This document shows, piece by piece, positions 1 to 64,000 of a DNA stretch of 64,000 nt (positions are counted from its first letter, which is position 1; each line of letters begins with the position of its first letter). This DNA comes from an uncultured Methylibium sp. (lineage in GTDB: Bacteria; Pseudomonadota; Gammaproteobacteria; Burkholderiales; Burkholderiaceae_C): contig NZ_CADEFR010000003.1 of NCBI RefSeq assembly GCF_902826655.1, positions 62,001-126,000 on the forward strand, written 5' to 3'. A model generated the notes under the pieces. It searched no databases and was not told the DNA's origin. It worked only from the letters and a program-made list of their open reading frames with translations. The position numbers were made by a program, and so were the translations under genes.

Positions 1-651
1 GATCAGGCTGAAGGCCCAGCCGTCCTTCTCGAACAGGCAGGCGACGTGCTCGCGCAGCGTCTGGTGCTCGCGGTCCGGCGGCTCCTTGGCGCAGAACCAC
101 ATCACCGCCATCGGCAGCAGCATGGTGCCGGCGGCCAGGCCGTAGACCGTCTGCCAGCCGAAGGCCTGCGCCAGCGGCGGCGCGAACAGCACCGCCAGCA
201 CGGTGCCCGAGTTGCCGGCGCCCGCGATGCCCATCGCCAGGCCCTTGTACCGGGGCGGATACCAGCCGCTGCCCAGGCTCAGCGCGACGCCGAAGCTCGC
301 GCCGGCGATGCCCAGCAGCACGCCCATCGCCAGCACGCTGTCGTAGCTGTCGACGAACGTGAAGCCGAAGGCCAGCGCCGCGATGATCAGCGCCATCTCG
401 ACCATGGCGGCGTTCTTGCGGCCGATGTACTGCGACAGCACGCCCAGCGGAAAGCGCATCAGCGCGCCGGCCAGGATCGGCACCGAGATCATGAAGCCCT
501 TCTGCGCGGCGTCGAGGCCGTAGGTCTCGCTGATGAAGGGCGCCATCGCGCCGTTCAGCACCCAGATCGCGAAGCAGAAGTCGAAATAGAGGAAGGCGGC
601 GAACAGCGTCGGCCAGTGGCCGGCGCGTGCGAAGCTGCTGAACTTGGACAT
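1..651 (-). CDS. narK: NarK-type nitrate/nitrite MFS transporter (C-terminus outside window)
   Basis: The first 217 residues of a major facilitator superfamily protein are present and the frame is still open at base 1, so the C-terminal half lies outside the window. The N-terminal half has about six hydrophobic segments. Loop 2-3 has an MFS-like pattern (RFPLGVLSQYIGRK), and the Gly-rich helix 5 pattern GIAGAGNSGT is typical of the nitrate/nitrite porter (NNP) family. Such proteins import nitrate or exchange it for nitrite across the inner membrane. The gene is divergent from an ANTAR-domain regulator with nitrate P-box motifs, which supports a nitrate substrate. The ATG at 651 begins MSKFSSF and matches the start position usual in the family. 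Nitrate versus nitrite specificity cannot be read here. Confidence 0.88.
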   Translation of the reverse strand, partial: MSKFSSFARAGHWPTLFAAFLYFDFCFAIWVLNGAMAPFISETYGLDAAQKGFMISVPILAGALMRFPLGVLSQYIGRKNAAMVEMALIIAALAFGFTFVDSYDSVLAMGVLLGIAGASFGVALSLGSGWYPPRYKGLAMGIAGAGNSGTVLAVLFAPPLAQAFGWQTVYGLAAGTMLLPMAVMWFCAKEPPDREHQTLREHVACLFEKDGWAFSLI

Positions 652-851
652 GGCATCCCGTGGGCGCTGCGCCGCGGCCCGAAGGCGCGGCAGGGAGGCA
701 CATCCGGCGCACGTCGGCGTGCGCCCGGCCGGCGGTGCGGTTCGCCCGGCCCGGGTGCATCGTCACACCCGATGCGCGAGCGGTCGCAACATGCGTGCCA
801 GCGAGGGGACAATGGCTTGGTCCGTGCTATTGGTTGCCAAAGCGCCTGCCC
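652..851. promoter_or_regulatory. Divergent narK/ANTAR-regulator intergenic region with two leader hairpins
   Basis: On the narK (minus) strand the leader can form a hairpin at 775-757 (6-bp stem, 7-nt loop) and a second at 725-706 (7-bp stem, 6-nt loop GCCGAC). A further GC-rich stem with a UUCG loop lies near 690-672. Two successive small hairpins before a nitrate gene resemble the RNA target of ANTAR antiterminators such as NasR. However, the canonical hexaloop with A at position 1 is not met, and I see no U-run terminator. Function is inference. Confidence 0.35.
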
Positions 852-2126
852 ATGTCCATCACCGTGCTCCCCGTCGTTTCGGACGCCTCGGCACCGCCGC
901 TGGCCGACGACCTGCGGGCTGCGGGGCTGCAAGCGCTGCCCGTGTCGCAGTGCAGCATGATGGTGCGCGATGCACTGCGGCTGAGCCCCGACGTGGTGGT
1001 CTGCTGGGAACCCCGGCCCGGCCCGGCGCTGACCGCGGCACTGGAGGCGCTGGCCGCGACCCAGCCGCTGCCGGTCGTCGTCTTCACGCAGGACAGCTCG
1101 GTCGAGGCGGCCGAGCGTGCGCTGCGTGCCGGCGTGCACGAGTGGGTGGCGCAGGGCTATGCGCGCGAGCGGCTGCGCGCGGTCGTGCAGCTCGCGCAGC
1201 TGCGCTTCGCGCGCGATCGCGAGCGCCAGGCGGCGCTCGACGTCCTGAGCCAGCGGCTCGAGGAACGCAAGCTCGTCGACCGCGCCAAGGGCATCCTGAT
1301 GCGGGCCGGGCAGATCAGCGAGGACGAGGCCTTCCGCGTGCTGCGCACGGCGTCGATGCATGCCAACCAGCGCGTCGGCCAGGTCTCGCGGCAGGTCATC
1401 GACAGCGCGCTGTACGGCGAGGCGGTCAACCGTGCCGGCCAGCTGCGCATGCTGTCGCAGCGCGTGGTGATGCTGCGCGCGCTGGTCGTCGCCGACGTCG
1501 ATGCAGCAGCGGCGCATTCGCTGCTGGCCGTCGCGGCCGCGCGCGCCGAGGCCAACCTGGCGGCGCTGGACCGGCTGCTGTCGCGCGCGACCTTCGGCGA
1601 CCTGCTGGGCGCGCTGAAGGACGCCTGGCAGGCGCTGGCCGCTGCCGTCGCGCCGGCCTCGACGCGCGCCGACCTGCCGACGCTGGACGCGCTGGCCGAG
1701 CGCGGCCTCGAGCGCGCCGACCAGCTGGTGGCCGCGCTCGAGGCCGCCGGCCTCGGCGGCACGCTGCACGTCATCAACCTCTGCGGACGCCAGCGCATGC
1801 GCGGCCAGCGCCTCGCCAAGCAGGTGCTGCTGGGCGAGCTGCTCGAAGGCGAGCCGGCCGCGCAGGCCCGTGCGGCGGCCGAGCAGACGGCGCTGGAGTT
1901 CGAGCGCGCGCTGGACGGCCTGCGCGCCCTGCCGCTGGGCACGCCGGAGATCGTCGCGACCCTGGACCACGCGTCGCGCGACTGGGCCGCACTGCTCGAA
2001 GGGCGTCGCCGCCTCCGGCAGGCCGAGGGCCGACGCCTGCTGGCCGCCAGCAGCGAGGCGCTGCTCGAGCGCTTCGAGGACCTGACCGAGCGCTACGAGC
2101 GCAGCATGCAGCTGCTGATCGGCTGA
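852..2126 (+). CDS. Nitrate-responsive ANTAR antiterminator with pseudo-receiver and P-box sensor domain
   Basis: This 424-residue protein has three parts. Residues 1-115 are a receiver-like fold (NasT type) in which the phospho-acceptor Asp appears to be replaced by Trp52. Residues about 130-185 are an ANTAR RNA-binding domain (LVDRAKGILM followed by EDEAFRVLR). The rest is a long helical region with two P-box-like motifs, NRAGQLRMLSQR near 193-204 and NLCGRQRMRGQR near 309-320. These resemble the nitrate-binding P-box of NarX and the PilJ-type sensor family. ANTAR proteins bind twin hairpins in leader RNA to prevent termination. Divergence from narK suggests it controls nitrate uptake or respiration. 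Sensing nitrate directly, as NasR does, rather than by phosphorylation is inferred from the missing Asp and the P-boxes. Confidence 0.85.
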   Translation: MSITVLPVVSDASAPPLADDLRAAGLQALPVSQCSMMVRDALRLSPDVVVCWEPRPGPALTAALEALAATQPLPVVVFTQDSSVEAAERALRAGVHEWVAQGYARERLRAVVQLAQLRFARDRERQAALDVLSQRLEERKLVDRAKGILMRAGQISEDEAFRVLRTASMHANQRVGQVSRQVIDSALYGEAVNRAGQLRMLSQRVVMLRALVVADVDAAAAHSLLAVAAARAEANLAALDRLLSRATFGDLLGALKDAWQALAAAVAPASTRADLPTLDALAERGLERADQLVAALEAAGLGGTLHVINLCGRQRMRGQRLAKQVLLGELLEGEPAAQARAAAEQTALEFERALDGLRALPLGTPEIVATLDHASRDWAALLEGRRRLRQAEGRRLLAASSEALLERFEDLTERYERSMQLLIG

Positions 2127-2231
2127 GGCTGCCGGCCGCGCGCCGGGCCTTCAAGCTGGGGATGCGCGCATCGATGGCAGGGCTATGATTCCCGGGCCCC
2201 CTTCGGCGCAGTTCGGCCTCGGGGTCCCACC

Positions 2232-3236
2232 ATGTCCGACCCCCGCGTTCCGCATCCGCCGCTGCCGGCCGGCCTGTCGCAGGGTCTGGCCGAGGCGCTC
2301 GACAGCCTGGGCCTGGCCTGGTGGGTCAAGGACGCCGACGGCCGCTACCTCCACCTCAGCCCGGTCGGGCATGTGCTGCTCGGCGCGACGGCCGGCGGGG
2401 CCAGCGGCAAGACCGACGCCGAGCTGCTGCCGCACGCGGTGGCCAGCGCGCTGCGCGCCGCCGATCAGGGCGCGATGCAACAGCCTGCCGCCAGCCTGGC
2501 CGAGCACCAGGTCGACCTGGGCGGGCAGCGCCGCGAGCTGTCCGCGGTGCGCGTGCCGCTCGCCGCGCAGGCCGACGGCAGCCGTCCCTTGCTGGGCGTG
2601 TGGCTCGACACCAGCGTGCTGCGCCGGCGCGAGGCCGAACTGCGCGACGCGCTCCAGCAGCTCGAGACCCAGCAGCGCGCCGTCGAATCCCTGCGCGGCG
2701 AGGTCGAGGGCCGCGCGCCGCGCGAGAGCGCCACGCGCCTGGTGCAGCGCGATCAGTTCTGGGACCAGCTCGGCCGCGAGATCGACCTGTCGATGCGCGA
2801 GCACCGCGAGTTCGCGATCGTCTACGTGACCGTCGATGCCGCGCCCGAGGGCAGCCCGCCGCACGACGCCGACGGCCGGGCGCGCGTGCTCGAGGCCTTG
2901 GGCGGCCTGCTGCGCGGCAACACCCGCGCGATGGACGCGCCGAGCCGGCTCGAGGGCGAACGCTTCGCGGTGCTGCTGTCGGGCGTCGGGCTCGCCACGG
3001 CGCACGCCCGCATGGAAGGCCTGCGGCGCCAGTGCGCGACCCAGCTCGTCGCGCGCGGCGGCGATGCGCTGCGCTTCACCGTGTCGATGGGCGTGGCCAG
3101 CTTCCCGCACACGGCGCAGACCCAGGCCGGCCTGCTGCAGGCCGCCGAGGGCGCGCTGCAGCAGGCGCAGCAGCGCGGCGGCAACCACGTGGCGCTGGCG
3201 AGCATCGCCTTCGGCGCGGCGCAGCCGAAGGCCTGA
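2232..3236 (+). CDS. PAS domain protein with degenerate GGDEF domain
   Basis: The 334-residue protein begins with a PAS-like domain (about residues 15-130, with WWVKDADGRYLHLS). A short coiled segment (130-165) follows, then a GGDEF-fold domain (170-325). The signature site reads EGERF at 241-245 instead of GGDEF, so the Gly and Asp/Glu needed for GTP and metal binding are altered. Diguanylate cyclase activity is therefore unlikely, and a GTP- or c-di-GMP-sensing or partner-binding role is more plausible. There is no EAL domain and no membrane segment, so it is probably cytoplasmic. It follows the ANTAR regulator by about 105 bases on the same strand and may be co-transcribed. Confidence 0.75.
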   Translation: MSDPRVPHPPLPAGLSQGLAEALDSLGLAWWVKDADGRYLHLSPVGHVLLGATAGGASGKTDAELLPHAVASALRAADQGAMQQPAASLAEHQVDLGGQRRELSAVRVPLAAQADGSRPLLGVWLDTSVLRRREAELRDALQQLETQQRAVESLRGEVEGRAPRESATRLVQRDQFWDQLGREIDLSMREHREFAIVYVTVDAAPEGSPPHDADGRARVLEALGGLLRGNTRAMDAPSRLEGERFAVLLSGVGLATAHARMEGLRRQCATQLVARGGDALRFTVSMGVASFPHTAQTQAGLLQAAEGALQQAQQRGGNHVALASIAFGAAQPKA

Positions 3237-3244
3237 CTCGTCGT

Positions 3245-4054
3245 TCAGCGCAGCGCGCGCACGAGCATGAAGGCCGCGATGCCGTACAACAGCACGGCGA
3301 AGGCCCGCTTGAGCTGCCGGGTGTCCAGGCGATGCGCCGCGCGGGCGCCCCAGGGCGCCGCCAGCACGCTGGCCACCGACAGCACCGCCAGCGCCGGCAG
3401 GTAGATGTAGCCCAGCGTGCCGGGCGGCAGTCCGCTCGCCGACCAGCCGGCCTGCACATAGCCCAGGGTGCCGGCCAGGGCCACCGGCAGGCCGACCGCG
3501 GCCGAGGTGCCGACCGCGTGGTGCATGGGGACGCGATGCGCGCTGAGGAAGGGCACGGTGAGGAAGGCCCCACCGGCGCCGACCATCGAGGCCACGAAGC
3601 CGATGACGCCGCCGAAAGCACCCACGGCCCACCGACCGGGCAGCTCGCGTGTGCCCTCGCGACCGCCGCCGCGCAGCATGTTGGTCGCCATCACCAGGAT
3701 GAAGCCGCCGAACACCAGGCTCAGCAGCGCGCCCGGCAGGCGGCTCGCGACCTGGGCGCCGAGGATGGAGCCGACCACGATGCCCGGCGACAGCGCGACG
3801 ACCAGCGGCCAGCGCACCGCGCCGCGCTGGTGATGCGCCCGCAGCGAGGAGATCGAGGTGAAGCAGATCATCGCCAGCGAGGTCGCGATGGCGACCTGCA
3901 GCACCTGCGAGGCCGGGAAGCCGCGTGCCTCGAGCAGCAGCGCGGTGAAGGGCACCAGGATCATGCCGCCGCCGACGCCCAGCATGCCGGCCAGGAAGCC
4001 GCCGATGCCGCCGAGCAGCAGCAGCTCGGCGACCAGCGCAACGTCCAGCATCAT
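3245..4054 (-). CDS. TSUP family (TauE/SafE) anion permease
   Basis: A 269-residue membrane protein has about eight hydrophobic segments in the two-repeat pattern of TauE/SafE permeases. The Gly-rich first helix reads GMLGVGGGMILVP, and the second repeat carries SMVGAGGAFLTVP. These proteins export or import small sulfur- or carbon-containing anions such as sulfite, sulfoacetate or lactate; the substrate cannot be told from sequence. Two adjacent ATGs (4054 and 4051) are possible starts, and the frame further upstream (to 4084) adds only a short Arg-rich stretch unlike the family. It converges on the GGDEF protein gene with only a few bases between stops. Confidence 0.85.
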   Translation of the reverse strand: MMLDVALVAELLLLGGIGGFLAGMLGVGGGMILVPFTALLLEARGFPASQVLQVAIATSLAMICFTSISSLRAHHQRGAVRWPLVVALSPGIVVGSILGAQVASRLPGALLSLVFGGFILVMATNMLRGGGREGTRELPGRWAVGAFGGVIGFVASMVGAGGAFLTVPFLSAHRVPMHHAVGTSAAVGLPVALAGTLGYVQAGWSASGLPPGTLGYIYLPALAVLSVASVLAAPWGARAAHRLDTRQLKRAFAVLLYGIAAFMLVRALR

Positions 4055-4142
4055 GGAGCCCCCCGTGCGCCGACTACGTCGCACGACCCCCCGCGGGGGT
4101 GCGGGCCGGCTCGGGAGCGGCCCAGCGCTCGGCCCGCGCGGC

Positions 4143-4607
<465 letters not shown>

Positions 4608-4891
4608 CGGCAGGGGGCGTGGGTCGCGGGAGGCGAGCGCAGCGGGACAAGGTGTCCGCCGCGAGCCGAGAGCCGCATTCCTGAACCGGAGTTCAGGTGG
4701 GCGAGGTCAGCGAAGCTTCGGGTTCATCTGACGCGAGACGATCACGCCCGCATCGCGATGTTCCAAGCCCTTGCTCGTAAGAGCATCGGTTCAAGGAAAT
4801 ATAAGACTCCCGCGAACACGACGGACGAAACGAGTGTACGCCCGGGTTCTCAACTATCGTTTGACAGCACGGTCATGACCTACTGGCGTTG
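4608..4891. other. Gene-poor spacer at edge of the Rhs island
   Basis: I see no convincing gene here. The GC content falls from about 4700 onward, marking entry to the Rhs island. A small perfect hairpin lies at 4681-4696 (CTGAAC stem, CGGA loop). It could be a weak terminator for the small membrane gene that ends at 4892 or for transcripts coming the other way. No transposase or tRNA is visible. Confidence 0.4.
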
Positions 4892-5170
4892 TCAATGCCC
4901 GCTTGGCTTGTCGCGGACCCGGGATCCAGTTCTCCCAGCTGCTGCCTGCTTCTGAGCAAAGATCTCGCGGAAGACGAGCTTCCACATGACGGTCGCCCAA
5001 ACGTAGGCGGCAATCGCTGCACCAGGAATCACCAGCAGCCAAGCAGCGTCGTAGTCGCTAAAGACCCAAGCACCGATCGCTGCAGCAGGGATGCCGAATC
5101 CTACGAGCGAGGCCCTTCGGAACCCCTGTTCAGTCGATATGTAGTCACCAAGTCGTGTCAGCGCGCCCAT
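4892..5170 (-). CDS. Small membrane protein, candidate immunity protein for the displaced Rhs tip
   Basis: A 92-residue protein with two hydrophobic stretches (about residues 20-35 and 40-65) ends in a charged tail. The ATG at 5170 is chosen because AAGGA sits nine bases upstream, overlapping the stop codon of the preceding Rhs fragment. An upstream TTG at 5179 is possible but lacks a ribosome site. I do not recognise the family. Its position directly downstream of a Rhs C-terminal tip, its small size and its lower GC are what is expected of a Rhs immunity gene. A membrane location would fit a glycine-rich, membrane-acting toxin tip. This role is inference. Confidence 0.55.
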   Translation of the reverse strand: MGALTRLGDYISTEQGFRRASLVGFGIPAAAIGAWVFSDYDAAWLLVIPGAAIAAYVWATVMWKLVFREIFAQKQAAAGRTGSRVRDKPSGH

Positions 5171-5182
5171 GAGTTGCAATCC

Positions 5183-6409
5183 TTATGGACAGCTGGCGCC
5201 GGATCTAGGCACTGGATTGCCCGCCCGTGATCGCGTTACTGGGCCTGTGCCGAACCGATTGGCGACGTAGATGCTGCCGAGGGCAACTCCGCTGACGATG
5301 CCTCCCGTGGCAGCTCCGACCGTGGTGCCGACAACCGCTCCGCTGAACGTCGCATCAGCAACCGCAAGTCCACCAATCGCTCCCAGATGTGCGCCTTCCA
5401 AAGCACCGGCCGCAGCTCCGAAGAGCGCCCCGTTCACAGCGCCCACGCCGCCTCCGATGGCCATGCTCTTGCTGATGATGTCACCGGCCTGCGCCTGCGT
5501 CGGCACCTTTGGTGAGGAGCCTCCGGCCGCCGAGCAGCCGCACCTTCCGCCGCCAGCCGAACCCCCACCACCCGAGCCCATTAGCCCCGTGTGGTCGATG
5601 AAGCTCACTGGATTTCCTACAACGTAGCTGTACGTATTGATCCCGCCTTGAAGCCCGATGGGATCCGACTGCGTGTACTGCCCGGTGGAGGCGTCGTAGT
5701 AGCGGTTCCAGTTGTAGTACAGCCCGCTCTCGGCGTCGAAGTACTGCCCCGGAAACCCCACGTTCAGCCCGCCGATCGCATCGACCGACACGCTGCGGTC
5801 GAAGGCTGCGTTGGCGGCGCGCCAGGCCACCTGGGCGCTGCCGTTGCTCAGCACCTCGGGGCGCCCCAGGTGATCGTTGTGGCTGGCGTACACGGTGCCC
5901 GAGCGTACGACACCGAGCAGCTGGCCGGCCAGCCACAGGTAGGCCGTGGGTTGCGGCCCGTCCTCGTACAGCAACTCACCCGAAGGCCCGTACACGAAGC
6001 GCCGGGTCGTACCGCCGGCAGCCTTGTAGGCCCGCTGGTTCAGGGCATTGCTGCGGTAGTCGCCGACGAGGCTGCCGTTGACGTTGACCGCGGCCAGGCG
6101 GTTGAAGGCGTCGTAGCCGTAGCCGCGCGTGCCGTCGTGGCGCGACTCGTTGTACAGGTTGCCGACCGCGTCGTAGCCCAGGTTGCGCCACTGGCCGGCG
6201 CCGCTCCAGGCGGCCAGGCGGTTGGCCGAGGGGTGCAGCGCGTAGCTGTACGTCTGCCCCTGGCGCGTATGGGCGGTGCGGTTGAACGTCGTGTCCCAGC
6301 CGAAGCCCTGTGCGTCGCCGCTGCGCGAGACCGAACTCAAGCGGTCGTTCGCGTCGTAGCCGAAGCTCGCGTTCAGCGCCGGGACCACGCCATCCGTCAG
6401 CGAGGCCAT
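5183..6409 (-). CDS. Displaced Rhs core fragment with glycine-rich C-terminal tip
   Basis: The frame encodes 408 residues. About the first 260 are YD-repeat Rhs core ending in the conserved RHS boundary ([17 protein letters not shown]), and the last 130 are a variable tip. The tip starts with a Gly/Ser/Cys-rich linker. It then has alternating Gly/Ala hydrophobic segments that resemble glycine-zipper membrane inserters. The core is identical to that of the Rhs copy at 7176-8777 (see the repeat entries) and has no N-terminal part, no signal and no proper start context. The core homology runs back to 6469, 60 bases before the first ATG. This is the classic layout of an orphan rhs-CT module left behind when a new tip recombines in. 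It is probably silent unless recombined onto the main gene. Confidence 0.75.
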
Positions 6410-6469
6410 CGTGTCGGTGTTGTGGTAGCCGTAGGTCAGGTTCTGGATGCCTGGGCTGCTGAGCTGCGT
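5673..6469. repeat. 797-bp direct repeat, copy 1 (Rhs core)
   Basis: This stretch matches 7591-8387 at a constant offset of 1918 bases, with no indel seen. The encoded proteins are identical across it. The downstream flank (tip side) stays partly similar for about 30 more bases and then diverges completely. The upstream flank switches abruptly at 6470 to unrelated sequence. It is a recent duplication or gene-conversion tract. Confidence 0.93.
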
Positions 6470-6540
6470 CGGCGCGCAGCCGCGCGATCTCCATCTGCTC
6501 GGGGCTCACTGGGTCGCTGCCCAGCCGCCAGCCGTAGATC
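6470..6540 (-). mobile_element. Short relic resembling an IS3-family transposase orfA
   Basis: Read on the minus strand, this 71-base piece encodes [20 protein letters not shown]. Its second half resembles the C-terminal region of IS3-family OrfA proteins, which commonly read SPEQxEIxRLR. It abuts the broken upstream end of the displaced Rhs core. Only about 25 codons remain and there are no terminal repeats, so it is a scrap rather than an element. The match is short and the identification tentative. Confidence 0.45.
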
Positions 6541-6548
6541 AGACTGCA

Positions 6549-6788
6549 TTACGCATCCGTCTCGGAATCTGATCTATTGAACACGCCGTACAGACGAAAA
6601 ATGGGCAACAGCACCACGATGACTACTACAAGTCCGACGAGCCATCCGCCAAGGTGCTCGATGACAACCGCCCACTCGGGATAAGTGCTGGCTAGCCAGT
6701 CAAGACCAAGTCGTCCTGCCTTGGCGATACCGAACGCCACGGCAACCAGCCCTATGGTGCCCAGAAGTCGAAATTGATCGCATCTCAC
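6549..6788 (-). CDS. Small two-segment membrane protein in the Rhs island
   Basis: A GTG at 6788 overlaps the TAG stop of the preceding gene (TAGTG), which suggests translational coupling and gives a 79-residue product. An ATG at 6854 would lengthen it by 22 residues but overlaps the upstream gene by 67 bases. The protein has two hydrophobic segments (about residues 8-25 and 45-65) and an acidic C-terminus. I do not recognise the family. Together with its neighbour it lies immediately after the Rhs tip at 7176 and is a candidate immunity or accessory protein. GC and codon use are lower than in the chromosomal genes around the island. Confidence 0.5.
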   Translation of the reverse strand: MRCDQFRLLGTIGLVAVAFGIAKAGRLGLDWLASTYPEWAVVIEHLGGWLVGLVVVIVVLLPIFRLYGVFNRSDSETDA

Positions 6789-7162
6789 TAAGTTCGACTC
6801 CTGCGTCGACCCACGATGAGTAGAGTTGAGGAAATCGCGAACATCAAGGTCCAAAGTGATGCATCAACAAGCTCCCAGCGCAGGGTCTGCGATGCGAGCT
6901 TGGCAATCGAATCGTGAACCACCCTGAGCTGCTCAGACTCGTCCTCAACAGACCTAAGGAGCACGCCGTCCACTTTCGTCGTCGCCAATCCAGACTTGAC
7001 CATCAGCACGAATGAGTCCTCAAGACTTCGCTTCGACTGGAGTGATTCGCTCAAGGCTACGAGCGTGAAGTAGCGTTGTGTCGCGGAGATCGCACCAACT
7101 GTCGAAATGACGACCAGCAGCACAACTGCAAGCCTGAAAACTGAGTCGGGGAGCATCTTCAT
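6788..7162 (-). CDS. Membrane protein downstream of Rhs tip, candidate immunity protein
   Basis: A 124-residue protein starts 13 bases after the Rhs stop codon, with ATGs at 7162 and 7156 both possible. It has an N-terminal transmembrane segment (about residues 8-28), a roughly 65-residue charged periplasmic-type region, and a C-terminal transmembrane segment ending in RRRSRT. This two-helix layout with an external loop suits a periplasm-facing sensor or immunity protein. I find no motif that names a family. Tight spacing to the Rhs gene and overlap with the next small membrane gene suggest a rhs-immunity operon. Function is inferred from position only. Confidence 0.55.
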   Translation of the reverse strand: MKMLPDSVFRLAVVLLVVISTVGAISATQRYFTLVALSESLQSKRSLEDSFVLMVKSGLATTKVDGVLLRSVEDESEQLRVVHDSIAKLASQTLRWELVDASLWTLMFAISSTLLIVGRRRSRT

Positions 7163-7175
7163 CGCGGTAGGTCTC

Positions 7176-8777
7176 TTATGGCACTGGCAGGACCAGCAGC
7201 AATGCGCACGCACCTTCCCATACAAGTCCTTCCGCGAGCTGTTGGAGTCCGAAGTTGCCAGCGTCAGTTGCAGCAGTTGTCGATCGAGCCAGTTGGCTCG
7301 CGAGGTTCTTCCGTATGCCGTCAAGCTCCTGTAGCCGGCTTGTATCGCTGCTTGGACAAGCCGCGATCTCCTTGTTGACCTTGTCGAGTAGATCTCGCGT
7401 AGCCCTTGTTCCTTCGGTTAGCGATTGAACGTTGCTGCGAAAGTCAACGACTTGCTTAGTTGCGTTGATGACCGAGCAAGCGACGAAGCTAACTGGTCCG
7501 AGACCATTCCGGTCTGTGTTCGAAACTGGATTCCCACCCACATACGCATACGTATTGATCCCGCCCGCGAGCCCGATGGGATCGGATTGGGTGTACTGCC
7601 CGGTGGAGGCGTCGTAGTAGCGGTTCCAGTTGTAGTACAGCCCGCTCTCGGCGTCGAAGTACTGCCCCGGAAACCCCACGTTCAGCCCGCCGATCGCATC
7701 GACCGACACGCTGCGGTCGAAGGCTGCGTTGGCGGCGCGCCAGGCCACCTGGGCGCTGCCGTTGCTCAGCACCTCGGGGCGCCCCAGGTGATCGTTGTGG
7801 CTGGCGTACACGGTGCCCGAGCGTACGACACCGAGCAGCTGGCCGGCCAGCCACAGGTAGGCCGTGGGTTGCGGCCCGTCCTCGTACAGCAACTCACCCG
7901 AAGGCCCGTACACGAAGCGCCGGGTCGTACCGCCGGCAGCCTTGTAGGCCCGCTGGTTCAGGGCATTGCTGCGGTAGTCGCCGACGAGGCTGCCGTTGAC
8001 GTTGACCGCGGCCAGGCGGTTGAAGGCGTCGTAGCCGTAGCCGCGCGTGCCGTCGTGGCGCGACTCGTTGTACAGGTTGCCGACCGCGTCGTAGCCCAGG
8101 TTGCGCCACTGGCCGGCGCCGCTCCAGGCGGCCAGGCGGTTGGCCGAGGGGTGCAGCGCGTAGCTGTACGTCTGCCCCTGGCGCGTATGGGCGGTGCGGT
8201 TGAACGTCGTGTCCCAGCCGAAGCCCTGTGCGTCGCCGCTGCGCGAGACCGAACTCAAGCGGTCGTTCGCGTCGTAGCCGAAGCTCGCGTTCAGCGCCGG
8301 GACCACGCCATCCGTCAGCGAGGCCATCGTGTCGGTGTTGTGGTAGCCGTAGGTCAGGTTCTGGATGCCTGGGCTGCTGAGCTGCGTGAGCCTGCCGTCA
8401 GTGTCCAGCGTGGCCAGGCGGCCGACGCCGTTGCCGTAGCGCCAGGCGTAGACCCGCTCGGTGGCCGGCTGATACAGGAAGGCGTCGGCCGTGCCTCGCC
8501 AGACCCCCGAGACGAGAGCCGCCTGGGCCGACAGTCGGCCGTAGCCGTCGTAGGAGTGCCGCACGATCATCCCGCCGGGATAGTTCATGTCGTACAGGCG
8601 GCCGGCTGCGTCGTAGGTCCACGACGTGGTGTAGCCCACGCCGTAGATCGTGCTGGTCTGGCTCACCAGTTCGCCGGCGGCGCCGTAGACGTAGGTCGTC
8701 TGGCCGGTGGCGTCGTTCATCCGCGTCAACCGTCCGCGACCGTAGCTGCCTTCGTCGTAGGTGAAGCTCTCGGTCAC
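7176..8777 (-). CDS. Rhs/YD-repeat protein C-terminal portion with alternative tip (5'-truncated)
   Basis: The 533-residue frame consists of YD repeats (for example [35 protein letters not shown]). The Rhs core and the boundary motif [10 protein letters not shown] near residue 405 follow. A 125-residue tip completes it, containing a charged helical segment ([21 protein letters not shown]) and a hydrophobic end. Full Rhs proteins are usually 1300-1600 residues with N-terminal export or PAAR parts; those are missing. Rhs-like coding extends only to about 8831, where an in-frame TGA and unrelated sequence intervene. Without its N-terminus it probably cannot be exported by a type VI system. The tip family is not recognised. 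It may be a pseudogene or a reservoir of tips. Confidence 0.75.
7591..8387. repeat. 797-bp direct repeat, copy 2 (Rhs core)
   Basis: Partner of 5673-6469, apparently identical over 797 bases at an offset of 1918. In this copy the Rhs coding continues uninterrupted upstream past 8387, so this is the parental copy and 5673-6469 is the displaced one. Confidence 0.93.
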
Positions 8778-8865
8778 GCCGCCCGAACTGCGCGATGTCG
8801 GCCGGCCGATCGTGTCCCAGGTGTCACTTGCTCAAGAACCAAGGGCGGGGCGCGCTCCGAATCGG

Positions 8866-8891
8866 CCCTTCGACAAGCTCAGGGCGAGCGG
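8866..8891. repeat. Dispersed short repeat of the TTCGACAAGCTCAGG type
   Basis: The 26 bases around TTCGACAAGCTCAGGGCGA match, from memory, a short intergenic repeat found in many copies in GC-rich Proteobacteria. Only one copy is seen in this window. It lies in the 111-base spacer between the truncated rhs end and zapA, near the breakpoint of the Rhs gene. Confidence 0.5.
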
Positions 8892-8942
8892 ATTCCGATC
8901 GATGTGGCGTGTATCCCTACGCGCTTGAATGCGCGTCGACCG

Positions 8943-9242
8943 TCAGAGCAGCTGCCCGTCGTGCCCCAGCGCCTCGTCGATGCGCGCGACAAGCGCCTTC
9001 ACGTCGACGGGGCGGCCGCCGTCGGCGGCGGGTGCGGGCGCGGGACGCTCAGCCAGCGCGTAGGCCAGGTTCAGCGCCGCCAGCACCGCGATGCGCTCGC
9101 GCGCCTTGACCTTGCCGGCGTCGCGGATCGCGCACATCTCCTGGTCGACGTTGCCCACCGCTTCCAGCAGCGCGCGCTCGCCGCCGTCGGGGCAGCCGAG
9201 GATGTAGCTCTGGCCCATGATGGTGACTTCGAGCTGCTTCAT
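8943..9242 (-). CDS. zapA: Cell division protein ZapA
   Basis: The 99-residue protein has the ZapA layout. A compact N-terminal domain begins MKQLEVTIMGQSYILGCPDG, and a helical C-terminal region containing AVLAALNLAYAL follows. ZapA binds FtsZ and cross-links protofilaments at the division ring in the cytoplasm. A Pro/Ala-rich insertion (PAPAPAADGG) lies in the C-terminal half. The ATG at 9242 overlaps the TGA of the upstream gene (ATGA), so the two are translationally coupled. I looked downstream for the 6S RNA gene that often follows zapA; the Rhs island is there instead. Confidence 0.92.
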   Translation of the reverse strand: MKQLEVTIMGQSYILGCPDGGERALLEAVGNVDQEMCAIRDAGKVKARERIAVLAALNLAYALAERPAPAPAADGGRPVDVKALVARIDEALGHDGQLL

Positions 9243-9475
9243 GGCGTGGTCTTTTCCTCGGCGGCGCCATCGGCGACCGCAGGATCGGTCAGCGGCAGCC
9301 GGTCGAGCAGGGCGTCGACGCGCTGGCGTGCGGCCGCCAGCCGCGACTTCAGCGAGTCGCGCTCGGCCGTCACCGTGCCGAGCTGCTGCACGGTCAGCGC
9401 ATGCGTGCGCTGGAGTTCTTCGTGGCGCAGCAGCAGCCGCTCCACGCGTTCCGCCAGTTCCTCGATGGTGGCCAT
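9239..9475 (-). CDS. ZapB-like coiled-coil protein upstream of zapA
   Basis: The 78-residue protein is almost entirely heptad-patterned helix (ELAERVERLLLRHEELQ, then QLGTVTAERDSLKSRLAAA). It matches the short coiled-coil family found directly before zapA in betaproteobacteria. It probably assists ZapA and FtsZ ring organisation in the way ZapB does. The gene overlaps zapA by four bases, which supports a shared function. The start at 9475 gives the family's usual length. Confidence 0.8.
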   Translation of the reverse strand: MATIEELAERVERLLLRHEELQRTHALTVQQLGTVTAERDSLKSRLAAARQRVDALLDRLPLTDPAVADGAAEEKTTP

Positions 9476-9540
9476 GCCTCTCCCCGCGATCGTGGCCGAT
9501 TGTAGGGGCCGCCCCCGGCTGCATTTACACTCCGCCGCGT

Positions 9541-9750
9541 TGGTGCTCGTGTCGGTGTTCACGCCGACACAGTCAAACGGGAAGCAGGGCGGTGAGATCC
9601 TTCCGGGTCGAACCCAACCTGCGCTGCCCCCGCAACGGTAAGCGGACGAGGTGCTGTTCCAGGCCTCCGCTCGTGTGCACACACCACTGGTCGCCAGAAG
9701 CGGCTGGGAAGGTCGCACGGGTCGCCTCCGCCAGCCCGGATACCGGCCAA
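9541..9750 (+). ncRNA. Cobalamin riboswitch
   Basis: The region upstream of btuB carries the ordered signature blocks of an adenosylcobalamin-type riboswitch. These are AAACGGGAAGC, the B12-box core GCTGCCCCCGCAACGGTAAG at about 9630-9650, CCACTGG, GGCTGGGAAGG, and the closing CCGCCAGCCCGGATACCGGCC. It would sense cobalamin and repress the btu/cob operon that starts at 9838. Boundaries are approximate. About 85 bases separate it from the btuB start codon and could hold the expression platform. Confidence 0.93.
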
Positions 9751-9837
9751 CAGGGGGCGTGGTCCGAAGGGTCCATGCCATGTCGCCAGCGCTCGCGGGG
9801 AAGCTTGCGCCGGCTGTCTTATCCGTGGTCCTTCCTC

Positions 9838-11721
9838 ATGACTTCCTCAGCCTTCGTGCCTCGCGCACGCCGGGCGCACGCGTTCACCCAGATCGCCGGC
9901 GCCAGCCTTTCCCTGTTCGCTTCGCTCTCGGCCTCGGCCCAGACGTCGCCACCTTCCTCCACGCTCTCGCCGGTCGTCGTCACCGCGACCCGCTTCGACC
10001 AGCGCCTGTCCGACGCGCTGCCCTTCACCACCGTGCTGACGCGCGAGGACATCGAGCGCTCGCAGGCGCTGGACCTGCCGGCGCTGCTGTCGCGCGAGGC
10101 CGGCCTCGCCTTCGCCGACAACGGCGGGCGCGGCAAGGCCAGCAGCGTCTACCTGCGCGGCGCCAGCTCGCGCCAGGTGCTGGTGCTGCTGGACGGCGTG
10201 CCGATGAACAAGCAGGACGCGAGCGGCGCCGTCAGCCTCGAGCACCTGGTACTCGACTCGATCGAGCGCATCGAGGTCGTGCGCGGCAACGTCTCGGCGC
10301 TCTACGGGTCCAACGCCATCGGCGGCGTGATCCAGATCTTCACGCGGCGCGCCAGCGGTGCGCCCAAGGCCACCGTCGTGCTGGAAGGCGGCTCGGAGAA
10401 GACGCGCCATGCCAGCGTCTCGGCCGACGCGAAGCTGGGCAGCACCTCCATCGCCGGGGGCGTGAGCTACCACGACACCGACGGCCACACCGCCATCGAC
10501 CCGACGCGCCTGCCCGCCGCCAACCCCGACCGCGACGGCTACCGCAACCAGACGGCCTGGGCCTCGCTGGCGCACGAGTTCGCTCCGGGGCAATCGCTGG
10601 CGCTGCGCCTGCATCACGCCGACGGCCGCTTCGACTTCGACAGCGCCTTCGACACGCCGGCCGACCTGCAGACCGGCCGCACGAAGCTCGACACCGTATC
10701 GCTCGCCAGCGACAACCGCTACACGCAGGACTGGCGCGGCATCGTCACGCTGTCGCAGACGCGCGACGAGAACCGCAACCACCTGACCGGCACCTTCGGC
10801 TACGACGACCGCTACGTGTCGCGCACGCGGCTCTTCGGCTGGTCCAACCAGGTCGCGCTCGGCAGCGACTGGTCGGTCAGCGCGGGGCTCGAGCGGCAGC
10901 AGCAGTCGGTCGACGTCGTCGACGGCTTCGGCGGCGGCTACGACCGCGAGCGCAACGCCGACGCGGTCTACGGCGGCCTGCAGGGCAAGCTCGGCGCACA
11001 CAGCCTGCAGCTCAACGTGCGCCGCGACCGCGTCGAGGACGCCGGCTCGGCCACCACCGGTCTGCTGGGCTACGGCTACGCCTTCACCGACGCGTGGAAG
11101 GCGACCGCCAGCGTCTCCAGCGCCTTCAACGCCGCGCCGCTGGGCTATCTGTACGCGCCCTTCTTCGGCAACCCCGAGCTGCAACCCGAGCGCGCGCGCT
11201 CGGCCGAGGCCGGCCTGCAGTACAGCGAGGGCAGCACCCTGGTCCGCGCCACGGCCTTCCGCTCGCGCGTGCGCAACGAGTTCGAGTACGACTTCGGCAC
11301 GAGCCGCTTCGAGAACGTCGCCCGCACGCGCAACCGCGGCCTGGAACTCGCCGCCAACGGCGACGCGATGGGCATCGCCTGGCGCGCCAGCCTCACGCTG
11401 CAGAAGCCCGAGGACGAGGCCACCGGCGAGCAGCGCCTGCGCCGCGCCAAGCGCTTCGGCAACGTCGGCATCACCTGGCCGCTGGGCGCCTGGGAGATCG
11501 GCGCCGACGTGCGCGCCAGTGCCGCGCGGCCCGACACCGGCGCGCAACGCCTGCCCGGCTACGCGCTGCTGGACCTGCGCGCGCGCTGGCGCCTCACGCC
11601 CGAGTGGCAGCTGTTCGCGCGCGGCGAGAACCTGACCGACCGCGACTGGGAGACCGTCTACGGCTATCCGCAGTCGGGTCGCAGCGTCTTCGTCGGCCTG
11701 CAGTACCAGCCCAAGTGGTGA
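9838..11721 (+). CDS. btuB: TonB-dependent outer-membrane cobalamin receptor BtuB
   Basis: The 627-residue protein has a signal peptide, a TonB box-like PVVVTATR, and a plug domain (about residues 45-155, with VYLRGASSRQVLVLLDGVP and GNVSALYGSNAIGGVIQI). A C-terminal beta-barrel follows, ending in the outer-membrane signature phenylalanine-containing strand (SVFVGLQYQPKW). It imports cobalamin across the outer membrane using TonB energy. A cobalamin riboswitch directly upstream and B12 transport and salvage genes directly downstream make the substrate assignment firm. The ATG at 9838 is chosen because the frame upstream runs through the riboswitch. Confidence 0.95.
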   Translation: MTSSAFVPRARRAHAFTQIAGASLSLFASLSASAQTSPPSSTLSPVVVTATRFDQRLSDALPFTTVLTREDIERSQALDLPALLSREAGLAFADNGGRGKASSVYLRGASSRQVLVLLDGVPMNKQDASGAVSLEHLVLDSIERIEVVRGNVSALYGSNAIGGVIQIFTRRASGAPKATVVLEGGSEKTRHASVSADAKLGSTSIAGGVSYHDTDGHTAIDPTRLPAANPDRDGYRNQTAWASLAHEFAPGQSLALRLHHADGRFDFDSAFDTPADLQTGRTKLDTVSLASDNRYTQDWRGIVTLSQTRDENRNHLTGTFGYDDRYVSRTRLFGWSNQVALGSDWSVSAGLERQQQSVDVVDGFGGGYDRERNADAVYGGLQGKLGAHSLQLNVRRDRVEDAGSATTGLLGYGYAFTDAWKATASVSSAFNAAPLGYLYAPFFGNPELQPERARSAEAGLQYSEGSTLVRATAFRSRVRNEFEYDFGTSRFENVARTRNRGLELAANGDAMGIAWRASLTLQKPEDEATGEQRLRRAKRFGNVGITWPLGAWEIGADVRASAARPDTGAQRLPGYALLDLRARWRLTPEWQLFARGENLTDRDWETVYGYPQSGRSVFVGLQYQPKW

Positions 11722-11734
11722 TCCACTCGCGGCC

Positions 11735-12652
11735 ATGACCCGCCTCGCGCCCGCCCGCCCCGTCGCTGCACTCGTCGTGCTGGCGGCGGCCGCCGTGCTG
11801 GTGCTCGGCGGCGGGCTGCTGGCCGGGTCGGCGGGCTGGGGCGGCATCGGCGACGCGACCATCCTGTGGCAGGTGCGCGCGCCGCGCGTCGCGGCCGGGT
11901 TCGCGACCGGTGCGCTGCTGGCCGTGGCCGGCGCGCTGCTGCAGGGGCTGACGCGCAACCCGCTGTCCGATCCGCACGTGATCGGCGTGTCGGGCGGCGC
12001 CTCGGTCGGCGCGATGCTGTGGCTGATGCTCGGCTCCGAAGGCGGCGCGGCGGTCGGCGCGATGCTGGGTGCCGCGCTCGCGGCCGGCCTGCTGCTGCTG
12101 CTGTCGTGGCGCGTCACCGGCCGCTCGCAGCCGCTGGCTGCTGCCAGCGCGCCGGGCGGCGAGTCGAGTGCGACGGTGCTGCTGCTCGGCGTGATGATCG
12201 GCGCGGCCGCGGCGGCCGTCGTCTCGGTGCTGCTGACGCTGGCGCCCGAGGGCCGCCTGCGCGGCATGGTGTTCTGGCTGCTCGGCGACCTGAACGGCGT
12301 CGTCGCCTGGCAGCCCGCTTTCCTGGCGTTGGTCGCGACGCTGGCGCTGGCCTGGCCGTGGTCGCGCGAGCTCGACCTGATGGCGCGCGGCGAGGCCTGG
12401 GCCGCGACGCTGGGCGTGCCGGTCGCGCGCCGGCGCCGCCAGGTGCTGCTGGCCGCCGCCGTGGCCACCGGTGCCGCGGTCGCCACGGCCGGCGCGGTCG
12501 GCTTCGTCGGCCTGGGCGGCGCTTTCGTCGTCGTCGCCGACGCGGTGGCGCGCAGCGCGTTCGCGCCGCTGCAGTTGCCGGTCGGCGTGCTGTCGGCGGC
12601 GGTCGGCGTGCCGGTGTTCGTCGCATTGCTGCTGAGGCGGGGTCGGCGATGA
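11735..12652 (+). CDS. btuC: Cobalamin ABC transporter permease BtuC
   Basis: This 305-residue FecCD-family permease has roughly nine to ten hydrophobic segments and family motifs such as RAPRVAAGFATGALLAVAGA, LLQGLTRNPLSDPHVIG and GFVGLGGAFVVVADA. It forms the inner-membrane channel for cobalamin and works with BtuD and BtuF encoded just downstream. It lies 13 bases after btuB and its stop overlaps the btuD start (ATGA). Length is slightly below the usual 320-340 residues but no segment is obviously missing. Confidence 0.92.
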   Translation: MTRLAPARPVAALVVLAAAAVLVLGGGLLAGSAGWGGIGDATILWQVRAPRVAAGFATGALLAVAGALLQGLTRNPLSDPHVIGVSGGASVGAMLWLMLGSEGGAAVGAMLGAALAAGLLLLLSWRVTGRSQPLAAASAPGGESSATVLLLGVMIGAAAAAVVSVLLTLAPEGRLRGMVFWLLGDLNGVVAWQPAFLALVATLALAWPWSRELDLMARGEAWAATLGVPVARRRRQVLLAAAVATGAAVATAGAVGFVGLGGAFVVVADAVARSAFAPLQLPVGVLSAAVGVPVFVALLLRRGRR

Positions 12653-13437
12653 CCCCGTGGCAGGACCCGCTGCGCCTGTCGCTCGACGGCCTGTCGCTCG
12701 CGGCCGGCGAGCGCACGCTGCTGCAGGGCCTGAAGCTCGAGCTCGCCGCCGGCGAGCGCTGGGTCGTCCTCGGCCCCAACGGCGCCGGCAAGTCCACGCT
12801 GATCGCCACGCTGGCCGGCCTGCTGCGACCCGCCGGCGGCCGGCTGAGTCTGCAGGGCCGGGCGCTGCACGACTGGCCGCTGCCCGCGCTGGCGCCCTGG
12901 CGCGCCTGGTGCCCGCCGGGCTGGAGCGACCCCTTCCCGCTGCGCGTCGACGAGGCGCTGTTCGCCGTGGCCCAGGCGCGCGGCGACGACGCGGCGACCG
13001 CCGAGGCACGCCTCACGGACTTGTTGCGCCGCTTCGACCTGCAGGCGCTGGCCGCGCACGACGTGGGCCGCCTCTCCAGCGGCGAGCGCCAGCGCGTCGC
13101 GCTGTGCGCCGCGCTGATGCAGGACGCGCCGCTGCTGCTGCTGGACGAACCCTCGGCCCACCTCGACCTCGCGCACCAGCAGTTGCTGGTGGCCGCGCTG
13201 GTGGCGCACGCCGCGCGCGGCGGCCTGGTCGTCGCCAGCCTGCACGACCTCAACCTCGCGTGGTCGCTGGCCACGCACGCGCTGCTGTTCGACGGCCAGG
13301 GCGAGCTCTGGGCCGGCCCGCGCGAGCAGGTGATGACGCCCACGCACCTGGGCCTGGCCTTCGACGTGCCCATCGCCGAGGTCGAGGTCTGCGGCGAGCG
13401 GCGCTTCTGGATCGGCAGCGCCAAGGAGGCCGCATGA
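12649..13437 (+). CDS. btuD: Cobalamin ABC transporter ATP-binding protein BtuD
   Basis: The 262-residue ATPase has Walker A (GPNGAGKST, about residues 43-51), the ABC signature (LSSGERQRV), Walker B (LLLLDEPSAHLD) and the switch His (SLHDLNLAW). It powers BtuC-mediated cobalamin uptake on the cytoplasmic face. The Q-loop region is short and replaced by a Trp/Pro-rich stretch (WCPPGW). Four-base overlaps with both btuC and cobU indicate strong translational coupling within the riboswitch-controlled operon. Confidence 0.93.
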   Translation: MTPWQDPLRLSLDGLSLAAGERTLLQGLKLELAAGERWVVLGPNGAGKSTLIATLAGLLRPAGGRLSLQGRALHDWPLPALAPWRAWCPPGWSDPFPLRVDEALFAVAQARGDDAATAEARLTDLLRRFDLQALAAHDVGRLSSGERQRVALCAALMQDAPLLLLDEPSAHLDLAHQQLLVAALVAHAARGGLVVASLHDLNLAWSLATHALLFDGQGELWAGPREQVMTPTHLGLAFDVPIAEVEVCGERRFWIGSAKEAA

Positions 13438-13976
13438 CGCTGCACCTCATCGTGGGCGGCATGCGATCGGGCAAGAGCGCGCAGGCGCAGCGCCTGGCCG
13501 CGGCGAGCGGCTGCGAAGTCGTCGTCATTGCGACGGCGCTCGCCGCCGACGACGAGATGCGCGCCCGCATCGCGCGCCATCGCGCCGACCGGCCCGCGCA
13601 CTGGCGCAGCGTCGACCTGCCGCACGCGCCGCTGGCGCTGGCGAGCGCGGTCGAGGCCGAGTCGCGCGCCGGTCGCTGCCTGCTGATCGACTGCCTCACG
13701 CTGTGGATCACGCAGGTCCTCGCGCCGCCGCCGGGCCACGCGCCGCTGGATGCGCAGGCCGAAGTGCAGGCGCTGCTGGCCGCACTGCCGCGCTGCGCCG
13801 GCCCCGTCATCGCCGTCGGCAACGAGATCGGCCTGGGCGTCGTGCCGATGGACGCCGTGTCGCGCCGCGTCGTCGACGTGCAGGGCCGCCTGCACCAGCA
13901 ACTGGCCGCACAGGCCGACCGCGTGAGCCTGATGGTCGCCGGCCTGCCCGTCGCGGTGAAGGGGCCCGCCGCATGA
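13434..13976 (+). CDS. cobU: Adenosylcobinamide kinase/guanylyltransferase CobU
   Basis: The 180-residue protein carries the P-loop GGMRSGKS at its N-terminus, the RHRADRP motif (RIARHRADRP), and VGNEIGLGVVP followed by RRVVDVQG, all typical of CobU/CobP. It phosphorylates adenosylcobinamide and then attaches GMP to make adenosylcobinamide-GDP for the nucleotide-loop pathway. The gene overlaps btuD and btuF by four bases each. Its location between transporter genes suggests salvage of imported corrinoids rather than complete de novo synthesis. Confidence 0.95.
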   Translation: MTLHLIVGGMRSGKSAQAQRLAAASGCEVVVIATALAADDEMRARIARHRADRPAHWRSVDLPHAPLALASAVEAESRAGRCLLIDCLTLWITQVLAPPPGHAPLDAQAEVQALLAALPRCAGPVIAVGNEIGLGVVPMDAVSRRVVDVQGRLHQQLAAQADRVSLMVAGLPVAVKGPAA

Positions 13977-14902
13977 AGCGCTGGTGGCTCGCGCTGCTGC
14001 TGGCCTGCGCGGGCGCCGCGCATGCCGCCGAGCCCGGCTTTCCGCTGACGCTGCGCGACGACGGTGGCCAGCTCGTCACGCTGCCCGCGCCGGCGCGCCG
14101 CGTCGTCACCATCGCGCCCAACCTCACCGAGATCGTGGCCGACCTGGGCGCGCTCGACCGCATCGTCGGCACGGTGAACACCAGCAACCATCCGCCCGAG
14201 GCCGCGCGCATCCCGCGCATCGGCGACCACCAGCGGCTGGATCTGGAGAAGATCATCGGCCTCAAGCCCGACCTGGTGCTGGTGTGGACCCACAGCGGTA
14301 CCGAACGCGAGCTCGCGATGCTCAAGGCCGCCGGCCTGCAGGCCTTTCGTGTCGAGCCGCTGCGCCTGGCCGAGCTGGCCCCGGCCATCGAGCGCGTCGG
14401 GCGCCTGCTGGGCCTGGCCGACGCGGGCCGCCGGCGCGCCGAGGCGCTGAACCGCACGCTGGCCGCGCTGCGCGCCGCGCGCCCGGCCGACGCGCCCAAG
14501 GTCGACGTGTTCTATCAGGTGTGGTCCGAGCCGCTGATGACGCTGAGCGGCCGCCACATCGTGTCGGACGTGATCGAGCTCTGCGGCGGCCGCAACGTCT
14601 TCGCCGAGCTGCAGCCGCTGGCGCCGCAGGTGTCGATCGAGTCGGTGCTGCAGGCGCGGCCCGAGGTGGTGCTGAGCGCGCGCGAGGACGGCGGCGGCCC
14701 GCTGCTCAAGCGCGCGCCCGACGACGCCGGCTATGCGATCTGGCGCCGCCTGGGCCAGGGCTTCACGCCCGCGCGGCGCGGCTGGCTGTACACGCTGCCC
14801 GGCGACGAGATCAGCCGCGCCGGCCCGCGCATCGCCGACGGCGCGCGCGCGCTGTGCCAGGCGCTGGACGAGGTGCGCCGCGAACGCGCCGCGCGCCCCT
14901 GA
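13973..14902 (+). CDS. btuF: Periplasmic cobalamin-binding protein BtuF
   Basis: The 309-residue protein has a cleavable signal peptide (MKRWWLALLLACAGAAHA) and a class III substrate-binding fold. Family motifs are VVTIAPNLTEIVADLGALDRIVG, LDLEKIIGLKPDLVLVW and QVWSEPLMTLSGRHIVSDVIELCGG, given here in short pieces of the two lobes. It binds cobalamin in the periplasm and delivers it to BtuCD. The ATG at 13973 overlaps the cobU stop. The placement of cobU between btuD and btuF is unusual compared with E. coli but common in riboswitch-led operons. Confidence 0.9.
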   Translation: MKRWWLALLLACAGAAHAAEPGFPLTLRDDGGQLVTLPAPARRVVTIAPNLTEIVADLGALDRIVGTVNTSNHPPEAARIPRIGDHQRLDLEKIIGLKPDLVLVWTHSGTERELAMLKAAGLQAFRVEPLRLAELAPAIERVGRLLGLADAGRRRAEALNRTLAALRAARPADAPKVDVFYQVWSEPLMTLSGRHIVSDVIELCGGRNVFAELQPLAPQVSIESVLQARPEVVLSAREDGGGPLLKRAPDDAGYAIWRRLGQGFTPARRGWLYTLPGDEISRAGPRIADGARALCQALDEVRRERAARP

Positions 14903-14915
14903 ACGCGACGACCTC

Positions 14916-15968
14916 ATGACGACTCCCTGGACCCCGCCCACCGTCGAGCCCGTGGCCGACGCCGCGCTGGCCGCGCGCCTGCGCCATCGCATCGACCACC
15001 TGACCAAGCCGCTGGGCGCGCTGGGTCGCATCGAGTCGCTGATGCTGCAGGTGGGCCTGCTGCAGGGCCGCGTCGACCCGCAACTGCACGAGCCGCAGGC
15101 GGTGGTGTTCGCCGCCGACCACGGCCTGGCGGCGCGCGGCGTCTCGGCCTATCCGGCCGAGGTGACGGCGCAGATGGTCGACAACTTTCTGGCCGGCGGT
15201 GCGGCCATCAGCGTGCTGGCGCGCACGCAGGGCCTGGGGCTGACCGTCGTCGACGCGGGCGTGCGTGCCGGCACGCGCAGCGCGCGGCCGGGCCTGGTGG
15301 TGCGGCCGGTCGCGCCGGGCACCGCCGACGCCCTGGACGGCCCGGCGATGAGCGCGGCGCAATGCGCGCAGGCGCTGGCGCTGGGCTGCGAGGTCGTGCG
15401 CGGCCTGCCCGGCAACGCGCTGGTGCTGGGCGAGATGGGCATCGCCAACACCTCGGCCGCGGCGCTGCTGGTGGCGCGCCTCACCGGCCAGCCGGTGGCG
15501 GCCTGCACCGGCCGCGGCACCGGGCTGGACGATGCCGGCTACGCGCGCAAGCTGGTGCTGCTGCAGAAGGTGGCCGCGCGCCACGCCGACGCGCGCGCGC
15601 CGCTGGACGCGCTGGCGGCCTTCGGCGGTTTCGAGATCGCGGCGCTGGCCGGCGCCATGCTGCAGGCCGCGCACGAGCGCCGCCTGATCGTGATCGACGG
15701 CTACATCGTCACCGCCGCGCTGCTGGTGGCGCATGCGCTGCGGCCCGCGGTGCTGGACGCCTGCGTGTTTGCGCACCGCTCCCACGAGTCCGGCCACCAG
15801 CTGGCGCTGACCCACCTGCATGCCCAGCCGCTGCTGAGCCTGGGCCTGCGCCTGGGCGAAGGCTCGGGCGCCGCGCTGGCCTGGCCGCTGGTGGCCGCCG
15901 CCGTCGCGCTGCTCAACGGCATGGCCTCGTTCGACGAGGCCGGCGTCAGCGCGCGCAGCGAGGGCTAG
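14916..15968 (+). CDS. cobT: Nicotinate-nucleotide:dimethylbenzimidazole phosphoribosyltransferase CobT
   Basis: The 350-residue enzyme has the family motifs HLTKPLGALGRIE, FAADHGLAARGVSAYP, LGEMGIANTSAAAL and the C-terminal LGLRLGEGSGAALAWPL that contains the catalytic Glu. It makes alpha-ribazole phosphate, the lower-ligand precursor, from nicotinate mononucleotide and a benzimidazole. Length is normal. It starts 13 bases after btuF. Confidence 0.95.
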   Translation: MTTPWTPPTVEPVADAALAARLRHRIDHLTKPLGALGRIESLMLQVGLLQGRVDPQLHEPQAVVFAADHGLAARGVSAYPAEVTAQMVDNFLAGGAAISVLARTQGLGLTVVDAGVRAGTRSARPGLVVRPVAPGTADALDGPAMSAAQCAQALALGCEVVRGLPGNALVLGEMGIANTSAAALLVARLTGQPVAACTGRGTGLDDAGYARKLVLLQKVAARHADARAPLDALAAFGGFEIAALAGAMLQAAHERRLIVIDGYIVTAALLVAHALRPAVLDACVFAHRSHESGHQLALTHLHAQPLLSLGLRLGEGSGAALAWPLVAAAVALLNGMASFDEAGVSARSEG

Positions 15969-15992
15969 CGCCGCGGGCGGCATCATCGCGGC

Positions 15993-16811
15993 ATGAAGTT
16001 CCTGGCCCACGAACTGCGCCTGCTGCTGCTGGCGCTGCAGTTCCTGACCCGCGTGCCGGTGCGCGGCCGGCTGGCGGCGTGGGTGGGCTGGCAGCCCGAG
16101 TGGCTGAACCAGAGCGCGCGCTACCTGCCGCTGGTGGGCGCCTTCGTCGGCGCGGTGGGTGCCGTGGTGCTGATGACGGCCGCGCAGTGGTGGCCGATGC
16201 CGGTGGCCGTGGGCCTGTCGATCGCGGCCACGCTGTGGCTGACCGGCGCCTTCCACGAGGACGGTCTGGCCGACACCCTGGACGGCCTGGGCGGCAGCGC
16301 CGACCGCGAGCGTGCGCTGGCGATCATGAAGGACTCGCGCATCGGCAGCTACGGCACGCTGGCGCTGATCGTGGTGCTGGGCCTCAAGGCGACCGCGCTC
16401 GCGTCCTTGCCGCTGGGCTGGGCCGCGGCCACGCTGCTGGTGGCGCACACGCTGTCGCGTGCGGTGGCCGTCACGCTGATCCGCGTGCTGCCCTATGCCG
16501 GCGACGTGGAGCACGCCAAGGCCAAGCCGCTGGCGACGCGCGTGTCGGCGGCCAGCTGGTGCGTGGCCTGCGCGTGGCCGCTGGCACTGGTCGCGCTGCT
16601 GATCGGCGCGCGGCGCGGCGACGTGGCTTACGCGCTGCCCGGTGCCGCCGCGTGGCTGGTAGCGCTGGCCGCGGCGGTGACGGCGGGTGCCTTCTGCGCG
16701 CGCTGGTTCCACCGCCGCCTGGGCGGCGTCACCGGCGACACCCTGGGCGCCGCGCAGCAGCTGAGCGAGCTGGCCGTCTATCTGGCCGTGCTGGCGATGC
16801 TGGGGCAGTGA
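15993..16811 (+). CDS. cobS: Adenosylcobinamide-GDP ribazoletransferase (cobalamin synthase) CobS
   Basis: The 272-residue integral membrane protein has the N-terminal LLALQFLTRVPV, the metal-binding motif FHEDGLADTLDGLGG and KDSRIGSYG, all diagnostic of CobS. It joins adenosylcobinamide-GDP to alpha-ribazole(-phosphate) in the inner membrane. It has about five to six hydrophobic segments. Its stop codon overlaps the GTG start of the phosphatase gene that follows. Confidence 0.95.
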   Translation: MKFLAHELRLLLLALQFLTRVPVRGRLAAWVGWQPEWLNQSARYLPLVGAFVGAVGAVVLMTAAQWWPMPVAVGLSIAATLWLTGAFHEDGLADTLDGLGGSADRERALAIMKDSRIGSYGTLALIVVLGLKATALASLPLGWAAATLLVAHTLSRAVAVTLIRVLPYAGDVEHAKAKPLATRVSAASWCVACAWPLALVALLIGARRGDVAYALPGAAAWLVALAAAVTAGAFCARWFHRRLGGVTGDTLGAAQQLSELAVYLAVLAMLGQ

Positions 16812-17365
16812 GCGAAGAAGCGGCGCCACCCACCGTGCTGATCGCCTGGCGCCACCCCCGGCCGCGCGGCGCCGAAGGCCGCTGCATCGGCGCACGCACC
16901 GACCTGCCGGTGGACCCGCGCAAGGCCAAGCGCCTGGCGCACCGCATCCGCCGCACCGCGCGCCGCGAGGGCCTGCCGCGCGAGGTGGCGGTGTCGCCGC
17001 TGCGGCGCTGCCGCGACGTGGGCCGCTGGCTGCGGCGCTGGGGCTTCAAGTGCGTGGTCGACGCGCGACTGATCGAGTGCGACTTCGGCCGCTGGGACGG
17101 ACGGCGCTGGGACGACATCGCGCGCGAGGAGATCGACGCCTGGGCGGCCGACCTGCACGACTACCGGCCGGGCGGGGGCGAGAGCGTGGCGATGCTGCTG
17201 GAGCGGGTGAGGGCGGTGCTGAGGGATGCGCCGGCGGGGTTGCTGGTGACGCATGGGGGGTGGGTGTCGGGGTGGATCTGGTTGCGGGACGCGGGAGCGG
17301 TACGCGCCACGGCAAGCGACTGGCCTGCGGCGCCGCGCTGGGGCGTTGCGGTGAGGCTGAAGTGA
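16808..17365 (+). CDS. cobC: Histidine phosphatase family protein, probable alpha-ribazole phosphatase (CobC)
   Basis: A GTG at 16808, overlapping the cobS stop (GTGA), gives a 185-residue histidine-phosphatase protein. The catalytic RH motif is WRHPRP with an atypical Pro after His. Arg comes next in RRCRDVGRWLRR, the acid in IECDFGRWDGRRWDDI, and the second His in VTHGGW. Position as the last gene of the cobalamin operon supports removal of the 5'-phosphate from alpha-ribazole phosphate or adenosylcobalamin phosphate. The domain is compact and rich in Arg. GC pattern and spacing indicate it belongs to the operon. Confidence 0.85.
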   Translation: MSEEAAPPTVLIAWRHPRPRGAEGRCIGARTDLPVDPRKAKRLAHRIRRTARREGLPREVAVSPLRRCRDVGRWLRRWGFKCVVDARLIECDFGRWDGRRWDDIAREEIDAWAADLHDYRPGGGESVAMLLERVRAVLRDAPAGLLVTHGGWVSGWIWLRDAGAVRATASDWPAAPRWGVAVRLK

Positions 17366-17576
17366 GTTGTGCGTGGTAGTTGGTCGCTTCCGACCCATAG
17401 CGGCCAGCGGTGACGCTCCGAAGGTGGCCGTCCTAGCGGCGCCACTGGGCATTCTCGGGAGCTTCCGGCCCACGGAACGACGGCACGACCTCGTGGCCTG
17501 CAGGCATCTGAGCGCCGGTGCCACAAGGTGGGCGACAACGCGGCCCGATCCGGCCCGAGACTCGAGCCTCGAACGT

Positions 17577-17978
17577 CTACGTGGGCTGAAGTGCGAGCCA
17601 ATGCTGGTGTGTGTCGACCTTGTGGCAGAAGCTGGCGACCTTGCCATCGTCGCCGAAGCGCCAGATGTGCACCTCGTCGTCCTCCTTGACCGTGTGGGCG
17701 GTGGCCTTGACGACGAACTCCAGCCCGATGATGGCGACGACCACGTTGTCTCTTTCGAGCAGGGTTTTGGGCTGAAAACTTCGGATCTCGAGTGCGCCCA
17801 TCGCTTCGAAGAATGCTGGCACTTCGGCGCGCCCTTGTCGTGGTTTCAGCCAGGGAATGCCCACGTCAGCTGCGCCGTGCTCCCATTCGACGTCGTCGGC
17901 CAAGTGGCTGAGAATCGTTGGAACGTCGCCTCGACCAAAAGCCTCGTAGATGGTCAATACTCGCTGGATGTTGCTCAT
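17577..17978 (-). CDS. SnoaL-like / NTF2-fold protein
   Basis: The 133-residue protein has the cone-shaped NTF2-fold pattern of SnoaL-like ketosteroid isomerase relatives. An N-terminal helix (IYEAFGRGDVPTILSHLADDVEW) is followed by VPAFFEAM and the C-terminal strand motif WRFGDDGKVASFCHKVDTHQHW. Such proteins bind small hydrophobic ligands and are sometimes enzymes; no activity can be assigned. It is divergent from the hydrolase-LuxR fusion gene at 18196, with a 217-base intergenic region that probably holds both promoters, so the two may be functionally linked. Confidence 0.8.
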   Translation of the reverse strand: MSNIQRVLTIYEAFGRGDVPTILSHLADDVEWEHGAADVGIPWLKPRQGRAEVPAFFEAMGALEIRSFQPKTLLERDNVVVAIIGLEFVVKATAHTVKEDDEVHIWRFGDDGKVASFCHKVDTHQHWLALQPT

Positions 17979-18195
17979 GGCTGCGACTCCTTGCTGGTTG
18001 AACGGGGATCCGTCGACTGGAACGACGGAAGTCCAGTTTCAAACCCGACGTGTGTTTCGTCGACGGGCGCTTGTCCCGCCGTGGCCCCGATTCCGCCCCC
18101 CTTCCGCCGCGTCGGCCGGGACTTTGTCCCGTCGATGGGGTGGGGCGGGCCGCGCGGCGACCCAGCGAACGCCACGCTGCGAACGAGCTTGACGC

Positions 18196-19269
18196 ATGGC
18201 GCCACCCGACATCCGCTTCGTCCACGCGCCCGATGGCGCTCGACTGGCGTACTCGGTCTCGGGCGCGGGGGCGCGCGTCGTGATCAAGGCGGGCATGTGG
18301 CTCTCTCACATCGAGTTCGATTCGACGAATCCGCTGAACCGCCACTGGCGTGACGCAATGGAGGCGCGGGGGCGCTACGTTCGCTACGACGCCCGCGGCT
18401 GCGGCCTGTCGGATTGGGAGCCGCCCGCGATCGACTTCGATGCCTGGGTAGACGACCTGGCGACGGTCGCGGACGCGATCGGAGAACCGCCGTACACGCT
18501 GTTCGGCTATTCGCAGGGCGCCGGCGTGGCGATCGCTTACGCGGCGCGCCACCCCGAGCGGGTCGCGCAGCTCATCGTCTATGGCGGTTTCACTCGCGGG
18601 CGCCTCGCACGCGCCAGAACGCAGCAGGAGCGCGACGAGGCCGAGACCATGTGCCGGCTGGCCGAGCTGGGATGGGCCAAGGAGGACAACGCGTACCGCC
18701 AGTTCTTCACAACCCAGTTCCTTCCGACGGGCACCATGGAGCAGCACCAATGGTTCAACGAGCTGCAGCGCGTGTCGGCCTCGTCGGCGAACGCCGTTCG
18801 CTGCATGCGGGCGTTCAACGCCATGGACGTGACCCCTCTGCTGGCCGAGGTCCGATGCCCGACGCTGGTCTTGCACGCCAAGGGCGACGTACGGGTGCCG
18901 TTCGCCGAGGGCGCGGCGATCGCCGCTGGCATCCGCGACGCCCGGTTCGTGCCGATCGATGGGGTCAATCACGTCATGACGGCCGATGAACCCGGCTGGC
19001 AGCAGTGCCTTGATGCGATTGAGGCCTTTCTTCCCCGCGTCCCATCGGCGCGCGCCGCGCAGGGATTCGACAAGCTCACCGAACGACAAACTCAGATCCT
19101 CGACCTGTTGGCCCGAGGGTTCGACAACGCCCAGATCGCCGCGCATCTGGAGGTGGCGGACAAGACCGTTCGCAATCAGGTTTCCGCGATCCTTGACGTG
19201 TTGGGCATCGAGTCGCGTGGACACTTGATCGTGCGGGCGCGCGACGCCGGCTTTGGCAGGGAGCCCTGA
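18196..19269 (+). CDS. Alpha/beta-hydrolase fused to LuxR-type DNA-binding domain
   Basis: The 357-residue protein is a complete alpha/beta hydrolase (residues 1-285) followed by a LuxR helix-turn-helix domain (about 293-350). The hydrolase has nucleophile Ser106 in GYSQGAG, acid Asp231 in HAKGDVRVP and base His259 in GVNHVM, so it appears catalytically competent. The HTH reads LTERQTQILDLLARG then VADKTVRNQVSAIL. The pairing suggests a one-component regulator that binds or hydrolyses a small ester or lactone and controls transcription, with the divergent SnoaL-like gene as the obvious target. Ligand and target are inference. Confidence 0.85.
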   Translation: MAPPDIRFVHAPDGARLAYSVSGAGARVVIKAGMWLSHIEFDSTNPLNRHWRDAMEARGRYVRYDARGCGLSDWEPPAIDFDAWVDDLATVADAIGEPPYTLFGYSQGAGVAIAYAARHPERVAQLIVYGGFTRGRLARARTQQERDEAETMCRLAELGWAKEDNAYRQFFTTQFLPTGTMEQHQWFNELQRVSASSANAVRCMRAFNAMDVTPLLAEVRCPTLVLHAKGDVRVPFAEGAAIAAGIRDARFVPIDGVNHVMTADEPGWQQCLDAIEAFLPRVPSARAAQGFDKLTERQTQILDLLARGFDNAQIAAHLEVADKTVRNQVSAILDVLGIESRGHLIVRARDAGFGREP

Positions 19270-19361
19270 GCCGCGTGCGCGAAGCCAAGCCAGATTGCGG
19301 TTAGCGAGCTCGAGCATCCCGCCCGACGTCCAGTCACGAGGATGTCGACCTAGACCGGGAC

Positions 19362-19378
19362 CCGCCCAGATCGGGCGG
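19362..19378 (+). terminator. Hairpin after the hydrolase-LuxR gene
   Basis: CCGCCC and GGGCGG can pair across a 5-base loop in the 232-base spacer between the convergent genes that end at 19269 and 19502. There is no clear T-run, so a terminator role for either strand is only a suggestion. I see no gene in the rest of this spacer. Confidence 0.35.
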
Positions 19379-19501
19379 ACGAGAATTCCGAACGCGTCAC
19401 CGGGAAGCTGTCCTTTGTCGGAACGCCGACGCGAGATTTTCGAGCCGACCCGGAAGGACGGCTCCTGGCCGAAAGCGGCCACAACGATCTCTTGACGCCC
19501 G

Positions 19502-20518
19502 CTACTGACCCACTCTCGCCTCCACGAACCTCACCATCTCCTTCAGTGCCCGCTGTCCAGCCTCCTGATCCAGGTCGAACTGGTACTCGTGCCCGAGCGC
19601 CGGCACGTGGTCATCGGGGAAGAACAGCGTCTCCACCCGCACCCGCAGCGTCGACAGGCGCACCGCCAGGTCGTGCGACTGCAGCAGCAGCGGGTCGGCG
19701 TTGCCGGCGGAGATGAAGGCGGGCGGGAAGTCGGGCGTGAGGTGGTCGATGACCGAGGCGGTCGCGAAGGCGCGATCGCTCGGGAAGTCGCGCTGGCCGC
19801 TGTACGACCACAGCACGCTGCGCAGGAACAGGCCGAAGGGCCCGTTCAGCCGGCCCTTGCGCAGGTCGTAGGGGCCGCAGAAGAGCACGACGCCGCGCAG
19901 CTGCCGGCTGGCCAGGCCCGGCACGACGCCGACCTCCACCGCATAGGCCGGCAGCGCGATCGTGTTGGCGACCTGCGCCGCGATGTGCGCGCCGGCCGAG
20001 TCGCCGGCCAGCACGATGCGGTCCGGATCGATGCCCCAGCGCGCGGCCTGCATCGACAGGTGGCGCAGCGCGGTGTTCACCTGGCGCACCGGCGTCGGGT
20101 AGTGCGCGCCGGGCGCGATGCTGTAGTCCACCGCAACGACGGCCAGGCCGCGGCCGGCCAGCACGCGCGCGTAGTTGCCGATGTCGCCGCGGCTGCCCGA
20201 CACCCAGCCGCCGCCATGCACCCACACGACGACCGGCAGCGGCCCGCGCGCGGCGCCGTCGGCGGGCGGCGGCGGCAGGTAGACGTCGAAGCGCGCGTCG
20301 GGGTCGGCAGGGTCGTAGACCTCGCCCAGGTGCTGGACGATGCCGGGCGGCACGTGCTTGCGCAGCGCGTCGGACGCCTGCTGCGCGCCGCGGTCGAAGA
20401 CCTGGCGGATCACCAGCGCCCCCGGCCAGGGGCTCACGAGGAAGGCACCGGCCAGCAGCGCCAGCAGCAGGGCGACGACCCCCAGGCTCGTCAGCAGCCG
20501 GCGCAGCGGTCGTGACAC
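19502..20518 (-). CDS. Membrane-anchored alpha/beta-hydrolase (esterase/lipase, HSL-like family)
   Basis: The 338-residue protein has an N-terminal transmembrane anchor (about residues 8-30) and a hydrolase domain. The oxyanion motif HGGGW lies at 101-105, the nucleophile elbow GDSAG at 172-176 (Ser174), an Asp in ISAGNADPLLL, and a His near DDHVPALGH. It probably hydrolyses carboxyl esters at the periplasmic side of the inner membrane. The natural substrate is unknown. The start is a GTG at 20518, which places the anchor at the very N-terminus. The gene follows nth on the same strand after a 27-base gap. Confidence 0.85.
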   Translation of the reverse strand: MSRPLRRLLTSLGVVALLLALLAGAFLVSPWPGALVIRQVFDRGAQQASDALRKHVPPGIVQHLGEVYDPADPDARFDVYLPPPPADGAARGPLPVVVWVHGGGWVSGSRGDIGNYARVLAGRGLAVVAVDYSIAPGAHYPTPVRQVNTALRHLSMQAARWGIDPDRIVLAGDSAGAHIAAQVANTIALPAYAVEVGVVPGLASRQLRGVVLFCGPYDLRKGRLNGPFGLFLRSVLWSYSGQRDFPSDRAFATASVIDHLTPDFPPAFISAGNADPLLLQSHDLAVRLSTLRVRVETLFFPDDHVPALGHEYQFDLDQEAGQRALKEMVRFVEARVGQ

Positions 20519-20545
20519 GAGGCCTCCGGCGAATGCTTCTGGCCG

Positions 20546-21190
20546 CTAGGCGGCGGCCTTGTCCGCGTAACCGCAGGCCGCGGCCACGGCGCACTCGCCG
20601 CAGCGCGGCTTGCGCGCCTGGCAGACGTAGCGCCCGTGCAGGATCAGCCAGTGGTGCGCGTCGTGCAGGTAGTGCGGCGGTACGCGCTTCAGCAGCTTGA
20701 GTTCGACGTCGAGCGGTGTCTTGCCGGGCGCGAGGCCGGTGCGGTTGCCGATGCGGAAGATGTGGGTGTCGACCGCGAGCGTGGGTTCGCCGAAGGCGAC
20801 GTTGAGCACGACGTTGGCGGTCTTGCGGCCGACGCCGGGCAGGGCTTCCAGCGCGGCGCGATCGCGCGGCACCCGGCCGCCGTGGCGCTCGATCAGCAGG
20901 CGGCAGGTCTCCATCAGGTGCCGCGCCTTGCTGCGGAACAGGCCGATGGTCTTGATGTGCTCGATCAGCCCGGCCTCGCCGAGCGCCAGCATCTTCTGCG
21001 GCGACGGCGCCACGACGAAGAGGCGGCGCGTCGCCTTGTTGACGCCGACGTCGGTGGCCTGCGCCGACAGGAGCACCGCGGCCAGCAGCTCGAAGACCGA
21101 CGCGTACTGCAGCTCGCTGGACGGATGCGGATTGGCCGCCTTCAGCGTGGCGAAGAAGCTCTCGACCTGCGCGGCATTCATCGTCGTCAT
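20546..21190 (-). CDS. nth: Endonuclease III
   Basis: The 214-residue protein matches Nth closely. It has LLSAQATDVGVNKAT, the helix-hairpin-helix LPGVGRKTANVVLN with the catalytic Lys, the catalytic Asp in AVDTHIFR, and the C-terminal 4Fe-4S cluster cysteines in CQARKPRCGECAVAAAC. It removes oxidised pyrimidines and cuts abasic sites in base-excision repair. ATGs at 21190 and 21181 are both possible; the longer form is within the normal range. It lies next to rsxB, an arrangement also seen in E. coli (rsx genes near nth). Confidence 0.96.
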   Translation of the reverse strand: MTTMNAAQVESFFATLKAANPHPSSELQYASVFELLAAVLLSAQATDVGVNKATRRLFVVAPSPQKMLALGEAGLIEHIKTIGLFRSKARHLMETCRLLIERHGGRVPRDRAALEALPGVGRKTANVVLNVAFGEPTLAVDTHIFRIGNRTGLAPGKTPLDVELKLLKRVPPHYLHDAHHWLILHGRYVCQARKPRCGECAVAAACGYADKAAA

Positions 21191-21225
21191 GGGCCGCGAT
21201 TGTGGACGCGCCCGGCGCCGCGCGC

Positions 21226-21894
21226 TCAGGCCGGCGGTCGCTTGGCGCGGGCTCGCGCCAGTGCGGCTTCGATGACGCGGCGCTTGGCGTCGACCTCGGC
21301 CGGATCGGTGAGGCGGGTTTCCTCTTCCAGGTGCGCCAGCTTGTGCGCGGCCTTGGCGGCGAGGCGCTCGTCGTTCTCGCGCTTGGCGCGGGCGCGGCGC
21401 GCGTCGCGCGCCCGGTAGCGCGCGCGAGAAGCCTCGGCCTGCGCCGGCGACCAGGCGGCCCAGCCGGTCGCGGGGCCGGCGGGCTCGAGCGAGATGCAGT
21501 CGACCGGGCAGACCGGGATGCACAGCTCGCAGCCGGTGCACTGCGACTCGATCACCGTGTGCATCTGCTTCGCCGCGCCGACGATGCAGTCGACCGGGCA
21601 GGCCTTGATGCACAGCGTGCAGCCGATGCACCAGGCCTCGTCGATGACGGCCAGCTTCAGCGGACCTTCGATGCCGTGGACCGGGTTGAGCGGCACGACG
21701 GCGCGGCCGGTGATCGCGGCCAGACGCGCGATGCCTTCGGCACCACCGGGCGGGCACTGGTCGATGCCGGCGCGGCCGGCGGCGATGGCTTCGGCGTAGC
21801 GGCGGCAGTCCGGCTCGCCGCAGCGCGTGCACTGCGTCTGCGGCAGCGCGGCGTCGATCGCGTCGACCAGCCGCTGCTGCGCGTCCGCCTTCAC
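21226..21894 (-). CDS. rsxB: Electron transport complex subunit RsxB/RnfB-like ferredoxin
   Basis: The 222-residue protein has an N-terminal Fe-S domain with Cys spacing [11 protein letters not shown] followed by CPPGG. Two 4Fe-4S ferredoxin motifs follow ([15 protein letters not shown] and [15 protein letters not shown]), then a long Lys/Arg/Ala-rich helical tail. It resembles RnfB/RsxB but lacks an N-terminal transmembrane segment, as in the soluble betaproteobacterial form found without the rest of the complex. The GTG at 21894 overlaps the phaZ stop codon (GTGA). Neighbouring nth carries an Fe-S cluster, and a role in maintaining or reducing clusters is plausible but unproven. Confidence 0.88.
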
Positions 21895-23132
21895 TTCTGG
21901 TGTTTCAGGATGAAGTCGCGGATCTCGGGGTAGGCGAACTCGCGCCAGCGGCGGCCCGAGAAGATGCCGTAGTGCCCCGCGCCCTTGACCTCGTAGTGGC
22001 GCTTGCGGGTCCTGGGGATGCCCTTGCACAGCTCCAGCGCGGCGGCGGTCTGGCCGCTGCCGGAGATGTCGTCGAGCTCGCCCTCGACCGTGAGCAGCGC
22101 GGTGGTCTTGATGTCCTGCGGCCGCACCGGCTCGCCGCTCACGAGCCAGCTGCCGTTGACCAGCGCGAAGTCCTGGAACACGACCTTGATGGTGTCGAGG
22201 TAGTACTCGGCCGGCATGTCGAGCACGGCGTTGTACTCGTCGTAGAACTGGCGGTGGCCTTCGGCGCTGTCGTCGTCGCCGCGCACCAGGTCGAGGAAGT
22301 AGTCGTAGTGCGACGACATGTGGCGGTCCGGGTTCATCGCCACGAAACCGGTGTGCTGCAGGAAGCCGGGGTAGACCGCGCGGCCGGCGCCCGGGTAGTT
22401 GGGCGGCACGCGGTAGATGACGTTGTTCTCGAACCATTCATGGCTCTTGTTCATCGCCAGGTTGTTGACCGCCGTCGGCGACTTGCGGGCGTCGATCGGG
22501 CCGCCCATCATGACCATGGTGCGCGGCGTCTTCTCGCCGCCGCTGGCCAGCAGCGACACGGCCGCCAGCACCGGCACCGTCGGCTGGCACACCGAGATCA
22601 CGTTGACGTCAGGGCCCACGTGGCGGATGAACTCCTGCACGTAGTGCACGTAGTCGTCGAGGTGGAAGGCGCCGGCCTCGGTGGGCACCATGCGCGCGTC
22701 GACCCAGTCGGTGATGTAGACCTTGTGGTCCTTCAGCAGCAGGCGCACGGTGTCGCGCAGCAGCGTGGAGTGGTGGCCGGACAGCGGCGCCACGACCAGC
22801 ACGCTGGGCTGGTTGCGCATCTTGCCCAGCAGCCTGGCGTCGTCGGTGAAGCGCTTGAAGCGCAGCAGCTTGCAGAAGGGCTTCTCGATCGCGGTCTGCT
22901 GCTGCACGACGACGTCGACGCCGCCGACCTCGATGTTGGTGATGCCGAACTCGGGCTTCTCGTATTCCTTGGTCAGGCGGTGCATCAGCTCGAAGCCGGC
23001 CGACACGCGCTGGGCGCCGGGCGCCTGCGCAAAGGGCGACAGCGGGTGGCTGTAGAGCTTGGCCGAGGCGGTGGCGAACTCCGCAAAGGGGCTGAGCAGC
23101 GCACGCTGCGTTTCGTAGAGCTGATAGAGCAT
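21891..23132 (-). CDS. phaZ: Intracellular polyhydroxybutyrate depolymerase PhaZ
   Basis: The 413-residue protein matches the short-chain intracellular PHB depolymerase family. It begins [16 protein letters not shown], and the catalytic Cys182 lies in the elbow [10 protein letters not shown], equivalent to Cys183 of Ralstonia eutropha PhaZ1. The [10 protein letters not shown] strand-loop and the C-terminal [13 protein letters not shown] with the catalytic His are also present. It mobilises stored PHB granules in the cytoplasm. Length and start agree with the family. The stop overlaps the rsxB start, so the two are co-translated. Confidence 0.95.
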
Positions 23133-23292
23133 GCCGTTGCCTCGTAGCGTCGATCGGCCGGGGTCGCGACGCGCCGCCGGTCGTCTTGTGGGGGTCGGCG
23201 CACCCTCATGCTGCGCCGCAACCAGTGTAGGGGAGAGTCCCCGACCTTGGCATCGTCGCAGGCCCGCGGCCGCGGCAAAGGGCGCAAATGCG

Positions 23293-23327
23293 GGGCCGGA
23301 CCGGCGCTTTCGCGCGCGGTCCGGCCC
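23293..23327 (-). terminator. Strong GC-rich hairpin downstream of the FecR-domain lipoprotein gene
   Basis: A 10-bp perfect stem (GGGCCGGACC with GGTCCGGCCC) with a further internal GCGC pairing lies 27-60 bases after the stop codon at 23354. It precedes the phaZ start. The T-run is weak, but position and stability suit a terminator separating the two minus-strand genes. Confidence 0.6.
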
Positions 23328-23353
23328 GGGATGTCACCTTGGCGTCAGCGGTC

Positions 23354-25414
23354 TCAGCGCTCGCGTTCGCGCTTGTTGCCCTGGCCCTGTCCCTGGACGG
23401 CATCGACGAAGCCGCGCCGCGGGTCGACGTTGCCGCGCTCCTGGCGGTCGGATCGCTCGGGCGCCCGCGGCTGCTGCACCGCCGGGCCCTGCTGCTGCGG
23501 ACTCGGCACCGGCACCGGCCGCGGCATGACCTGCGGCGACGGCATGACCTGGGGCACGGGCACCGGACGCGGCATCACCTGCGGCGACGGCGCGTTGTTG
23601 GGCAGCGCGATCTGCGGCTGCGCTTGCGGCATGCGCGCCGGCTCCGGCGCCTGGCGCGGCTGCGGGCGCTCGCCGCGCTGGTTGCCGTCGTAGCCGCGGC
23701 CGTTCTGGCGCCAGTCGCCGCGCTCGTCGGCACGGTCGTCGTTGCCGTGGCGGCGCATCATGCGGTCGGGCTCGCCCTGCGGGCGCGGCGCCTCGACCAG
23801 CGTCGGCGCGAGCATCGGCCGCTCGCCGCGCGGCGGGTTCGCCGGGCCGGGCTGCTGCGGCGCGGTCGCGGCCGGTGCCGGCGCGTTGTTGCCGTAGGGG
23901 CCGATGGCCCGGGGCGGCAGGCCGGTCTCGACGCGCGGACGCTCGACGCGCGGGTCGCGGAAGCCGCGGCGCGGCTCGTCGGCACGCACGTCGCGCTGCG
24001 CCGGCGCGGATGGCAGCGCGGCGGTGGGCAGGCCACCCGGCCGCGGGCCGGCCCCTGACGGGCGGCCGCCGACGGTGCCGACCACCGGCTGCAGCTGCGC
24101 GGCCTGCTGCGTCGTGAGCTCGATGCGGTCGCGGCCGATGCGGCGGGCGTTGCGGAACTGGTCCTCGCGCACGATCGTCACCGCGTCCGGTCGCTGGGCG
24201 TAGCGGTAGGCCGGCGCGGGCGGCTGCGGGCGGGCCACGGTGCGATCGCCCGTCGTGACGTTGACGACGTTGGTCACGTTGATGATGTTCACCTGCCGCA
24301 CGTAGCGCGGCGAGTAGCGGTACGGCGGGTGGTAGACCTCGCGCGGGCCGAGCGGGAACCAGCCGACCGGCCGCCCGCCGCCGATGCCGATGCTGATGCT
24401 GACGCTCACCCCGCTGCCGCCGACGTAGCCCACCAGCGCCGGTGCCCACACCGGGCGCGTGACGATCGGGCCGGGCACCCAGCCCCAGGCGCTGCCGATC
24501 AGCGCCCAGCGGCCGTAGTGGAAGGGCGCGAAGCCCCAGGGGGCGTCGTCGACCCAGGTCCAGCCCCAGGGACGCACGTAGGCCCAGTGGCCGTAGCGGT
24601 AGGGCGCCCAGCCGTAGGGCAGGGCGCGCGGATACCAGACGGCGCCGTACTCGGCCACGGTGTCCCAGCGGCCGTGTTCGTCGAGTGCCTCGATGCCGGT
24701 GGTCTCGGGCGAGACGTAGCGCGCGGCGGCCAGACGGTCCTGGTCGCGGTCGCGGGCCTCGGCCCACTGGTCGAAGTCGTCGCGCTGGCCCATGGCGCGC
24801 AGTTGCAGGGTTTCGCCGCCGCGCTCGACCAGGGCTTCCTGGCCGGTGCCCAGCGTGAAGCTGTTGTTCGGCGTCACCAGCCGCAGCCGACCGGCGATCG
24901 CGCGCAGCGTGTAGGCGCGGCGGTCGGGGTCGTACTCGACGCGGTAGTCGCCGGGGCCGTCGGCCTCGGCGCGCACGCCGTCGGCGCTGAGGCTGAAGCG
25001 GTCGCCGGTCGGCAGGTTGCGCACACGGGCGCGCACCGTGCCCTGGGCGACGTCGATGGAGACGCCGTGGTCGTCGAGCTGCGAGAAGACGGCCTGGGTG
25101 TTGCCGTCCAGGCGCACCGAACTGCTGCCGATGCGCACCTCGGCCTGGCTGCCGGGCGGCGCCCACAGCGCGGTCTGCGTGGTCACGGGCTGGTTGATCT
25201 GGGCCGGCTCCCAGGCGCCGCCGGCCTCGGTCGAGGCGTCGACCGGGCCGCGCAGTGCGCTGATGCTGCCGACGCGGGCCGGGGGGTCGACGATGTCCTG
25301 GTCGGGCTCGTTCTCGGCGTGGGCCGGGCTGGCGCAGCCTGACACCAGCAGACCGGCGCAGAGCAGGGTGAACAGGCTGCCGCTGCGGGGCGGGAAGAAG
25401 CGAATGGCGTTCAT
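23354..25414 (-). CDS. FecR-domain/DUF6600-type lipoprotein with proline-rich disordered tail
   Basis: The 686-residue protein has a lipoprotein signal (LLCAGLLVSGCASP) and a FecR-like beta domain (about residues 50-190: GSISALRGPVDAS, AEVRIGSSSVRLDGNTQAVFSQL). A Tyr/Trp/Gly-rich region of the DUF6600 type follows (PYGWAPYRYGHWAYV, DDAPWGFAPFHYGRWALIG). The last 250 residues are low-complexity Pro/Arg/Gln with tandem PSPQVMPRPVPVP units. It should be anchored in the outer or inner membrane facing the periplasm. Function is unknown; FecR domains can be sensors, but no sigma factor or TonB receptor is adjacent. The tail is probably disordered. Confidence 0.8.
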   Translation of the reverse strand: MNAIRFFPPRSGSLFTLLCAGLLVSGCASPAHAENEPDQDIVDPPARVGSISALRGPVDASTEAGGAWEPAQINQPVTTQTALWAPPGSQAEVRIGSSSVRLDGNTQAVFSQLDDHGVSIDVAQGTVRARVRNLPTGDRFSLSADGVRAEADGPGDYRVEYDPDRRAYTLRAIAGRLRLVTPNNSFTLGTGQEALVERGGETLQLRAMGQRDDFDQWAEARDRDQDRLAAARYVSPETTGIEALDEHGRWDTVAEYGAVWYPRALPYGWAPYRYGHWAYVRPWGWTWVDDAPWGFAPFHYGRWALIGSAWGWVPGPIVTRPVWAPALVGYVGGSGVSVSISIGIGGGRPVGWFPLGPREVYHPPYRYSPRYVRQVNIINVTNVVNVTTGDRTVARPQPPAPAYRYAQRPDAVTIVREDQFRNARRIGRDRIELTTQQAAQLQPVVGTVGGRPSGAGPRPGGLPTAALPSAPAQRDVRADEPRRGFRDPRVERPRVETGLPPRAIGPYGNNAPAPAATAPQQPGPANPPRGERPMLAPTLVEAPRPQGEPDRMMRRHGNDDRADERGDWRQNGRGYDGNQRGERPQPRQAPEPARMPQAQPQIALPNNAPSPQVMPRPVPVPQVMPSPQVMPRPVPVPSPQQQGPAVQQPRAPERSDRQERGNVDPRRGFVDAVQGQGQGNKRERER

Positions 25415-25533
25415 GGCGTCACCTCGGGTCGCGGCGCGACCGGTGACGGTTCAACGCAGCAGCCGGCGTATCGGTGCATCGGCAGCAGCCACGAGCTTGC
25501 AAAGAATTGCAAACCCGGGGGCGCCATGGGGCC

Positions 25534-26727
25534 TCAGGCGACCGCGGCGATCGCCTTCGCGACGGCGTCGAGGTTGTGCTCGTTCAGCGCGGCCACGCAG
25601 ATGCGGCCCGAATCGACGCCGTAGATGCCGAACTCGCTGCGCAGGCGCTGCATCTGCGCGGCGTTGAGACCCGAGTAGCTGAACATGCCCTGCTGGGAGG
25701 TGATGTAGCTCAGGTCGCCCGGGACGCCGGCGGCCTGCAGCCGCGCGACCAGCGCGACGCGCATGGCCTTGATGCGCTGACGCATGCCGGCGAGTTCTTC
25801 TTCCCACTGGGTGCGCAGCGCCGGCGTCGTCAGCACCGTGGCGACGACGGTCGCGCCGTGCGTCGGCGGGTTGGAGTAGTTGGTGCGGATCACGATCTTG
25901 AGCTGGCTCAGCACGCGCGCCGCCTCGTCCTTGCTGGCGCAGACGACGCTGAGCGCGCCGACGCGCTCGCCGTACAGCGAGAAGCTCTTGGAGAAGCTGG
26001 TCGAGACGAAGAAGTCCAGGCCCGAACCCAGGAACTGCTGCACCACCGCGCCGTCCTCGGCGATGCCCTGCCCGAAGCCCTGGTAGGCCATGTCGAGGAA
26101 GGGCACCAGCTTCTTCGCCTGCACCGTGGCGATGATCTGCTGCCACTGGGCGGCGTCGAGGTCGTAGCCGGTCGGGTTGTGGCAGCAGGCGTGCAGCACG
26201 ACGATCGTGCCGGCCGGTGCGCCGTTCAGCGCGGTCAGCAGGCCGTCGATGTCGATGCCGCGCTTGCCGGCGTCGTAGTACGGGTAGCTCTCGACCTGGA
26301 AGCCGGCGTTGGTGAACAGCGCGCGGTGGTTCTCCCAGCTCGGGTCGCTGATCAGCACCTTGGCCGCGGGCGACAGGCGCTTCAGGAAGTCGGCGCCGAT
26401 CTTCAGGCCGCCGGTCCCGCCCAGGCCCTGCACGGTGGCGATGCGGCCGCTGGCCGCGGCGGCCTCGCCGAACACCAGGCCCTGCACCGCCTTGTCGTAG
26501 GCGGCGATGCCGTCGATCGGCAGGTAGCCGCGTGCCTTGGGCGCTGCGGCGATCTGCGCCTCGGCGGCAGCGACGCACTTCAGCAGCGGCAGCTTGCCGT
26601 TCTCGTCGGTGTAGACGCCGACGCCGAGGTTGACCTTGGCCGGGTTCGGGTCGGCGTTGAACTGCTCGTTCAGACCCAGGATCGGGTCGCGGGGAGCCAT
26701 CTCGACGGAGGCAAACAGGGCGGACAT
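25534..26727 (-). CDS. tyrB: Aspartate/aromatic amino acid aminotransferase (TyrB/AspC family)
   Basis: The 397-residue PLP enzyme has the family N-terminus ([20 protein letters not shown]), the substrate loop HACCHNPTG and YQGFGQG. The PLP-binding Lys247 is in [16 protein letters not shown]. It transfers amino groups between aromatic amino acids or aspartate and 2-oxoglutarate. Aromatic versus aspartate preference cannot be decided from the motifs, so the symbol is provisional. Length is normal. It is divergent from uvrB across a 110-base region. A TTGCAA-AGAA-TTGCAA symmetric element lies just downstream at about 25497-25512, function unknown. Confidence 0.92.
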
Positions 26728-26837
26728 GGTGGCGGCTTCGCTGGGCAGTGGATGTCAGTGGCAGGGGCGAAGCGATTCGGCTACGCTGGCGGATTGCCCT
26801 GCCCCAAGGGATAACCCGCATTCTAGCGAGCCCGCCC

Positions 26838-28961
<2,124 letters not shown>

Positions 28962-28967
28962 GCCGGC

Positions 28968-30170
28968 TCAGCGCAGCGGCAGGCCGGGCCGCAGCGCCTC
29001 GCTCTCGCGCAGGATGCCGTCCAGCACGCGCGGCAGCTCGAACACCGCCAGGTTCTCGAGGCGCCGCGTGTTGGCGCGCAGTTCATCGAGCCGCGTGATC
29101 ACCTCCGCCACGGCCGGCGCGATGCGCGTGAAGCCGGGCAGCACCAGGCCCAGACCGTTCTCGCGCACCCACTGCGCGTTGTAGCGCTCCTGCGGCATGG
29201 TCCAGGCGTTGCGGACCACGATCACGGGCAGCCCGAGCTGCACCGCTTCGCTCAGGCTGCCCGGGCCGGGCTTGCCGATGAAGAAGTCGGCCAGCTGCAT
29301 CACGCGCGGCATGTCGGAGGTGAAGCCCAGCACCAGGCGCGGCGCCGCGGCGGGCAGCGCACGCAGCCTGGCGGCGAGCGCCTCGTTGTGGCCGCAGACC
29401 AGGATCAGCTGCGTGTCGGCGAGCTGTCTGGCGATGCCGAGCATGGCCTTCGAGCCCTGGCCGCCGAAGGACACCAGCGCGGTCGGTCGCGACGGATCGA
29501 GGCCGAGCGCGGCCCGTTCGGCGGCGCGATCGACCATCGGCGCGCGGTAGAAGTCGGGCCGGATGATCATGCCGGAGCTGGCATGCAGCCTCGCGGCCGG
29601 ATGCGCTGTCGTGCGCGCCTGTTCCATGGCCCGCGGCGTGCCGCAGACGAAGTGCTGGGCCTGGTCGGGCTCGATCCAGAAATGCGGCGGATGGTCGGCC
29701 AGGTCGGTCAGCACCGTCACATAGGGCACGCCGGGCAAAGCGGACGCGAGGCTCTGGTACAGCGCACGGTTGAAGTTGGGGATCAGCGAGACCACGAGGT
29801 CGGGCTCGGTCTTCAGCCAGTGCTGCTGCAACTGCCTGACCAGCGTCGGGTGCGCGAGGCGGATCAGTCCCTGCAGCAGCTTCAGCTCCTGGCCCAGGCC
29901 GAGCGTCCAGCCGCGCGCGAGGCGCTGGTTGTAGATCGCCTCCGGCGCGAAGCCGGTGAACCTGCGGAACAGGTCCTGCGGGTCCAGCACCTCGAGCAGG
30001 TTGACGAGGCGCACGTCCCAGGGCCGGCCCTGTTCGCGGATCGCGGCCTGCAGCGCGGTGGCCGACGCGCGATGGCCGCCGCCGGCGTTGAAGTAGACGA
30101 GGTCGACGCTGCGGGTCGGCGTCGCGGCCGGCGGTGGCGGGGTGTCGTCGAGTCTGCGTGCGACCGTCAT
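28968..30170 (-). CDS. MGDG synthase-like glycosyltransferase (GT28 family)
   Basis: The 400-residue protein has an N-terminal lobe with the MGDG-synthase hallmark FNAGGGHRASATAL. The C-terminal GT28-type lobe contains FIGKPGPGSLSEA and the nucleotide-sugar site. The family transfers hexose from a UDP-sugar to diacylglycerol (MGD1) or a related lipid acceptor at the inner membrane. No membrane segment is seen, so it would be peripheral. The actual sugar and lipid are unknown. It is the last gene of a co-directional cluster beginning at 37049, 72 bases after the DapB-like gene, and converges on uvrB with 6 bases between stops. Confidence 0.8.
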   Translation of the reverse strand: MTVARRLDDTPPPPAATPTRSVDLVYFNAGGGHRASATALQAAIREQGRPWDVRLVNLLEVLDPQDLFRRFTGFAPEAIYNQRLARGWTLGLGQELKLLQGLIRLAHPTLVRQLQQHWLKTEPDLVVSLIPNFNRALYQSLASALPGVPYVTVLTDLADHPPHFWIEPDQAQHFVCGTPRAMEQARTTAHPAARLHASSGMIIRPDFYRAPMVDRAAERAALGLDPSRPTALVSFGGQGSKAMLGIARQLADTQLILVCGHNEALAARLRALPAAAPRLVLGFTSDMPRVMQLADFFIGKPGPGSLSEAVQLGLPVIVVRNAWTMPQERYNAQWVRENGLGLVLPGFTRIAPAVAEVITRLDELRANTRRLENLAVFELPRVLDGILRESEALRPGLPLR

Positions 30171-30242
30171 CGGTGCGCGATGCTGCGCAGCGCGCGTGAC
30201 GGCGTGGTGACAGCGACGTGGGCGGCGTAGGAGGCGCGAGCC

Positions 30243-31040
30243 TCAGTCCAGCACCTTGTCCAGCCCGCGGTGCACGCCGACCAGCCGGTGCACGCGGCGG
30301 ATCGCGATCAGCGCGCCGTCGACATAGGGGCGCGCCGAGCTGCCGGCGTTGTGGCGCAGGACCAGGGTCTGGTCGGGCAGGCCGAACACCACGTCGACCC
30401 CGAGCACGTGGCCCGGCAGCCGCAGTGCGTGCACCTGCATGCCGTTGACGGTGGCGCCGCGCGCCTCGCGCAGGCCCAGGGTCTGGTCGATCGGCACCGT
30501 GGTCTCGGGGGCGCGCACCTGCGACAGGCGCTGGGTGAGCTCGCGCACGGTGCCGCTGGGTGCGTCGCGCTTGGCGTCGTCGGCGTAGTCGATGATCTCC
30601 CATTGCGGCAGCAGCTTCGCGGCCTGCTCGGCAAAGCGCTGCAGCAGCACGGCGGTCAGCGCGAAGTTGCCGCACGCCAGCACGCCGCGCTGGCGGGCCC
30701 GCGCGGCGGCGTCGATCTCCGCGTACTCGGCATCGGTGAGGCCCGAGGTGCCGACCACGACGTGAGCGCCCTGCGCCAGTGCCGCCAGGATGTTGGCCTT
30801 GGCGCTGCCGGGCTTCGTGTACTCGACGAACACCTCGCAGCCCACGGCCAGCGCCTCGGCCGCGCTGGCGAACAGCGGCGTCTTCAGGCGCGGCTCGCCG
30901 AGCACGTCGCCAAGCGAACGGCCGGCATTCGCCCGCGAGATGCCGGCCACCAGTCGCAGGTCGGGGGCCGCGGCGATGCCACGCGCCAGTTCGGATCCGG
31001 CCCAGCCGGTGGCGCCGGCGAGGCAGACGGTGAGGCTCAT
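30243..31040 (-). CDS. DapB-like NAD(P)-dependent reductase, atypical active site
   Basis: The 265-residue protein has a Rossmann N-terminus (CLAGATGWAGSEL), the DapB-like VEYTKPGSAKANI and VVVGTSGLT, and a C-terminal domain with the DAPSGT signature. In true dihydrodipicolinate reductases the sequence before DAPSGT has a His-His pair and a Lys. Here it reads DYADDAKR, keeping Lys157 but with Ala153 and Asp154 in place of the two His. The nucleotide motif is also unlike GxxGRMG. It is probably a paralog acting on another substrate rather than the lysine-pathway enzyme. It sits 24 bases downstream of the hydrolase gene in the same direction. Confidence 0.7.
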   Translation of the reverse strand: MSLTVCLAGATGWAGSELARGIAAAPDLRLVAGISRANAGRSLGDVLGEPRLKTPLFASAAEALAVGCEVFVEYTKPGSAKANILAALAQGAHVVVGTSGLTDAEYAEIDAAARARQRGVLACGNFALTAVLLQRFAEQAAKLLPQWEIIDYADDAKRDAPSGTVRELTQRLSQVRAPETTVPIDQTLGLREARGATVNGMQVHALRLPGHVLGVDVVFGLPDQTLVLRHNAGSSARPYVDGALIAIRRVHRLVGVHRGLDKVLD

Positions 31041-31064
31041 GCGAAGTCTCCTCGGGGCAGGCGC

Positions 31065-32864
31065 TCAGCGGCGGGCCAGCCGTTCGAGCTGGGCGCGGAT
31101 CTGCGCGGCCGTGTCCGGGTGCGCGAAGTACTCGGTATGGAACACCGGCGAGGCGTCGTGCGCCTGGCCGCCGTGCTTGGCCGAGTCGAGCGGGATCATG
31201 CCGTCGCCGTCGGCCTCGAAGCCGGCGAAGCCCTCGATCAGCCGGTGCCACATCTCGGGGCGCCAGTCGGCGGCGACCTCGGCACGCCACTGCGAGCCCC
31301 AGGTGACGATCTGTCCTTCGGGCCAGGGGTAGCGCTCGGCGCGCTCCAGCACGTTGGCCGGCAGCAGGTCGCGAAAGCCCGGCGGGATGTCGCCGGCCAT
31401 GCCGCGCTCGAGGTTCTTCAGCTTGGCCAGGGCGCTGCGGCTGCCGACTTCGCGCAGTGCGCCGGACAGCAGACCGACGGCGCCGGCCAGGCCCACCCAG
31501 CGCTGGCCGAGGCGCTCGAAGACGTCGGTGCCGAGGTGCGGGCTGCCGGCCGTGAGGGCCTGGAAGTCCCAGCCGGGCCAGCGGTCCTTCAGCTCGGGCA
31601 ACGCGAAGCGCGCGACCACGCCGCCCCGCGAATGCGCCAGCAGCACGAGGCGTCCCTCGCGGCGGCGGCCGATGACCTGCGCCTGCAGCGCCTCGATCAG
31701 GTCGTCGATGTTGCGGCCGACCTCGAGGAAGGTGTCGTGCTCGAAGCGCCACACGGGCAGCTGCTCGAACAGCGGCATGCCGGTCCACAGCGGGCGCTGC
31801 TTCGGGTCGGGGGCGAGCCAGGCCTCGAAGCCGGCGAGGGCCGAGGTGAGCCCGCCATGCAGCAGCAGCACGTGCACGGGCGCCGACTCCGTGTTGCCCA
31901 GCGCAGCCGTCGAGGCCGGCGCCAGGCGCGCACCGGCCAGGCTCACCTGCCGCATCGCCAGCCAGCCCGGCGCCTTCTGCCCCAGGCCTGCGGCCCAGTA
32001 GGGTTCGTCGGACTTCAGGCGGTCGATGAAGGTCGGGTCGCAGTCCTGGCGCACGCCACGCAGGCGGTCGAACCAGTCGAGCGCGCGCTGCACCAGCTTG
32101 CGCCAGCGTCCCAGCGGACGCGGCCGGCGGCTGTACAGCAGCACCGGCATGGCCACCATCAGGCCGACGCCGGCGCGCAGGCTGCGCGTGATGGTCGGCG
32201 AGACGGCGTCGCGCTCGTCGATCAGCCAGCGCGGCGTGCCGCGCTCGATCTCGATGATCTCGGCGGTCAGGCCGACGCTGTCGCGGTGCTCGGCGGCCGG
32301 CATCCAGGGCAGGCCGTCGGCGGGCGAGCGCGCGCCCCAGTACAGGCGCGTCTCGATCTCGACGCGCACGCGCACGTCGTCGTGGCGCAGCCAGGCCTTC
32401 GGGCAATGCTCGAGCACGGCCTGCTGCAGTGCGGCTGCGGTCAGCGCCGGCGGCAGCCGCAGCTTCATCGTGCCGCCCTGGCGGCGCACGACCGGCGCCA
32501 TCGCCCACAGCGGCGGCTGCCACTCGGCATGGCACTCGCAGCGACGCGGCTGCGAGGTTTCGGTGCCGCGGTCCCAGTGGCTGCGGTGGTCCAGGCCGGG
32601 CAGGCCCTGCCAGCGGGCGCTGAGGTCCGCGTCGCGCGCCAGCAGGGTCTCGATGCCGTCGGACTCCGCCTGCAGCCCGGCGAACCACTCCGGCCGGTGC
32701 AACCGGAAGCGCTGCAGCAGGCCGGCCGCGCTGAGCGGCTCGTGCACGGTGTCGACCGGGTGGCCCACCGCGGCCAGGGCCGGATCGAGCGGGGCGCTGC
32801 GGCCGGAGCCCGGCCCGTCGTCCTCGAAGCCGATCTCGACGCCGGCGGGGTCGGACGCGCTCAC
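31065..32864 (-). CDS. Large alpha/beta-hydrolase domain protein of unknown function
   Basis: A GTG at 32864 overlaps the stop of the hybrid kinase gene (GTGA) and opens a 599-residue protein. Residues 1-325 have no motif I recognise, apart from a possible short hydrophobic stretch near 230-245. Residues 327-599 look like an LCAT/PGAP1-type hydrolase. They have an HGG motif near 336, nucleophile Ser412 in LLAHSRGGVVARF, and a late acidic/His region around PLDSAKHGG and FAHPDTA. The family often acts on lipids or forms CHAT-linked modules. Coupled translation with the kinase is a strong hint of shared function. The substrate is unknown. Confidence 0.75.
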   Translation of the reverse strand: MSASDPAGVEIGFEDDGPGSGRSAPLDPALAAVGHPVDTVHEPLSAAGLLQRFRLHRPEWFAGLQAESDGIETLLARDADLSARWQGLPGLDHRSHWDRGTETSQPRRCECHAEWQPPLWAMAPVVRRQGGTMKLRLPPALTAAALQQAVLEHCPKAWLRHDDVRVRVEIETRLYWGARSPADGLPWMPAAEHRDSVGLTAEIIEIERGTPRWLIDERDAVSPTITRSLRAGVGLMVAMPVLLYSRRPRPLGRWRKLVQRALDWFDRLRGVRQDCDPTFIDRLKSDEPYWAAGLGQKAPGWLAMRQVSLAGARLAPASTAALGNTESAPVHVLLLHGGLTSALAGFEAWLAPDPKQRPLWTGMPLFEQLPVWRFEHDTFLEVGRNIDDLIEALQAQVIGRRREGRLVLLAHSRGGVVARFALPELKDRWPGWDFQALTAGSPHLGTDVFERLGQRWVGLAGAVGLLSGALREVGSRSALAKLKNLERGMAGDIPPGFRDLLPANVLERAERYPWPEGQIVTWGSQWRAEVAADWRPEMWHRLIEGFAGFEADGDGMIPLDSAKHGGQAHDASPVFHTEYFAHPDTAAQIRAQLERLARR

Positions 32865-34681
32865 CGCAGTCCCAGCTTGAAGGCGATCATGGCCCGCAGC
32901 TTGTTCGGCGCGACCGGCTTGACCAGCAGGTGGAAGTCGTGGCGGCTCGACTCCTCCTCGTGGCCGCTCATCGTGCTGCCGGTGACCACGATGCCGGGGA
33001 GCGTGCCGGAGAAGGCGCCGCGCAGCGCGCGCAGCGCCTCGACGCCGTTGTGGCCTTCGGGCAGTCGGTAGTCGACGATCGCGAGATCGGGCGCGGCCGC
33101 GTTGCCGCCGCGGACCCAGGCCTCGACGGCGGCCAGCGTGTCGAAGGCCTCGACCGTCGCGCCCCAGCCGCGCAGCAGCACGACCAGGCCCTCGCGCACC
33201 GCGGGCTCGTCTTCGACGACGACGATGAAGCGCTGCTCGAGCGTGAGGCCGAGGCCGGGCTTGGCACCGCCCGGCAGCGGCGAGACGCTGCGCGGCGCCT
33301 TGCCGACCGGCAGCGTCAGCGTGAACACGGTGCCGCGGCCGGGGATCGAGGACAGCGACAGCGGCGCGCCCATCAGCCGCGCCAGCCGCTGCACGATCGC
33401 CAGGCCCAGGCCCAGGCCCTTGGGGTGGTGCGGCTCGAGCGCCGAGTGCGCCTGCACCTGGTAGAACTCGTCGAAGATGTGCGGCTGCTCGGACAGCGCG
33501 ATGCCGACGCCGGTGTCCCAGACCTGCAGCTGCACGCTGTCGCCGCGCCGGCGGGCGCTGACCAGCACGCCGCCGTCGTCGGTGTAGCGGATCGCGTTGG
33601 ACAGCAGGTTGCGCACGATGCGGTCGACCAGCACCGGGTCGCCGTGCACCACCTGCCGCATGCCGGCGAAGCGCAGCGCCAGGCCCTTCTCGAAGGCGGT
33701 CGGCTCGTACTGCAGCTTGAGTCGCTGGAACAGCTCGCGCAGCGTGAAGTGCTCGGGCCGCGGCTCGACGCCGCCGGTGTCGATCTTGGTGATGTCGAGC
33801 AGCTCGCCGAACAGGCCTTCGAGCGCATCGACGGAGCTGTTGATGCTGTTGACCAGGTGCAGCACCTCGTCGTCGCCCTTGGTGCGTGCGCGCAGCGCCT
33901 CGGCGAACAGGCCCATCGCGTGCAGCGGCTGGCGCAGGTCGTGGCTCGCCGCGGCGAAGAACTGGGTCTTCGCGCGGTTGGCGATCTCGGCGGCGCGCTT
34001 GGCCTCGTCGGCCGCGGTCTTCTCGACCTGCAGCTGCTGGGCCAGCTTCTCGGTGCGGACCTTCAGCTCGATCGCGCGGTCGAAGGTGCGGCGGAAGATG
34101 CGGCCGAGCAGCGCGGTCATCGCGAACACCAGCGCCAGCACGCCGGCCAGCGCCAGCGAGTCGGGCGTGCCGTGGGTCGCGATGCGCACGATGGTCGGCA
34201 CGAAGCACAGCGAGATGAAGATCAGGAAGCTGAGCATCTGCGAGGCCATCAGCGGGATCGCGCCGACGCAGAAGCTGTAGATGATCAGCAGCAGCGTGGT
34301 CTGGTGGAAGGGCCGGCCGTCGTTGTAGAACAGCCAGGCCGACAGCCCCCAGGCCGCCCCCGACGCCATCGCGCCGATGTTCCACACGCGCTGCCAGTGC
34401 GCCGCGCGCGCCGACGCATCGGCCCAGCCGGCGTGCGCGTAGCGGCGCAGCGAGACCAGGCGCAGCGCCCAGATCCAGAAGAAGAGCAGGACCCACGCGT
34501 AGACCTCGCCGCGCGGCGCGACGTCCCAGTAGATCATCGCCAGGACCACCGCACCGAGCAGGTTGCCGGCGAGCGAGACGCCGGTCTGGCTGTAGAGCGA
34601 TCGCACCGTGTCCGGCAGCAGCGCGCTGCGGTCCGAGGCGGCGGGTTCGGGCGGTGGGGGCAGGGGCGGCAGGGCGTTCAT
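32861..34681 (-). CDS. Hybrid sensor histidine kinase with C-terminal receiver
   Basis: The 606-residue protein has about six transmembrane segments in residues 35-195 with short loops, so it probably senses within the membrane. A coiled segment, the HisKA H-box with phospho-His247 in ASHDLRQPL, and an HATPase domain (NLLSNAIRYTDDG, DTGVGI, KGLGLGLAI) follow. A receiver with Asp in AIVDYRLPEG ends the protein. It is co-oriented with a LuxR response regulator gene two positions upstream, the likely output. The start ATG at 34681 precedes a Pro-rich leader. Six-helix hybrid kinases of this type are common in Burkholderiales; the signal is unknown. Confidence 0.9.
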   Translation of the reverse strand: MNALPPLPPPPEPAASDRSALLPDTVRSLYSQTGVSLAGNLLGAVVLAMIYWDVAPRGEVYAWVLLFFWIWALRLVSLRRYAHAGWADASARAAHWQRVWNIGAMASGAAWGLSAWLFYNDGRPFHQTTLLLIIYSFCVGAIPLMASQMLSFLIFISLCFVPTIVRIATHGTPDSLALAGVLALVFAMTALLGRIFRRTFDRAIELKVRTEKLAQQLQVEKTAADEAKRAAEIANRAKTQFFAAASHDLRQPLHAMGLFAEALRARTKGDDEVLHLVNSINSSVDALEGLFGELLDITKIDTGGVEPRPEHFTLRELFQRLKLQYEPTAFEKGLALRFAGMRQVVHGDPVLVDRIVRNLLSNAIRYTDDGGVLVSARRRGDSVQLQVWDTGVGIALSEQPHIFDEFYQVQAHSALEPHHPKGLGLGLAIVQRLARLMGAPLSLSSIPGRGTVFTLTLPVGKAPRSVSPLPGGAKPGLGLTLEQRFIVVVEDEPAVREGLVVLLRGWGATVEAFDTLAAVEAWVRGGNAAAPDLAIVDYRLPEGHNGVEALRALRGAFSGTLPGIVVTGSTMSGHEEESSRHDFHLLVKPVAPNKLRAMIAFKLGLR

Positions 34682-34692
34682 GGCGGCGGCGG

Positions 34693-36285
34693 TCAGGGCA
34701 GGGCCGGTTCGGCCCACGAGGGAAGCTCGGCCGTGGCGACCTCGGGCGCAGGCGCCGGGGCGCGTCCCTCCGACGGCCAGGGCAGGGGGCGCAGCGGCGG
34801 CTCGCCGGCCGGATGCCACGCCGGCAGCAGGCGCCCGGTGGCGTCGGTCACGCGCGTCGCGCCGCAGACGGCGGCGCGCTCGGCGCCGGAGCGGAAGTCG
34901 GCGTCGACGAAGGGCACGGACTCCGGCGGCGCGAGCTCGGTGCCTGCGCAGAAGCTGCGGCCCGGCGCCGGGTCGAAGCCCGCGTCGAGCATGTCGACGA
35001 TGTCGAGCGCCGCGCCGGCCAGCGAGCCGCGCCTCAGCAGGCGCGGCAGGTCGTCGGCCAGCTTCGCCAGGCGGTTGGGCCAGCCGTGGATCTCGCCGAG
35101 GACGTCGACGTAGGCGGCGATGAAGTCGGGCAGCGGCGCGCGCTGCGGCTGCAGCACCAGCGTGTAGGCGTTGAAGTCGCGCAGCAGCGCGTTCGGCAGG
35201 AAGGCACCCGGCGTGCGCGCCATGCGGTCGAAGAAGGGCGTGCCCGGGAACGGCGTCTCGAAGCAGACGAAGCTGGGCACGTGCAGGCCGCTCTGGCGCA
35301 GGTGGCGCGGCAGCGCGCGCAGGTAGTCGAGGTCGTCGTGCTGCGGGTTCAGCATCAGCCCGGCCGTGACGACGATGCCTTCGTCGCGCGCCTGCGCGAT
35401 GGCCTCGCGGGCCCGCGCGAGCTTGTTCTGCGGCTTGGCCATGTCGTCCAGTGCGCTCTGGTTGAAGCTCTCGATGCCGACGAACACCGCGCGGCAGCCG
35501 CTGTCGTACATCAGCTTCAGCAGCTCGCGGTTGGCGATCACGTTGAAGGTCAGGCAGGTGCCCCAGACCACGCCCAGCGGCCGCAGCGCGTGGCACAGCT
35601 CGCGGAACCAGCGCAGGTTGCCGGCGAGGTTGTTGTCGTAGAACATGACGATGCGCCGGCGCCAGTCGCTGACCCGGCCGCGCAGCGCCGCCTGCAGCGC
35701 GACGACGTCGCGCACGACGTCGGCCACCGGGCGCAGCTCGTGGCGCGTGCCCAGGGCCGTGAGGGCACAGAAGTCGCAGGTGTAGGGGCAGCCGCGGGTG
35801 GCCTCGAGGGCCACGGGGAAGGCCTGCTTGCGGGCCACCGGCGCGACGCGCGGCGTCGGGACGCGGCGCGCGTCGTGACCGTTCGAGCAGTAGCGGCGCT
35901 TCAGGCGCCCGGCCTGCGCGTCGGCGTAGAGCTGCGGGACCGTGTCCTCGGGGTCACCGACGACGACCGCGTCGAACCAGGGCTCGGCCAGCGCCGGGTG
36001 GGTGCTGGCGAAGATGCCGCCCAGCACGGTGCGCGCGCCGCGCTGGCGGTAGTAGTGGCCGATCTGCCGGGCGCGGTCGAAGTCGGAGTGCATGCACGAC
36101 AGCAGCACCAGGTCGTAGGACCGCTGCCAGTGGGGGTCCTCCCAGGTGTCGTTGACGATGTCGACGTCGGCGTCGTCGGGCAGCAGGGCGGCGATCAGCG
36201 GGCCGATCTGCGGTTGCAGCGTGCCGCGGTGCGGCTGGCCCCGGCGGTGGTAGTCGGTGAAGACGGAGATGATCGCGACGCGCAT
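34693..36285 (-). CDS. B12-binding-domain radical SAM enzyme
   Basis: The 530-residue protein has an N-terminal Rossmann-like cobalamin-binding domain (about residues 1-130, with VLLSCMHSDFDRARQIG). The radical SAM domain has the cluster motif at Cys166, Cys170 and Cys173 (GCPYTCDFC), then VGIESFNQSALDDM and GLMLNPQHDD. The C-terminal 150 residues are less conserved. Such enzymes methylate or cyclise unreactive carbons; Mg-protoporphyrin cyclase BchE and hopanoid methylase HpnP are relatives. Nothing here specifically identifies either. It lies 11 bases before the hybrid kinase gene, so enzyme and signalling genes appear to form one operon. Confidence 0.85.
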   Translation of the reverse strand: MRVAIISVFTDYHRRGQPHRGTLQPQIGPLIAALLPDDADVDIVNDTWEDPHWQRSYDLVLLSCMHSDFDRARQIGHYYRQRGARTVLGGIFASTHPALAEPWFDAVVVGDPEDTVPQLYADAQAGRLKRRYCSNGHDARRVPTPRVAPVARKQAFPVALEATRGCPYTCDFCALTALGTRHELRPVADVVRDVVALQAALRGRVSDWRRRIVMFYDNNLAGNLRWFRELCHALRPLGVVWGTCLTFNVIANRELLKLMYDSGCRAVFVGIESFNQSALDDMAKPQNKLARAREAIAQARDEGIVVTAGLMLNPQHDDLDYLRALPRHLRQSGLHVPSFVCFETPFPGTPFFDRMARTPGAFLPNALLRDFNAYTLVLQPQRAPLPDFIAAYVDVLGEIHGWPNRLAKLADDLPRLLRRGSLAGAALDIVDMLDAGFDPAPGRSFCAGTELAPPESVPFVDADFRSGAERAAVCGATRVTDATGRLLPAWHPAGEPPLRPLPWPSEGRAPAPAPEVATAELPSWAEPALP

Positions 36286-36305
36286 CGCGCGGGAACCGTC
36301 CGGTG

Positions 36306-37049
36306 TCAGCGGCTGCCGAGCCGCCACGAGGCCCTGTTGTTGCCGCCGGCCTGCTGCGTCATCTGGCTGACCGCCAGGACCGCCTGGGTGCGCGAGTTGA
36401 CGCCGAGGGCGCGCAGCACGGCCGCGACGTGGTCCTTGATGGTCTCGACCGACAGGTTCAGGTCGCGCGCGATCAGCTTGTTGGGCTTGCCCTGCAGCAG
36501 CAAGGCCAGCACGTCGGTCTGGCGCGGCGTCAGGCCCAGCGAGGCGAGGCTGGGGGTGGTCTGGTAGTCGCCCTGGGCCGCATGGCTGCCGATCACCTTC
36601 ATGTAGCCCGGCACGGTGTCGGCCTCGGGCGCGCTGGCGGCGGACCCGGCATCGGCGCCCATCGTCATCGGCGGCACGTAGATGCCGCCGGACATCACCA
36701 GCCGCAGGGCGTCGAACAGGGTCTCGTTGGTGGCGCGCTTGGGCACGAAGCCCATGGCGCCCATGTCGATCGAGCGGATCACGTCGCTGGTGCGGTCGCT
36801 GGCCGACACCACGACGACCGGCAGCGCCGGGTAGGTGCTGCGCAGTTCGCCCAGCAGGTCGAAGCCGTTGGCATCGCCGAGTTGCAGGTCCAGCAGCACC
36901 AGGTCGAAGACGCTGTCCTCCTTGAGCGTCGCGCGGGCTGCGGCGGCGCTGCTCGCGCCGGCCACGGTGACGTCGTCGCCCAGTCCCTGGATCACCGCCT
37001 TGAGGGCCGACAGGATCAGCGGGTGATCGTCGATCAGCAGCACTTTCAT
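36306..37049 (-). CDS. LuxR/NarL-family response regulator
   Basis: The 247-residue protein has a receiver domain (acidic pocket IDDHP, phospho-Asp54 in VLLDLQLGD, Lys in FVPKRAT). A 40-residue Ala-rich linker and a LuxR helix-turn-helix follow (LTPRQTDVLALLLQG, NLSVETIKDHVAAVL). It is the first gene of the cluster running down to about 28968. The hybrid kinase two genes downstream is its likely partner, through transfer from the kinase's own receiver or directly. The 75 bases upstream, before the membrane-protein stop at 37125, should contain the promoter. Confidence 0.92.
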   Translation of the reverse strand: MKVLLIDDHPLILSALKAVIQGLGDDVTVAGASSAAAARATLKEDSVFDLVLLDLQLGDANGFDLLGELRSTYPALPVVVVSASDRTSDVIRSIDMGAMGFVPKRATNETLFDALRLVMSGGIYVPPMTMGADAGSAASAPEADTVPGYMKVIGSHAAQGDYQTTPSLASLGLTPRQTDVLALLLQGKPNKLIARDLNLSVETIKDHVAAVLRALGVNSRTQAVLAVSQMTQQAGGNNRASWRLGSR

Positions 37050-37124
37050 CGCGGACCTCGTTGCTGTGGATGCCGCGGTCGATGGTAGCGGAGCCCCGGC
37101 CCGGTTCTCGTCCCCTCTTAGGTG

Positions 37125-37595
37125 TTAGGGGGAAGTCGGGATACGGCCGGCCTTGCGCTCGCGCAGGGCCAGTGTCAGCTCGGCGAAGGCCCGCAGCACG
37201 GCCGGGTCGGCGGCGTGGAACTGCGTGACCACGCCGTCGCGTGTGCGCACGATCAGCCGCGGCGCGATCAACCAGGCCAGACCGGGCACGTAGACGAACT
37301 TGGCGTTGACGATGGCCTGCGCCTCGGCCCGCTTGTCCCACAGCCAGCTCTGCGTGATCAGGCCGCCGGCGACCCGCGTGCGGCTGCGCAGGATCCAGGC
37401 GTAGAGCCAGCCCATCATCGCCAGCGTGCCGCCGAGCAGCAGCTTCACGCCGCTGCCGGCCTGGGCCAGGGCCGGCCCGTCGAAGGCACGCCAGGCGGCC
37501 GCCAGCAGCACCAGCATCACCGCCGTCGCCAGCGCCCGGGCACTGCGGCCGAAGGCCGGGCCTTCGACCGCCGGGGTCGCGTCGGCGGTTTCCAA
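37125..37595 (-). CDS. Small membrane protein of unknown function
   Basis: The 156-residue protein has two hydrophobic segments (about residues 20-40 and 50-68). A cytoplasmic-type region with a PH-like beta pattern follows (AKFVYVPGLAWLIAPRLIVRTRDGVVTQFHA). I do not recognise the family. The stop of the antiporter gene at 37596 is directly adjacent to its start, so the two are almost certainly co-transcribed and it might be an accessory subunit. Confidence 0.65.
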   Translation of the reverse strand: METADATPAVEGPAFGRSARALATAVMLVLLAAAWRAFDGPALAQAGSGVKLLLGGTLAMMGWLYAWILRSRTRVAGGLITQSWLWDKRAEAQAIVNAKFVYVPGLAWLIAPRLIVRTRDGVVTQFHAADPAVLRAFAELTLALRERKAGRIPTSP

Positions 37596-39302
37596 CTAGT
37601 GGCCGGCCGGCGCCGCCGCGCCGACCTGCTGCAGCACATGCCGCGCCATGGCCGAAGCCAGCTCGGATTCGCCGACGAAGACCTTGCCGGCGTTCTCCTT
37701 CTCCAGCATCGCGGCCTCGTCGGCGTTGTGGCTGCGCACGACGATCTCGATCGCCGGGTTGAGGGCCCGCGCCGTCTCGACCATCTGGCGCACTTCCAGC
37801 GTCTGGGGGGTCGCGATCACGAGCATGCGCGCCTCGGCGATGTGGGCCTGGATCAGCACCGCCGGGTCGACGGCATTGCCCGACACCGCCGGCACGCCGT
37901 CGGCGCGCAAGGCCTCGATCAGCTCGCGGTTGTCGTCGGCGACGACGAAGGGCAGACCGGCGGCGGTCAGGGCCTCGCCGATGCGCCGGCCGACGCGCCC
38001 GTAGCCCACCAGCACCACCTGGCGCGACAGGTACTTGCGGTCGGTCGACATCGGCAGCTCGGCCAGCGGGTCGTCGCGGGCCTCGAGCCGGCGCGCGGCC
38101 TCGGAGTGGCCGACGATCCAGCGACGCGCCGGCTCGATCAGCGAGAACACGAAGGGATTGATCGCGATCGAGATCAGCGCGCCGGCCATGATCAGGCTCT
38201 GGCCCTCGGGCGGCAACAGCTTGAGCGACACGCCCAGCGCCGCCAGGATGAACGAGAACTCGCCGATCTGCGCCAGGCTGGCCGACACGGTGAGCGCCGT
38301 GTTCAGCGGGTAGCGGAACAGCAGCACCACCGCCATCGCCGCCAGCGACTTGCCGACGACGATGATGCCGACGACGGCCAGCACCTGCAGCGGGCGGTCG
38401 ACCAGCACGAGCGGGTCGAACAGCATGCCGACCGAGACGAAGAACAGCACCGCGAAGGCGTCGCGCAGCGGCAGCGAGTCCTCGGCGGCGCGGTGGCTGA
38501 ACTCGGACTCGCGCAGCACCATGCCGGCGAAGAAGGCGCCGAGCGCGAACGACACGCCGAACAGCGCCGCCGAGCCGTAGGCCACCGCCAGCGCCGCGGC
38601 CACCACGCACAGCGTGAACAGCTCGCGCGAGCCGGTCTTGGTGACCTGCCACAGCAGCCAGGGAAAGAAGCGCCGCCCGACCACCAGCATCAGCGCGACG
38701 AAGACGGCGACCTGCAGCAGCGTCAGGCCCAGCGTGACGCTGATCGAGCGCGTCGCCTCGCCCCCGGCCTGCGGCGCCAGCACGCCGGCCAGGGCGGGCA
38801 GCAGCACCAGCACCAGCACCATCGCGAGGTCCTCGACGATCAGCCAGCCGACGGCGATGCGGCCGTTCATCGAGTCGAGGACGCCGCGCGCCTCGAGCGC
38901 CTTCAGCAGCACCACGGTGCTGGCGACCGACAGCGACAGGCCGAACACCAGGCTCGCGCCGAGATCCCAGCCCCACCAGGTGGCGACGCCCATGCCCAGC
39001 AGCGTGGCCACCGCCATCTGCGCGACGGCGCCCGGCAGCGCGATCTTGCGCACGGCCATCAGGTCGTCGATCGAGAAGTGCAGGCCCACGCCGAACATCA
39101 GCAGCATCACGCCGATCTCGGCCAGCTGCCCGGCGATCTCGATGTCGGCGACGAAGCCCGGCGTTGCCGGCCCGATGGCGATGCCGGCGAGCAGGTAGCC
39201 CACCAGCGCCGGGAGCCTGAGCCGCGCGGCCAGGAAGCCGAGCACGAGCGCCAGCCCCAGGCCGGCGGCGATGGTCGTGATCAGCGAGACGTTGTGGGGC
39301 AT
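37596..39302 (-). CDS. Monovalent cation:proton antiporter, KefB/YbaL type with TrkA-N domain
   Basis: The 568-residue protein has a CPA2 transporter domain (about residues 1-385, 12 or so segments, including GYLLAGIAIGP and LLMFGVGLHFS). A cytoplasmic RCK/TrkA-N Rossmann domain follows (VLVGYGRVGRRIGEAL). It exchanges potassium or sodium for protons and is gated by nucleotide binding to the TrkA-N part. YbaL is the nearest type by layout. The ATG at 39302 (MPHNVSLITT) is preferred over the in-frame ATG at 39356, which adds an Arg-rich non-membrane extension. Confidence 0.92.
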   Translation of the reverse strand: MPHNVSLITTIAAGLGLALVLGFLAARLRLPALVGYLLAGIAIGPATPGFVADIEIAGQLAEIGVMLLMFGVGLHFSIDDLMAVRKIALPGAVAQMAVATLLGMGVATWWGWDLGASLVFGLSLSVASTVVLLKALEARGVLDSMNGRIAVGWLIVEDLAMVLVLVLLPALAGVLAPQAGGEATRSISVTLGLTLLQVAVFVALMLVVGRRFFPWLLWQVTKTGSRELFTLCVVAAALAVAYGSAALFGVSFALGAFFAGMVLRESEFSHRAAEDSLPLRDAFAVLFFVSVGMLFDPLVLVDRPLQVLAVVGIIVVGKSLAAMAVVLLFRYPLNTALTVSASLAQIGEFSFILAALGVSLKLLPPEGQSLIMAGALISIAINPFVFSLIEPARRWIVGHSEAARRLEARDDPLAELPMSTDRKYLSRQVVLVGYGRVGRRIGEALTAAGLPFVVADDNRELIEALRADGVPAVSGNAVDPAVLIQAHIAEARMLVIATPQTLEVRQMVETARALNPAIEIVVRSHNADEAAMLEKENAGKVFVGESELASAMARHVLQQVGAAAPAGH

Positions 39303-39387
39303 GCGGCGGGCACGCGCGACGGGATGCCGGACGTTGACCGAGGATAACGGACGCACCGCCGTGCGCCCGTGCCGCCGCGCCGGCCGC

Positions 39388-41118
39388 TCAGTTGGAGGCC
39401 GCGCTGGCCGGCGCCGAGGCCGGATCGGCCGGCACTGCGTAGGGATCGTCCATGTTCGGCGGCGCGCCGAAGTCCTGCTGTATCGGGGCGTCGATGATGA
39501 CCTTGTCGGTGTCGACCTTGATCTGCTCGCCCAGGCCGATGGTGACCAGCACCGGGAAGGCGATCAGCAGGCCGACCATGATGATCTGGATCACGACGAA
39601 GGGCACCGCACCCCAGTAGATCTGGCCGGTCGTGACCGGCGCGATGCGCGCGCCGGTGACCTTGTCCACGTACTCCTTCATCGGCGCGACGCTGCGCAGG
39701 TAGAACAGCGCGAAGCCGAACGGCGGGTGCATGAACGAGGTCTGCATGTTCACGCCCAGCAGCACGCCGAACCAGATGAGATCGATGCCCAGCTTGTCGG
39801 CCACCGGCCCGAGCAGCGGGATCACGATGAAGCTCAGCTCGAAGAAGTCGAGGAAGAACGCCAGCAGGAACACCAGGATGTTGACGACGATCAGGAAGCC
39901 GACCTGGCCGCCGGGCAGGCTGGTCAGCAGGTGCTCGACCCACTTGGGGCCGTCGACGCCCTGGAAGGTGAGGCTGAAGACCGTCGAGCCGATCAGGATG
40001 AAGACCACGAAGCAGGACAGCTTGGCGGTCGTGTTCATCGCCTGCTTCAGCAGCTTGAGGTCGAGCCGGCGCCGCAGCACCGCCATCACCAGCGCTCCGA
40101 CCGCACCCATCGCGCCGCCTTCGGTCGGCGTGGCGATGCCGAGGAAGATCGTGCCCAGCACGAGGAAGATCAGCAGCAGCGGCGGGATCAGCACGAAGGT
40201 GACCTGCTCGGCCATGCGCGACAGCAGGCCCAGCTTGGTCACGCGGTTCACCAGCGCCAGCGCCAGCGCGAAGATCACCGACATCGACATCGACACGACG
40301 ATCTGCTCGTCCAGCGGTGCCACGGCCTTGGCATGCCCGGTCACGGCGGCCACGATGTCCTCGTAGTACCAGCCGAAGCCGACCGCCAGCGCGATCGCCA
40401 GCATCAGCAGCACGCCCAGGGAGGGCAGGCCGCTCGAGCCGTCGGGCTCGCGGATGGTGCGCGCCTCGGGCGGCAGCGCCGGCACCCACTTGGGCTTGAA
40501 CAGCGTCAGACCGATGATGTAGGCCACGTACAGCCCGGTCAGCACGAAGCCCGGGATGAAGGCGCCCTTGTACATGTCGCCGACGCTCTTGCCGAGCTGG
40601 TCGGCCATGATGATCAGCACCAGCGAGGGCGGGATGATCTGTGCCAGCGTGCCGGACGCGGCGATCACGCCGGAGGCGACGCGCCGGTCGTAGCCGTAGC
40701 GCAGCATGATGGGCAGCGAGATCAGGCCCATCGAGATCACGCTCGCGGCCACCACGCCGGTGGTCGCGGCCAGCAGCGCACCGACGAAGATCACCGCGAA
40801 GGCCAGGCCGCCGCGCAGCGGGCCGAACACCTGGCCGATGGTGTCGAGCAGGTCCTCGGCCATGCCGGAACGCTCGAGGATCAGGCCCATGAAGGTGAAG
40901 AAGGGGATCGCGAGCAGCGTGTCGTTGCCCATGATCCCGAAGATGCGCAGCGGCAGCGCCTGGAACAGCGTGGCCGGCAGCAGCCCCAGCTCGATGCCGA
41001 CGAAGCCGAAGAACATGCCGCAGGCGGCCAGCCCGAAGGCCACCGGAAAGCCGAACAGCAGGAAGACGATCAGCGCCGAGAACATGATCGGCGCGATGTT
41101 GGCGGTGACGAACTCCAT
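39388..41118 (-). CDS. TRAP transporter large permease (DctM family)
   Basis: The 576-residue protein is a TRAP DctM-type permease with about 12 or more hydrophobic segments. Motifs include FGFPVAFGLAACGMFFGF, GNDTLLAIPFFTFMG, GTLAQIIPPSLVLIIMADQ and LGVNMQTSFMHPPFGFALFYL. It takes up organic acids with sodium together with DctQ and a periplasmic DctP. It is longer than the usual 430 residues because of a roughly 100-residue insertion around PALPPEARTIREPDGSSG and a Pro/Ala-rich C-terminal tail. No dctP is found in the window. It follows dctQ by two bases. Confidence 0.92.
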   Translation of the reverse strand: MEFVTANIAPIMFSALIVFLLFGFPVAFGLAACGMFFGFVGIELGLLPATLFQALPLRIFGIMGNDTLLAIPFFTFMGLILERSGMAEDLLDTIGQVFGPLRGGLAFAVIFVGALLAATTGVVAASVISMGLISLPIMLRYGYDRRVASGVIAASGTLAQIIPPSLVLIIMADQLGKSVGDMYKGAFIPGFVLTGLYVAYIIGLTLFKPKWVPALPPEARTIREPDGSSGLPSLGVLLMLAIALAVGFGWYYEDIVAAVTGHAKAVAPLDEQIVVSMSMSVIFALALALVNRVTKLGLLSRMAEQVTFVLIPPLLLIFLVLGTIFLGIATPTEGGAMGAVGALVMAVLRRRLDLKLLKQAMNTTAKLSCFVVFILIGSTVFSLTFQGVDGPKWVEHLLTSLPGGQVGFLIVVNILVFLLAFFLDFFELSFIVIPLLGPVADKLGIDLIWFGVLLGVNMQTSFMHPPFGFALFYLRSVAPMKEYVDKVTGARIAPVTTGQIYWGAVPFVVIQIIMVGLLIAFPVLVTIGLGEQIKVDTDKVIIDAPIQQDFGAPPNMDDPYAVPADPASAPASAASN

Positions 41119-41120
41119 GG

Positions 41121-41732
41121 TCAGGCCGCCTTGCCGCCGTTGCGCGCGGCCGCTTCGGCCTGGGCGCGGATGGCCTCGGCCAGCTCTTCCTCGGGGGTCT
41201 TCTCGACCTTCTTCAGCGTCGGGTCGGCGATGCGGCCCTGCAGGAAGGCGATGCGCTTGATCAGCTCGGACAGGCCCTGCAGGCCCAGCAGGATGAAGCC
41301 GACCGGCATCAGGATGTAGACCGGCCAGCGGATCAGGCCGCCGGCGTTGGACGACATCTCGCCGCTGACGTAGCCCTGGTAGAAGAAGGGCACGGCCAGC
41401 CAGATGGTCAGGCCGACGAAGGGCAGCAGGAAGGCCAGCAGGCCGATGATGTCGACCCAGATCTGGGTCCGCTTGGAAAAGCGCGAGGTGATCACGTCGA
41501 TGCGCACGTGCTCGTTGTGCAGCAGGGTGTAGCCGGCGCACAGCAGGAACACGCCGGCGAACAGGTACCACTGGATCTCGAGCCAGGCGTTCGAGCTGGT
41601 GTTGAAGGCCTTGCGGACCGAGGCGTTGCCGGCGCTGATCAGCACCGACAGCAGCACCAGCCACATGGCCAGCCGGCCGACACGCTCGTTCAGTGCGTCG
41701 ATCAGCCGGGACAGTTGCAGGAGAGCGTTCAT
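41121..41732 (-). CDS. TRAP transporter small permease (DctQ family)
   Basis: The 203-residue protein has four hydrophobic segments with family features (NASVRKAFNTSSNAWLEIQWYLFAGVFLL, HVRIDVI). DctQ is required with DctM for TRAP uptake. The charged Glu/Ala-rich tail (EKTPEEELAEAIRAQAEA) is cytoplasmic. It overlaps nothing and ends two bases before dctM. The sequence family matches the mannitol/chloroaromatic or sialic-acid type rather than the dicarboxylate type, but the substrate cannot be read. Confidence 0.92.
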   Translation of the reverse strand: MNALLQLSRLIDALNERVGRLAMWLVLLSVLISAGNASVRKAFNTSSNAWLEIQWYLFAGVFLLCAGYTLLHNEHVRIDVITSRFSKRTQIWVDIIGLLAFLLPFVGLTIWLAVPFFYQGYVSGEMSSNAGGLIRWPVYILMPVGFILLGLQGLSELIKRIAFLQGRIADPTLKKVEKTPEEELAEAIRAQAEAAARNGGKAA

Positions 41733-41991
41733 GGGCGGGACGGAAGCGGAACCGGGCCGCCCCGCATCGCGAGGCGCGCCGCAGTTTAGGCGCTGCGCGA
41801 ACGGCGCGGGGCGCGTGTTTGCCCGGGCCGGTGAGGCGCTGCGTCAACGGCGCGTCAGTCCGTCGGTGGGCGGTCGTCCTGCATCCGCCGGCCCGGACTG
41901 GGCGTATGTCCACGCACGCAGGCCGGTGGAGGAGACCGATGCCGGCCTGACGTGTCCCTCTCTGCTCCACCCCTACTGGAAGGAAACCACC

Positions 41992-42246
41992 ATGATGAAC
42001 CTCAAGTCCGGCCTCGCCATCGCTGCCTCGGCCGCCGCTCTGTTCGCCGCCGGCTCGGTCGTCACCGTCGCGCATGCCGCCGACGGCGACGTCAAATGCA
42101 CCGGCATCAACGGCTGCAAGGGCACGTCCGAGTGCAAGACGGCCAGCAGCGCCTGCAAGGGCCAGAACGCCTGCAAGGGCACGGGCTGGGTCAGCAAGAA
42201 GTCGGCCGAGGAGTGCACCAAGGCCGGCGGCAAGGTCGCCAAGTAA
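41992..42246 (+). CDS. bufA: Bufferin precursor, BufA2-like periplasmic metallophore
   Basis: The 84-residue precursor has a signal peptide ending AHA-A near residue 29. A small Lys/Gly/Cys-rich core follows with six cysteines (36, 42, 48, 55, 61 and 75) in units such as CKGTSEC, CKGQNAC and CKGTGW. Bufferins are modified peptides in which Cys residues become thiooxazoles that bind copper in the periplasm. The next two genes encode the modifying enzyme and its partner in the expected order bufA-bufB-bufC. A good ribosome site (GGAAG) precedes the ATG at 41992. Assignment rests on operon and core pattern. Confidence 0.9.
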   Translation: MMNLKSGLAIAASAAALFAAGSVVTVAHAADGDVKCTGINGCKGTSECKTASSACKGQNACKGTGWVSKKSAEECTKAGGKVAK

Positions 42247-42259
42247 GCGTCGGAAGTCG

Positions 42260-42291
42260 TCCGGTCCGACGCCCGCTGGTGTCGGACCGGA
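42260..42291 (+). terminator. Strong hairpin between bufA and bufB
   Basis: An 11-bp perfect stem (TCCGGTCCGAC with GTCGGACCGGA) and a 10-base loop lie 14 bases after the bufA stop and 18 bases before bufB. There is no T-run. It could attenuate transcription or protect the bufA message so that the precursor is made in excess over its modifying enzymes. Confidence 0.65.
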
Positions 42292-42309
42292 CCGCCCGGC
42301 CTGCGACGC

Positions 42310-43155
42310 ATGTCATCTCTCCAGGGTTTCGGACTCGGCCTGCGCGCCGAACACTACGCCGACTTCGCCGGGGCGCGGCGGCCGCGCGTCGACTGGCTGG
42401 AGATCGTCTCCGAGAACTACATGGTTCCCGGTGGCCGTCCGCTGGACTGGCTGGAGCGGATCCGCCGCGACTTCCCGGTCGTGATGCACGGCGTGTCGAT
42501 GTCGATCGGCAGCACCGATCCGCTCGACCTGGACTACCTGCGCGGGCTGAAGGCGCTGGCCGATCGGGTGCAGCCGGCCTGGGTGTCGGACCACCTGTGC
42601 TGGACCGGCGTCGATCACCGCAACCTGCACGACCTGCTGCCGATGCCGTACACCGAGGCGGCGCTGCGCCACCTGGTCGACCGCGTCGGCCGCGTCCAGG
42701 ACCTGCTGGGCCGCCGGCTGCTGCTCGAGAACGTGTCCAGCTACGTCGCCTTCGCCGGCGACGAGATGAGCGAGTGGGACTTCGTCGCCGAGCTCGCCCG
42801 CCGCGCCGACTGCGAGCTGCTGCTGGACGTGAACAACGTCTACGTCAGCAGCGTCAACCATGGCTTCGATCCGCGCCGCTACATCGACGCGATACCGGCC
42901 GCGCGCGTGCGCCAGATCCACCTGGCCGGCCATGAGGAGCACGGCGACCACCTGATCGACACCCACGACCACCCGGTGCGCGATGAGGTCTGGTCGCTGT
43001 ACGCCTACACGACGCGGCGCCTCGGCGCCGTGCCGGCGATGATCGAGCGCGACGACCGCATCCCGCCGCTGGACGATCTGCTGGCCGAGCTGGACGTGGC
43101 GCGGCGCGTGCAGGCCGAGGCGCTGGCCGCGGCGCGCCCCGGAGTGCCCGCATGA
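42310..43155 (+). CDS. bufB: Bufferin-modifying multinuclear non-heme iron oxygenase BufB (DUF692/MNIO)
   Basis: The 281-residue TIM-barrel enzyme has the DUF692 signature residues: [58 protein letters not shown] and HLAGHEEH. The His, Asp and Glu residues in these motifs bind two or three iron ions. The family oxidises peptide cysteines to heterocycles, here presumably on BufA. The ATG at 42310 lies shortly after the hairpin. It overlaps bufC by four bases (ATGA). Confidence 0.95.
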
Positions 43156-43949
43156 CGCGCCTGGCCGACCAGCAGCGGCGCCTGCAGCGCGCCATCGTCG
43201 GCGCCGCGCCGGCCGCAGCCCAGGCCGACGAAGCCGATGCGCTGCTGCGCACCCGCGACGGCGGGGGCCCGCCGCTGCTGGGCATCTACCGCCATGCCTA
43301 CCGCGCCCGCCTGGCCGAGGCGCTGCGCGACAACCACGAGCTGCTGCCGCGCGTGATGGGCGACGAGGCCTTCGACGCGCTGGCCGCCGCCTATGTCGAG
43401 GCGCATCCCTCGCGCCATCCGTCGATCCGCTGGTACGGGGCCGGGCTGGCCGACTTCATGGCCGCGCGCACCGATCTCTCGCCGCATCCGGCGCTGGCCG
43501 ACCTGGCGCGCCTCGAGTGGGCCTTGCGCGCCGCGTTCGACGCGCCGGACGCACAGCCGATCGAGGCTGCGGCGCTGGCCGGCCGGCCGGCCGATGCCTG
43601 GGCGAGCCTGCGCTTCGCACCGCTGCCGAGCGCCGCGCTGCTGCCGCTCGGCTGGCGCATCGGTCCGCTGGTGCAGGCCCTGCGGGCCGACGATAGCGAG
43701 GCCGAACCGCCCGAGCCCGAGCCGGCGGCCCACCACCTGCTGATCTGGCGCCCCCGGCTCGACACGCGCTGGCGCTCGCTCGAACCGCTGGAGGCTGCGC
43801 TGCTGGAGGCACTGTTCGCCGGCGAACGCTTCGAGTCGCTGTGCCTGATCGCCGCCGCCCGGCAGGGCGACGAGCACGCGGCCGCCGTGGTCGTCGGCCT
43901 GCTGCAGGGCTGGATCGCCGAAGGCCTGATCGCCTCGTTCGACGCCTGA
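43152..43949 (+). CDS. bufC: BufC, DUF2063-type partner of BufB
   Basis: The 265-residue protein starts with the DUF2063 DNA-binding-like domain ([48 protein letters not shown], given as landmarks). A C-terminal domain with LLIWRPRL follows. These proteins recruit the precursor peptide to the MNIO enzyme. It overlaps bufB by four bases and closes the operon, converging on the lactate dehydrogenase gene with one base between stops. Confidence 0.92.
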
Positions 43950-43950
43950 C

Positions 43951-45096
43951 TCAGGCGCGGGCCGGCAGCAGGATCCGGCGGTCCACCGTGCGGATGTCGG
44001 TGTGGCCGGTGAAGGCCATCGTGATGTCCAGCTCGTGGCGGATCAGCTCCAGCGCCTTGCTCACGCCGGCCTCGCCCATCGCGCCCAGGCCGTAGAGGAA
44101 GGCGCGGCCGATCATCGTGCCCTTTGCGCCCAGCGCCACGGCCTTCAGCACGTCCTGGCCCGAGCGGATGCCGCCGTCCATCCAGACCTCGATGCGCGAG
44201 CCGACCGCGTCGGCGATCTCGGGCAGTGCCGCGATCGACGAGGGCGCGCCGTCGAGCTGGCGTCCGCCGTGGTTGGACACCACCAGCGCGTCGGCGCCGC
44301 TGTCGGCTGCGAGGCGTGCGTCCTCGACGTCCATCACGCCCTTGAGGATCAGCCGGCCGCCCCATTGCTTCTTGATCCACTCCACGTCGGACCAGTCCAG
44401 CCGCGGATCGAACTGCTCCTTGGTCCACGCCGACAGCGAGCTCATGTCGCTGACCCCCTTGGCATGCCCGACCAGGTTGCCGAAGCTGTGGCGCCGCGTG
44501 CCCAGCATGCCCAGGCACCAGCGCGGCTTGGTCATCAGGTTGAGGATGTTGGCCAGCGTCGGCTTGGGCGGCGCGGTCATGCCGTTCTTGATGTCCTTGT
44601 GGCGCTGACCCAGCACCTGCAGGTCCAGCGTCAGCACCAGGGCCGAGCAGCGGGCCGCCTTGGCGCGGTCCATCAGGCGCTCCATGAAGTCGCGGTCGCG
44701 CATCCAGTAGAGCTGGAACCAGAACGGCGCCTGGGTGTGGGCCGCGATGTCCTCGATCGAGCAGATGCTCATCGTCGACAGCGTGAAGGGAATGCCGAAC
44801 TTCTCGGCCGCGCGGGCGCCGAGGATCTCGCCGTCGGCGTGCTGCATGCCGGTCAGGCCGGTCGGCGCGATCGCCACCGGCATGGCGACCTCCTGGCCGG
44901 CCATCGTGGTGCGCAGCGTGCGGCCCTCCATGTTGACGGCGACGCGCTGGCGCAGCTTGAAGGCACGGAAGTCGGCCTCGTTGGCGCGGTAGGTGCTCTC
45001 GGTCCAGGAGCCCGAGTCGGCGTAGTCGTAGAACATGCGCGGGACGCGCCTCTCGGCCAGGACGCGCAGGTCCTCGATGCAGGTGATGACGGGCAT
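43951..45096 (-). CDS. lldD: FMN-dependent L-lactate dehydrogenase/alpha-hydroxyacid oxidase family
   Basis: The 381-residue protein belongs to the FMN alpha-hydroxyacid dehydrogenase family. It begins with CIEDLRVLAERRVPRMFYDYADSGSW, has PIAIAPTG-like PVAIAPTGLTG, and contains the catalytic His-Gly-Gly-Arg-Gln in SNHGGRQLDGAP. The FMN-phosphate site is MDGGIRSGQDVLKA. It oxidises L-lactate to pyruvate and passes electrons to quinones, with the membrane-association loop around residues 175-215. The ATG at 45096 gives the standard length. Confidence 0.92.
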   Translation of the reverse strand: MPVITCIEDLRVLAERRVPRMFYDYADSGSWTESTYRANEADFRAFKLRQRVAVNMEGRTLRTTMAGQEVAMPVAIAPTGLTGMQHADGEILGARAAEKFGIPFTLSTMSICSIEDIAAHTQAPFWFQLYWMRDRDFMERLMDRAKAARCSALVLTLDLQVLGQRHKDIKNGMTAPPKPTLANILNLMTKPRWCLGMLGTRRHSFGNLVGHAKGVSDMSSLSAWTKEQFDPRLDWSDVEWIKKQWGGRLILKGVMDVEDARLAADSGADALVVSNHGGRQLDGAPSSIAALPEIADAVGSRIEVWMDGGIRSGQDVLKAVALGAKGTMIGRAFLYGLGAMGEAGVSKALELIRHELDITMAFTGHTDIRTVDRRILLPARA

Positions 45097-45229
45097 GGGA
45101 GCTTCCTTGTCGGGCCGCCATTCTGGGGCAGCCGGCGCGTGGGACACTCTCGGCCTCGCGCCGGCCCCTGCCCGGGCCGTCGGCGCGGCTGTCCGGTGAA
45201 AGCGCCACAAGCGCATGGGAGTTCGAACG

Positions 45230-46381
45230 ATGCCGATCCGTCGTCCCTGCGGGCCCTGGCCCGTGCTGTGCCTGCTGAGCCTGGCACTCGTTGCCTGCGG
45301 CAAGGACCCCGCCGCCCAGCCGGCCGCGACGGCCGCCAAGCCGACCGCGCCGGCCCTGCTGCTGGCGCCCGAGGACCTGCGCACCGTGAGCATGAGCCCG
45401 CAGGCGCTGGGCCCGGTGATCACCGGCTCCATCCAGCCCGAGAAGCGCGCCGACCTGCGTGCCGAGGTGTCGGCCGTCGTGCTGCAGGTGCTCAAGGAAA
45501 ACGGCGATACCGTGAAGCAGGGCGACCTGCTGGTGCGTCTGGACGACACCTCGATCCGCGACAGCCTGGCGTCGGCCGAGGAAGCGACGCGCGCCGCCGG
45601 CCAGGCCCACGACCAGGCCGAGCGCCAGGTGCAGCGGCTCAAGACGCTGCAGGCCCAGGGCATGCTGTCGATGCAGGCGCTGGAAGACGCCGAGATCCGC
45701 CGCAACAACGCGCAGAGCGAGCTGGTCGCGGCCCGCGCCCGCGGCGTGTCGGCGCGCCAGCAGCTGCGCCGCACCGAGGTGCGGGCGCCCTTCGCCGGCA
45801 TGGTCAGCGAGCGCAAGGTCTCGGCCGGCGACACCGCCCAGATCGGCAAGGAGCTGGTCAAGGTGATCGACCCGTCGAGCATGCGCTTCGAGGGCCTGGT
45901 GTCCGCCGACCGCATGCACGAGGTGAAGCTCGGCCAGGCGGTGAGCTTCCGGGTCAGCGGCTACCCGCAGGCCCGCTTCACCGGCCAGGTGAAGCGCGTC
46001 GACGCCGCAGCCAACGCGACGACGCGGCAGGTCGAGGTGCTGGTTGGTTTCCCCGCCAAGGACGGTCCGCAGACCGCCGGCCTGTACGCGGAAGGGCGCA
46101 TCCAGACCGGCGGCGGCGGTGCGCTGATGCTGCCCGACGCGGCCGTGCAGCGCAGCGCCGACGCGGCGCATGTCTGGCGCGTCAAGGACCGCAAGCTGGC
46201 CAGGGTGGCGGTGCAGCTGGGCGAGCGCGATGCGCGCCGCGGCGAATACCCGTTGCTGGGCGGCCTGGCCGATGGCGACCAGATCCTGCGCAACCCGGGC
46301 AGCAACCTGGTCGACGGCCAGGCGGTCGAGTTCGCCAGCGCCACCGCGGGCAGCGCCGCGTCGGCCGCCGGCGGCGGCTGA
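45230..46381 (+). CDS. RND efflux periplasmic adaptor (membrane fusion protein)
   Basis: The 383-residue lipoprotein (signal LLSLALVACGKD) has a biotinyl-lipoyl domain split by a coiled-coil hairpin (VLQVLKENGDTVKQGDLLVRLDD, then a long helix pair, then RAPFAGMVSERKVSAGD). Beta-barrel and membrane-proximal domains follow. It bridges the RND pump to an outer-membrane channel. The ATG at 45230 is preferred over 45215 because GGGAG sits eight bases upstream. The C-terminus is Ala/Ser-rich. It is 21 bases upstream of its pump gene; no outer-membrane factor gene follows. Confidence 0.92.
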   Translation: MPIRRPCGPWPVLCLLSLALVACGKDPAAQPAATAAKPTAPALLLAPEDLRTVSMSPQALGPVITGSIQPEKRADLRAEVSAVVLQVLKENGDTVKQGDLLVRLDDTSIRDSLASAEEATRAAGQAHDQAERQVQRLKTLQAQGMLSMQALEDAEIRRNNAQSELVAARARGVSARQQLRRTEVRAPFAGMVSERKVSAGDTAQIGKELVKVIDPSSMRFEGLVSADRMHEVKLGQAVSFRVSGYPQARFTGQVKRVDAAANATTRQVEVLVGFPAKDGPQTAGLYAEGRIQTGGGGALMLPDAAVQRSADAAHVWRVKDRKLARVAVQLGERDARRGEYPLLGGLADGDQILRNPGSNLVDGQAVEFASATAGSAASAAGGG

Positions 46382-46402
46382 CGGCGGCAAGGAGGAGCGG
46401 CC

Positions 46403-49400
46403 ATGTTCCTGTCGGACTTCAGCATCAAGCGGCCGATCGCGACCATCGCGATCATCATCGCGCTGATGGCGCTGGGCCTGCTGGCCCTGAAGAAGCTGCG
46501 CGTCAACCAGATCCCCGATGTCGAGCAGCCGATGCTCGCGGTCAGCATCGACTACCCCGGCGCCTCGCCCGACACCGTCGAGCGCGAGGTCATCAACCGC
46601 ATCGAGAAGACGCTCAACAGCATCCCCGGCGTCGACAAGATCAACGCGACGGCCAACGAGGGCAACGCGCGCTTCCTGCTGTTCTTCGTGTTCAGCAAGA
46701 ACATGATCGAGGCCGCCGAGGAGGTGCGCAATGCCATCGGCACGGTGCGCTACAAGCTGCCGGTCGAGATGCGCGAGCCGGTGCTGCGGCGCGTCGACCC
46801 CGGGGCCCGGCCGATCGTGCAGATCGCGCTGTCCTCGACCTCGCAGAGCCATGCCGAGATCTCGCGGCTGGCCGAGGACGAGCTGGCCGATCGCTTCCGG
46901 GCGATCCCGGGTGTCGCGATCGTCGACGTCAGCGGTGCGCTGAAGCGCGAGCTGAGCGTGCTGCTGCGCGCCGAGAAGCTGCGCGAGTACAACGTCTCGG
47001 TCACCGAGGTCGTCAACGCCTTGCGCGCGCAGAACGCCACCGCGCCGGTCGGCAAGGTGCGCGGCAGCCTGCAGGACCAGAGCATCCGGCTGGTCGGGCG
47101 CATCGAGGTGCCGGCCGACTTCGAGCAGGTCGTGGTGGCGCGGCGCGGCGAGGAGACCGTGCGCCTCGGCCAGCTGGCGGTGGTGCGCGACGGCTTCGCC
47201 GAGCTGACGACCTTCAGCGTGCGCAACGGCCAGCCGAACGTCGGCATCTCGCTGACGCGCTCGCGCGACGCCAGCACCGTGTCGGTGGCCAAGGAGGTGC
47301 GCACGCTGGTGGCCGACATCGCCCGGGGCCTGCCCGAAGGCACGCGCCTCGTCATCACCGAGGACGGCGGCGAGGACGCCCAGAGCAGCCTCAACAACGT
47401 GATCCATGCGCTGGTGTTCGGCGCCGGGCTGACGGTCTTCGTGGTCTACCTGTTCCTCAACTCCTGGCGCTCGACGCTGATCACGGCGCTGAGCCTGCCG
47501 ACCTCGGTGATCGCGGCCTTCATCGCGGTGTGGCTGTGCGGCTTCACGCTCAACTTCATGAGCCTGCTGGGCCTGTCGCTGGCGATCGGCGTGCTGATCG
47601 ACGACGCCATCGTCGTGCGCGAGAACATCGTGCGCCACATGGAGCGCGGCGAGGACCGCCGCACCGCGGCGCTCAACGGCACGGCCGAGATCGGCCTGGC
47701 GGTGATGGCCACCACCTTCTCCATCGTCGCGGTGTTCGTGCCGGTGGCCTTCATGCCGGGCGTGTCGGGCGAGTGGTTCCGGCCCTTCGCGCTGACCGTC
47801 GTGGCCTCGGTGATGGTGAGCCTGTTCATCTCGTTCACGCTCGACCCGATGCTGTCGGCCTACTGGGGCGATCCGCCGGGCCACCACGAGGCGCCCCGGC
47901 GCGGCATCAGCCGCTGGCTGGCGACCTTCAACGACTGGTTCGACCGGCAGGCCGACCGCTACGGCCGCGTCATCGCCTGGGCGCTGCATCACCGCACCTG
48001 GATGTTCGTGTTCGGCTTCGGCAGCTTCGTGCTGGCCCTGGTGCTGCAGGCGACGGTCGGCGGCTCCAGCTTCCTGCCGGCCTCGGATGCCGGCGTGCTG
48101 GCGATCGAGGTGCGCACGCCGTCCAGCAGCAGTCTCGAGTACGCGCGGCTCAAGATGGAGAGCGCCGCCGTGCAGGCGCGCAGCGTGCCGGAGACCGTCG
48201 CGACCAACAGCTACGTCAACCCGGGCGGCGGGCGCATCTACGTCGACATCGGCAAGAGCACCGAGCGCAAGCGCTCGGCCGAGCAGATCGCCGTCGACCT
48301 GCGGGCGCGGATGCAGCGGCTGGTGGGCGCCGAGTACACGGTCATCGACGACCTGAACAACGGCGTGCAGAAGCCGGTGCAGATCCGCTTCCACGGCAGC
48401 GACTCGCGGCAGCTGCTGGCGCTGACCAGCGAGTTCATGGAGAAGCTGCGCAAGGTGCCTGGCGCGACCGACGTCGGCCTGTCCGAGCAGGACCCGCAGG
48501 ACGAGCTGAAGATCGAGCTGGACCGCGGCCTGGCCAACGCACTGGGCATCTCGGCCGGCGACGCCGCGCAGGCGCTGCGCGTCGCCTTCGCCGGCGTCGA
48601 GGTGGGCGACTGGGTCGACCCCTCCGGCGAGACGCGCGACGTGGCGGTGCGCCTGCATCCCGACGACCGGGTGGACGCGGCCAACATCGAGCGGCTGCCG
48701 ATCGCCGTGGCCGGCAGCGGCCGCATGGTCGTGCCGCTCGAGCAGATCGCCAGCGTCAGCATGGGCAAGGCGCCGTCGAAGATCGAGCATGCCGACGGCA
48801 AGCGGATGATCGCCGTGTCGGCCAATGCGCAGGGCCGCTCGCCGGGCGAGGTGACGGCCGACGCGCTGAAGCTCGCGCGCGCGATGGACTTCCCGCCCGG
48901 CTACGGCCTCGAGCTGGCCGGCGCCTCGCGCGACCAGCAGGAGGTGTTCTCGGAGATGGGGATCGCACTCGTGATGGGCGTGGCGCTGATGTACCTGGTG
49001 CTGGTGGTGCAGTTCGGGTCGTTCACCGCGCCGCTGCCGGTGATGCTGTCGCTGCCGCTCAGCCTGATCGGCGTGGTGCTTGCGCTGCTGGTGACCAAGG
49101 GGACGCTGAACCTGATGAGCTTCATCGGCATCATCATGCTGGTGGGCCTGGTGGCGAAGAACGGCATCCTGCTGATCGACGCGACACGCAGCGCCGAGGC
49201 GCGCGGCGTCGAGCGCGAGGAGGCGCTGATGGCCGCCGGCCGCCAGCGCCTGCGGCCCATCCTGATGACGACCTTCGCGCTGATCGCCGGCATGCTGCCG
49301 GTGGCCATCGGCGTGGGCGAGGGCGGCGAGTTCTACCGGCCGATGGCGGTCGCCATCATTGGCGGCACGCTGACCTCGACGCTGCTGACGCTGCTGGTGA

Positions 49401-49621
49401 TCCCGAGCTTCTACGACAGCATCGAGATCTCGCGCGAGCGTGCCGCGGCCAAGTTCCGCGGCCGTGCGGCGCGCTGGTCGGCCTTCCCGGCCTTCGTCGT
49501 CACGCTGGTCGAGGCGGTGCTGACGCTGCTGATGCTGCGCGCTGTCTGGCGGCTGCTGGTGCGCGGCGGCGCGGCGCTGCGGCGGCGGTTGACCCGCCGC
49601 CAGGGGCCGCAGCCGGCCTGA
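46403..49621 (+). CDS. RND family efflux pump inner-membrane subunit
   Basis: The 1072-residue protein is an HAE1-type RND pump with 12 transmembrane segments and two large periplasmic loops. Family signatures are IKRPIATIAIIIALM, GLSLAIGVLIDDAIVVRENI (with the paired TM4 Asp residues that carry protons), FIGIIMLVGLVAKNGILLID and RLRPILMTTFALIAGMLP. It exports drugs or other amphipathic compounds using the proton gradient. The protein extends about 40 residues beyond the usual end with an extra hydrophobic segment and an Arg-rich tail. Substrate is unknown. Confidence 0.95.
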   Translation: MFLSDFSIKRPIATIAIIIALMALGLLALKKLRVNQIPDVEQPMLAVSIDYPGASPDTVEREVINRIEKTLNSIPGVDKINATANEGNARFLLFFVFSKNMIEAAEEVRNAIGTVRYKLPVEMREPVLRRVDPGARPIVQIALSSTSQSHAEISRLAEDELADRFRAIPGVAIVDVSGALKRELSVLLRAEKLREYNVSVTEVVNALRAQNATAPVGKVRGSLQDQSIRLVGRIEVPADFEQVVVARRGEETVRLGQLAVVRDGFAELTTFSVRNGQPNVGISLTRSRDASTVSVAKEVRTLVADIARGLPEGTRLVITEDGGEDAQSSLNNVIHALVFGAGLTVFVVYLFLNSWRSTLITALSLPTSVIAAFIAVWLCGFTLNFMSLLGLSLAIGVLIDDAIVVRENIVRHMERGEDRRTAALNGTAEIGLAVMATTFSIVAVFVPVAFMPGVSGEWFRPFALTVVASVMVSLFISFTLDPMLSAYWGDPPGHHEAPRRGISRWLATFNDWFDRQADRYGRVIAWALHHRTWMFVFGFGSFVLALVLQATVGGSSFLPASDAGVLAIEVRTPSSSSLEYARLKMESAAVQARSVPETVATNSYVNPGGGRIYVDIGKSTERKRSAEQIAVDLRARMQRLVGAEYTVIDDLNNGVQKPVQIRFHGSDSRQLLALTSEFMEKLRKVPGATDVGLSEQDPQDELKIELDRGLANALGISAGDAAQALRVAFAGVEVGDWVDPSGETRDVAVRLHPDDRVDAANIERLPIAVAGSGRMVVPLEQIASVSMGKAPSKIEHADGKRMIAVSANAQGRSPGEVTADALKLARAMDFPPGYGLELAGASRDQQEVFSEMGIALVMGVALMYLVLVVQFGSFTAPLPVMLSLPLSLIGVVLALLVTKGTLNLMSFIGIIMLVGLVAKNGILLIDATRSAEARGVEREEALMAAGRQRLRPILMTTFALIAGMLPVAIGVGEGGEFYRPMAVAIIGGTLTSTLLTLLVIPSFYDSIEISRERAAAKFRGRAARWSAFPAFVVTLVEAVLTLLMLRAVWRLLVRGGAALRRRLTRRQGPQPA

Positions 49622-49636
49622 GCGGCGCCGACGCGC

Positions 49637-50212
49637 TCAGCCCAGGCCCAGCGGCGCCGGCACCAGGCGCACGATGTGGCTGAACAGCGCCGCGTACTCG
49701 GCTGCCGGCGCATGCCCCAGCAGCGGATCGTCGTTGCTCGAGAACGCCGCGTCGAGCAGGGCCCAGTCGCCGGCCGTCAGCACCTGCTGCGCCAGCGGCA
49801 GCACCTCCTGCTCCTCCAGCCGCATGTGGGCGAGATAGAAGTCGACGTAGGCCTGCGCTGCCTGCTCGAACGCGTCGCGCCGCGGGGTGCCCATCATCTC
49901 GAAGGCGATCAGCGCATGCTCCAGTTCGCGCGTCGCGCGCTCGCCCTCGCCGTGCTCGCGGTCCAGGCGATCCAGGACCCGGTGGCCTTGCGCGCTGCGC
50001 GCCCGCAGCAGCGGGAACAGCAGCGTCGACTCCTTGGCGTGGTGCAGGCGCTCGGGAAACTCGGTGATGTAGAAGAGCATCGCGCGCAGGGCCCGGAAGT
50101 CGGGCGCCGTGCCGTCGCGCCGGTGCTGCGCCAGCAGCAGCGACACGGTGCGCAGCATCGCCGCGAGCGAGGCGTGCTCGTCGCGGATCACCCGCAGGGC
50201 AGCATGTTCCAT
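49637..50212 (-). CDS. Hemerythrin HHE-domain protein
   Basis: The 191-residue protein has the four-helix hemerythrin-like pattern. Iron-ligand His/Glu motifs are VIRDEHASL, RLHHAKESTLLFP, LDREHGEGE and YLAHMRLEEQEVLP. A C-terminal extension of about 45 residues follows. It should bind a diiron centre and thereby oxygen, nitric oxide or iron. It is 25 bases downstream of the diiron-oxygenase gene in the same direction, so the two diiron proteins are probably co-expressed from the FNR-boxed promoter near 51180. Confidence 0.88.
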   Translation of the reverse strand: MEHAALRVIRDEHASLAAMLRTVSLLLAQHRRDGTAPDFRALRAMLFYITEFPERLHHAKESTLLFPLLRARSAQGHRVLDRLDREHGEGERATRELEHALIAFEMMGTPRRDAFEQAAQAYVDFYLAHMRLEEQEVLPLAQQVLTAGDWALLDAAFSSNDDPLLGHAPAAEYAALFSHIVRLVPAPLGLG

Positions 50213-50237
50213 GGGCGAATCCTTCCCTTCCGTCCGC

Positions 50238-51104
50238 TCACAAGGCCGGGCGCTCGGCCAGCACGCCGGTGCGCAGCAGGTAGCCGACCAGCTTCTCCGA
50301 GGCGCGGACGCGGTGCGCGACGGCGGCCGGGTGGCCGATGGCGGCCTGGCGCACCTCGTAGGCGTCCGCGATGCCGGCGTCGCGGTAGGCCGCGGGGTTG
50401 TAGTACTCGCCCCAGCAGGCGCGCAGGTAGTCGCCGAGCCAGCGCCGGAACGCCGCCAGCGCGTCGGCGTCCCAGCCCGGCGCGTGGCGCTCGAAGAGCT
50501 CGGCCAGGTGCAGCCGCCCGAAGGCGAGGTGACGGGCCTCGTCGATGTGGTGGACCTGGTTGATGCGGCGCGTCAGCGCGTCGACGCGCTCGTCCTGCTC
50601 GATGACGACGTTGTAGAAGTCGCCCAGCTCCTCGACCACCATCGCCATGCAGAAGAACACGACCTCCTCCTCGCCGGGCGCGAGCGGCCGCGGCGCGAGC
50701 GCCAGCTTCTTGTCCGGGTAGACCTTGCCGACGTAGCGGTGGCAGTACTCCCCGAACATCACCATGTGCTTGTTCTCCTCGTCCAGGAAGTGATGCAGGT
50801 AGCCGGTGATCGGGCGGTTGTTGCTGCGCGCGTAGAGGCGATGCGCCAGACCCTGCACCAGCAGCCGCTCGCCGTGCAGGATCAGGCTGAAGACGTTGGC
50901 CATCTCGTGCAGGGCGAGCCGGTGGCGGCCGGCCTCGTCGAGCGCGTCCCAGGCCGGCGTGCCGTGGAGCGACACCAGCTCCGGCGACATCGCCCATGCC
51001 GCGTCATCCAGGCGCTCGGGCCAGTCGATGGCGCGGTAGACGTCGTAGAACTTCCGGCATGACGCGCGCGACAGTCGATCGGCGATCTCCGAGGCGGTTT
51101 CCAT
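50238..51104 (-). CDS. AurF-like diiron oxygenase family protein
   Basis: The 288-residue all-helical protein has the diiron ligand pattern of the AurF (p-aminobenzoate N-oxygenase) family: Glu79 in HGERLLV, Glu110 and His113 in EENKHMVMF, Glu159 in [10 protein letters not shown], and Glu189 and His192 in DEARHLAF. AurF itself oxidises an arylamine to a nitro group; the substrate here is unknown. The gene starts 67 bases from an FNR-type palindrome and is followed by a hemerythrin gene, suggesting a role under low oxygen or nitrosative conditions. Upstream lies the truncated pufL, with only 38 bases to its candidate start. Confidence 0.85.
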
Positions 51105-51142
51105 GCGACGGGGGGCTCCAGGCAGGGGGCAAGAGACGTCCG

Positions 51143-51772
51143 ATGCTAGGAAGCGACCCTCGCGACAGGGCTGATCTGGATCAAGGCACGAGCGCCCGGG
51201 GCTCCTGGCAGCTCATCACGGTCTGCGCGATCGGCGCCTTCGGATCCTGGGCGCTGCGCGAGGTCGAGATCTGTCGAAAGCTCGGCATCGGCTACCACGT
51301 GCCCTTCGCGTTCAGCTTCGCGATCCTGGCCTACGTGACGCTGGTCGTGATCCGCCCGGTGCTGATGGGCGCCTGGGGCCACGGCTTCCCCTACGGGATC
51401 ATGAGTCACCTGGACTGGGTGTCGAACACCGGCTACCAGTACCTGCACTTCCACTACAACCCGGCGCACATGCTGGGGGTGAGCTTCTTCTTCGCGACCT
51501 GCTTCGCGCTGTCGCTGCACGGCTCGCTGATCCTGTCGTCGACCAACCCGGCCCCGGGTGAGCCGGTCAAGACGGCCGAGCACGAGAACACCTTCTTCCG
51601 CGACGCGATCGGCTACTCGATCGGCACCCTGGGCATCCACCGGCTCGGCCTGTTCCTGGCGCTGTCGGCGGTGTTCTGGAGCGCGGTGTGCATCGTCATC
51701 AGCGGGCCGTTCTGGACGCGCGGCTGGCCCGAGTGGTGGGGCTGGTGGCTGAACCTGCCGATCTGGCGCTGA
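51143..51772 (+). pseudogene. pufL: Photosynthetic reaction centre L subunit, 5'-truncated (pufL)
   Basis: From about codon 20 this frame is unmistakable PufL ([29 protein letters not shown]-like [34 protein letters not shown], and the terminal WPEWWGWW). The bacteriochlorophyll and iron ligands equivalent to L-His153, 173, 190 and 230 are all present (here 89, 109, 126 and 166, a constant offset of 64). Residues L1 to about L83, including transmembrane helix A, are missing. They are replaced by about 19 unrelated codons from the upstream spacer. No pufB or pufA precedes it. An in-frame ATG at 51143 could express a chimeric product, but it is unlikely to assemble. Confidence 0.9.
51171..51184 (-). 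promoter_or_regulatory. FNR/Anr-type binding site
   Basis: On the minus strand this reads TTGAT-CCAG-ATCAG, one base from the FNR consensus TTGAT-N4-ATCAA. It is centred 73 bases upstream of the AurF-like start codon, so a site at -41.5 would imply a leader of about 32 bases. It predicts activation or repression of the diiron/hemerythrin pair by oxygen limitation. It lies inside the region now read as the 5' end of the truncated pufL. Confidence 0.7.
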
Positions 51773-51799
51773 CCCGCACCGAACGACGAGGAGACCAAC

Positions 51800-52774
51800 G
51801 TGGCCGAATACCAGAACCTCTTCACACGGGTGCAGGTTGCCGCACCCTCCTATGCCGGCGTGCCGCTGGCAGCAGGGTCCAAGAAGCGCGACGGCGTGCC
51901 CGCGCACATCCACCTGTTCGGCCGCCTCGGCGACGCGCAGATCGGGCCGATCTACCTGGGCTGGCTGGGGCTGATCTCGATCATCTGCTTCTTCGCGGCC
52001 TTCGAGATCATCGGCCTGAACATGCTGGCCTCGGTCAACTGGGACATCGTGCAGTTCGTGCGGCAGCTGCCCTGGCTGGCGCTCGAGCCGCCGCCACCCG
52101 AGTACGGCCTGAAGATGCCACCGCTCAACCAGGGCGGCTGGTGGCTGATGGCGGGCTTCTTCCTCACCGCGTCGATCCTGCTCTGGTGGGCGCGCATGTA
52201 CCGCCGGGCCCGCGCGCTGGGCATGGGCACGCACGTGGCGTGGGCCTTCGCCGCGGCGATCTGGCTGTACCTGGTGCTGGGCTTCTTCCGCCCGATCCTG
52301 ATGGGCAGCTGGGGCGAGGCGGTGCCGTTCGGCATCTTCCCCCACCTCGACTGGACCGCGGCCTTCTCGATCCGCTACGGCAACCTGTTCTACAACCCCT
52401 TCCACATGCTCAGCATCGCCTTCCTGTACGGGTCGGCGCTGCTGTTCGCGATGCACGGGGCGACCATCCTCGCGGTCAGCCGCTTCGGCGGCGAGCGCGA
52501 GATCGAGCAGATCACCGACCGCGGCACCGCCAGCGAACGCGCCGCGCTGTTCTGGCGCTGGACCATGGGCTTCAACGCGACGATGGAATCGGTCCACCGC
52601 TGGGCCTGGTGGTTCGCGGTGCTGTGCCCGCTCACCGGCGGCATCGGCATCCTGCTGACCGGCACGGTGGTCGACAACTGGTTCCTCTGGGCCGTCAAGC
52701 ACGGCGTGGCGCCGGGCTATCCGGCGGTGTTTCCGGCGGTCACCGACCCCGCCCTGCTGGGAGTCAAGCCATGA
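51800..52774 (+). CDS. pufM: Photosynthetic reaction centre M subunit
   Basis: The 324-residue protein is full length with five transmembrane helices. Cofactor ligands fall at the same numbers as in Rhodobacter sphaeroides: His182 (FPHLDW), His202 (NPFHML), His219 (AMHGAT), Glu234 and His266 (ESVHRWAWW). It would hold the special pair, accessory pigment, QA and the non-heme iron with PufL. The GTG at 51800 has GAGGAG seven bases upstream. The stop overlaps the pufC start (ATGA). Unlike its neighbours it shows no lesion, yet without a complete PufL it cannot form a normal reaction centre. Confidence 0.95.
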
Positions 52775-54176
52775 GCAAGCGCCTCGACAAGGGCCACGTC
52801 ATCGTGCGGACGACACCGTGGCTCTTCCTGGCAGCCGCCGCGCTGCTGCTGTCCGGGTGCGAGCGGCCCCCGGTGGACACGGTGCAGCGCGGCTACCGCG
52901 GCACCGGCATGGAGCAGGTCTACAACCCGCGCATCGTCGCGACCCAGGCGGCGCTGAACACGTCGCCGGCCGCGCTGCCGGCAGCACCCGCGGACGGCCC
53001 CAAGGCCAAGGACACCTTCAAGAACGTGCAGGTCCTCGGCGACCAGAGCGTGGCCGAGTTCACCCGCACCATGACGGCGATCACGGCCTGGGTCGCACCG
53101 AAGCAGGGCTGCGTCTACTGCCACGCCGCCGGCGAGGACCTGTCGTCGGACAAGCTCTACACCAAGGTCGTCGCCCGCAAGGTGCTGCAGATGACGCAGC
53201 ACATCAACGCCGACTGGAAGAACCACACGTCGCCGAGACCGGCGTCACCTGCTACACCTGCCACCGTGGTCAACCGGTGCCGGCCGAGGTGTGGTTCACG
53301 AGTGCGCCGCAGAAGCAGGCGACGGCCCTGGTCGGCGATCGCGCCGGCCAGAACGTCGCGGCGGGCTCGGTGGCCTGGGCCTCGCTGCCCGAGGACCCGT
53401 TCACGCCCTTCCTGGCCAGCGGCAACGAGATCCGCGTCATCGGAACCACGGCGCTGCCGTCCGGCAACCGCCAATCGACCAAGCAGGCCGAGTGGACCTA
53501 CGGACTGATGATGCACATGTCGCAGTCGCTGGGCGTGAACTGCACCTACTGCCACAACAGCCGTTCGTTCGCGCAGTGGGACGCCAGCACGCCGCAGCGC
53601 ACCACGGCCTGGTACGGCATCCGCATGGCGCGCGATCTGAACAAGGCCTACATGCAGCCGCTGACCTCGGTCTTTCCGGCGTCTCGCAACGGGCCGACCG
53701 GCGATGTCGCCAAGGTCAACTGCGCGACCTGCCACCAGGGGGCCTACAAGCCGCTCTACGGCACCAGCCTGCTGAAGGCGCACCCCGAGCTGAGCGGCGT
53801 CAAGGTGGCGGTGACGGCACCGGCCGCTGCCGCAGAACCGGCTGCCGCCCCCGCGTCGGTCGACAGCGCGACGGTATTCTTCGCGGTCGGCTCGTCGGCG
53901 CTGACGGACGACGGCAGCAAGAGCCTCGCGGCGCTGGCCGAGTCCCTGAAGGCCAACGCGTCGGCCAAGGCGGTGATCTCCGGCTACCACTCGGCCTCGG
54001 GCAGCCTGAGCCAGAACCAGGAGCTCGCGAAGCAGCGCGCCTTCGCCGTGCGCGATGCGCTGAAGGCGGCCGGCATCGGCGCCGACCGCGTCGTGCTGGA
54101 GAAGCCGCAGTCGGCCGAAGCCAACCTGTCGGGCGAGGATCCGAAGGCGCGGCGCGTCGAGGTGGCGCTGAAGTAG
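52771..54176 (+). pseudogene. pufC: Reaction centre tetraheme cytochrome PufC with OmpA-like tail, frameshifted
   Basis: A lipoprotein signal ([10 protein letters not shown]) and the first heme motif (CVYCH) are in one frame; the other three (CYTCH, CTYCH, CATCH) lie in another. The switch occurs at 53225-53228, where CACAC stands in place of an expected CAC, consistent with a 2-base AC slippage insertion (a single-base loss is the alternative). As written, translation would stop at 53508. The restored protein would carry four c-type hemes that reduce the special pair, anchored by lipid at the periplasmic side. After the cytochrome comes an Ala/Pro linker and an OmpA-like domain (about 53866-54173: [41 protein letters not shown]). 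Confidence 0.9.
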
Positions 54177-54192
54177 CGTCCGAGTGGCGGCC

Positions 54193-54212
54193 GGCCCCGC
54201 AGCGGCGGGGCC
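54193..54212 (+). terminator. Hairpin after pufC
   Basis: An 8-bp perfect stem (GGCCCCGC with GCGGGGCC) with an AGCG loop lies 16 bases after the pufC stop. It has no T-run. It may end or stabilise the puf transcript before the heme oxygenase gene that starts at 54254. Confidence 0.55.
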
Positions 54213-54253
54213 GCTGCCTATGATGGGGGCTCCCCAACGCGACGGAGCGCCGT

Positions 54254-54937
54254 GTGAGCGAGCCCCTGGCCGAGCGCCTGAAGTCCGAGACCCACGAGCT
54301 GCACCGCGCCGCCGAGCGCAGCGCCTTCATGAGCGCGCTGCTGAGCGGCCGCCTGGAGCGCGGCGCGTATGCGCTGATGCTGCGCAGCCTGCACGAGATC
54401 TACGCGGCCCTCGAGGCCGGGCTGGACGCGCACCCGGGCCATCCGCAGCTCGCGCGCGTCTGGTGCCCGGCGCTGGCACGACGCGCGGCGCTGGAGCGCG
54501 ACCTGTGCGGCCTGGCCGGCAAGGCGTGGGCGACCGAGCTCGACGCGCAGCCGGCGGCGCAGCAGCATGCCCGCCACCTGCGGCAGCTGGCCCGCGAGAC
54601 GCCGGCCGCGTTGCTGGGCCACGCCTACGTGCGCTACCTCGGGGACCTGAGCGGCGGCCAGCTGCTCGCGCCCATCGTCGAGCGCAGCCTGCAGCTGCCG
54701 GCTGGCGACGCGACGCGCTTCTACGACTTCGGAGGTGTCTCGCTGGCCGCGCAGCGTGGCCGGGACTTCCGCGACGGCCTCGCGGCGATCGACGATCGCG
54801 GTCGCCTGGCCGACATGCTGGTGGCCGAGGCACGGCTCGCCTTCGGCCTGCATCTGCGCCTGTTCGACGAGCTCGCGCTCGCCGCCGATCTGGCGCGGCC
54901 TCAGCCTTCCGACGCCAGCCCGCGCAGTCGCGCGTAG
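54254..54937 (+). CDS. Biliverdin-producing heme oxygenase
   Basis: The 227-residue protein has the heme oxygenase fold: proximal His region ETHELHRAAERSAF, central RSLHEIYAALE, and the distal-helix motif YVRYLGDLSGGQLLAP with its flexible glycines. It opens heme to biliverdin, the chromophore of bacteriophytochromes. The next gene, convergent and overlapping by 37 bases, encodes exactly such a photoreceptor. The GTG at 54254 has GGAG six bases upstream. Its position 77 bases after pufC on the same strand suggests transcription with the puf operon. Length is slightly greater than the usual BphO-type enzymes (about 190-200). Confidence 0.9.
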   Translation: MSEPLAERLKSETHELHRAAERSAFMSALLSGRLERGAYALMLRSLHEIYAALEAGLDAHPGHPQLARVWCPALARRAALERDLCGLAGKAWATELDAQPAAQQHARHLRQLARETPAALLGHAYVRYLGDLSGGQLLAPIVERSLQLPAGDATRFYDFGGVSLAAQRGRDFRDGLAAIDDRGRLADMLVAEARLAFGLHLRLFDELALAADLARPQPSDASPRSRA

Positions 54938-57087
54938 AGCGCCGCGGCGCGCTCGGTCGAGGCCTCCAGTTCCTCGAGCAGCGGCGCCACGCCCGGCAAG
55001 GCATTGCCGTCGGCGATGTCCATCGCCGCCAGGCTCGCGTTGGCGAGGATCGCGTTCATCAGTCCATCGGCCTGCGTCTCGCCGCGGCCGGCCGGCTGGC
55101 GCAGGCCGGTGCGCGACAGCGACTGCTCGAGATGCTGGCGCGCGGCAGCCGTGCGGCGGCTTTCACGCAGATCGTCGAGGATCAGGAAGTAGCCCAGCAC
55201 CGAGCCGTCGCGCGCCGGAACGACCTCGGCGCGCAGGCCGACCGGCAGCGTGTCGCTGCCGCGCGCCAGGCTCAGCTCGCCGCGCCAGGGCTGCCGCTCC
55301 TGGCTCAGCTGGTCCACGGCCTTGCGCAGCAGCGCGGGCTGCGTGCACAGGGCGGCCAGGTCGTCGAGCGACGCGCTGCCGCTGCTCACGCCGGTCAGGT
55401 CGCGGAAGGCGTCGTTGACGAACAGCAGGTGCTGCGTCGCGTCGGCGATCGCGATCGGCTCCTTGGAGTGCGCGACGGTGGCGCGGATGCCGGCGAGCTG
55501 GTGCTCGGCGATCAGCAGGCGCACCGCGTTGACCTGCACCACGATGTCGATCAGCGCCTCGCCGAAGGCCCGCGCGAGCGCCTGTTCGCCCGTCGACCAG
55601 GGCAGGGCGGTGCCGCGCACGATCTCGGACCAGGCGGCGAAGGACCGCCGCGGCGACAGCTCCAGCGGGTCGTTGCCGACCACCGGCTTGGACGGATCGC
55701 CCGCCCAGGTGACGGTCAGCAACTGCGCCTTGCGGAACCAGACCAGGTAATCGGGCCGTGCCGCCGACAGCTTGACGGCCAGCACGCCGCTGGCGGTCGG
55801 CGTCAGCGAATCGAGCGCCGGGTTCTCTCGCGCCACCGAAGAGCAGCTGAACAGCCCGTCGAAGGACCGCGTGTCGATCCACTGCAGCAGCGCACGCAGC
55901 TCGGGTGTCGACGGCACCTCGCCCGAGGTCAGCAGCTCGCCCTCGTGATACAGCGCGGCGCCGGTCGCATCGAGCGGCTGCAGCAGCGTGCGCGGATTGC
56001 GGAACAGCGCCAGCCGCCAGTCGCCCTCGGTCGAGGTGGCCTCGACCAGGCGCTGCTCGAGGCGCCGCACCTGGATGGCGACCTGCGCATGGGCGTAGTT
56101 CTCGATCGCCGTGATGCGCGTCGAGATCACCTCGGCCAGCATGTCGGCCGCCGCGCGCACCGCAAAGCGCAGATTGCGCGGGCTGTAGTGGTGGCAGGCG
56201 ATCAGACCCCAGAGCTTGCCTTCACGCACCAGCGACACCACCAGCGTCGCCGTCACGCCCATGTTCTTCAGGTACTGCAGATGCAGCGGCGACATGCTGC
56301 GCAGCTGGCACAGCGACATGTCGAGGTCTTCGTCGCTGCCGCGCAGGCGCTGCGGCAGCAGGGGGGCGGCCTCGTAGTGCACGTCGGCCAGCACGCGCAC
56401 GCGGTTGCGCAGGTAGAGCTCGCGGGCGCGCTGCGGGATGTCGGAGGCCGGGTAGTGATGATCCAGCAGCGACTCCAGGCGCGGATCGCGCGCCTCGGCG
56501 ATGATCTTGCCGTGGCCGTCGGGGTCGAACTTGTAGACCATCACGCGGTCGTAGCCGACCAGGTCGCGGAAGCAGCGCACCACCGAGTCGGCCAGCGTGC
56601 CGATGGTCGATGCATTGCTGAAGCGTTCGACGGCGGCGCCGAGCTGCTCGACCAGCCGGTCGTGGGGCAGGTCGACCGTCGGCAGGCTCGATGCCGTCGG
56701 CTCGATCTCGACGAGCAGCAGGCCGCGCGGCTCGCGGTGCAGGCAGCCCTCCCGGTCCGTCGCGCGGCCGTGGACGGCGATGCGACAGCGCAGCGGCGCC
56801 GGCTCCGACAGGTCGGCCGACGCGAGCTGGCGGCGTACCTGCGACTCGATGTCGCCGCCGAGCTCGGCCAGCTTCTGGCCCAGCAGCACCTCGGCCGGCA
56901 CGCCCGCCAGCGCCTCGAGGTTGGCGCTCAGCTGCACGATGCGCAGCTCGGGCTCGCGCAAGGCCAGCAGCAGGCCGTGCGGCTGCACCGACCCGGCCAG
57001 GTGGATGAGCTCGCGCTCGCAGTTGCTCAGGTCGGCCTGGCCGAAGGGCGGGCTGGTCAGCGCGCTCACGGCCGGCTCAGGTTGCAT
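54901..57087 (-). CDS. bphP: Bacteriophytochrome without histidine kinase (PAS-GAF-PHY-PAS output)
   Basis: The 728-residue photoreceptor has the chromophore Cys23 (SNCERELIH, then GSVQPHG), a PAS domain, and a GAF domain with PASDIPQ and ACHHYSP. The PHY domain has the tongue motif PRRSF. After residue about 505 comes a further PAS (IAIADATQHLLFVNDAFRDLTG) and a helical C-terminal segment, but no HisKA or HATPase domain. This is the layout of BphP1/BrBphP proteins that bind and relieve PpsR repression under far-red light. The ppsR gene immediately upstream overlaps it by 11 bases, which strongly supports that partnership. Confidence 0.93.
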   Translation of the reverse strand: MQPEPAVSALTSPPFGQADLSNCERELIHLAGSVQPHGLLLALREPELRIVQLSANLEALAGVPAEVLLGQKLAELGGDIESQVRRQLASADLSEPAPLRCRIAVHGRATDREGCLHREPRGLLLVEIEPTASSLPTVDLPHDRLVEQLGAAVERFSNASTIGTLADSVVRCFRDLVGYDRVMVYKFDPDGHGKIIAEARDPRLESLLDHHYPASDIPQRARELYLRNRVRVLADVHYEAAPLLPQRLRGSDEDLDMSLCQLRSMSPLHLQYLKNMGVTATLVVSLVREGKLWGLIACHHYSPRNLRFAVRAAADMLAEVISTRITAIENYAHAQVAIQVRRLEQRLVEATSTEGDWRLALFRNPRTLLQPLDATGAALYHEGELLTSGEVPSTPELRALLQWIDTRSFDGLFSCSSVARENPALDSLTPTASGVLAVKLSAARPDYLVWFRKAQLLTVTWAGDPSKPVVGNDPLELSPRRSFAAWSEIVRGTALPWSTGEQALARAFGEALIDIVVQVNAVRLLIAEHQLAGIRATVAHSKEPIAIADATQHLLFVNDAFRDLTGVSSGSASLDDLAALCTQPALLRKAVDQLSQERQPWRGELSLARGSDTLPVGLRAEVVPARDGSVLGYFLILDDLRESRRTAAARQHLEQSLSRTGLRQPAGRGETQADGLMNAILANASLAAMDIADGNALPGVAPLLEELEASTERAAALYARLRGLASEG

Positions 57088-58459
57088 CGCCCGTCCCGGG
57101 TCCGCGCCGGCGCTTCAGCGTGCGCGCGGTGATGCCCAGCAAGGCGGCCGCGGCCGCGACGTCGCCGCCGACGCGCTGCAGCGCCGCGTCGATCAGCTGC
57201 CGTTGCGCCCGTGCGTTGGCGTCGCGCAGCAGCGTGCCCAGGTCGGCCGTGCCCAGGCGCGCCGCGAGCGGCGTCAGCACGACGCTCTCGGGCTGCGGCT
57301 CGTCCGTGGCCCGGTCGACGAGCTTGAGCATCAGGCCCACGCACTCCTGGTCGCCTTCGGTCAGCAGGGCCGCCGACACATCGACGCGGGCGGCCGGCGC
57401 GCCGGCCGCCCGCAGCACCAGGCCGGCGCGATGCGCCAGGCCGTGGCGGCGGACCGCGGTCAGCAGCGATTCGATCTCGGCGGGCGCCAGGCCGGCACGC
57501 TCGCCGAGCTGCCGGCCCTTGAGCGCGCCCTCGTCGCCGGCGCGCAGCAAGTCGACGAAGGCCGGATTGGCGGCGAGGATGCGACCGCTCGAGTCGGTGA
57601 CCACCACGCCCTCGTGCGCGCCGTCGACCAGCCGCGCCAGCGATCGACCGAGATCGAGCGGGCTGGCGGCCGCCCCTTCGGCCTGGCGCACGCGCACCAG
57701 CAGGTGCATCGCGCCGGCGCCGCGGAAGGGCGTGGCCGCGACGCTGGCACTGCCCACCTTGCCGGCCAGCCGCACGCGGATCTCGGCGGCGCGGCCGCCG
57801 GTACGCGCGGTCGTCAGCAACTCCTCGACCGCGCCGCGCGAGTGATGCTCGAAGCCGGCCACCACGTCGTGCCCGGCCAGCTGATCGAGGCTCAGGTCGA
57901 ACATCCGCGAGGCCGCCTCGTTGGCCTCGAGGATGCGCAGGCTGCCGGCGTCGACGATCATCACCGCGTCGGTCGCCACCTGGAACAGCAGCCGGTAGCG
58001 CGACTCGGCCTGGCGTGCCGACCAGTAGCCGCGTTCCATCTCGCGCTGCGCATCGACGAAGCGCTGCTGGATCGCCGCGATCGCACGCAGGTCGCGGCCG
58101 GCCGCCAGCACCGGGCCGTGCTCGCCGAGCCGCACCGCGGCGTAGGCGACCGGGATGTGGTCGCCGCTGGATGACGGGTGGTTGACCTCGCGCCGGCGCG
58201 CCAGCCCGGTCGACGTGACATCGGCCAGCAGGCGCTCGATCTTGCCGCGGGTGTCGGCCGTCACCGTGTCGACCCAGGGCCGGCCGACCCAGTCCCGCAC
58301 CGCGGCCGACAGCGGCGCGGCGTGGCCCTGCGCGACGTTGCGGACCACGCCGTCGGCATCGATCACCAGCGCGATGTCGCTGTCCAGCGACACGAAGGTC
58401 TGCGCCAGCTCGCGCGCCCACGGCGACAGGGCGGCGAGATCGGGGGCGTCATCCGGCAC
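57077..58459 (-). CDS. ppsR: PpsR/CrtJ-family photosynthesis gene repressor
   Basis: The 460-residue protein has an N-terminal PAS-like domain (IALVIDADGVVRNVAQG), a coiled Q-linker (QRFVDAQREMERGYWSARQAESRYR), and two PAS domains (DAVMIVDAGSLRILEANEAASRMFDL and GVVVTDSSGRILAANPAFVDLL, quoted as landmarks). A C-terminal Fis-type helix-turn-helix follows (GGDVAAAAALLGITARTLKRR). PpsR represses puf, bch and crt genes at TGT-N12-ACA sites. Only one cysteine is present (in DQECVGLML) and none in the HTH, so the CrtJ-type disulfide switch is not possible within one chain. It overlaps bphP, implying light rather than redox control. Confidence 0.93.
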   Translation of the reverse strand: MPDDAPDLAALSPWARELAQTFVSLDSDIALVIDADGVVRNVAQGHAAPLSAAVRDWVGRPWVDTVTADTRGKIERLLADVTSTGLARRREVNHPSSSGDHIPVAYAAVRLGEHGPVLAAGRDLRAIAAIQQRFVDAQREMERGYWSARQAESRYRLLFQVATDAVMIVDAGSLRILEANEAASRMFDLSLDQLAGHDVVAGFEHHSRGAVEELLTTARTGGRAAEIRVRLAGKVGSASVAATPFRGAGAMHLLVRVRQAEGAAASPLDLGRSLARLVDGAHEGVVVTDSSGRILAANPAFVDLLRAGDEGALKGRQLGERAGLAPAEIESLLTAVRRHGLAHRAGLVLRAAGAPAARVDVSAALLTEGDQECVGLMLKLVDRATDEPQPESVVLTPLAARLGTADLGTLLRDANARAQRQLIDAALQRVGGDVAAAAALLGITARTLKRRRGPGTGDAT

Positions 58460-58647
58460 GTGGCTCGCGTGGCTCCTTCGGGGGGCGTGGCCGAGCCCGG
58501 CCGCGCATCCCTGCCAGTTTAGGCGGGGGTCGGGGCCGGGGTGCCTAGGGGATGCGCGGGTCGGCGGACCGCAGCGTCGGCGTCATCAAGCCGTCATCGG
58601 CTCGCCCCGAACATCGAAAACTCCCCAACTCGACCGCATCGGACCTC

Positions 58648-59580
58648 ATGGACCGGCAGCCTGCCCCGAGCGTCGACCACGACGAACTCGTCCGACGCAT
58701 CGAGAACGACCTGATCGACGGCTACGACGAGGAGTTCGAGCTGGAGTTCGACGACCGCCAGCTCGAGGCGCTTGAACCCGGCGCCGGCGGCGACGAGGCG
58801 ACGCGCCAGGTCGAACGGCGCCGCTACTTCCGTGAGCTCTTCCGCCTGCAGGGCGAACTGGTCAAGCTGCAGGACTGGGTCGCGGCGACCCGGCAGAAGG
58901 TCGTGATCGTGTTCGAGGGCCGCGACTCGGCCGGCAAGGGCGGGGCCATCAAGCGCATCACGCAGCGGCTCAACCCGCGCGTCTGCCGCGTCGTCGCGCT
59001 GCCGGCGCCCAACGACCGCGAACGCACGCAGTGGTACTTCCAGCGCTACGTGCAGCACCTGCCGGCCGGCGGCGAGATCGTGCTGTTCGACCGCAGCTGG
59101 TACAACCGCGCCGGCGTCGAGCGCGTGATGGGCTTCTGCAGCGAAGACGAGGTCGAGGAGTTCTTCCGCTCGGTGCCGGAGTTCGAGCGCATGCTGGTGC
59201 GATCCGGCATCCGGCTGATCAAGTACTGGTTCTCGATCACCGACGAGGAACAGCACCTGCGCTTCCTCGGCCGCATCCACGACCCGCTCAAGCAGTGGAA
59301 GCTGAGCCCGATGGACCTGGAGAGCCGCGTGCGCTGGGAGGCCTACACCAAGGCCAAGGAAGCGATGCTCGAGCACACCCACATCCCCGAGGCGCCGTGG
59401 TGGCTGGTGCACGCGGTGGACAAGAAGCGCGCGCGCCTGAACTGCATCGCGCACCTGCTGTCGCAGATGCCCTACGAGGCCGTGCCCAAGCCCCTGGTCG
59501 AGCTGCCGCCGCGCGTGCGCAACCCCGACTACACGCGCCAGCCGGTGCCGGCCGAGATGGTCGTGCCCGAGGTCTACTGA
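58648..59580 (+). CDS. ppk2: Polyphosphate kinase 2
   Basis: The 310-residue protein is a single PPK2 domain with Walker A FEGRDSAGKGG (about residues 89-99), the lid RYVQHLPAGGEI and Walker B LFDRSWYNRAG (Asp148). It transfers phosphate between polyphosphate and nucleoside di- or monophosphates in the cytoplasm. The acidic N-terminal stretch (DDRQLEALEPG) is typical of class I enzymes. The ATG at 58648 is preferred over an upstream in-frame ATG at 58552. The 188 bases back to the ppsR start contain no other gene and should hold both promoters. Confidence 0.95.
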   Translation: MDRQPAPSVDHDELVRRIENDLIDGYDEEFELEFDDRQLEALEPGAGGDEATRQVERRRYFRELFRLQGELVKLQDWVAATRQKVVIVFEGRDSAGKGGAIKRITQRLNPRVCRVVALPAPNDRERTQWYFQRYVQHLPAGGEIVLFDRSWYNRAGVERVMGFCSEDEVEEFFRSVPEFERMLVRSGIRLIKYWFSITDEEQHLRFLGRIHDPLKQWKLSPMDLESRVRWEAYTKAKEAMLEHTHIPEAPWWLVHAVDKKRARLNCIAHLLSQMPYEAVPKPLVELPPRVRNPDYTRQPVPAEMVVPEVY

Positions 59581-59620
59581 GAGCTGCGAACTTGCGGCGA
59601 CCATTGCGGTCGAACCCGGC

Positions 59621-60112
59621 ATGCGACGAGGAATCCCTGGCCGGCTTGCGATCGGACTCCTGATGTCGACAGCGATGGCGGGTGCGCCGGCCGGCGAAGA
59701 TCCCCTGCGTTCTGCCGACTGCGAGCGCGCGCTCGAAGCCCTTCGAGTCGAAGAGGGCCGTGCCGCGTCCGCGGCGACGTCGGCCCCTGATGCGCGCATG
59801 GTGGCGCGACGTCGCGATGCGGCACGGGCTTGTCTCGGAGCCGCGCCGGAGTCGCCGCCACCGCGGCCGCGCCTGCGTGCGCCGATCAGCGTGGAGTCAC
59901 CCGCCGCAAGGATCACCGGCGCGCCGCGACCGGTGCCCGCGCCGTCGGCCATCGCGCCGCCGCCGTCGCCGCTCGTCGTGACCGGCTGCGATGCGACCGG
60001 CTGCTGGGCCAGCGACGGCTCGCGATTGCAGCGCCTGGGCCCCGACCTGGTCGGCCCGCGCGGCACCTGCACGGTGCAGGGCGCGGTGCTCGCCTGCCCG
60101 CCGCCGCGCTGA
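59621..60112 (+). CDS. Secreted Pro/Ala-rich small protein of unknown function
   Basis: The 163-residue protein has a signal peptide (IGLLMSTAMAGAPAG). A helical region with two Cys (SADCERALEAL, ARACLG), a proline-rich linker and a small C-terminal domain with four Cys follow (VVTGCDATGCWASDGSRL, GTCTVQGAVLAC). The C-terminal piece recurs in Burkholderiales periplasmic proteins, as far as I recall. No function can be given. It starts 40 bases after ppk2 and may be co-transcribed. Confidence 0.6.
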   Translation: MRRGIPGRLAIGLLMSTAMAGAPAGEDPLRSADCERALEALRVEEGRAASAATSAPDARMVARRRDAARACLGAAPESPPPRPRLRAPISVESPAARITGAPRPVPAPSAIAPPPSPLVVTGCDATGCWASDGSRLQRLGPDLVGPRGTCTVQGAVLACPPPR

Positions 60113-60211
60113 GCGTCGTCGCCCATGTGACAGCGTGCATGAAGCGCTGAAGTTTGCAGCAGTGAGAGCGATGACGAGGCCGGGCGCGCATCGGCGTGTG
60201 CTCTGCACCGC

Positions 60212-60245
60212 ATGTCCACAGCCTTGTCCACAGAATGTGGGGACA
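60212..60245. promoter_or_regulatory. Cluster of DnaA-box-like sequences
   Basis: ATGTCCACA (60212-60220), TTGTCCACA (60224-60232) and, inverted, TGTGGGGACA (60236-60245) lie within 34 bases. Each is one or two bases from the DnaA box TTATCCACA. They sit in the 230-base spacer before the small gene at 60343. No AT-rich unwinding region, dnaA or dnaN is nearby, so an origin is unlikely. A DnaA titration or regulatory site is possible. Confidence 0.3.
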
Positions 60246-60342
60246 GCCTCCGGCAGACGCTGTCGAAATCGATCCGCGTAACGCTTGTTCAGCCCTCGCC
60301 CGTGCCTGTAGAGTCGACTCACAAGCGGTAGCGGGGTGCGGC

Positions 60343-60555
60343 ATGGCGACGAGCAACATCGATCCGGTTCAGTCCAGGTTTCGAGCCGTCGAAGAGGCGC
60401 GCTACTCCTTCCTCGCCGCGGTCGGCAGCATGAGTCGCGGCGAACGTCCGCCGGATGTCGACCAGCTGCTGCGCCTGGCCAATCGCGTGCTCGAGGTGCA
60501 CGACCGCTGCCTGCAGCAAGTCGACGAATCACCCGCCGACAACGAAGCCGCTTGA
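60343..60555 (+). CDS. Small hypothetical helical protein
   Basis: The 70-residue acidic protein is predicted helical throughout (FRAVEEARYSFLAAVGSM, DVDQLLRLANRVLEVHDRCLQQVDE). It starts at an ATG preceded by a weak GGGG site. I do not recognise it. Its codon use fits a real gene and it stands alone between spacers, so it is kept at moderate confidence. Confidence 0.55.
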   Translation: MATSNIDPVQSRFRAVEEARYSFLAAVGSMSRGERPPDVDQLLRLANRVLEVHDRCLQQVDESPADNEAA

Positions 60556-60707
60556 CGGCGCGTGCATCCGACCGATGCATGCGATGCCGGTCTTCGGCAC
60601 GTCCCGTCGCTTGGCCTTGAGTGGCCCGGGGTCTTGTGCAGCCGGCGGCGCAGGAACTCGCCGACCTGTCGAGACTCCGACCGCTGGAACTTCCGGGCCG
60701 CCGTCCG

Positions 60708-62870
60708 ATGTCGCAAGCCTTCGTCCTTCTTGCTGCGCTCCTGCTCGCGATCGCCGCCGCGCCGGCCCTTGGCGCGCCGGTGAAGACAGCGCACGTCACC
60801 GCCGAGCTGGTGACCGAGCACGCCGCCGTGAAGCCCGGCCAGCCGCTGCAGATCGGCCTGAAGCTCCAGCACATCCCGCACTGGCACACCTACTGGCGCA
60901 ACCCGGGTGACTCCGGCCTGCCGACCACGCTGAAGTGGACGCTGCCGGCCGGCAGCAGCACCACCGCGATCGACTGGCCCGCGCCGCAGCGCCTGCCCAT
61001 CGGCCCGCTGGTCAACTACGGTTATGAAGGCGAGGTGCTGCTGCCGCTGAGCTACACGCCGCCCGCCGATGCGAAACCGGGCGAGACGCTGACGCTGAAG
61101 GCGCGCGCCGACTGGCTGGTCTGCAGCGACGTCTGCATTCCCGAGCATGCCGACCTCGAGCTGCAGCTGCCGGTCGCCGCGGCCGGCACGCCGGCCACGC
61201 CCGGCGCCGCACGCGCGCTGTTCGAGCGCCACGTTGTCGAGCGACCGCTCCCCGTGCCGGGCTGGACCGCCCGGCTGCAGCAGGCCGGCCGCGAGCTGCT
61301 GCTCGAGCTGGAGCCGGCCGGCGATGCCGCGGCTTCGGCGGCCCGCCCGCCCTTGCACTTCTTCCCGCATGCCGAGCAGACCCTCGAGCCGGCCCGCCAC
61401 GAGGTCCTTCGCACCGCGCGCGGCTACGCGATCCGGCTCGCGCTGCTGGACGGCGCGTCGCTGCCGTCGCGCTTCGACGGCGTGCTGGTGTCGCAGGGCG
61501 GCGCCTATGCGCCGCCGCCCTGGGGCGGCACGCGGCGCGCGGTCGAGGTCGCGGCGACCGTGCAGCCGGTGGCCGCCATCGCGCTGCCGGCCGGGGCCGT
61601 GCTGCTGGCAATGCCCACGACGACCGCGCCGGCCAGCCTGGGCGGCAGCGCCGACCTCGGCCTGTGGACGGCGCTCGCGCTGGCTTTCTTCGGCGGGGCT
61701 CTGCTGAACCTGATGCCCTGCGTGTTTCCGGTGCTGTCGATCAAGCTGCTGGGCCTGGCGCAGCAGTCTCGCGACCGGTCCTCGCTGCGCGTGCACGCGC
61801 TGGCCTATGGCGCGGGCGTGCTGCTGAGCTTCATCGCGCTGGCCGCCGCGCTGCTGGCGCTGCGTGCGGCCGGCAGCGCGATCGGCTGGGGCTTCCAGCT
61901 GCAGGAGCCGGGCGTCGTCTTCGTCCTGGCCCTGGTGTTCTTCGCGCTCGGGCTCAACCTGATGGGCGCCTTCGAGGTCGGCAACCTGCTGCCGCAACGC
62001 CTGGCCGGTTGGCGCGCCGAGCGGCCTGCGGCCGATGCCTTCGGGTCCGGCGTGCTGGCGGTGGCGGCGGCCAGTCCCTGCACCGCGCCCTTCATGGGTG
62101 CCGCGCTGGGCTATGCGGTGACGCAGTCGCCGCTGCTCGCGCTGGGCGTGTTCGCCGCGCTCGGCCTGGGCATGGCCTTGCCCTACGCGCTGCTCGTGCT
62201 GATGCCGGGCTGGCGCGACCGGCTGCCGCGGCCGGGCGTATGGATGCTGCAGCTCAAGCAGTTCCTCGCCTTCCCGATGTTCGCCACCGTGGTCTGGCTG
62301 GTGTGGGTGCTGGGCCAGCAGGCCGGCGTCGACGGCGCGGCCAAGGCGCTGCTCGCGCTGGTGGGCCTGGCCTTCCTGGTGTGGCTGGCGGGCCTGCCGC
62401 CGGCGCGCGCGCTGGCCGGCAGGGTGCTGGGCGCGTTGGCGCTCGCCGCATTGCTGGCCTGGACCTGGCCCGGCGCGTCAACGCCGGCGCTCGCGGCGCA
62501 AGCCGACGCGCCGCCCATCACGTCGACCGACGCGGCCTGGCAGGTCTACGACGAGGCGGCGATCGCAGGCCATGTCGCGGAGGGCAAGCCGGTCTTCGTC
62601 GATTTCACCGCGGCCTGGTGCGTGAGCTGCCAGGTCAACAAGCGCCTGGTCTTGCGCACCGACGCGACGATGCGCGCCTTCGCCGACGCCGGCGTCGTGC
62701 TGATGCGCGCCGACTGGACGAACCGCGATGCGCGCATCACCGAGGCGCTGGCCCGGCTGGGCCGCAACGGCGTGCCCGTCTACCTGCTGATCCGCCCCGG
62801 CAAGGAGCCGCTGCTGCTGCCGGAGATCCTGACCGGGCGCCTCGTCACCGAGGCGCTCGCGACCCTGTGA
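60708..62870 (+). CDS. DsbD/ScsB-like thiol:disulfide interchange protein
   Basis: The 720-residue protein has a signal peptide and a periplasmic DsbC/ScsB-type N-terminal domain with a Cys pair (WLVCSDVCIPEHADLEL). An eight-segment DsbD membrane core carries the redox Cys pair (NLMPCVFPV and AASPCTAPFMG). A C-terminal thioredoxin domain with WCVSCQ follows. It moves reducing power from cytoplasmic thioredoxin to periplasmic partners. The ATG at 60708 (MSQAFVLLAALLLA) places the signal peptide at the N-terminus; an in-frame ATG at 60621 would bury it. The redoxin encoded next is a likely electron acceptor. Confidence 0.9.
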   Translation: MSQAFVLLAALLLAIAAAPALGAPVKTAHVTAELVTEHAAVKPGQPLQIGLKLQHIPHWHTYWRNPGDSGLPTTLKWTLPAGSSTTAIDWPAPQRLPIGPLVNYGYEGEVLLPLSYTPPADAKPGETLTLKARADWLVCSDVCIPEHADLELQLPVAAAGTPATPGAARALFERHVVERPLPVPGWTARLQQAGRELLLELEPAGDAAASAARPPLHFFPHAEQTLEPARHEVLRTARGYAIRLALLDGASLPSRFDGVLVSQGGAYAPPPWGGTRRAVEVAATVQPVAAIALPAGAVLLAMPTTTAPASLGGSADLGLWTALALAFFGGALLNLMPCVFPVLSIKLLGLAQQSRDRSSLRVHALAYGAGVLLSFIALAAALLALRAAGSAIGWGFQLQEPGVVFVLALVFFALGLNLMGAFEVGNLLPQRLAGWRAERPAADAFGSGVLAVAAASPCTAPFMGAALGYAVTQSPLLALGVFAALGLGMALPYALLVLMPGWRDRLPRPGVWMLQLKQFLAFPMFATVVWLVWVLGQQAGVDGAAKALLALVGLAFLVWLAGLPPARALAGRVLGALALAALLAWTWPGASTPALAAQADAPPITSTDAAWQVYDEAAIAGHVAEGKPVFVDFTAAWCVSCQVNKRLVLRTDATMRAFADAGVVLMRADWTNRDARITEALARLGRNGVPVYLLIRPGKEPLLLPEILTGRLVTEALATL

Positions 62871-62909
62871 GTCCCTGTTCCCTCGTCAACGTCAATCAAG
62901 GAGCCGAAG

Positions 62910-63533
62910 ATGCGACGTGAATTCAACAAGCGCCTGATCGTCCTCGCCGCGCTGGCCGCGGCCCTGCCGCTGACGGCCGCCGCACAGACCGCAAGCATCG
63001 GGCAGGCAGCGCCGGCCTTCGAGGTCAAGGACGCCAGCGGCAAGCTCGTGAAGCTGGCCGACTTCAAGGGCAAGCACGTCGTGCTGGAGTGGACCAACCC
63101 CGGCTGCCCCTTCGTCGTCAAGCACTACGGCGCGCAGAACATGCAGGCGCTGCAGAAGGACGCCGCGGCGAAGAACGTCGTGTGGCTGTCGGTCAGTTCC
63201 ACCGCGCCGGGCCAGACCGACTACCTGGCGCCGGCGGCGCTGACGGCGAAGTACAAGACCTGGGGCGCCGCGCCCGCCGCGATGCTGATGGACGACAGCG
63301 GCAGCATCGGCAAGGCCTACGGTGCCAAGACCACGCCGCACATGTACGTCATCGACCCGGGCGGCAAGCTCGTCTACGCGGGCGGCATCGACGACAAGCG
63401 CTCGGCCGACCCCGGCGACATCCCCGGCGCGAAGAACTTCGTCAAGGCTGCACTGGCCGAGTCGCTGGCCGGCAAGCCGGTCAGCACGACGACGGCGGCG
63501 CCCTACGGCTGCAGCGTCAAGTACGCGAGCTGA
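62910..63533 (+). CDS. Periplasmic redoxin (thioredoxin-fold) protein
   Basis: The 207-residue protein has a signal peptide (LIVLAALAAALPLTAAAQT) and a redoxin domain with EVKDASGKLVKLADFKGKHVVLEWTNPGCPFVVKHY landmarks. The active site is a single Cys followed by Pro-Phe (CPFV), resembling AhpC/TSA-like peroxiredoxin relatives rather than CxxC thioredoxins. A second Cys sits near the C-terminus (YGCSVKYAS). It starts 39 bases after the DsbD-like gene and probably receives electrons from it, perhaps to reduce peroxides in the periplasm. Confidence 0.88.
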   Translation: MRREFNKRLIVLAALAAALPLTAAAQTASIGQAAPAFEVKDASGKLVKLADFKGKHVVLEWTNPGCPFVVKHYGAQNMQALQKDAAAKNVVWLSVSSTAPGQTDYLAPAALTAKYKTWGAAPAAMLMDDSGSIGKAYGAKTTPHMYVIDPGGKLVYAGGIDDKRSADPGDIPGAKNFVKAALAESLAGKPVSTTTAAPYGCSVKYAS

Positions 63534-63561
63534 ACGAAGCGAAGAAGGACGCCGCAAAGAA

Positions 63562-63589
63562 GAAGGCCTCGATGAGCATCGAGGCCTTC
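63562..63589 (-). terminator. Terminator hairpin between redoxin gene and tRNA-Ala
   Basis: An 11-bp perfect stem (GAAGGCCTCGA with TCGAGGCCTTC) and a 6-base loop lie between convergent transcripts. On the minus strand it is followed by TTCTTTG, so it most likely ends the tRNA transcript. It may also stop the redoxin mRNA from the other side. Confidence 0.8.
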
Positions 63590-63596
63590 GGTGTCC

Positions 63597-63672
<76 letters not shown>

Positions 63673-63709
63673 ACGACAACGCGCATTGTAGCCGACGCCG
63701 ACGGCACGC

Positions 63710-64000
63710 TCAGCGCATGCCGTTGCGCCGCGCCAGCTCCAGCCACAGGCCGGCATGGTCGACGTCGGGCCAGCCGTGTTCGGCCGTGCTGGCGTAGAGC
63801 TGCTCGAAGAGCCGCGTGATCGGCGCGTCGAAGCCGGTCTCGGCACCGGTCGCCAGCGCGTTGCGCAGGTCCTTCAGCTGCACCGTCACGGCGGCGCGCT
63901 TGGCGAAATCGCGCTCGACCATGCGCTGGCCGTGCACCTCGAGGATGCGGCTGTCGGCGAAGCCTCCCTTGAGCGCCTCGCGCACCCGGGCCGGGTCGGC
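63710..64000 (-). CDS. 2-hydroxy-3-oxopropionate/3-hydroxyisobutyrate dehydrogenase family (C-terminal part)
   Basis: The 96 C-terminal residues of a beta-hydroxyacid dehydrogenase are present and the frame is open at the window edge, so the nucleotide-binding N-terminus lies outside. Landmarks are GGFADSRILEVHGQRM, RDFAKRAAVTVQLKDLRNAL and HAGLWLELARR, which match GarR/tartronate semialdehyde reductase-like proteins. The substrate is not certain. It ends 38 bases upstream, on the minus strand reading, of the tRNA-Ala gene. Confidence 0.85.
   Translation of the reverse strand, partial: ADPARVREALKGGFADSRILEVHGQRMVERDFAKRAAVTVQLKDLRNALATGAETGFDAPITRLFEQLYASTAEHGWPDVDHAGLWLELARRNGMR

Follow-up and report, generated by a model that had tools for sequence, protein, structure and literature searches.

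The reaction-centre genes pufL and pufM have been designated diagnostic markers for anoxygenic photosynthesis (PMC13043013), and phototroph surveys list Methylibium or Methylibium-like sequences (PMC5165242, PMC7333569). Within this genus, M. petroleiphilum PM1 is termed nonphotosynthetic in another source (PMC3684757). In Citromicrobium JL354, an incomplete pufLMC-puhCBA cluster has been described within an integrating conjugative element (PMC3338782). A literature search that left subscription journals mostly outside, and the parts of sources open to it, yielded no report of a shortened pufL next to a complete pufM in Methylibium or its relatives.

The genome analysed here (G000, the source genome) has 4,221,868 bases in 142 contigs, with completeness estimated at 100% and contamination at 4.24%. 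The window, by which we mean the whole stretch of 64,000 nucleotides analysed, is C3:62001-126000 (NZ_CADEFR010000003.1), from a contig of 169,362 bases that extends beyond it on both sides. Comparison with Methylibium sp. Root1272 (genome G002, which has a 3,759-base stretch 100% identical to locus L007, NZ_LMDY01000003.1) revealed that window positions 51206-58444 are collinear with C3:93452-86073 of that genome (77% DNA identity over 7490 columns), and over 51206-53259 the identity is 83.9% by blastn. Like the photosynthesis gene cluster (PGC) of Root1272, the block carries pufL, pufM, pufC and the genes for heme oxygenase, bacteriophytochrome (BphP) and PpsR, in matching order and relative orientations, whereas Root1272 has a full-length pufL, a pufC in one frame and the remaining cluster. 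The initial annotation had confined the feature to the puf genes, but the block runs on beyond pufC through the heme oxygenase, bacteriophytochrome and ppsR genes to 58459. The block is an uninterrupted segment of a PGC, cut within pufL at its left end and ending just past ppsR at its right.

The left end of the block is a chimeric open frame (51143..51772, + strand), in which 21 unrelated codons are followed by the 3' part of pufL. The junction lies at 51187..51206, and similarity to Root1272 pufL begins at 51206, both by blastn and in a 20-base identity profile. The first conserved residue is Trp89 in the numbering of the Root1272 locus, which would be canonical Trp86 if His156 is, as we assume, canonical His153. 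In the profile search the source PufL matches PF00124 (Photo_RC) at profile positions 65 to 260 only, whereas positions 1-260 are covered in 39 rows from other genomes in the family search, and solved PufL chains are aligned by the source protein only from chain residue 79-92 onward. With transmembrane helix A at what we take to be its usual position, the frame therefore lacks it, as had been proposed from the first reading; the 5' truncation proposed then also stands, while the start, given as about residue 84, is better placed near 86. The retained part and Root1272 PufL have their histidines at matching positions throughout, and these presumably include canonical His153, 173, 190 and 230. 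No local repeat was detected at the junction within 50,900-51,400.

The pufM gene (51800..52774, +) is complete, with a TIGR01115 score of 556.7 bits against a cut-off of 364.25 (positions 1-305), and the best solved-structure match of its product is chain M of 9m8m (E=1.1e-177). The ligand and site residues His182, 202, 219 and 266, Tyr210, Trp252 and Glu234 are all present in what we take to be the canonical numbering, in agreement with the earlier statement that PufM keeps its full set of ligands, and the protein is thus a full-length PufM with its cofactor ligands.

In pufC the reading frame is broken. The first frame (52771..53508, +) contains the N-terminal part, heme motif 1 (CVYCH) and an out-of-frame tail ending with a stop at 53508, and the second frame (53232..54176, +) contains heme motifs 2-4 (CYTCH, CTYCH, CATCH) and a C-terminal OmpA domain (PF00691). 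Relative to intact relatives, the frameshift lies at 53226..53234 (+), after heme motif 1 and before motif 2, where the initial annotation had also put the change of frame, and it falls in a short dinucleotide run. PF02276 is split end to end, with profile positions 1-122 in the first frame and 123-309 in the second, while the two halves are adjacent and in one frame in all 79 loci having both (81 loci examined). The OmpA domain (window 53870-54176) is also found in 11 of the 79 loci with the second half of pufC, and such fusions recur across several genera among the compared loci; PMC12650329 describes them as relatively rare and as possible gene-model errors. Outside the block, an intact four-heme PufC-like gene (PF02276) adjoins a HiPIP gene on contig C44 of the source genome (L127, 12849-14060), and among the matches listed (best 40 candidates per genome) this paralogue had no match besides pufC in the other five genomes of the genus.

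Next to pufC, the genes for a heme oxygenase (54254..54937, +; PF01126, E=5.4e-54), a bacteriophytochrome with PAS-GAF-PHY-PAS architecture (54901..57087, -; PF08446, PF01590, PF00360, PF08448) and a PpsR/CrtJ-type repressor (57077..58459, -; TIGR02040, 280.6 bits, just over the cut-off of 275.4) are all open and together make up a BphP-PpsR light-control module. BphP carries an N-terminal Cys and the stretches PHG, PASDIP and PRRSF, which we take to be typical conserved motifs of phytochromes. The pattern TGT-N12-ACA, assumed here to be the target of PpsR, occurs four times in the window against 3.75 expected, and the one copy near the block sits inside ppsR itself; this count is at chance level. 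With its frames open and the phytochrome motifs retained, the set may still act as a light sensor, and recency alone would explain its state. We regard it as distinctly unlikely that the three genes are still working, kept by selection after the loss of phototrophy, and controlling other genes in a chemotrophic Methylibium. Similarity to the cluster stops at the right junction (58445..58551), beyond which a polyphosphate kinase 2 gene follows, whereas Root1272 has puhE beyond ppsR.

The PGC of Root1272 spans roughly 45 kb, and the slice corresponding to the source block sits between bchXYZ-pufBA and puhE-acsF-puhA. When 26 selected Root1272 frames were scanned with family models, five had no family and one (phosphofructokinase) lay outside the cluster. 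The genes recognised on the pufL side of the slice are pufA, pufB, bchZ, bchY, bchX, a prenyl synthase gene and crtD, along with a crtB-like frame scoring under its cut-off, a crtI-family frame and bchO; the ppsR side has puhE, acsF, puhA, bchL, bchH, bchB, bchN, a second ppsR and bchP. In the source genome, the model searches detected neither puhA nor BchY, while G002 and G005 were positive in the same searches. The Photo_RC profile search gave two matches in the source genome, both in the block, and hence no other reaction-centre gene; a second puf operon, or a complete pufBALMC elsewhere that would have spoken against a broken operon, was rejected on this result.

The bch genes other than BchY were searched only as Root1272 DNA, by comparing three 20-kb pieces of Root1272 C3 covering the PGC with the source genome (best 40 of 1117, 1140 and 1199 candidates). 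Among the matches listed, no pufBA, bch, puh or crt DNA scored above 70 bits in the source genome apart from a short repeat. The matches listed within the cluster were the block itself, a cross-match of ppsR (125 bits), the C44 pufC paralogue (70%, 304 bits), a fragment of 76 bits within the OmpA-coding part of pufC, and other fragments of at most 70 bits; the remaining strong matches of the Root1272 pieces fall outside the cluster. The genome-wide search for pufBA, bch, crt and puh genes that had been proposed initially thus showed, within the cluster and among the matches listed, nothing but the block, paralogues, the short repeat and weak fragments. Since paralogues of 66-72% identity were listed, kb-long bch relatives at the usual distance should have appeared. 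The initial statement that pufB and pufA are absent agrees with the lack of a match to the pufBA-bearing Root1272 DNA among the best 40 of 1117 candidates, a search that very short genes could escape. The short repeat, of up to about 95 bases, lies between bchZ and bchY of Root1272 (G002 C3:95934-96027) and has 15 matches in the source genome (76-86%, 65-99 bits). In these searches, then, the source genome yielded neither the pufB and pufA of a working pufBALMC operon (best 40 of 1117 candidates) nor the puhA and bacteriochlorophyll genes of an anoxygenic phototroph. The earlier description of two lesions around one intact gene understates the damage, because most of a Root1272-type cluster is gone.

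These results bear on whether assembly or binning errors produced both the 51.2-kb join and the frameshift in pufC, with the 5' end of pufL in reality intact and the cluster still present. The fragmentation into 142 contigs and the 4.24% contamination leave room for such errors, and one is conceivable in the dinucleotide run of pufC. A false join would, however, leave the remaining cluster on other contigs, and none was found there; the cut lies inside a 169-kb contig and has no local repeat (repeats genome-wide being seen only through the matches listed), so that an assembly join is unlikely, and to the right of the block the genes have Methylibium matches of 74-86%. The alternative of an assembly join raised in the initial annotation therefore appears disfavoured, and as the main reading it was rejected because the remaining cluster is on no other contig; we consider an artefact of this kind improbable. 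A contaminant contig was also rejected, given the 74-86% matches to Methylibium right of the block.

The genes that remain are little decayed in sequence. Departures at near-invariant columns number 0 of 89 in PufL and 0 of 127 in PufM (81 rows), 1 of 23 in the first part of pufC (79 rows) and 0 of 35 in the second (77 rows). Row L076, whose supposed pufL hit is in fact pufM sequence, was left out of this test and of the PufLM tree; with L076 kept and other coverage limits the departures were likewise 0, 0, 1 and 0. The branch omega values of the source tip and of the rest of the tree, estimated on branches near saturation (1.4-3.7 on the source tip) with tests that are weak, were 0.107/0.028 for pufL, 0.071/0.068 for pufM and 0.120/0.093 for pufC with seven taxa, and 0.056/0.025, 0.084/0.047 and 0.121/0.097, respectively, with six taxa, where BphP gave 0.130/0.087 and PpsR 0.093/0.109. 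Only pufL with seven taxa passed the nominal 5% test (2 dlnL 5.33); with six taxa pufL fell below the threshold (2 dlnL 2.14) and pufM came near it (3.58). As a control, the Root1272 tip in pufL had an omega of 0.012 with a gain of 3.94 (seven taxa) and of 0.007 with a gain of 5.10 (six taxa). Because this tip departs about as clearly, towards lower omega, the result for the source pufL is not specific. An omega of 1 for the whole source branch was rejected for pufL, pufM, pufC, BphP and PpsR (2 dlnL 9.5-37.9, six taxa), and if decay at omega 1 is assumed, the puf figures correspond arithmetically to roughly 0 to 8% of the branch without selection. Two fits were left out as unconverged, namely that of heme oxygenase (length about 20, negative gain) and that of pufM with six taxa and Root1272 as foreground (gain -1.74).

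Codon changes in pufM were polarised with several outgroups. With L013, the source branch has 35 changes at first or second positions against 31 at third positions, while Root1272 has 10 against 32. The corresponding counts are 18/19 for the source and 8/18 for Root1272 with L013 and L012, 16/18 and 7/13 with L015 and L010, 14/11 and 7/13 with four outgroups, and 25/33 and 19/29 with L099. There is thus a hint that amino-acid change in pufM is raised on the source branch, given by L013, less so by three other outgroup sets and not by L099. From the state of the sequences, the loss looks young compared with the divergence from Root1272; the same picture would be expected of a piece acquired recently. 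The initial suggestion of a recent loss caught early fits the barely decayed sequence, but in gene content the loss is not early, as most of the cluster is gone.

Low omega and open frames, together with the unchanged near-invariant columns of PufL and PufM, would also be in keeping with pieces of PufL, PufM and PufC that are still useful, for example in an incomplete reaction centre or as a cytochrome acting on its own. This seems extremely improbable to us, since the bch genes and puhA were not found, PufL is without its N-terminal third, pufC is split, and low omega is equally expected from recent loss.

The surroundings of the block were compared with those of other Methylibium clusters. 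Beside the cut is an open gene for an AurF-like diiron oxygenase (50238..51104, -; PF11583, E=2e-47), which is not among the recognised Root1272 cluster genes and has no match in the five other genus genomes at E<=0.001; it has a 67% paralogue on contig C10 of its own genome. An FNR-like box, CTGATCTGGATCAA, is found at 51171..51184 with one mismatch to TTGATN4ATCAA, the pattern we take for FNR, which occurs twice in the window where 0.16 occurrences would be expected; the box is to the left of the cut and may possibly belong to the promoter of the AurF-like gene. On the other side, the polyphosphate kinase 2 gene (58552..59580, +; PF03976, E=1.2e-108) has one counterpart each in G001 and G002, at other locations, with 83-84% DNA identity. 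Further away in the window (43954-45915), an FMN-dependent dehydrogenase gene (PF01070) has DNA matches of 83-88% in all five other genus genomes, with two in G001.

No synteny was found between the source flanks and the PGC site of Root1272 or of G001. In those two genomes the PGC or its scar, respectively, adjoins a tRNA-Thr gene and a phosphofructokinase gene, and the equivalent of the tRNA-Thr region in the source genome (C36, first 32 kb) is without PGC DNA and largely in the gene order of G003. At L151 4480-7230 (G000 C36), 2.6 kb of DNA containing transposase pieces (HTH_21, rve) is enclosed by a pair of tRNA-Thr(CGT) genes, and this tRNA is the one that borders the PGC in Root1272 and the scar in G001. 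Hence, of the signs expected of loss by deletion, a collinear close relative is at hand and shared flanks at that relative's PGC site are not; the cluster either sat elsewhere in the source lineage or was moved.

The phylogenies differ among the genes. In the 81-row PufLM tree the source does not group with Root1272, its placement (81/34) is unsupported, and G005 lies elsewhere; transfer of puf genes between genera seems to have occurred, with Variovorax J22R133 grouping with Rhizobacter and Methylibium. In trees of eight rows, the source pairs with Root1272 for BphP (94.7/90), for heme oxygenase, BphP and PpsR together (86.8/83) and, weakly, for all genes joined (66/71), while in those of PufLM and PpsR no such pair is formed and Root1272 groups with Variovorax (13/46 and 59/54). 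The PufLM trees accordingly give no support to a vertical inheritance of puf genes inside Methylibium.

The slice might have been incomplete when it was acquired, through horizontal transfer or alongside another segment, in a lineage without any earlier working cluster at this position. Flanks not common to the Root1272 PGC site, the separation of source and Root1272 in the PufLM and PpsR trees and the apparent mobility of puf genes between genera in the 81-row tree are in favour of such an origin, and the incomplete cluster in the Citromicrobium JL354 conjugative element is a precedent (PMC3338782). Against it, the block edges have neither a tRNA (the nearest is at 63597) nor a direct repeat, the neighbours are the AurF-like and PPK2 genes and not integrases, the block G+C (0.67-0.74) brackets that of the flanks (0.71), and the BphP tree pairs the source with Root1272. 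In addition, the 83.9% identity over 51206-53259 is within the 74-86% DNA identity of other genes common to the two genomes, which fits shared descent and is no proof of it. We therefore view acquisition of a broken piece as possible though unlikely, and loss within the source lineage as the likely course.

A second scar was found in G001, which we take to be probably M. petroleiphilum PM1. At C1:2958820-2960555 (L156), matches to Root1272 positions 64459-66194 and 111128-116501 are only 4 bases apart. What is left are an 88-aa gene of the cluster's left edge, a TspO region (its TspO is recognised as such in Root1272) and the last 331 codons of bchP, a 5'-truncated frame that is open and has 95% identity. 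On this comparison, G001 is an independent PGC loss in the genus through a different deletion; having lost most of the same cluster in another way, it indicates that such losses occur in Methylibium. Reaction-centre genes are present in 3 of the 6 genus genomes and in 41 of 250 sampled family genomes. Partial PufL or PufM rows occur in three of these 41 (G000, G078 and G212), and those of G078 (C106) and G212 (a single match) are at contig ends, leaving the source genome as the only one of the 41 with PufL cut away from a contig end. The same pufL truncation was not found in any other genome among the 6 of the genus or the 250 sampled from the family.

Taken together, the block is probably a remnant of PGC loss in a now non-phototrophic Methylibium whose ancestor would have been an aerobic anoxygenic phototroph. 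A deletion or rearrangement would have taken both flanking parts of the cluster and left the slice between unrelated genes, and phototrophy would have ended at that event or shortly before, after which the leftover puf genes, now presumably useless, would have begun to decay. With no synteny between these flanks and the PGC sites of Root1272 and G001, no full ancestral cluster can be assigned to this position. Without bch genes bacteriochlorophyll cannot be made; because these genes were not found, pufM here does not indicate phototrophy. On this evidence the source genome should not be scored as phototrophic, and the initial warning against scoring phototrophy from pufM alone is borne out by a complete pufM in a genome where puhA, BchY and other bch DNA were not found. 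With its intact pufM and no bacteriochlorophyll genes found, the source genome, 1 of the 41 in the family sample that carry reaction-centre genes, is a useful pufM false positive, while the loss is ordinary in kind.

Among known systems, the G001 scar is likewise a remnant of the same cluster type in the same genus; it differs from the source in keeping the left edge beside tRNA-Thr and the phosphofructokinase gene and in having no puf genes. This one genus contains a complete cluster, a remnant with puf genes and a remnant of the cluster edge, so that the course of loss can be compared directly. Citromicrobium JL354 also has a partial PGC with pufLMC, but there it is an extra piece, thought to be transferred, in a conjugative element beside a complete cluster (PMC3338782); in the source genome the block is the only piece found, pufL and pufC are broken, and no such element was seen. 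In a published genus with and without PGC among close relatives, loss has been proposed as the cause, as here. According to that report, one hypothetical gene replaces the whole cluster between conserved flanks, whereas in the source genome the flanks are not conserved and a 7.3-kb slice with an intact pufM has been kept.
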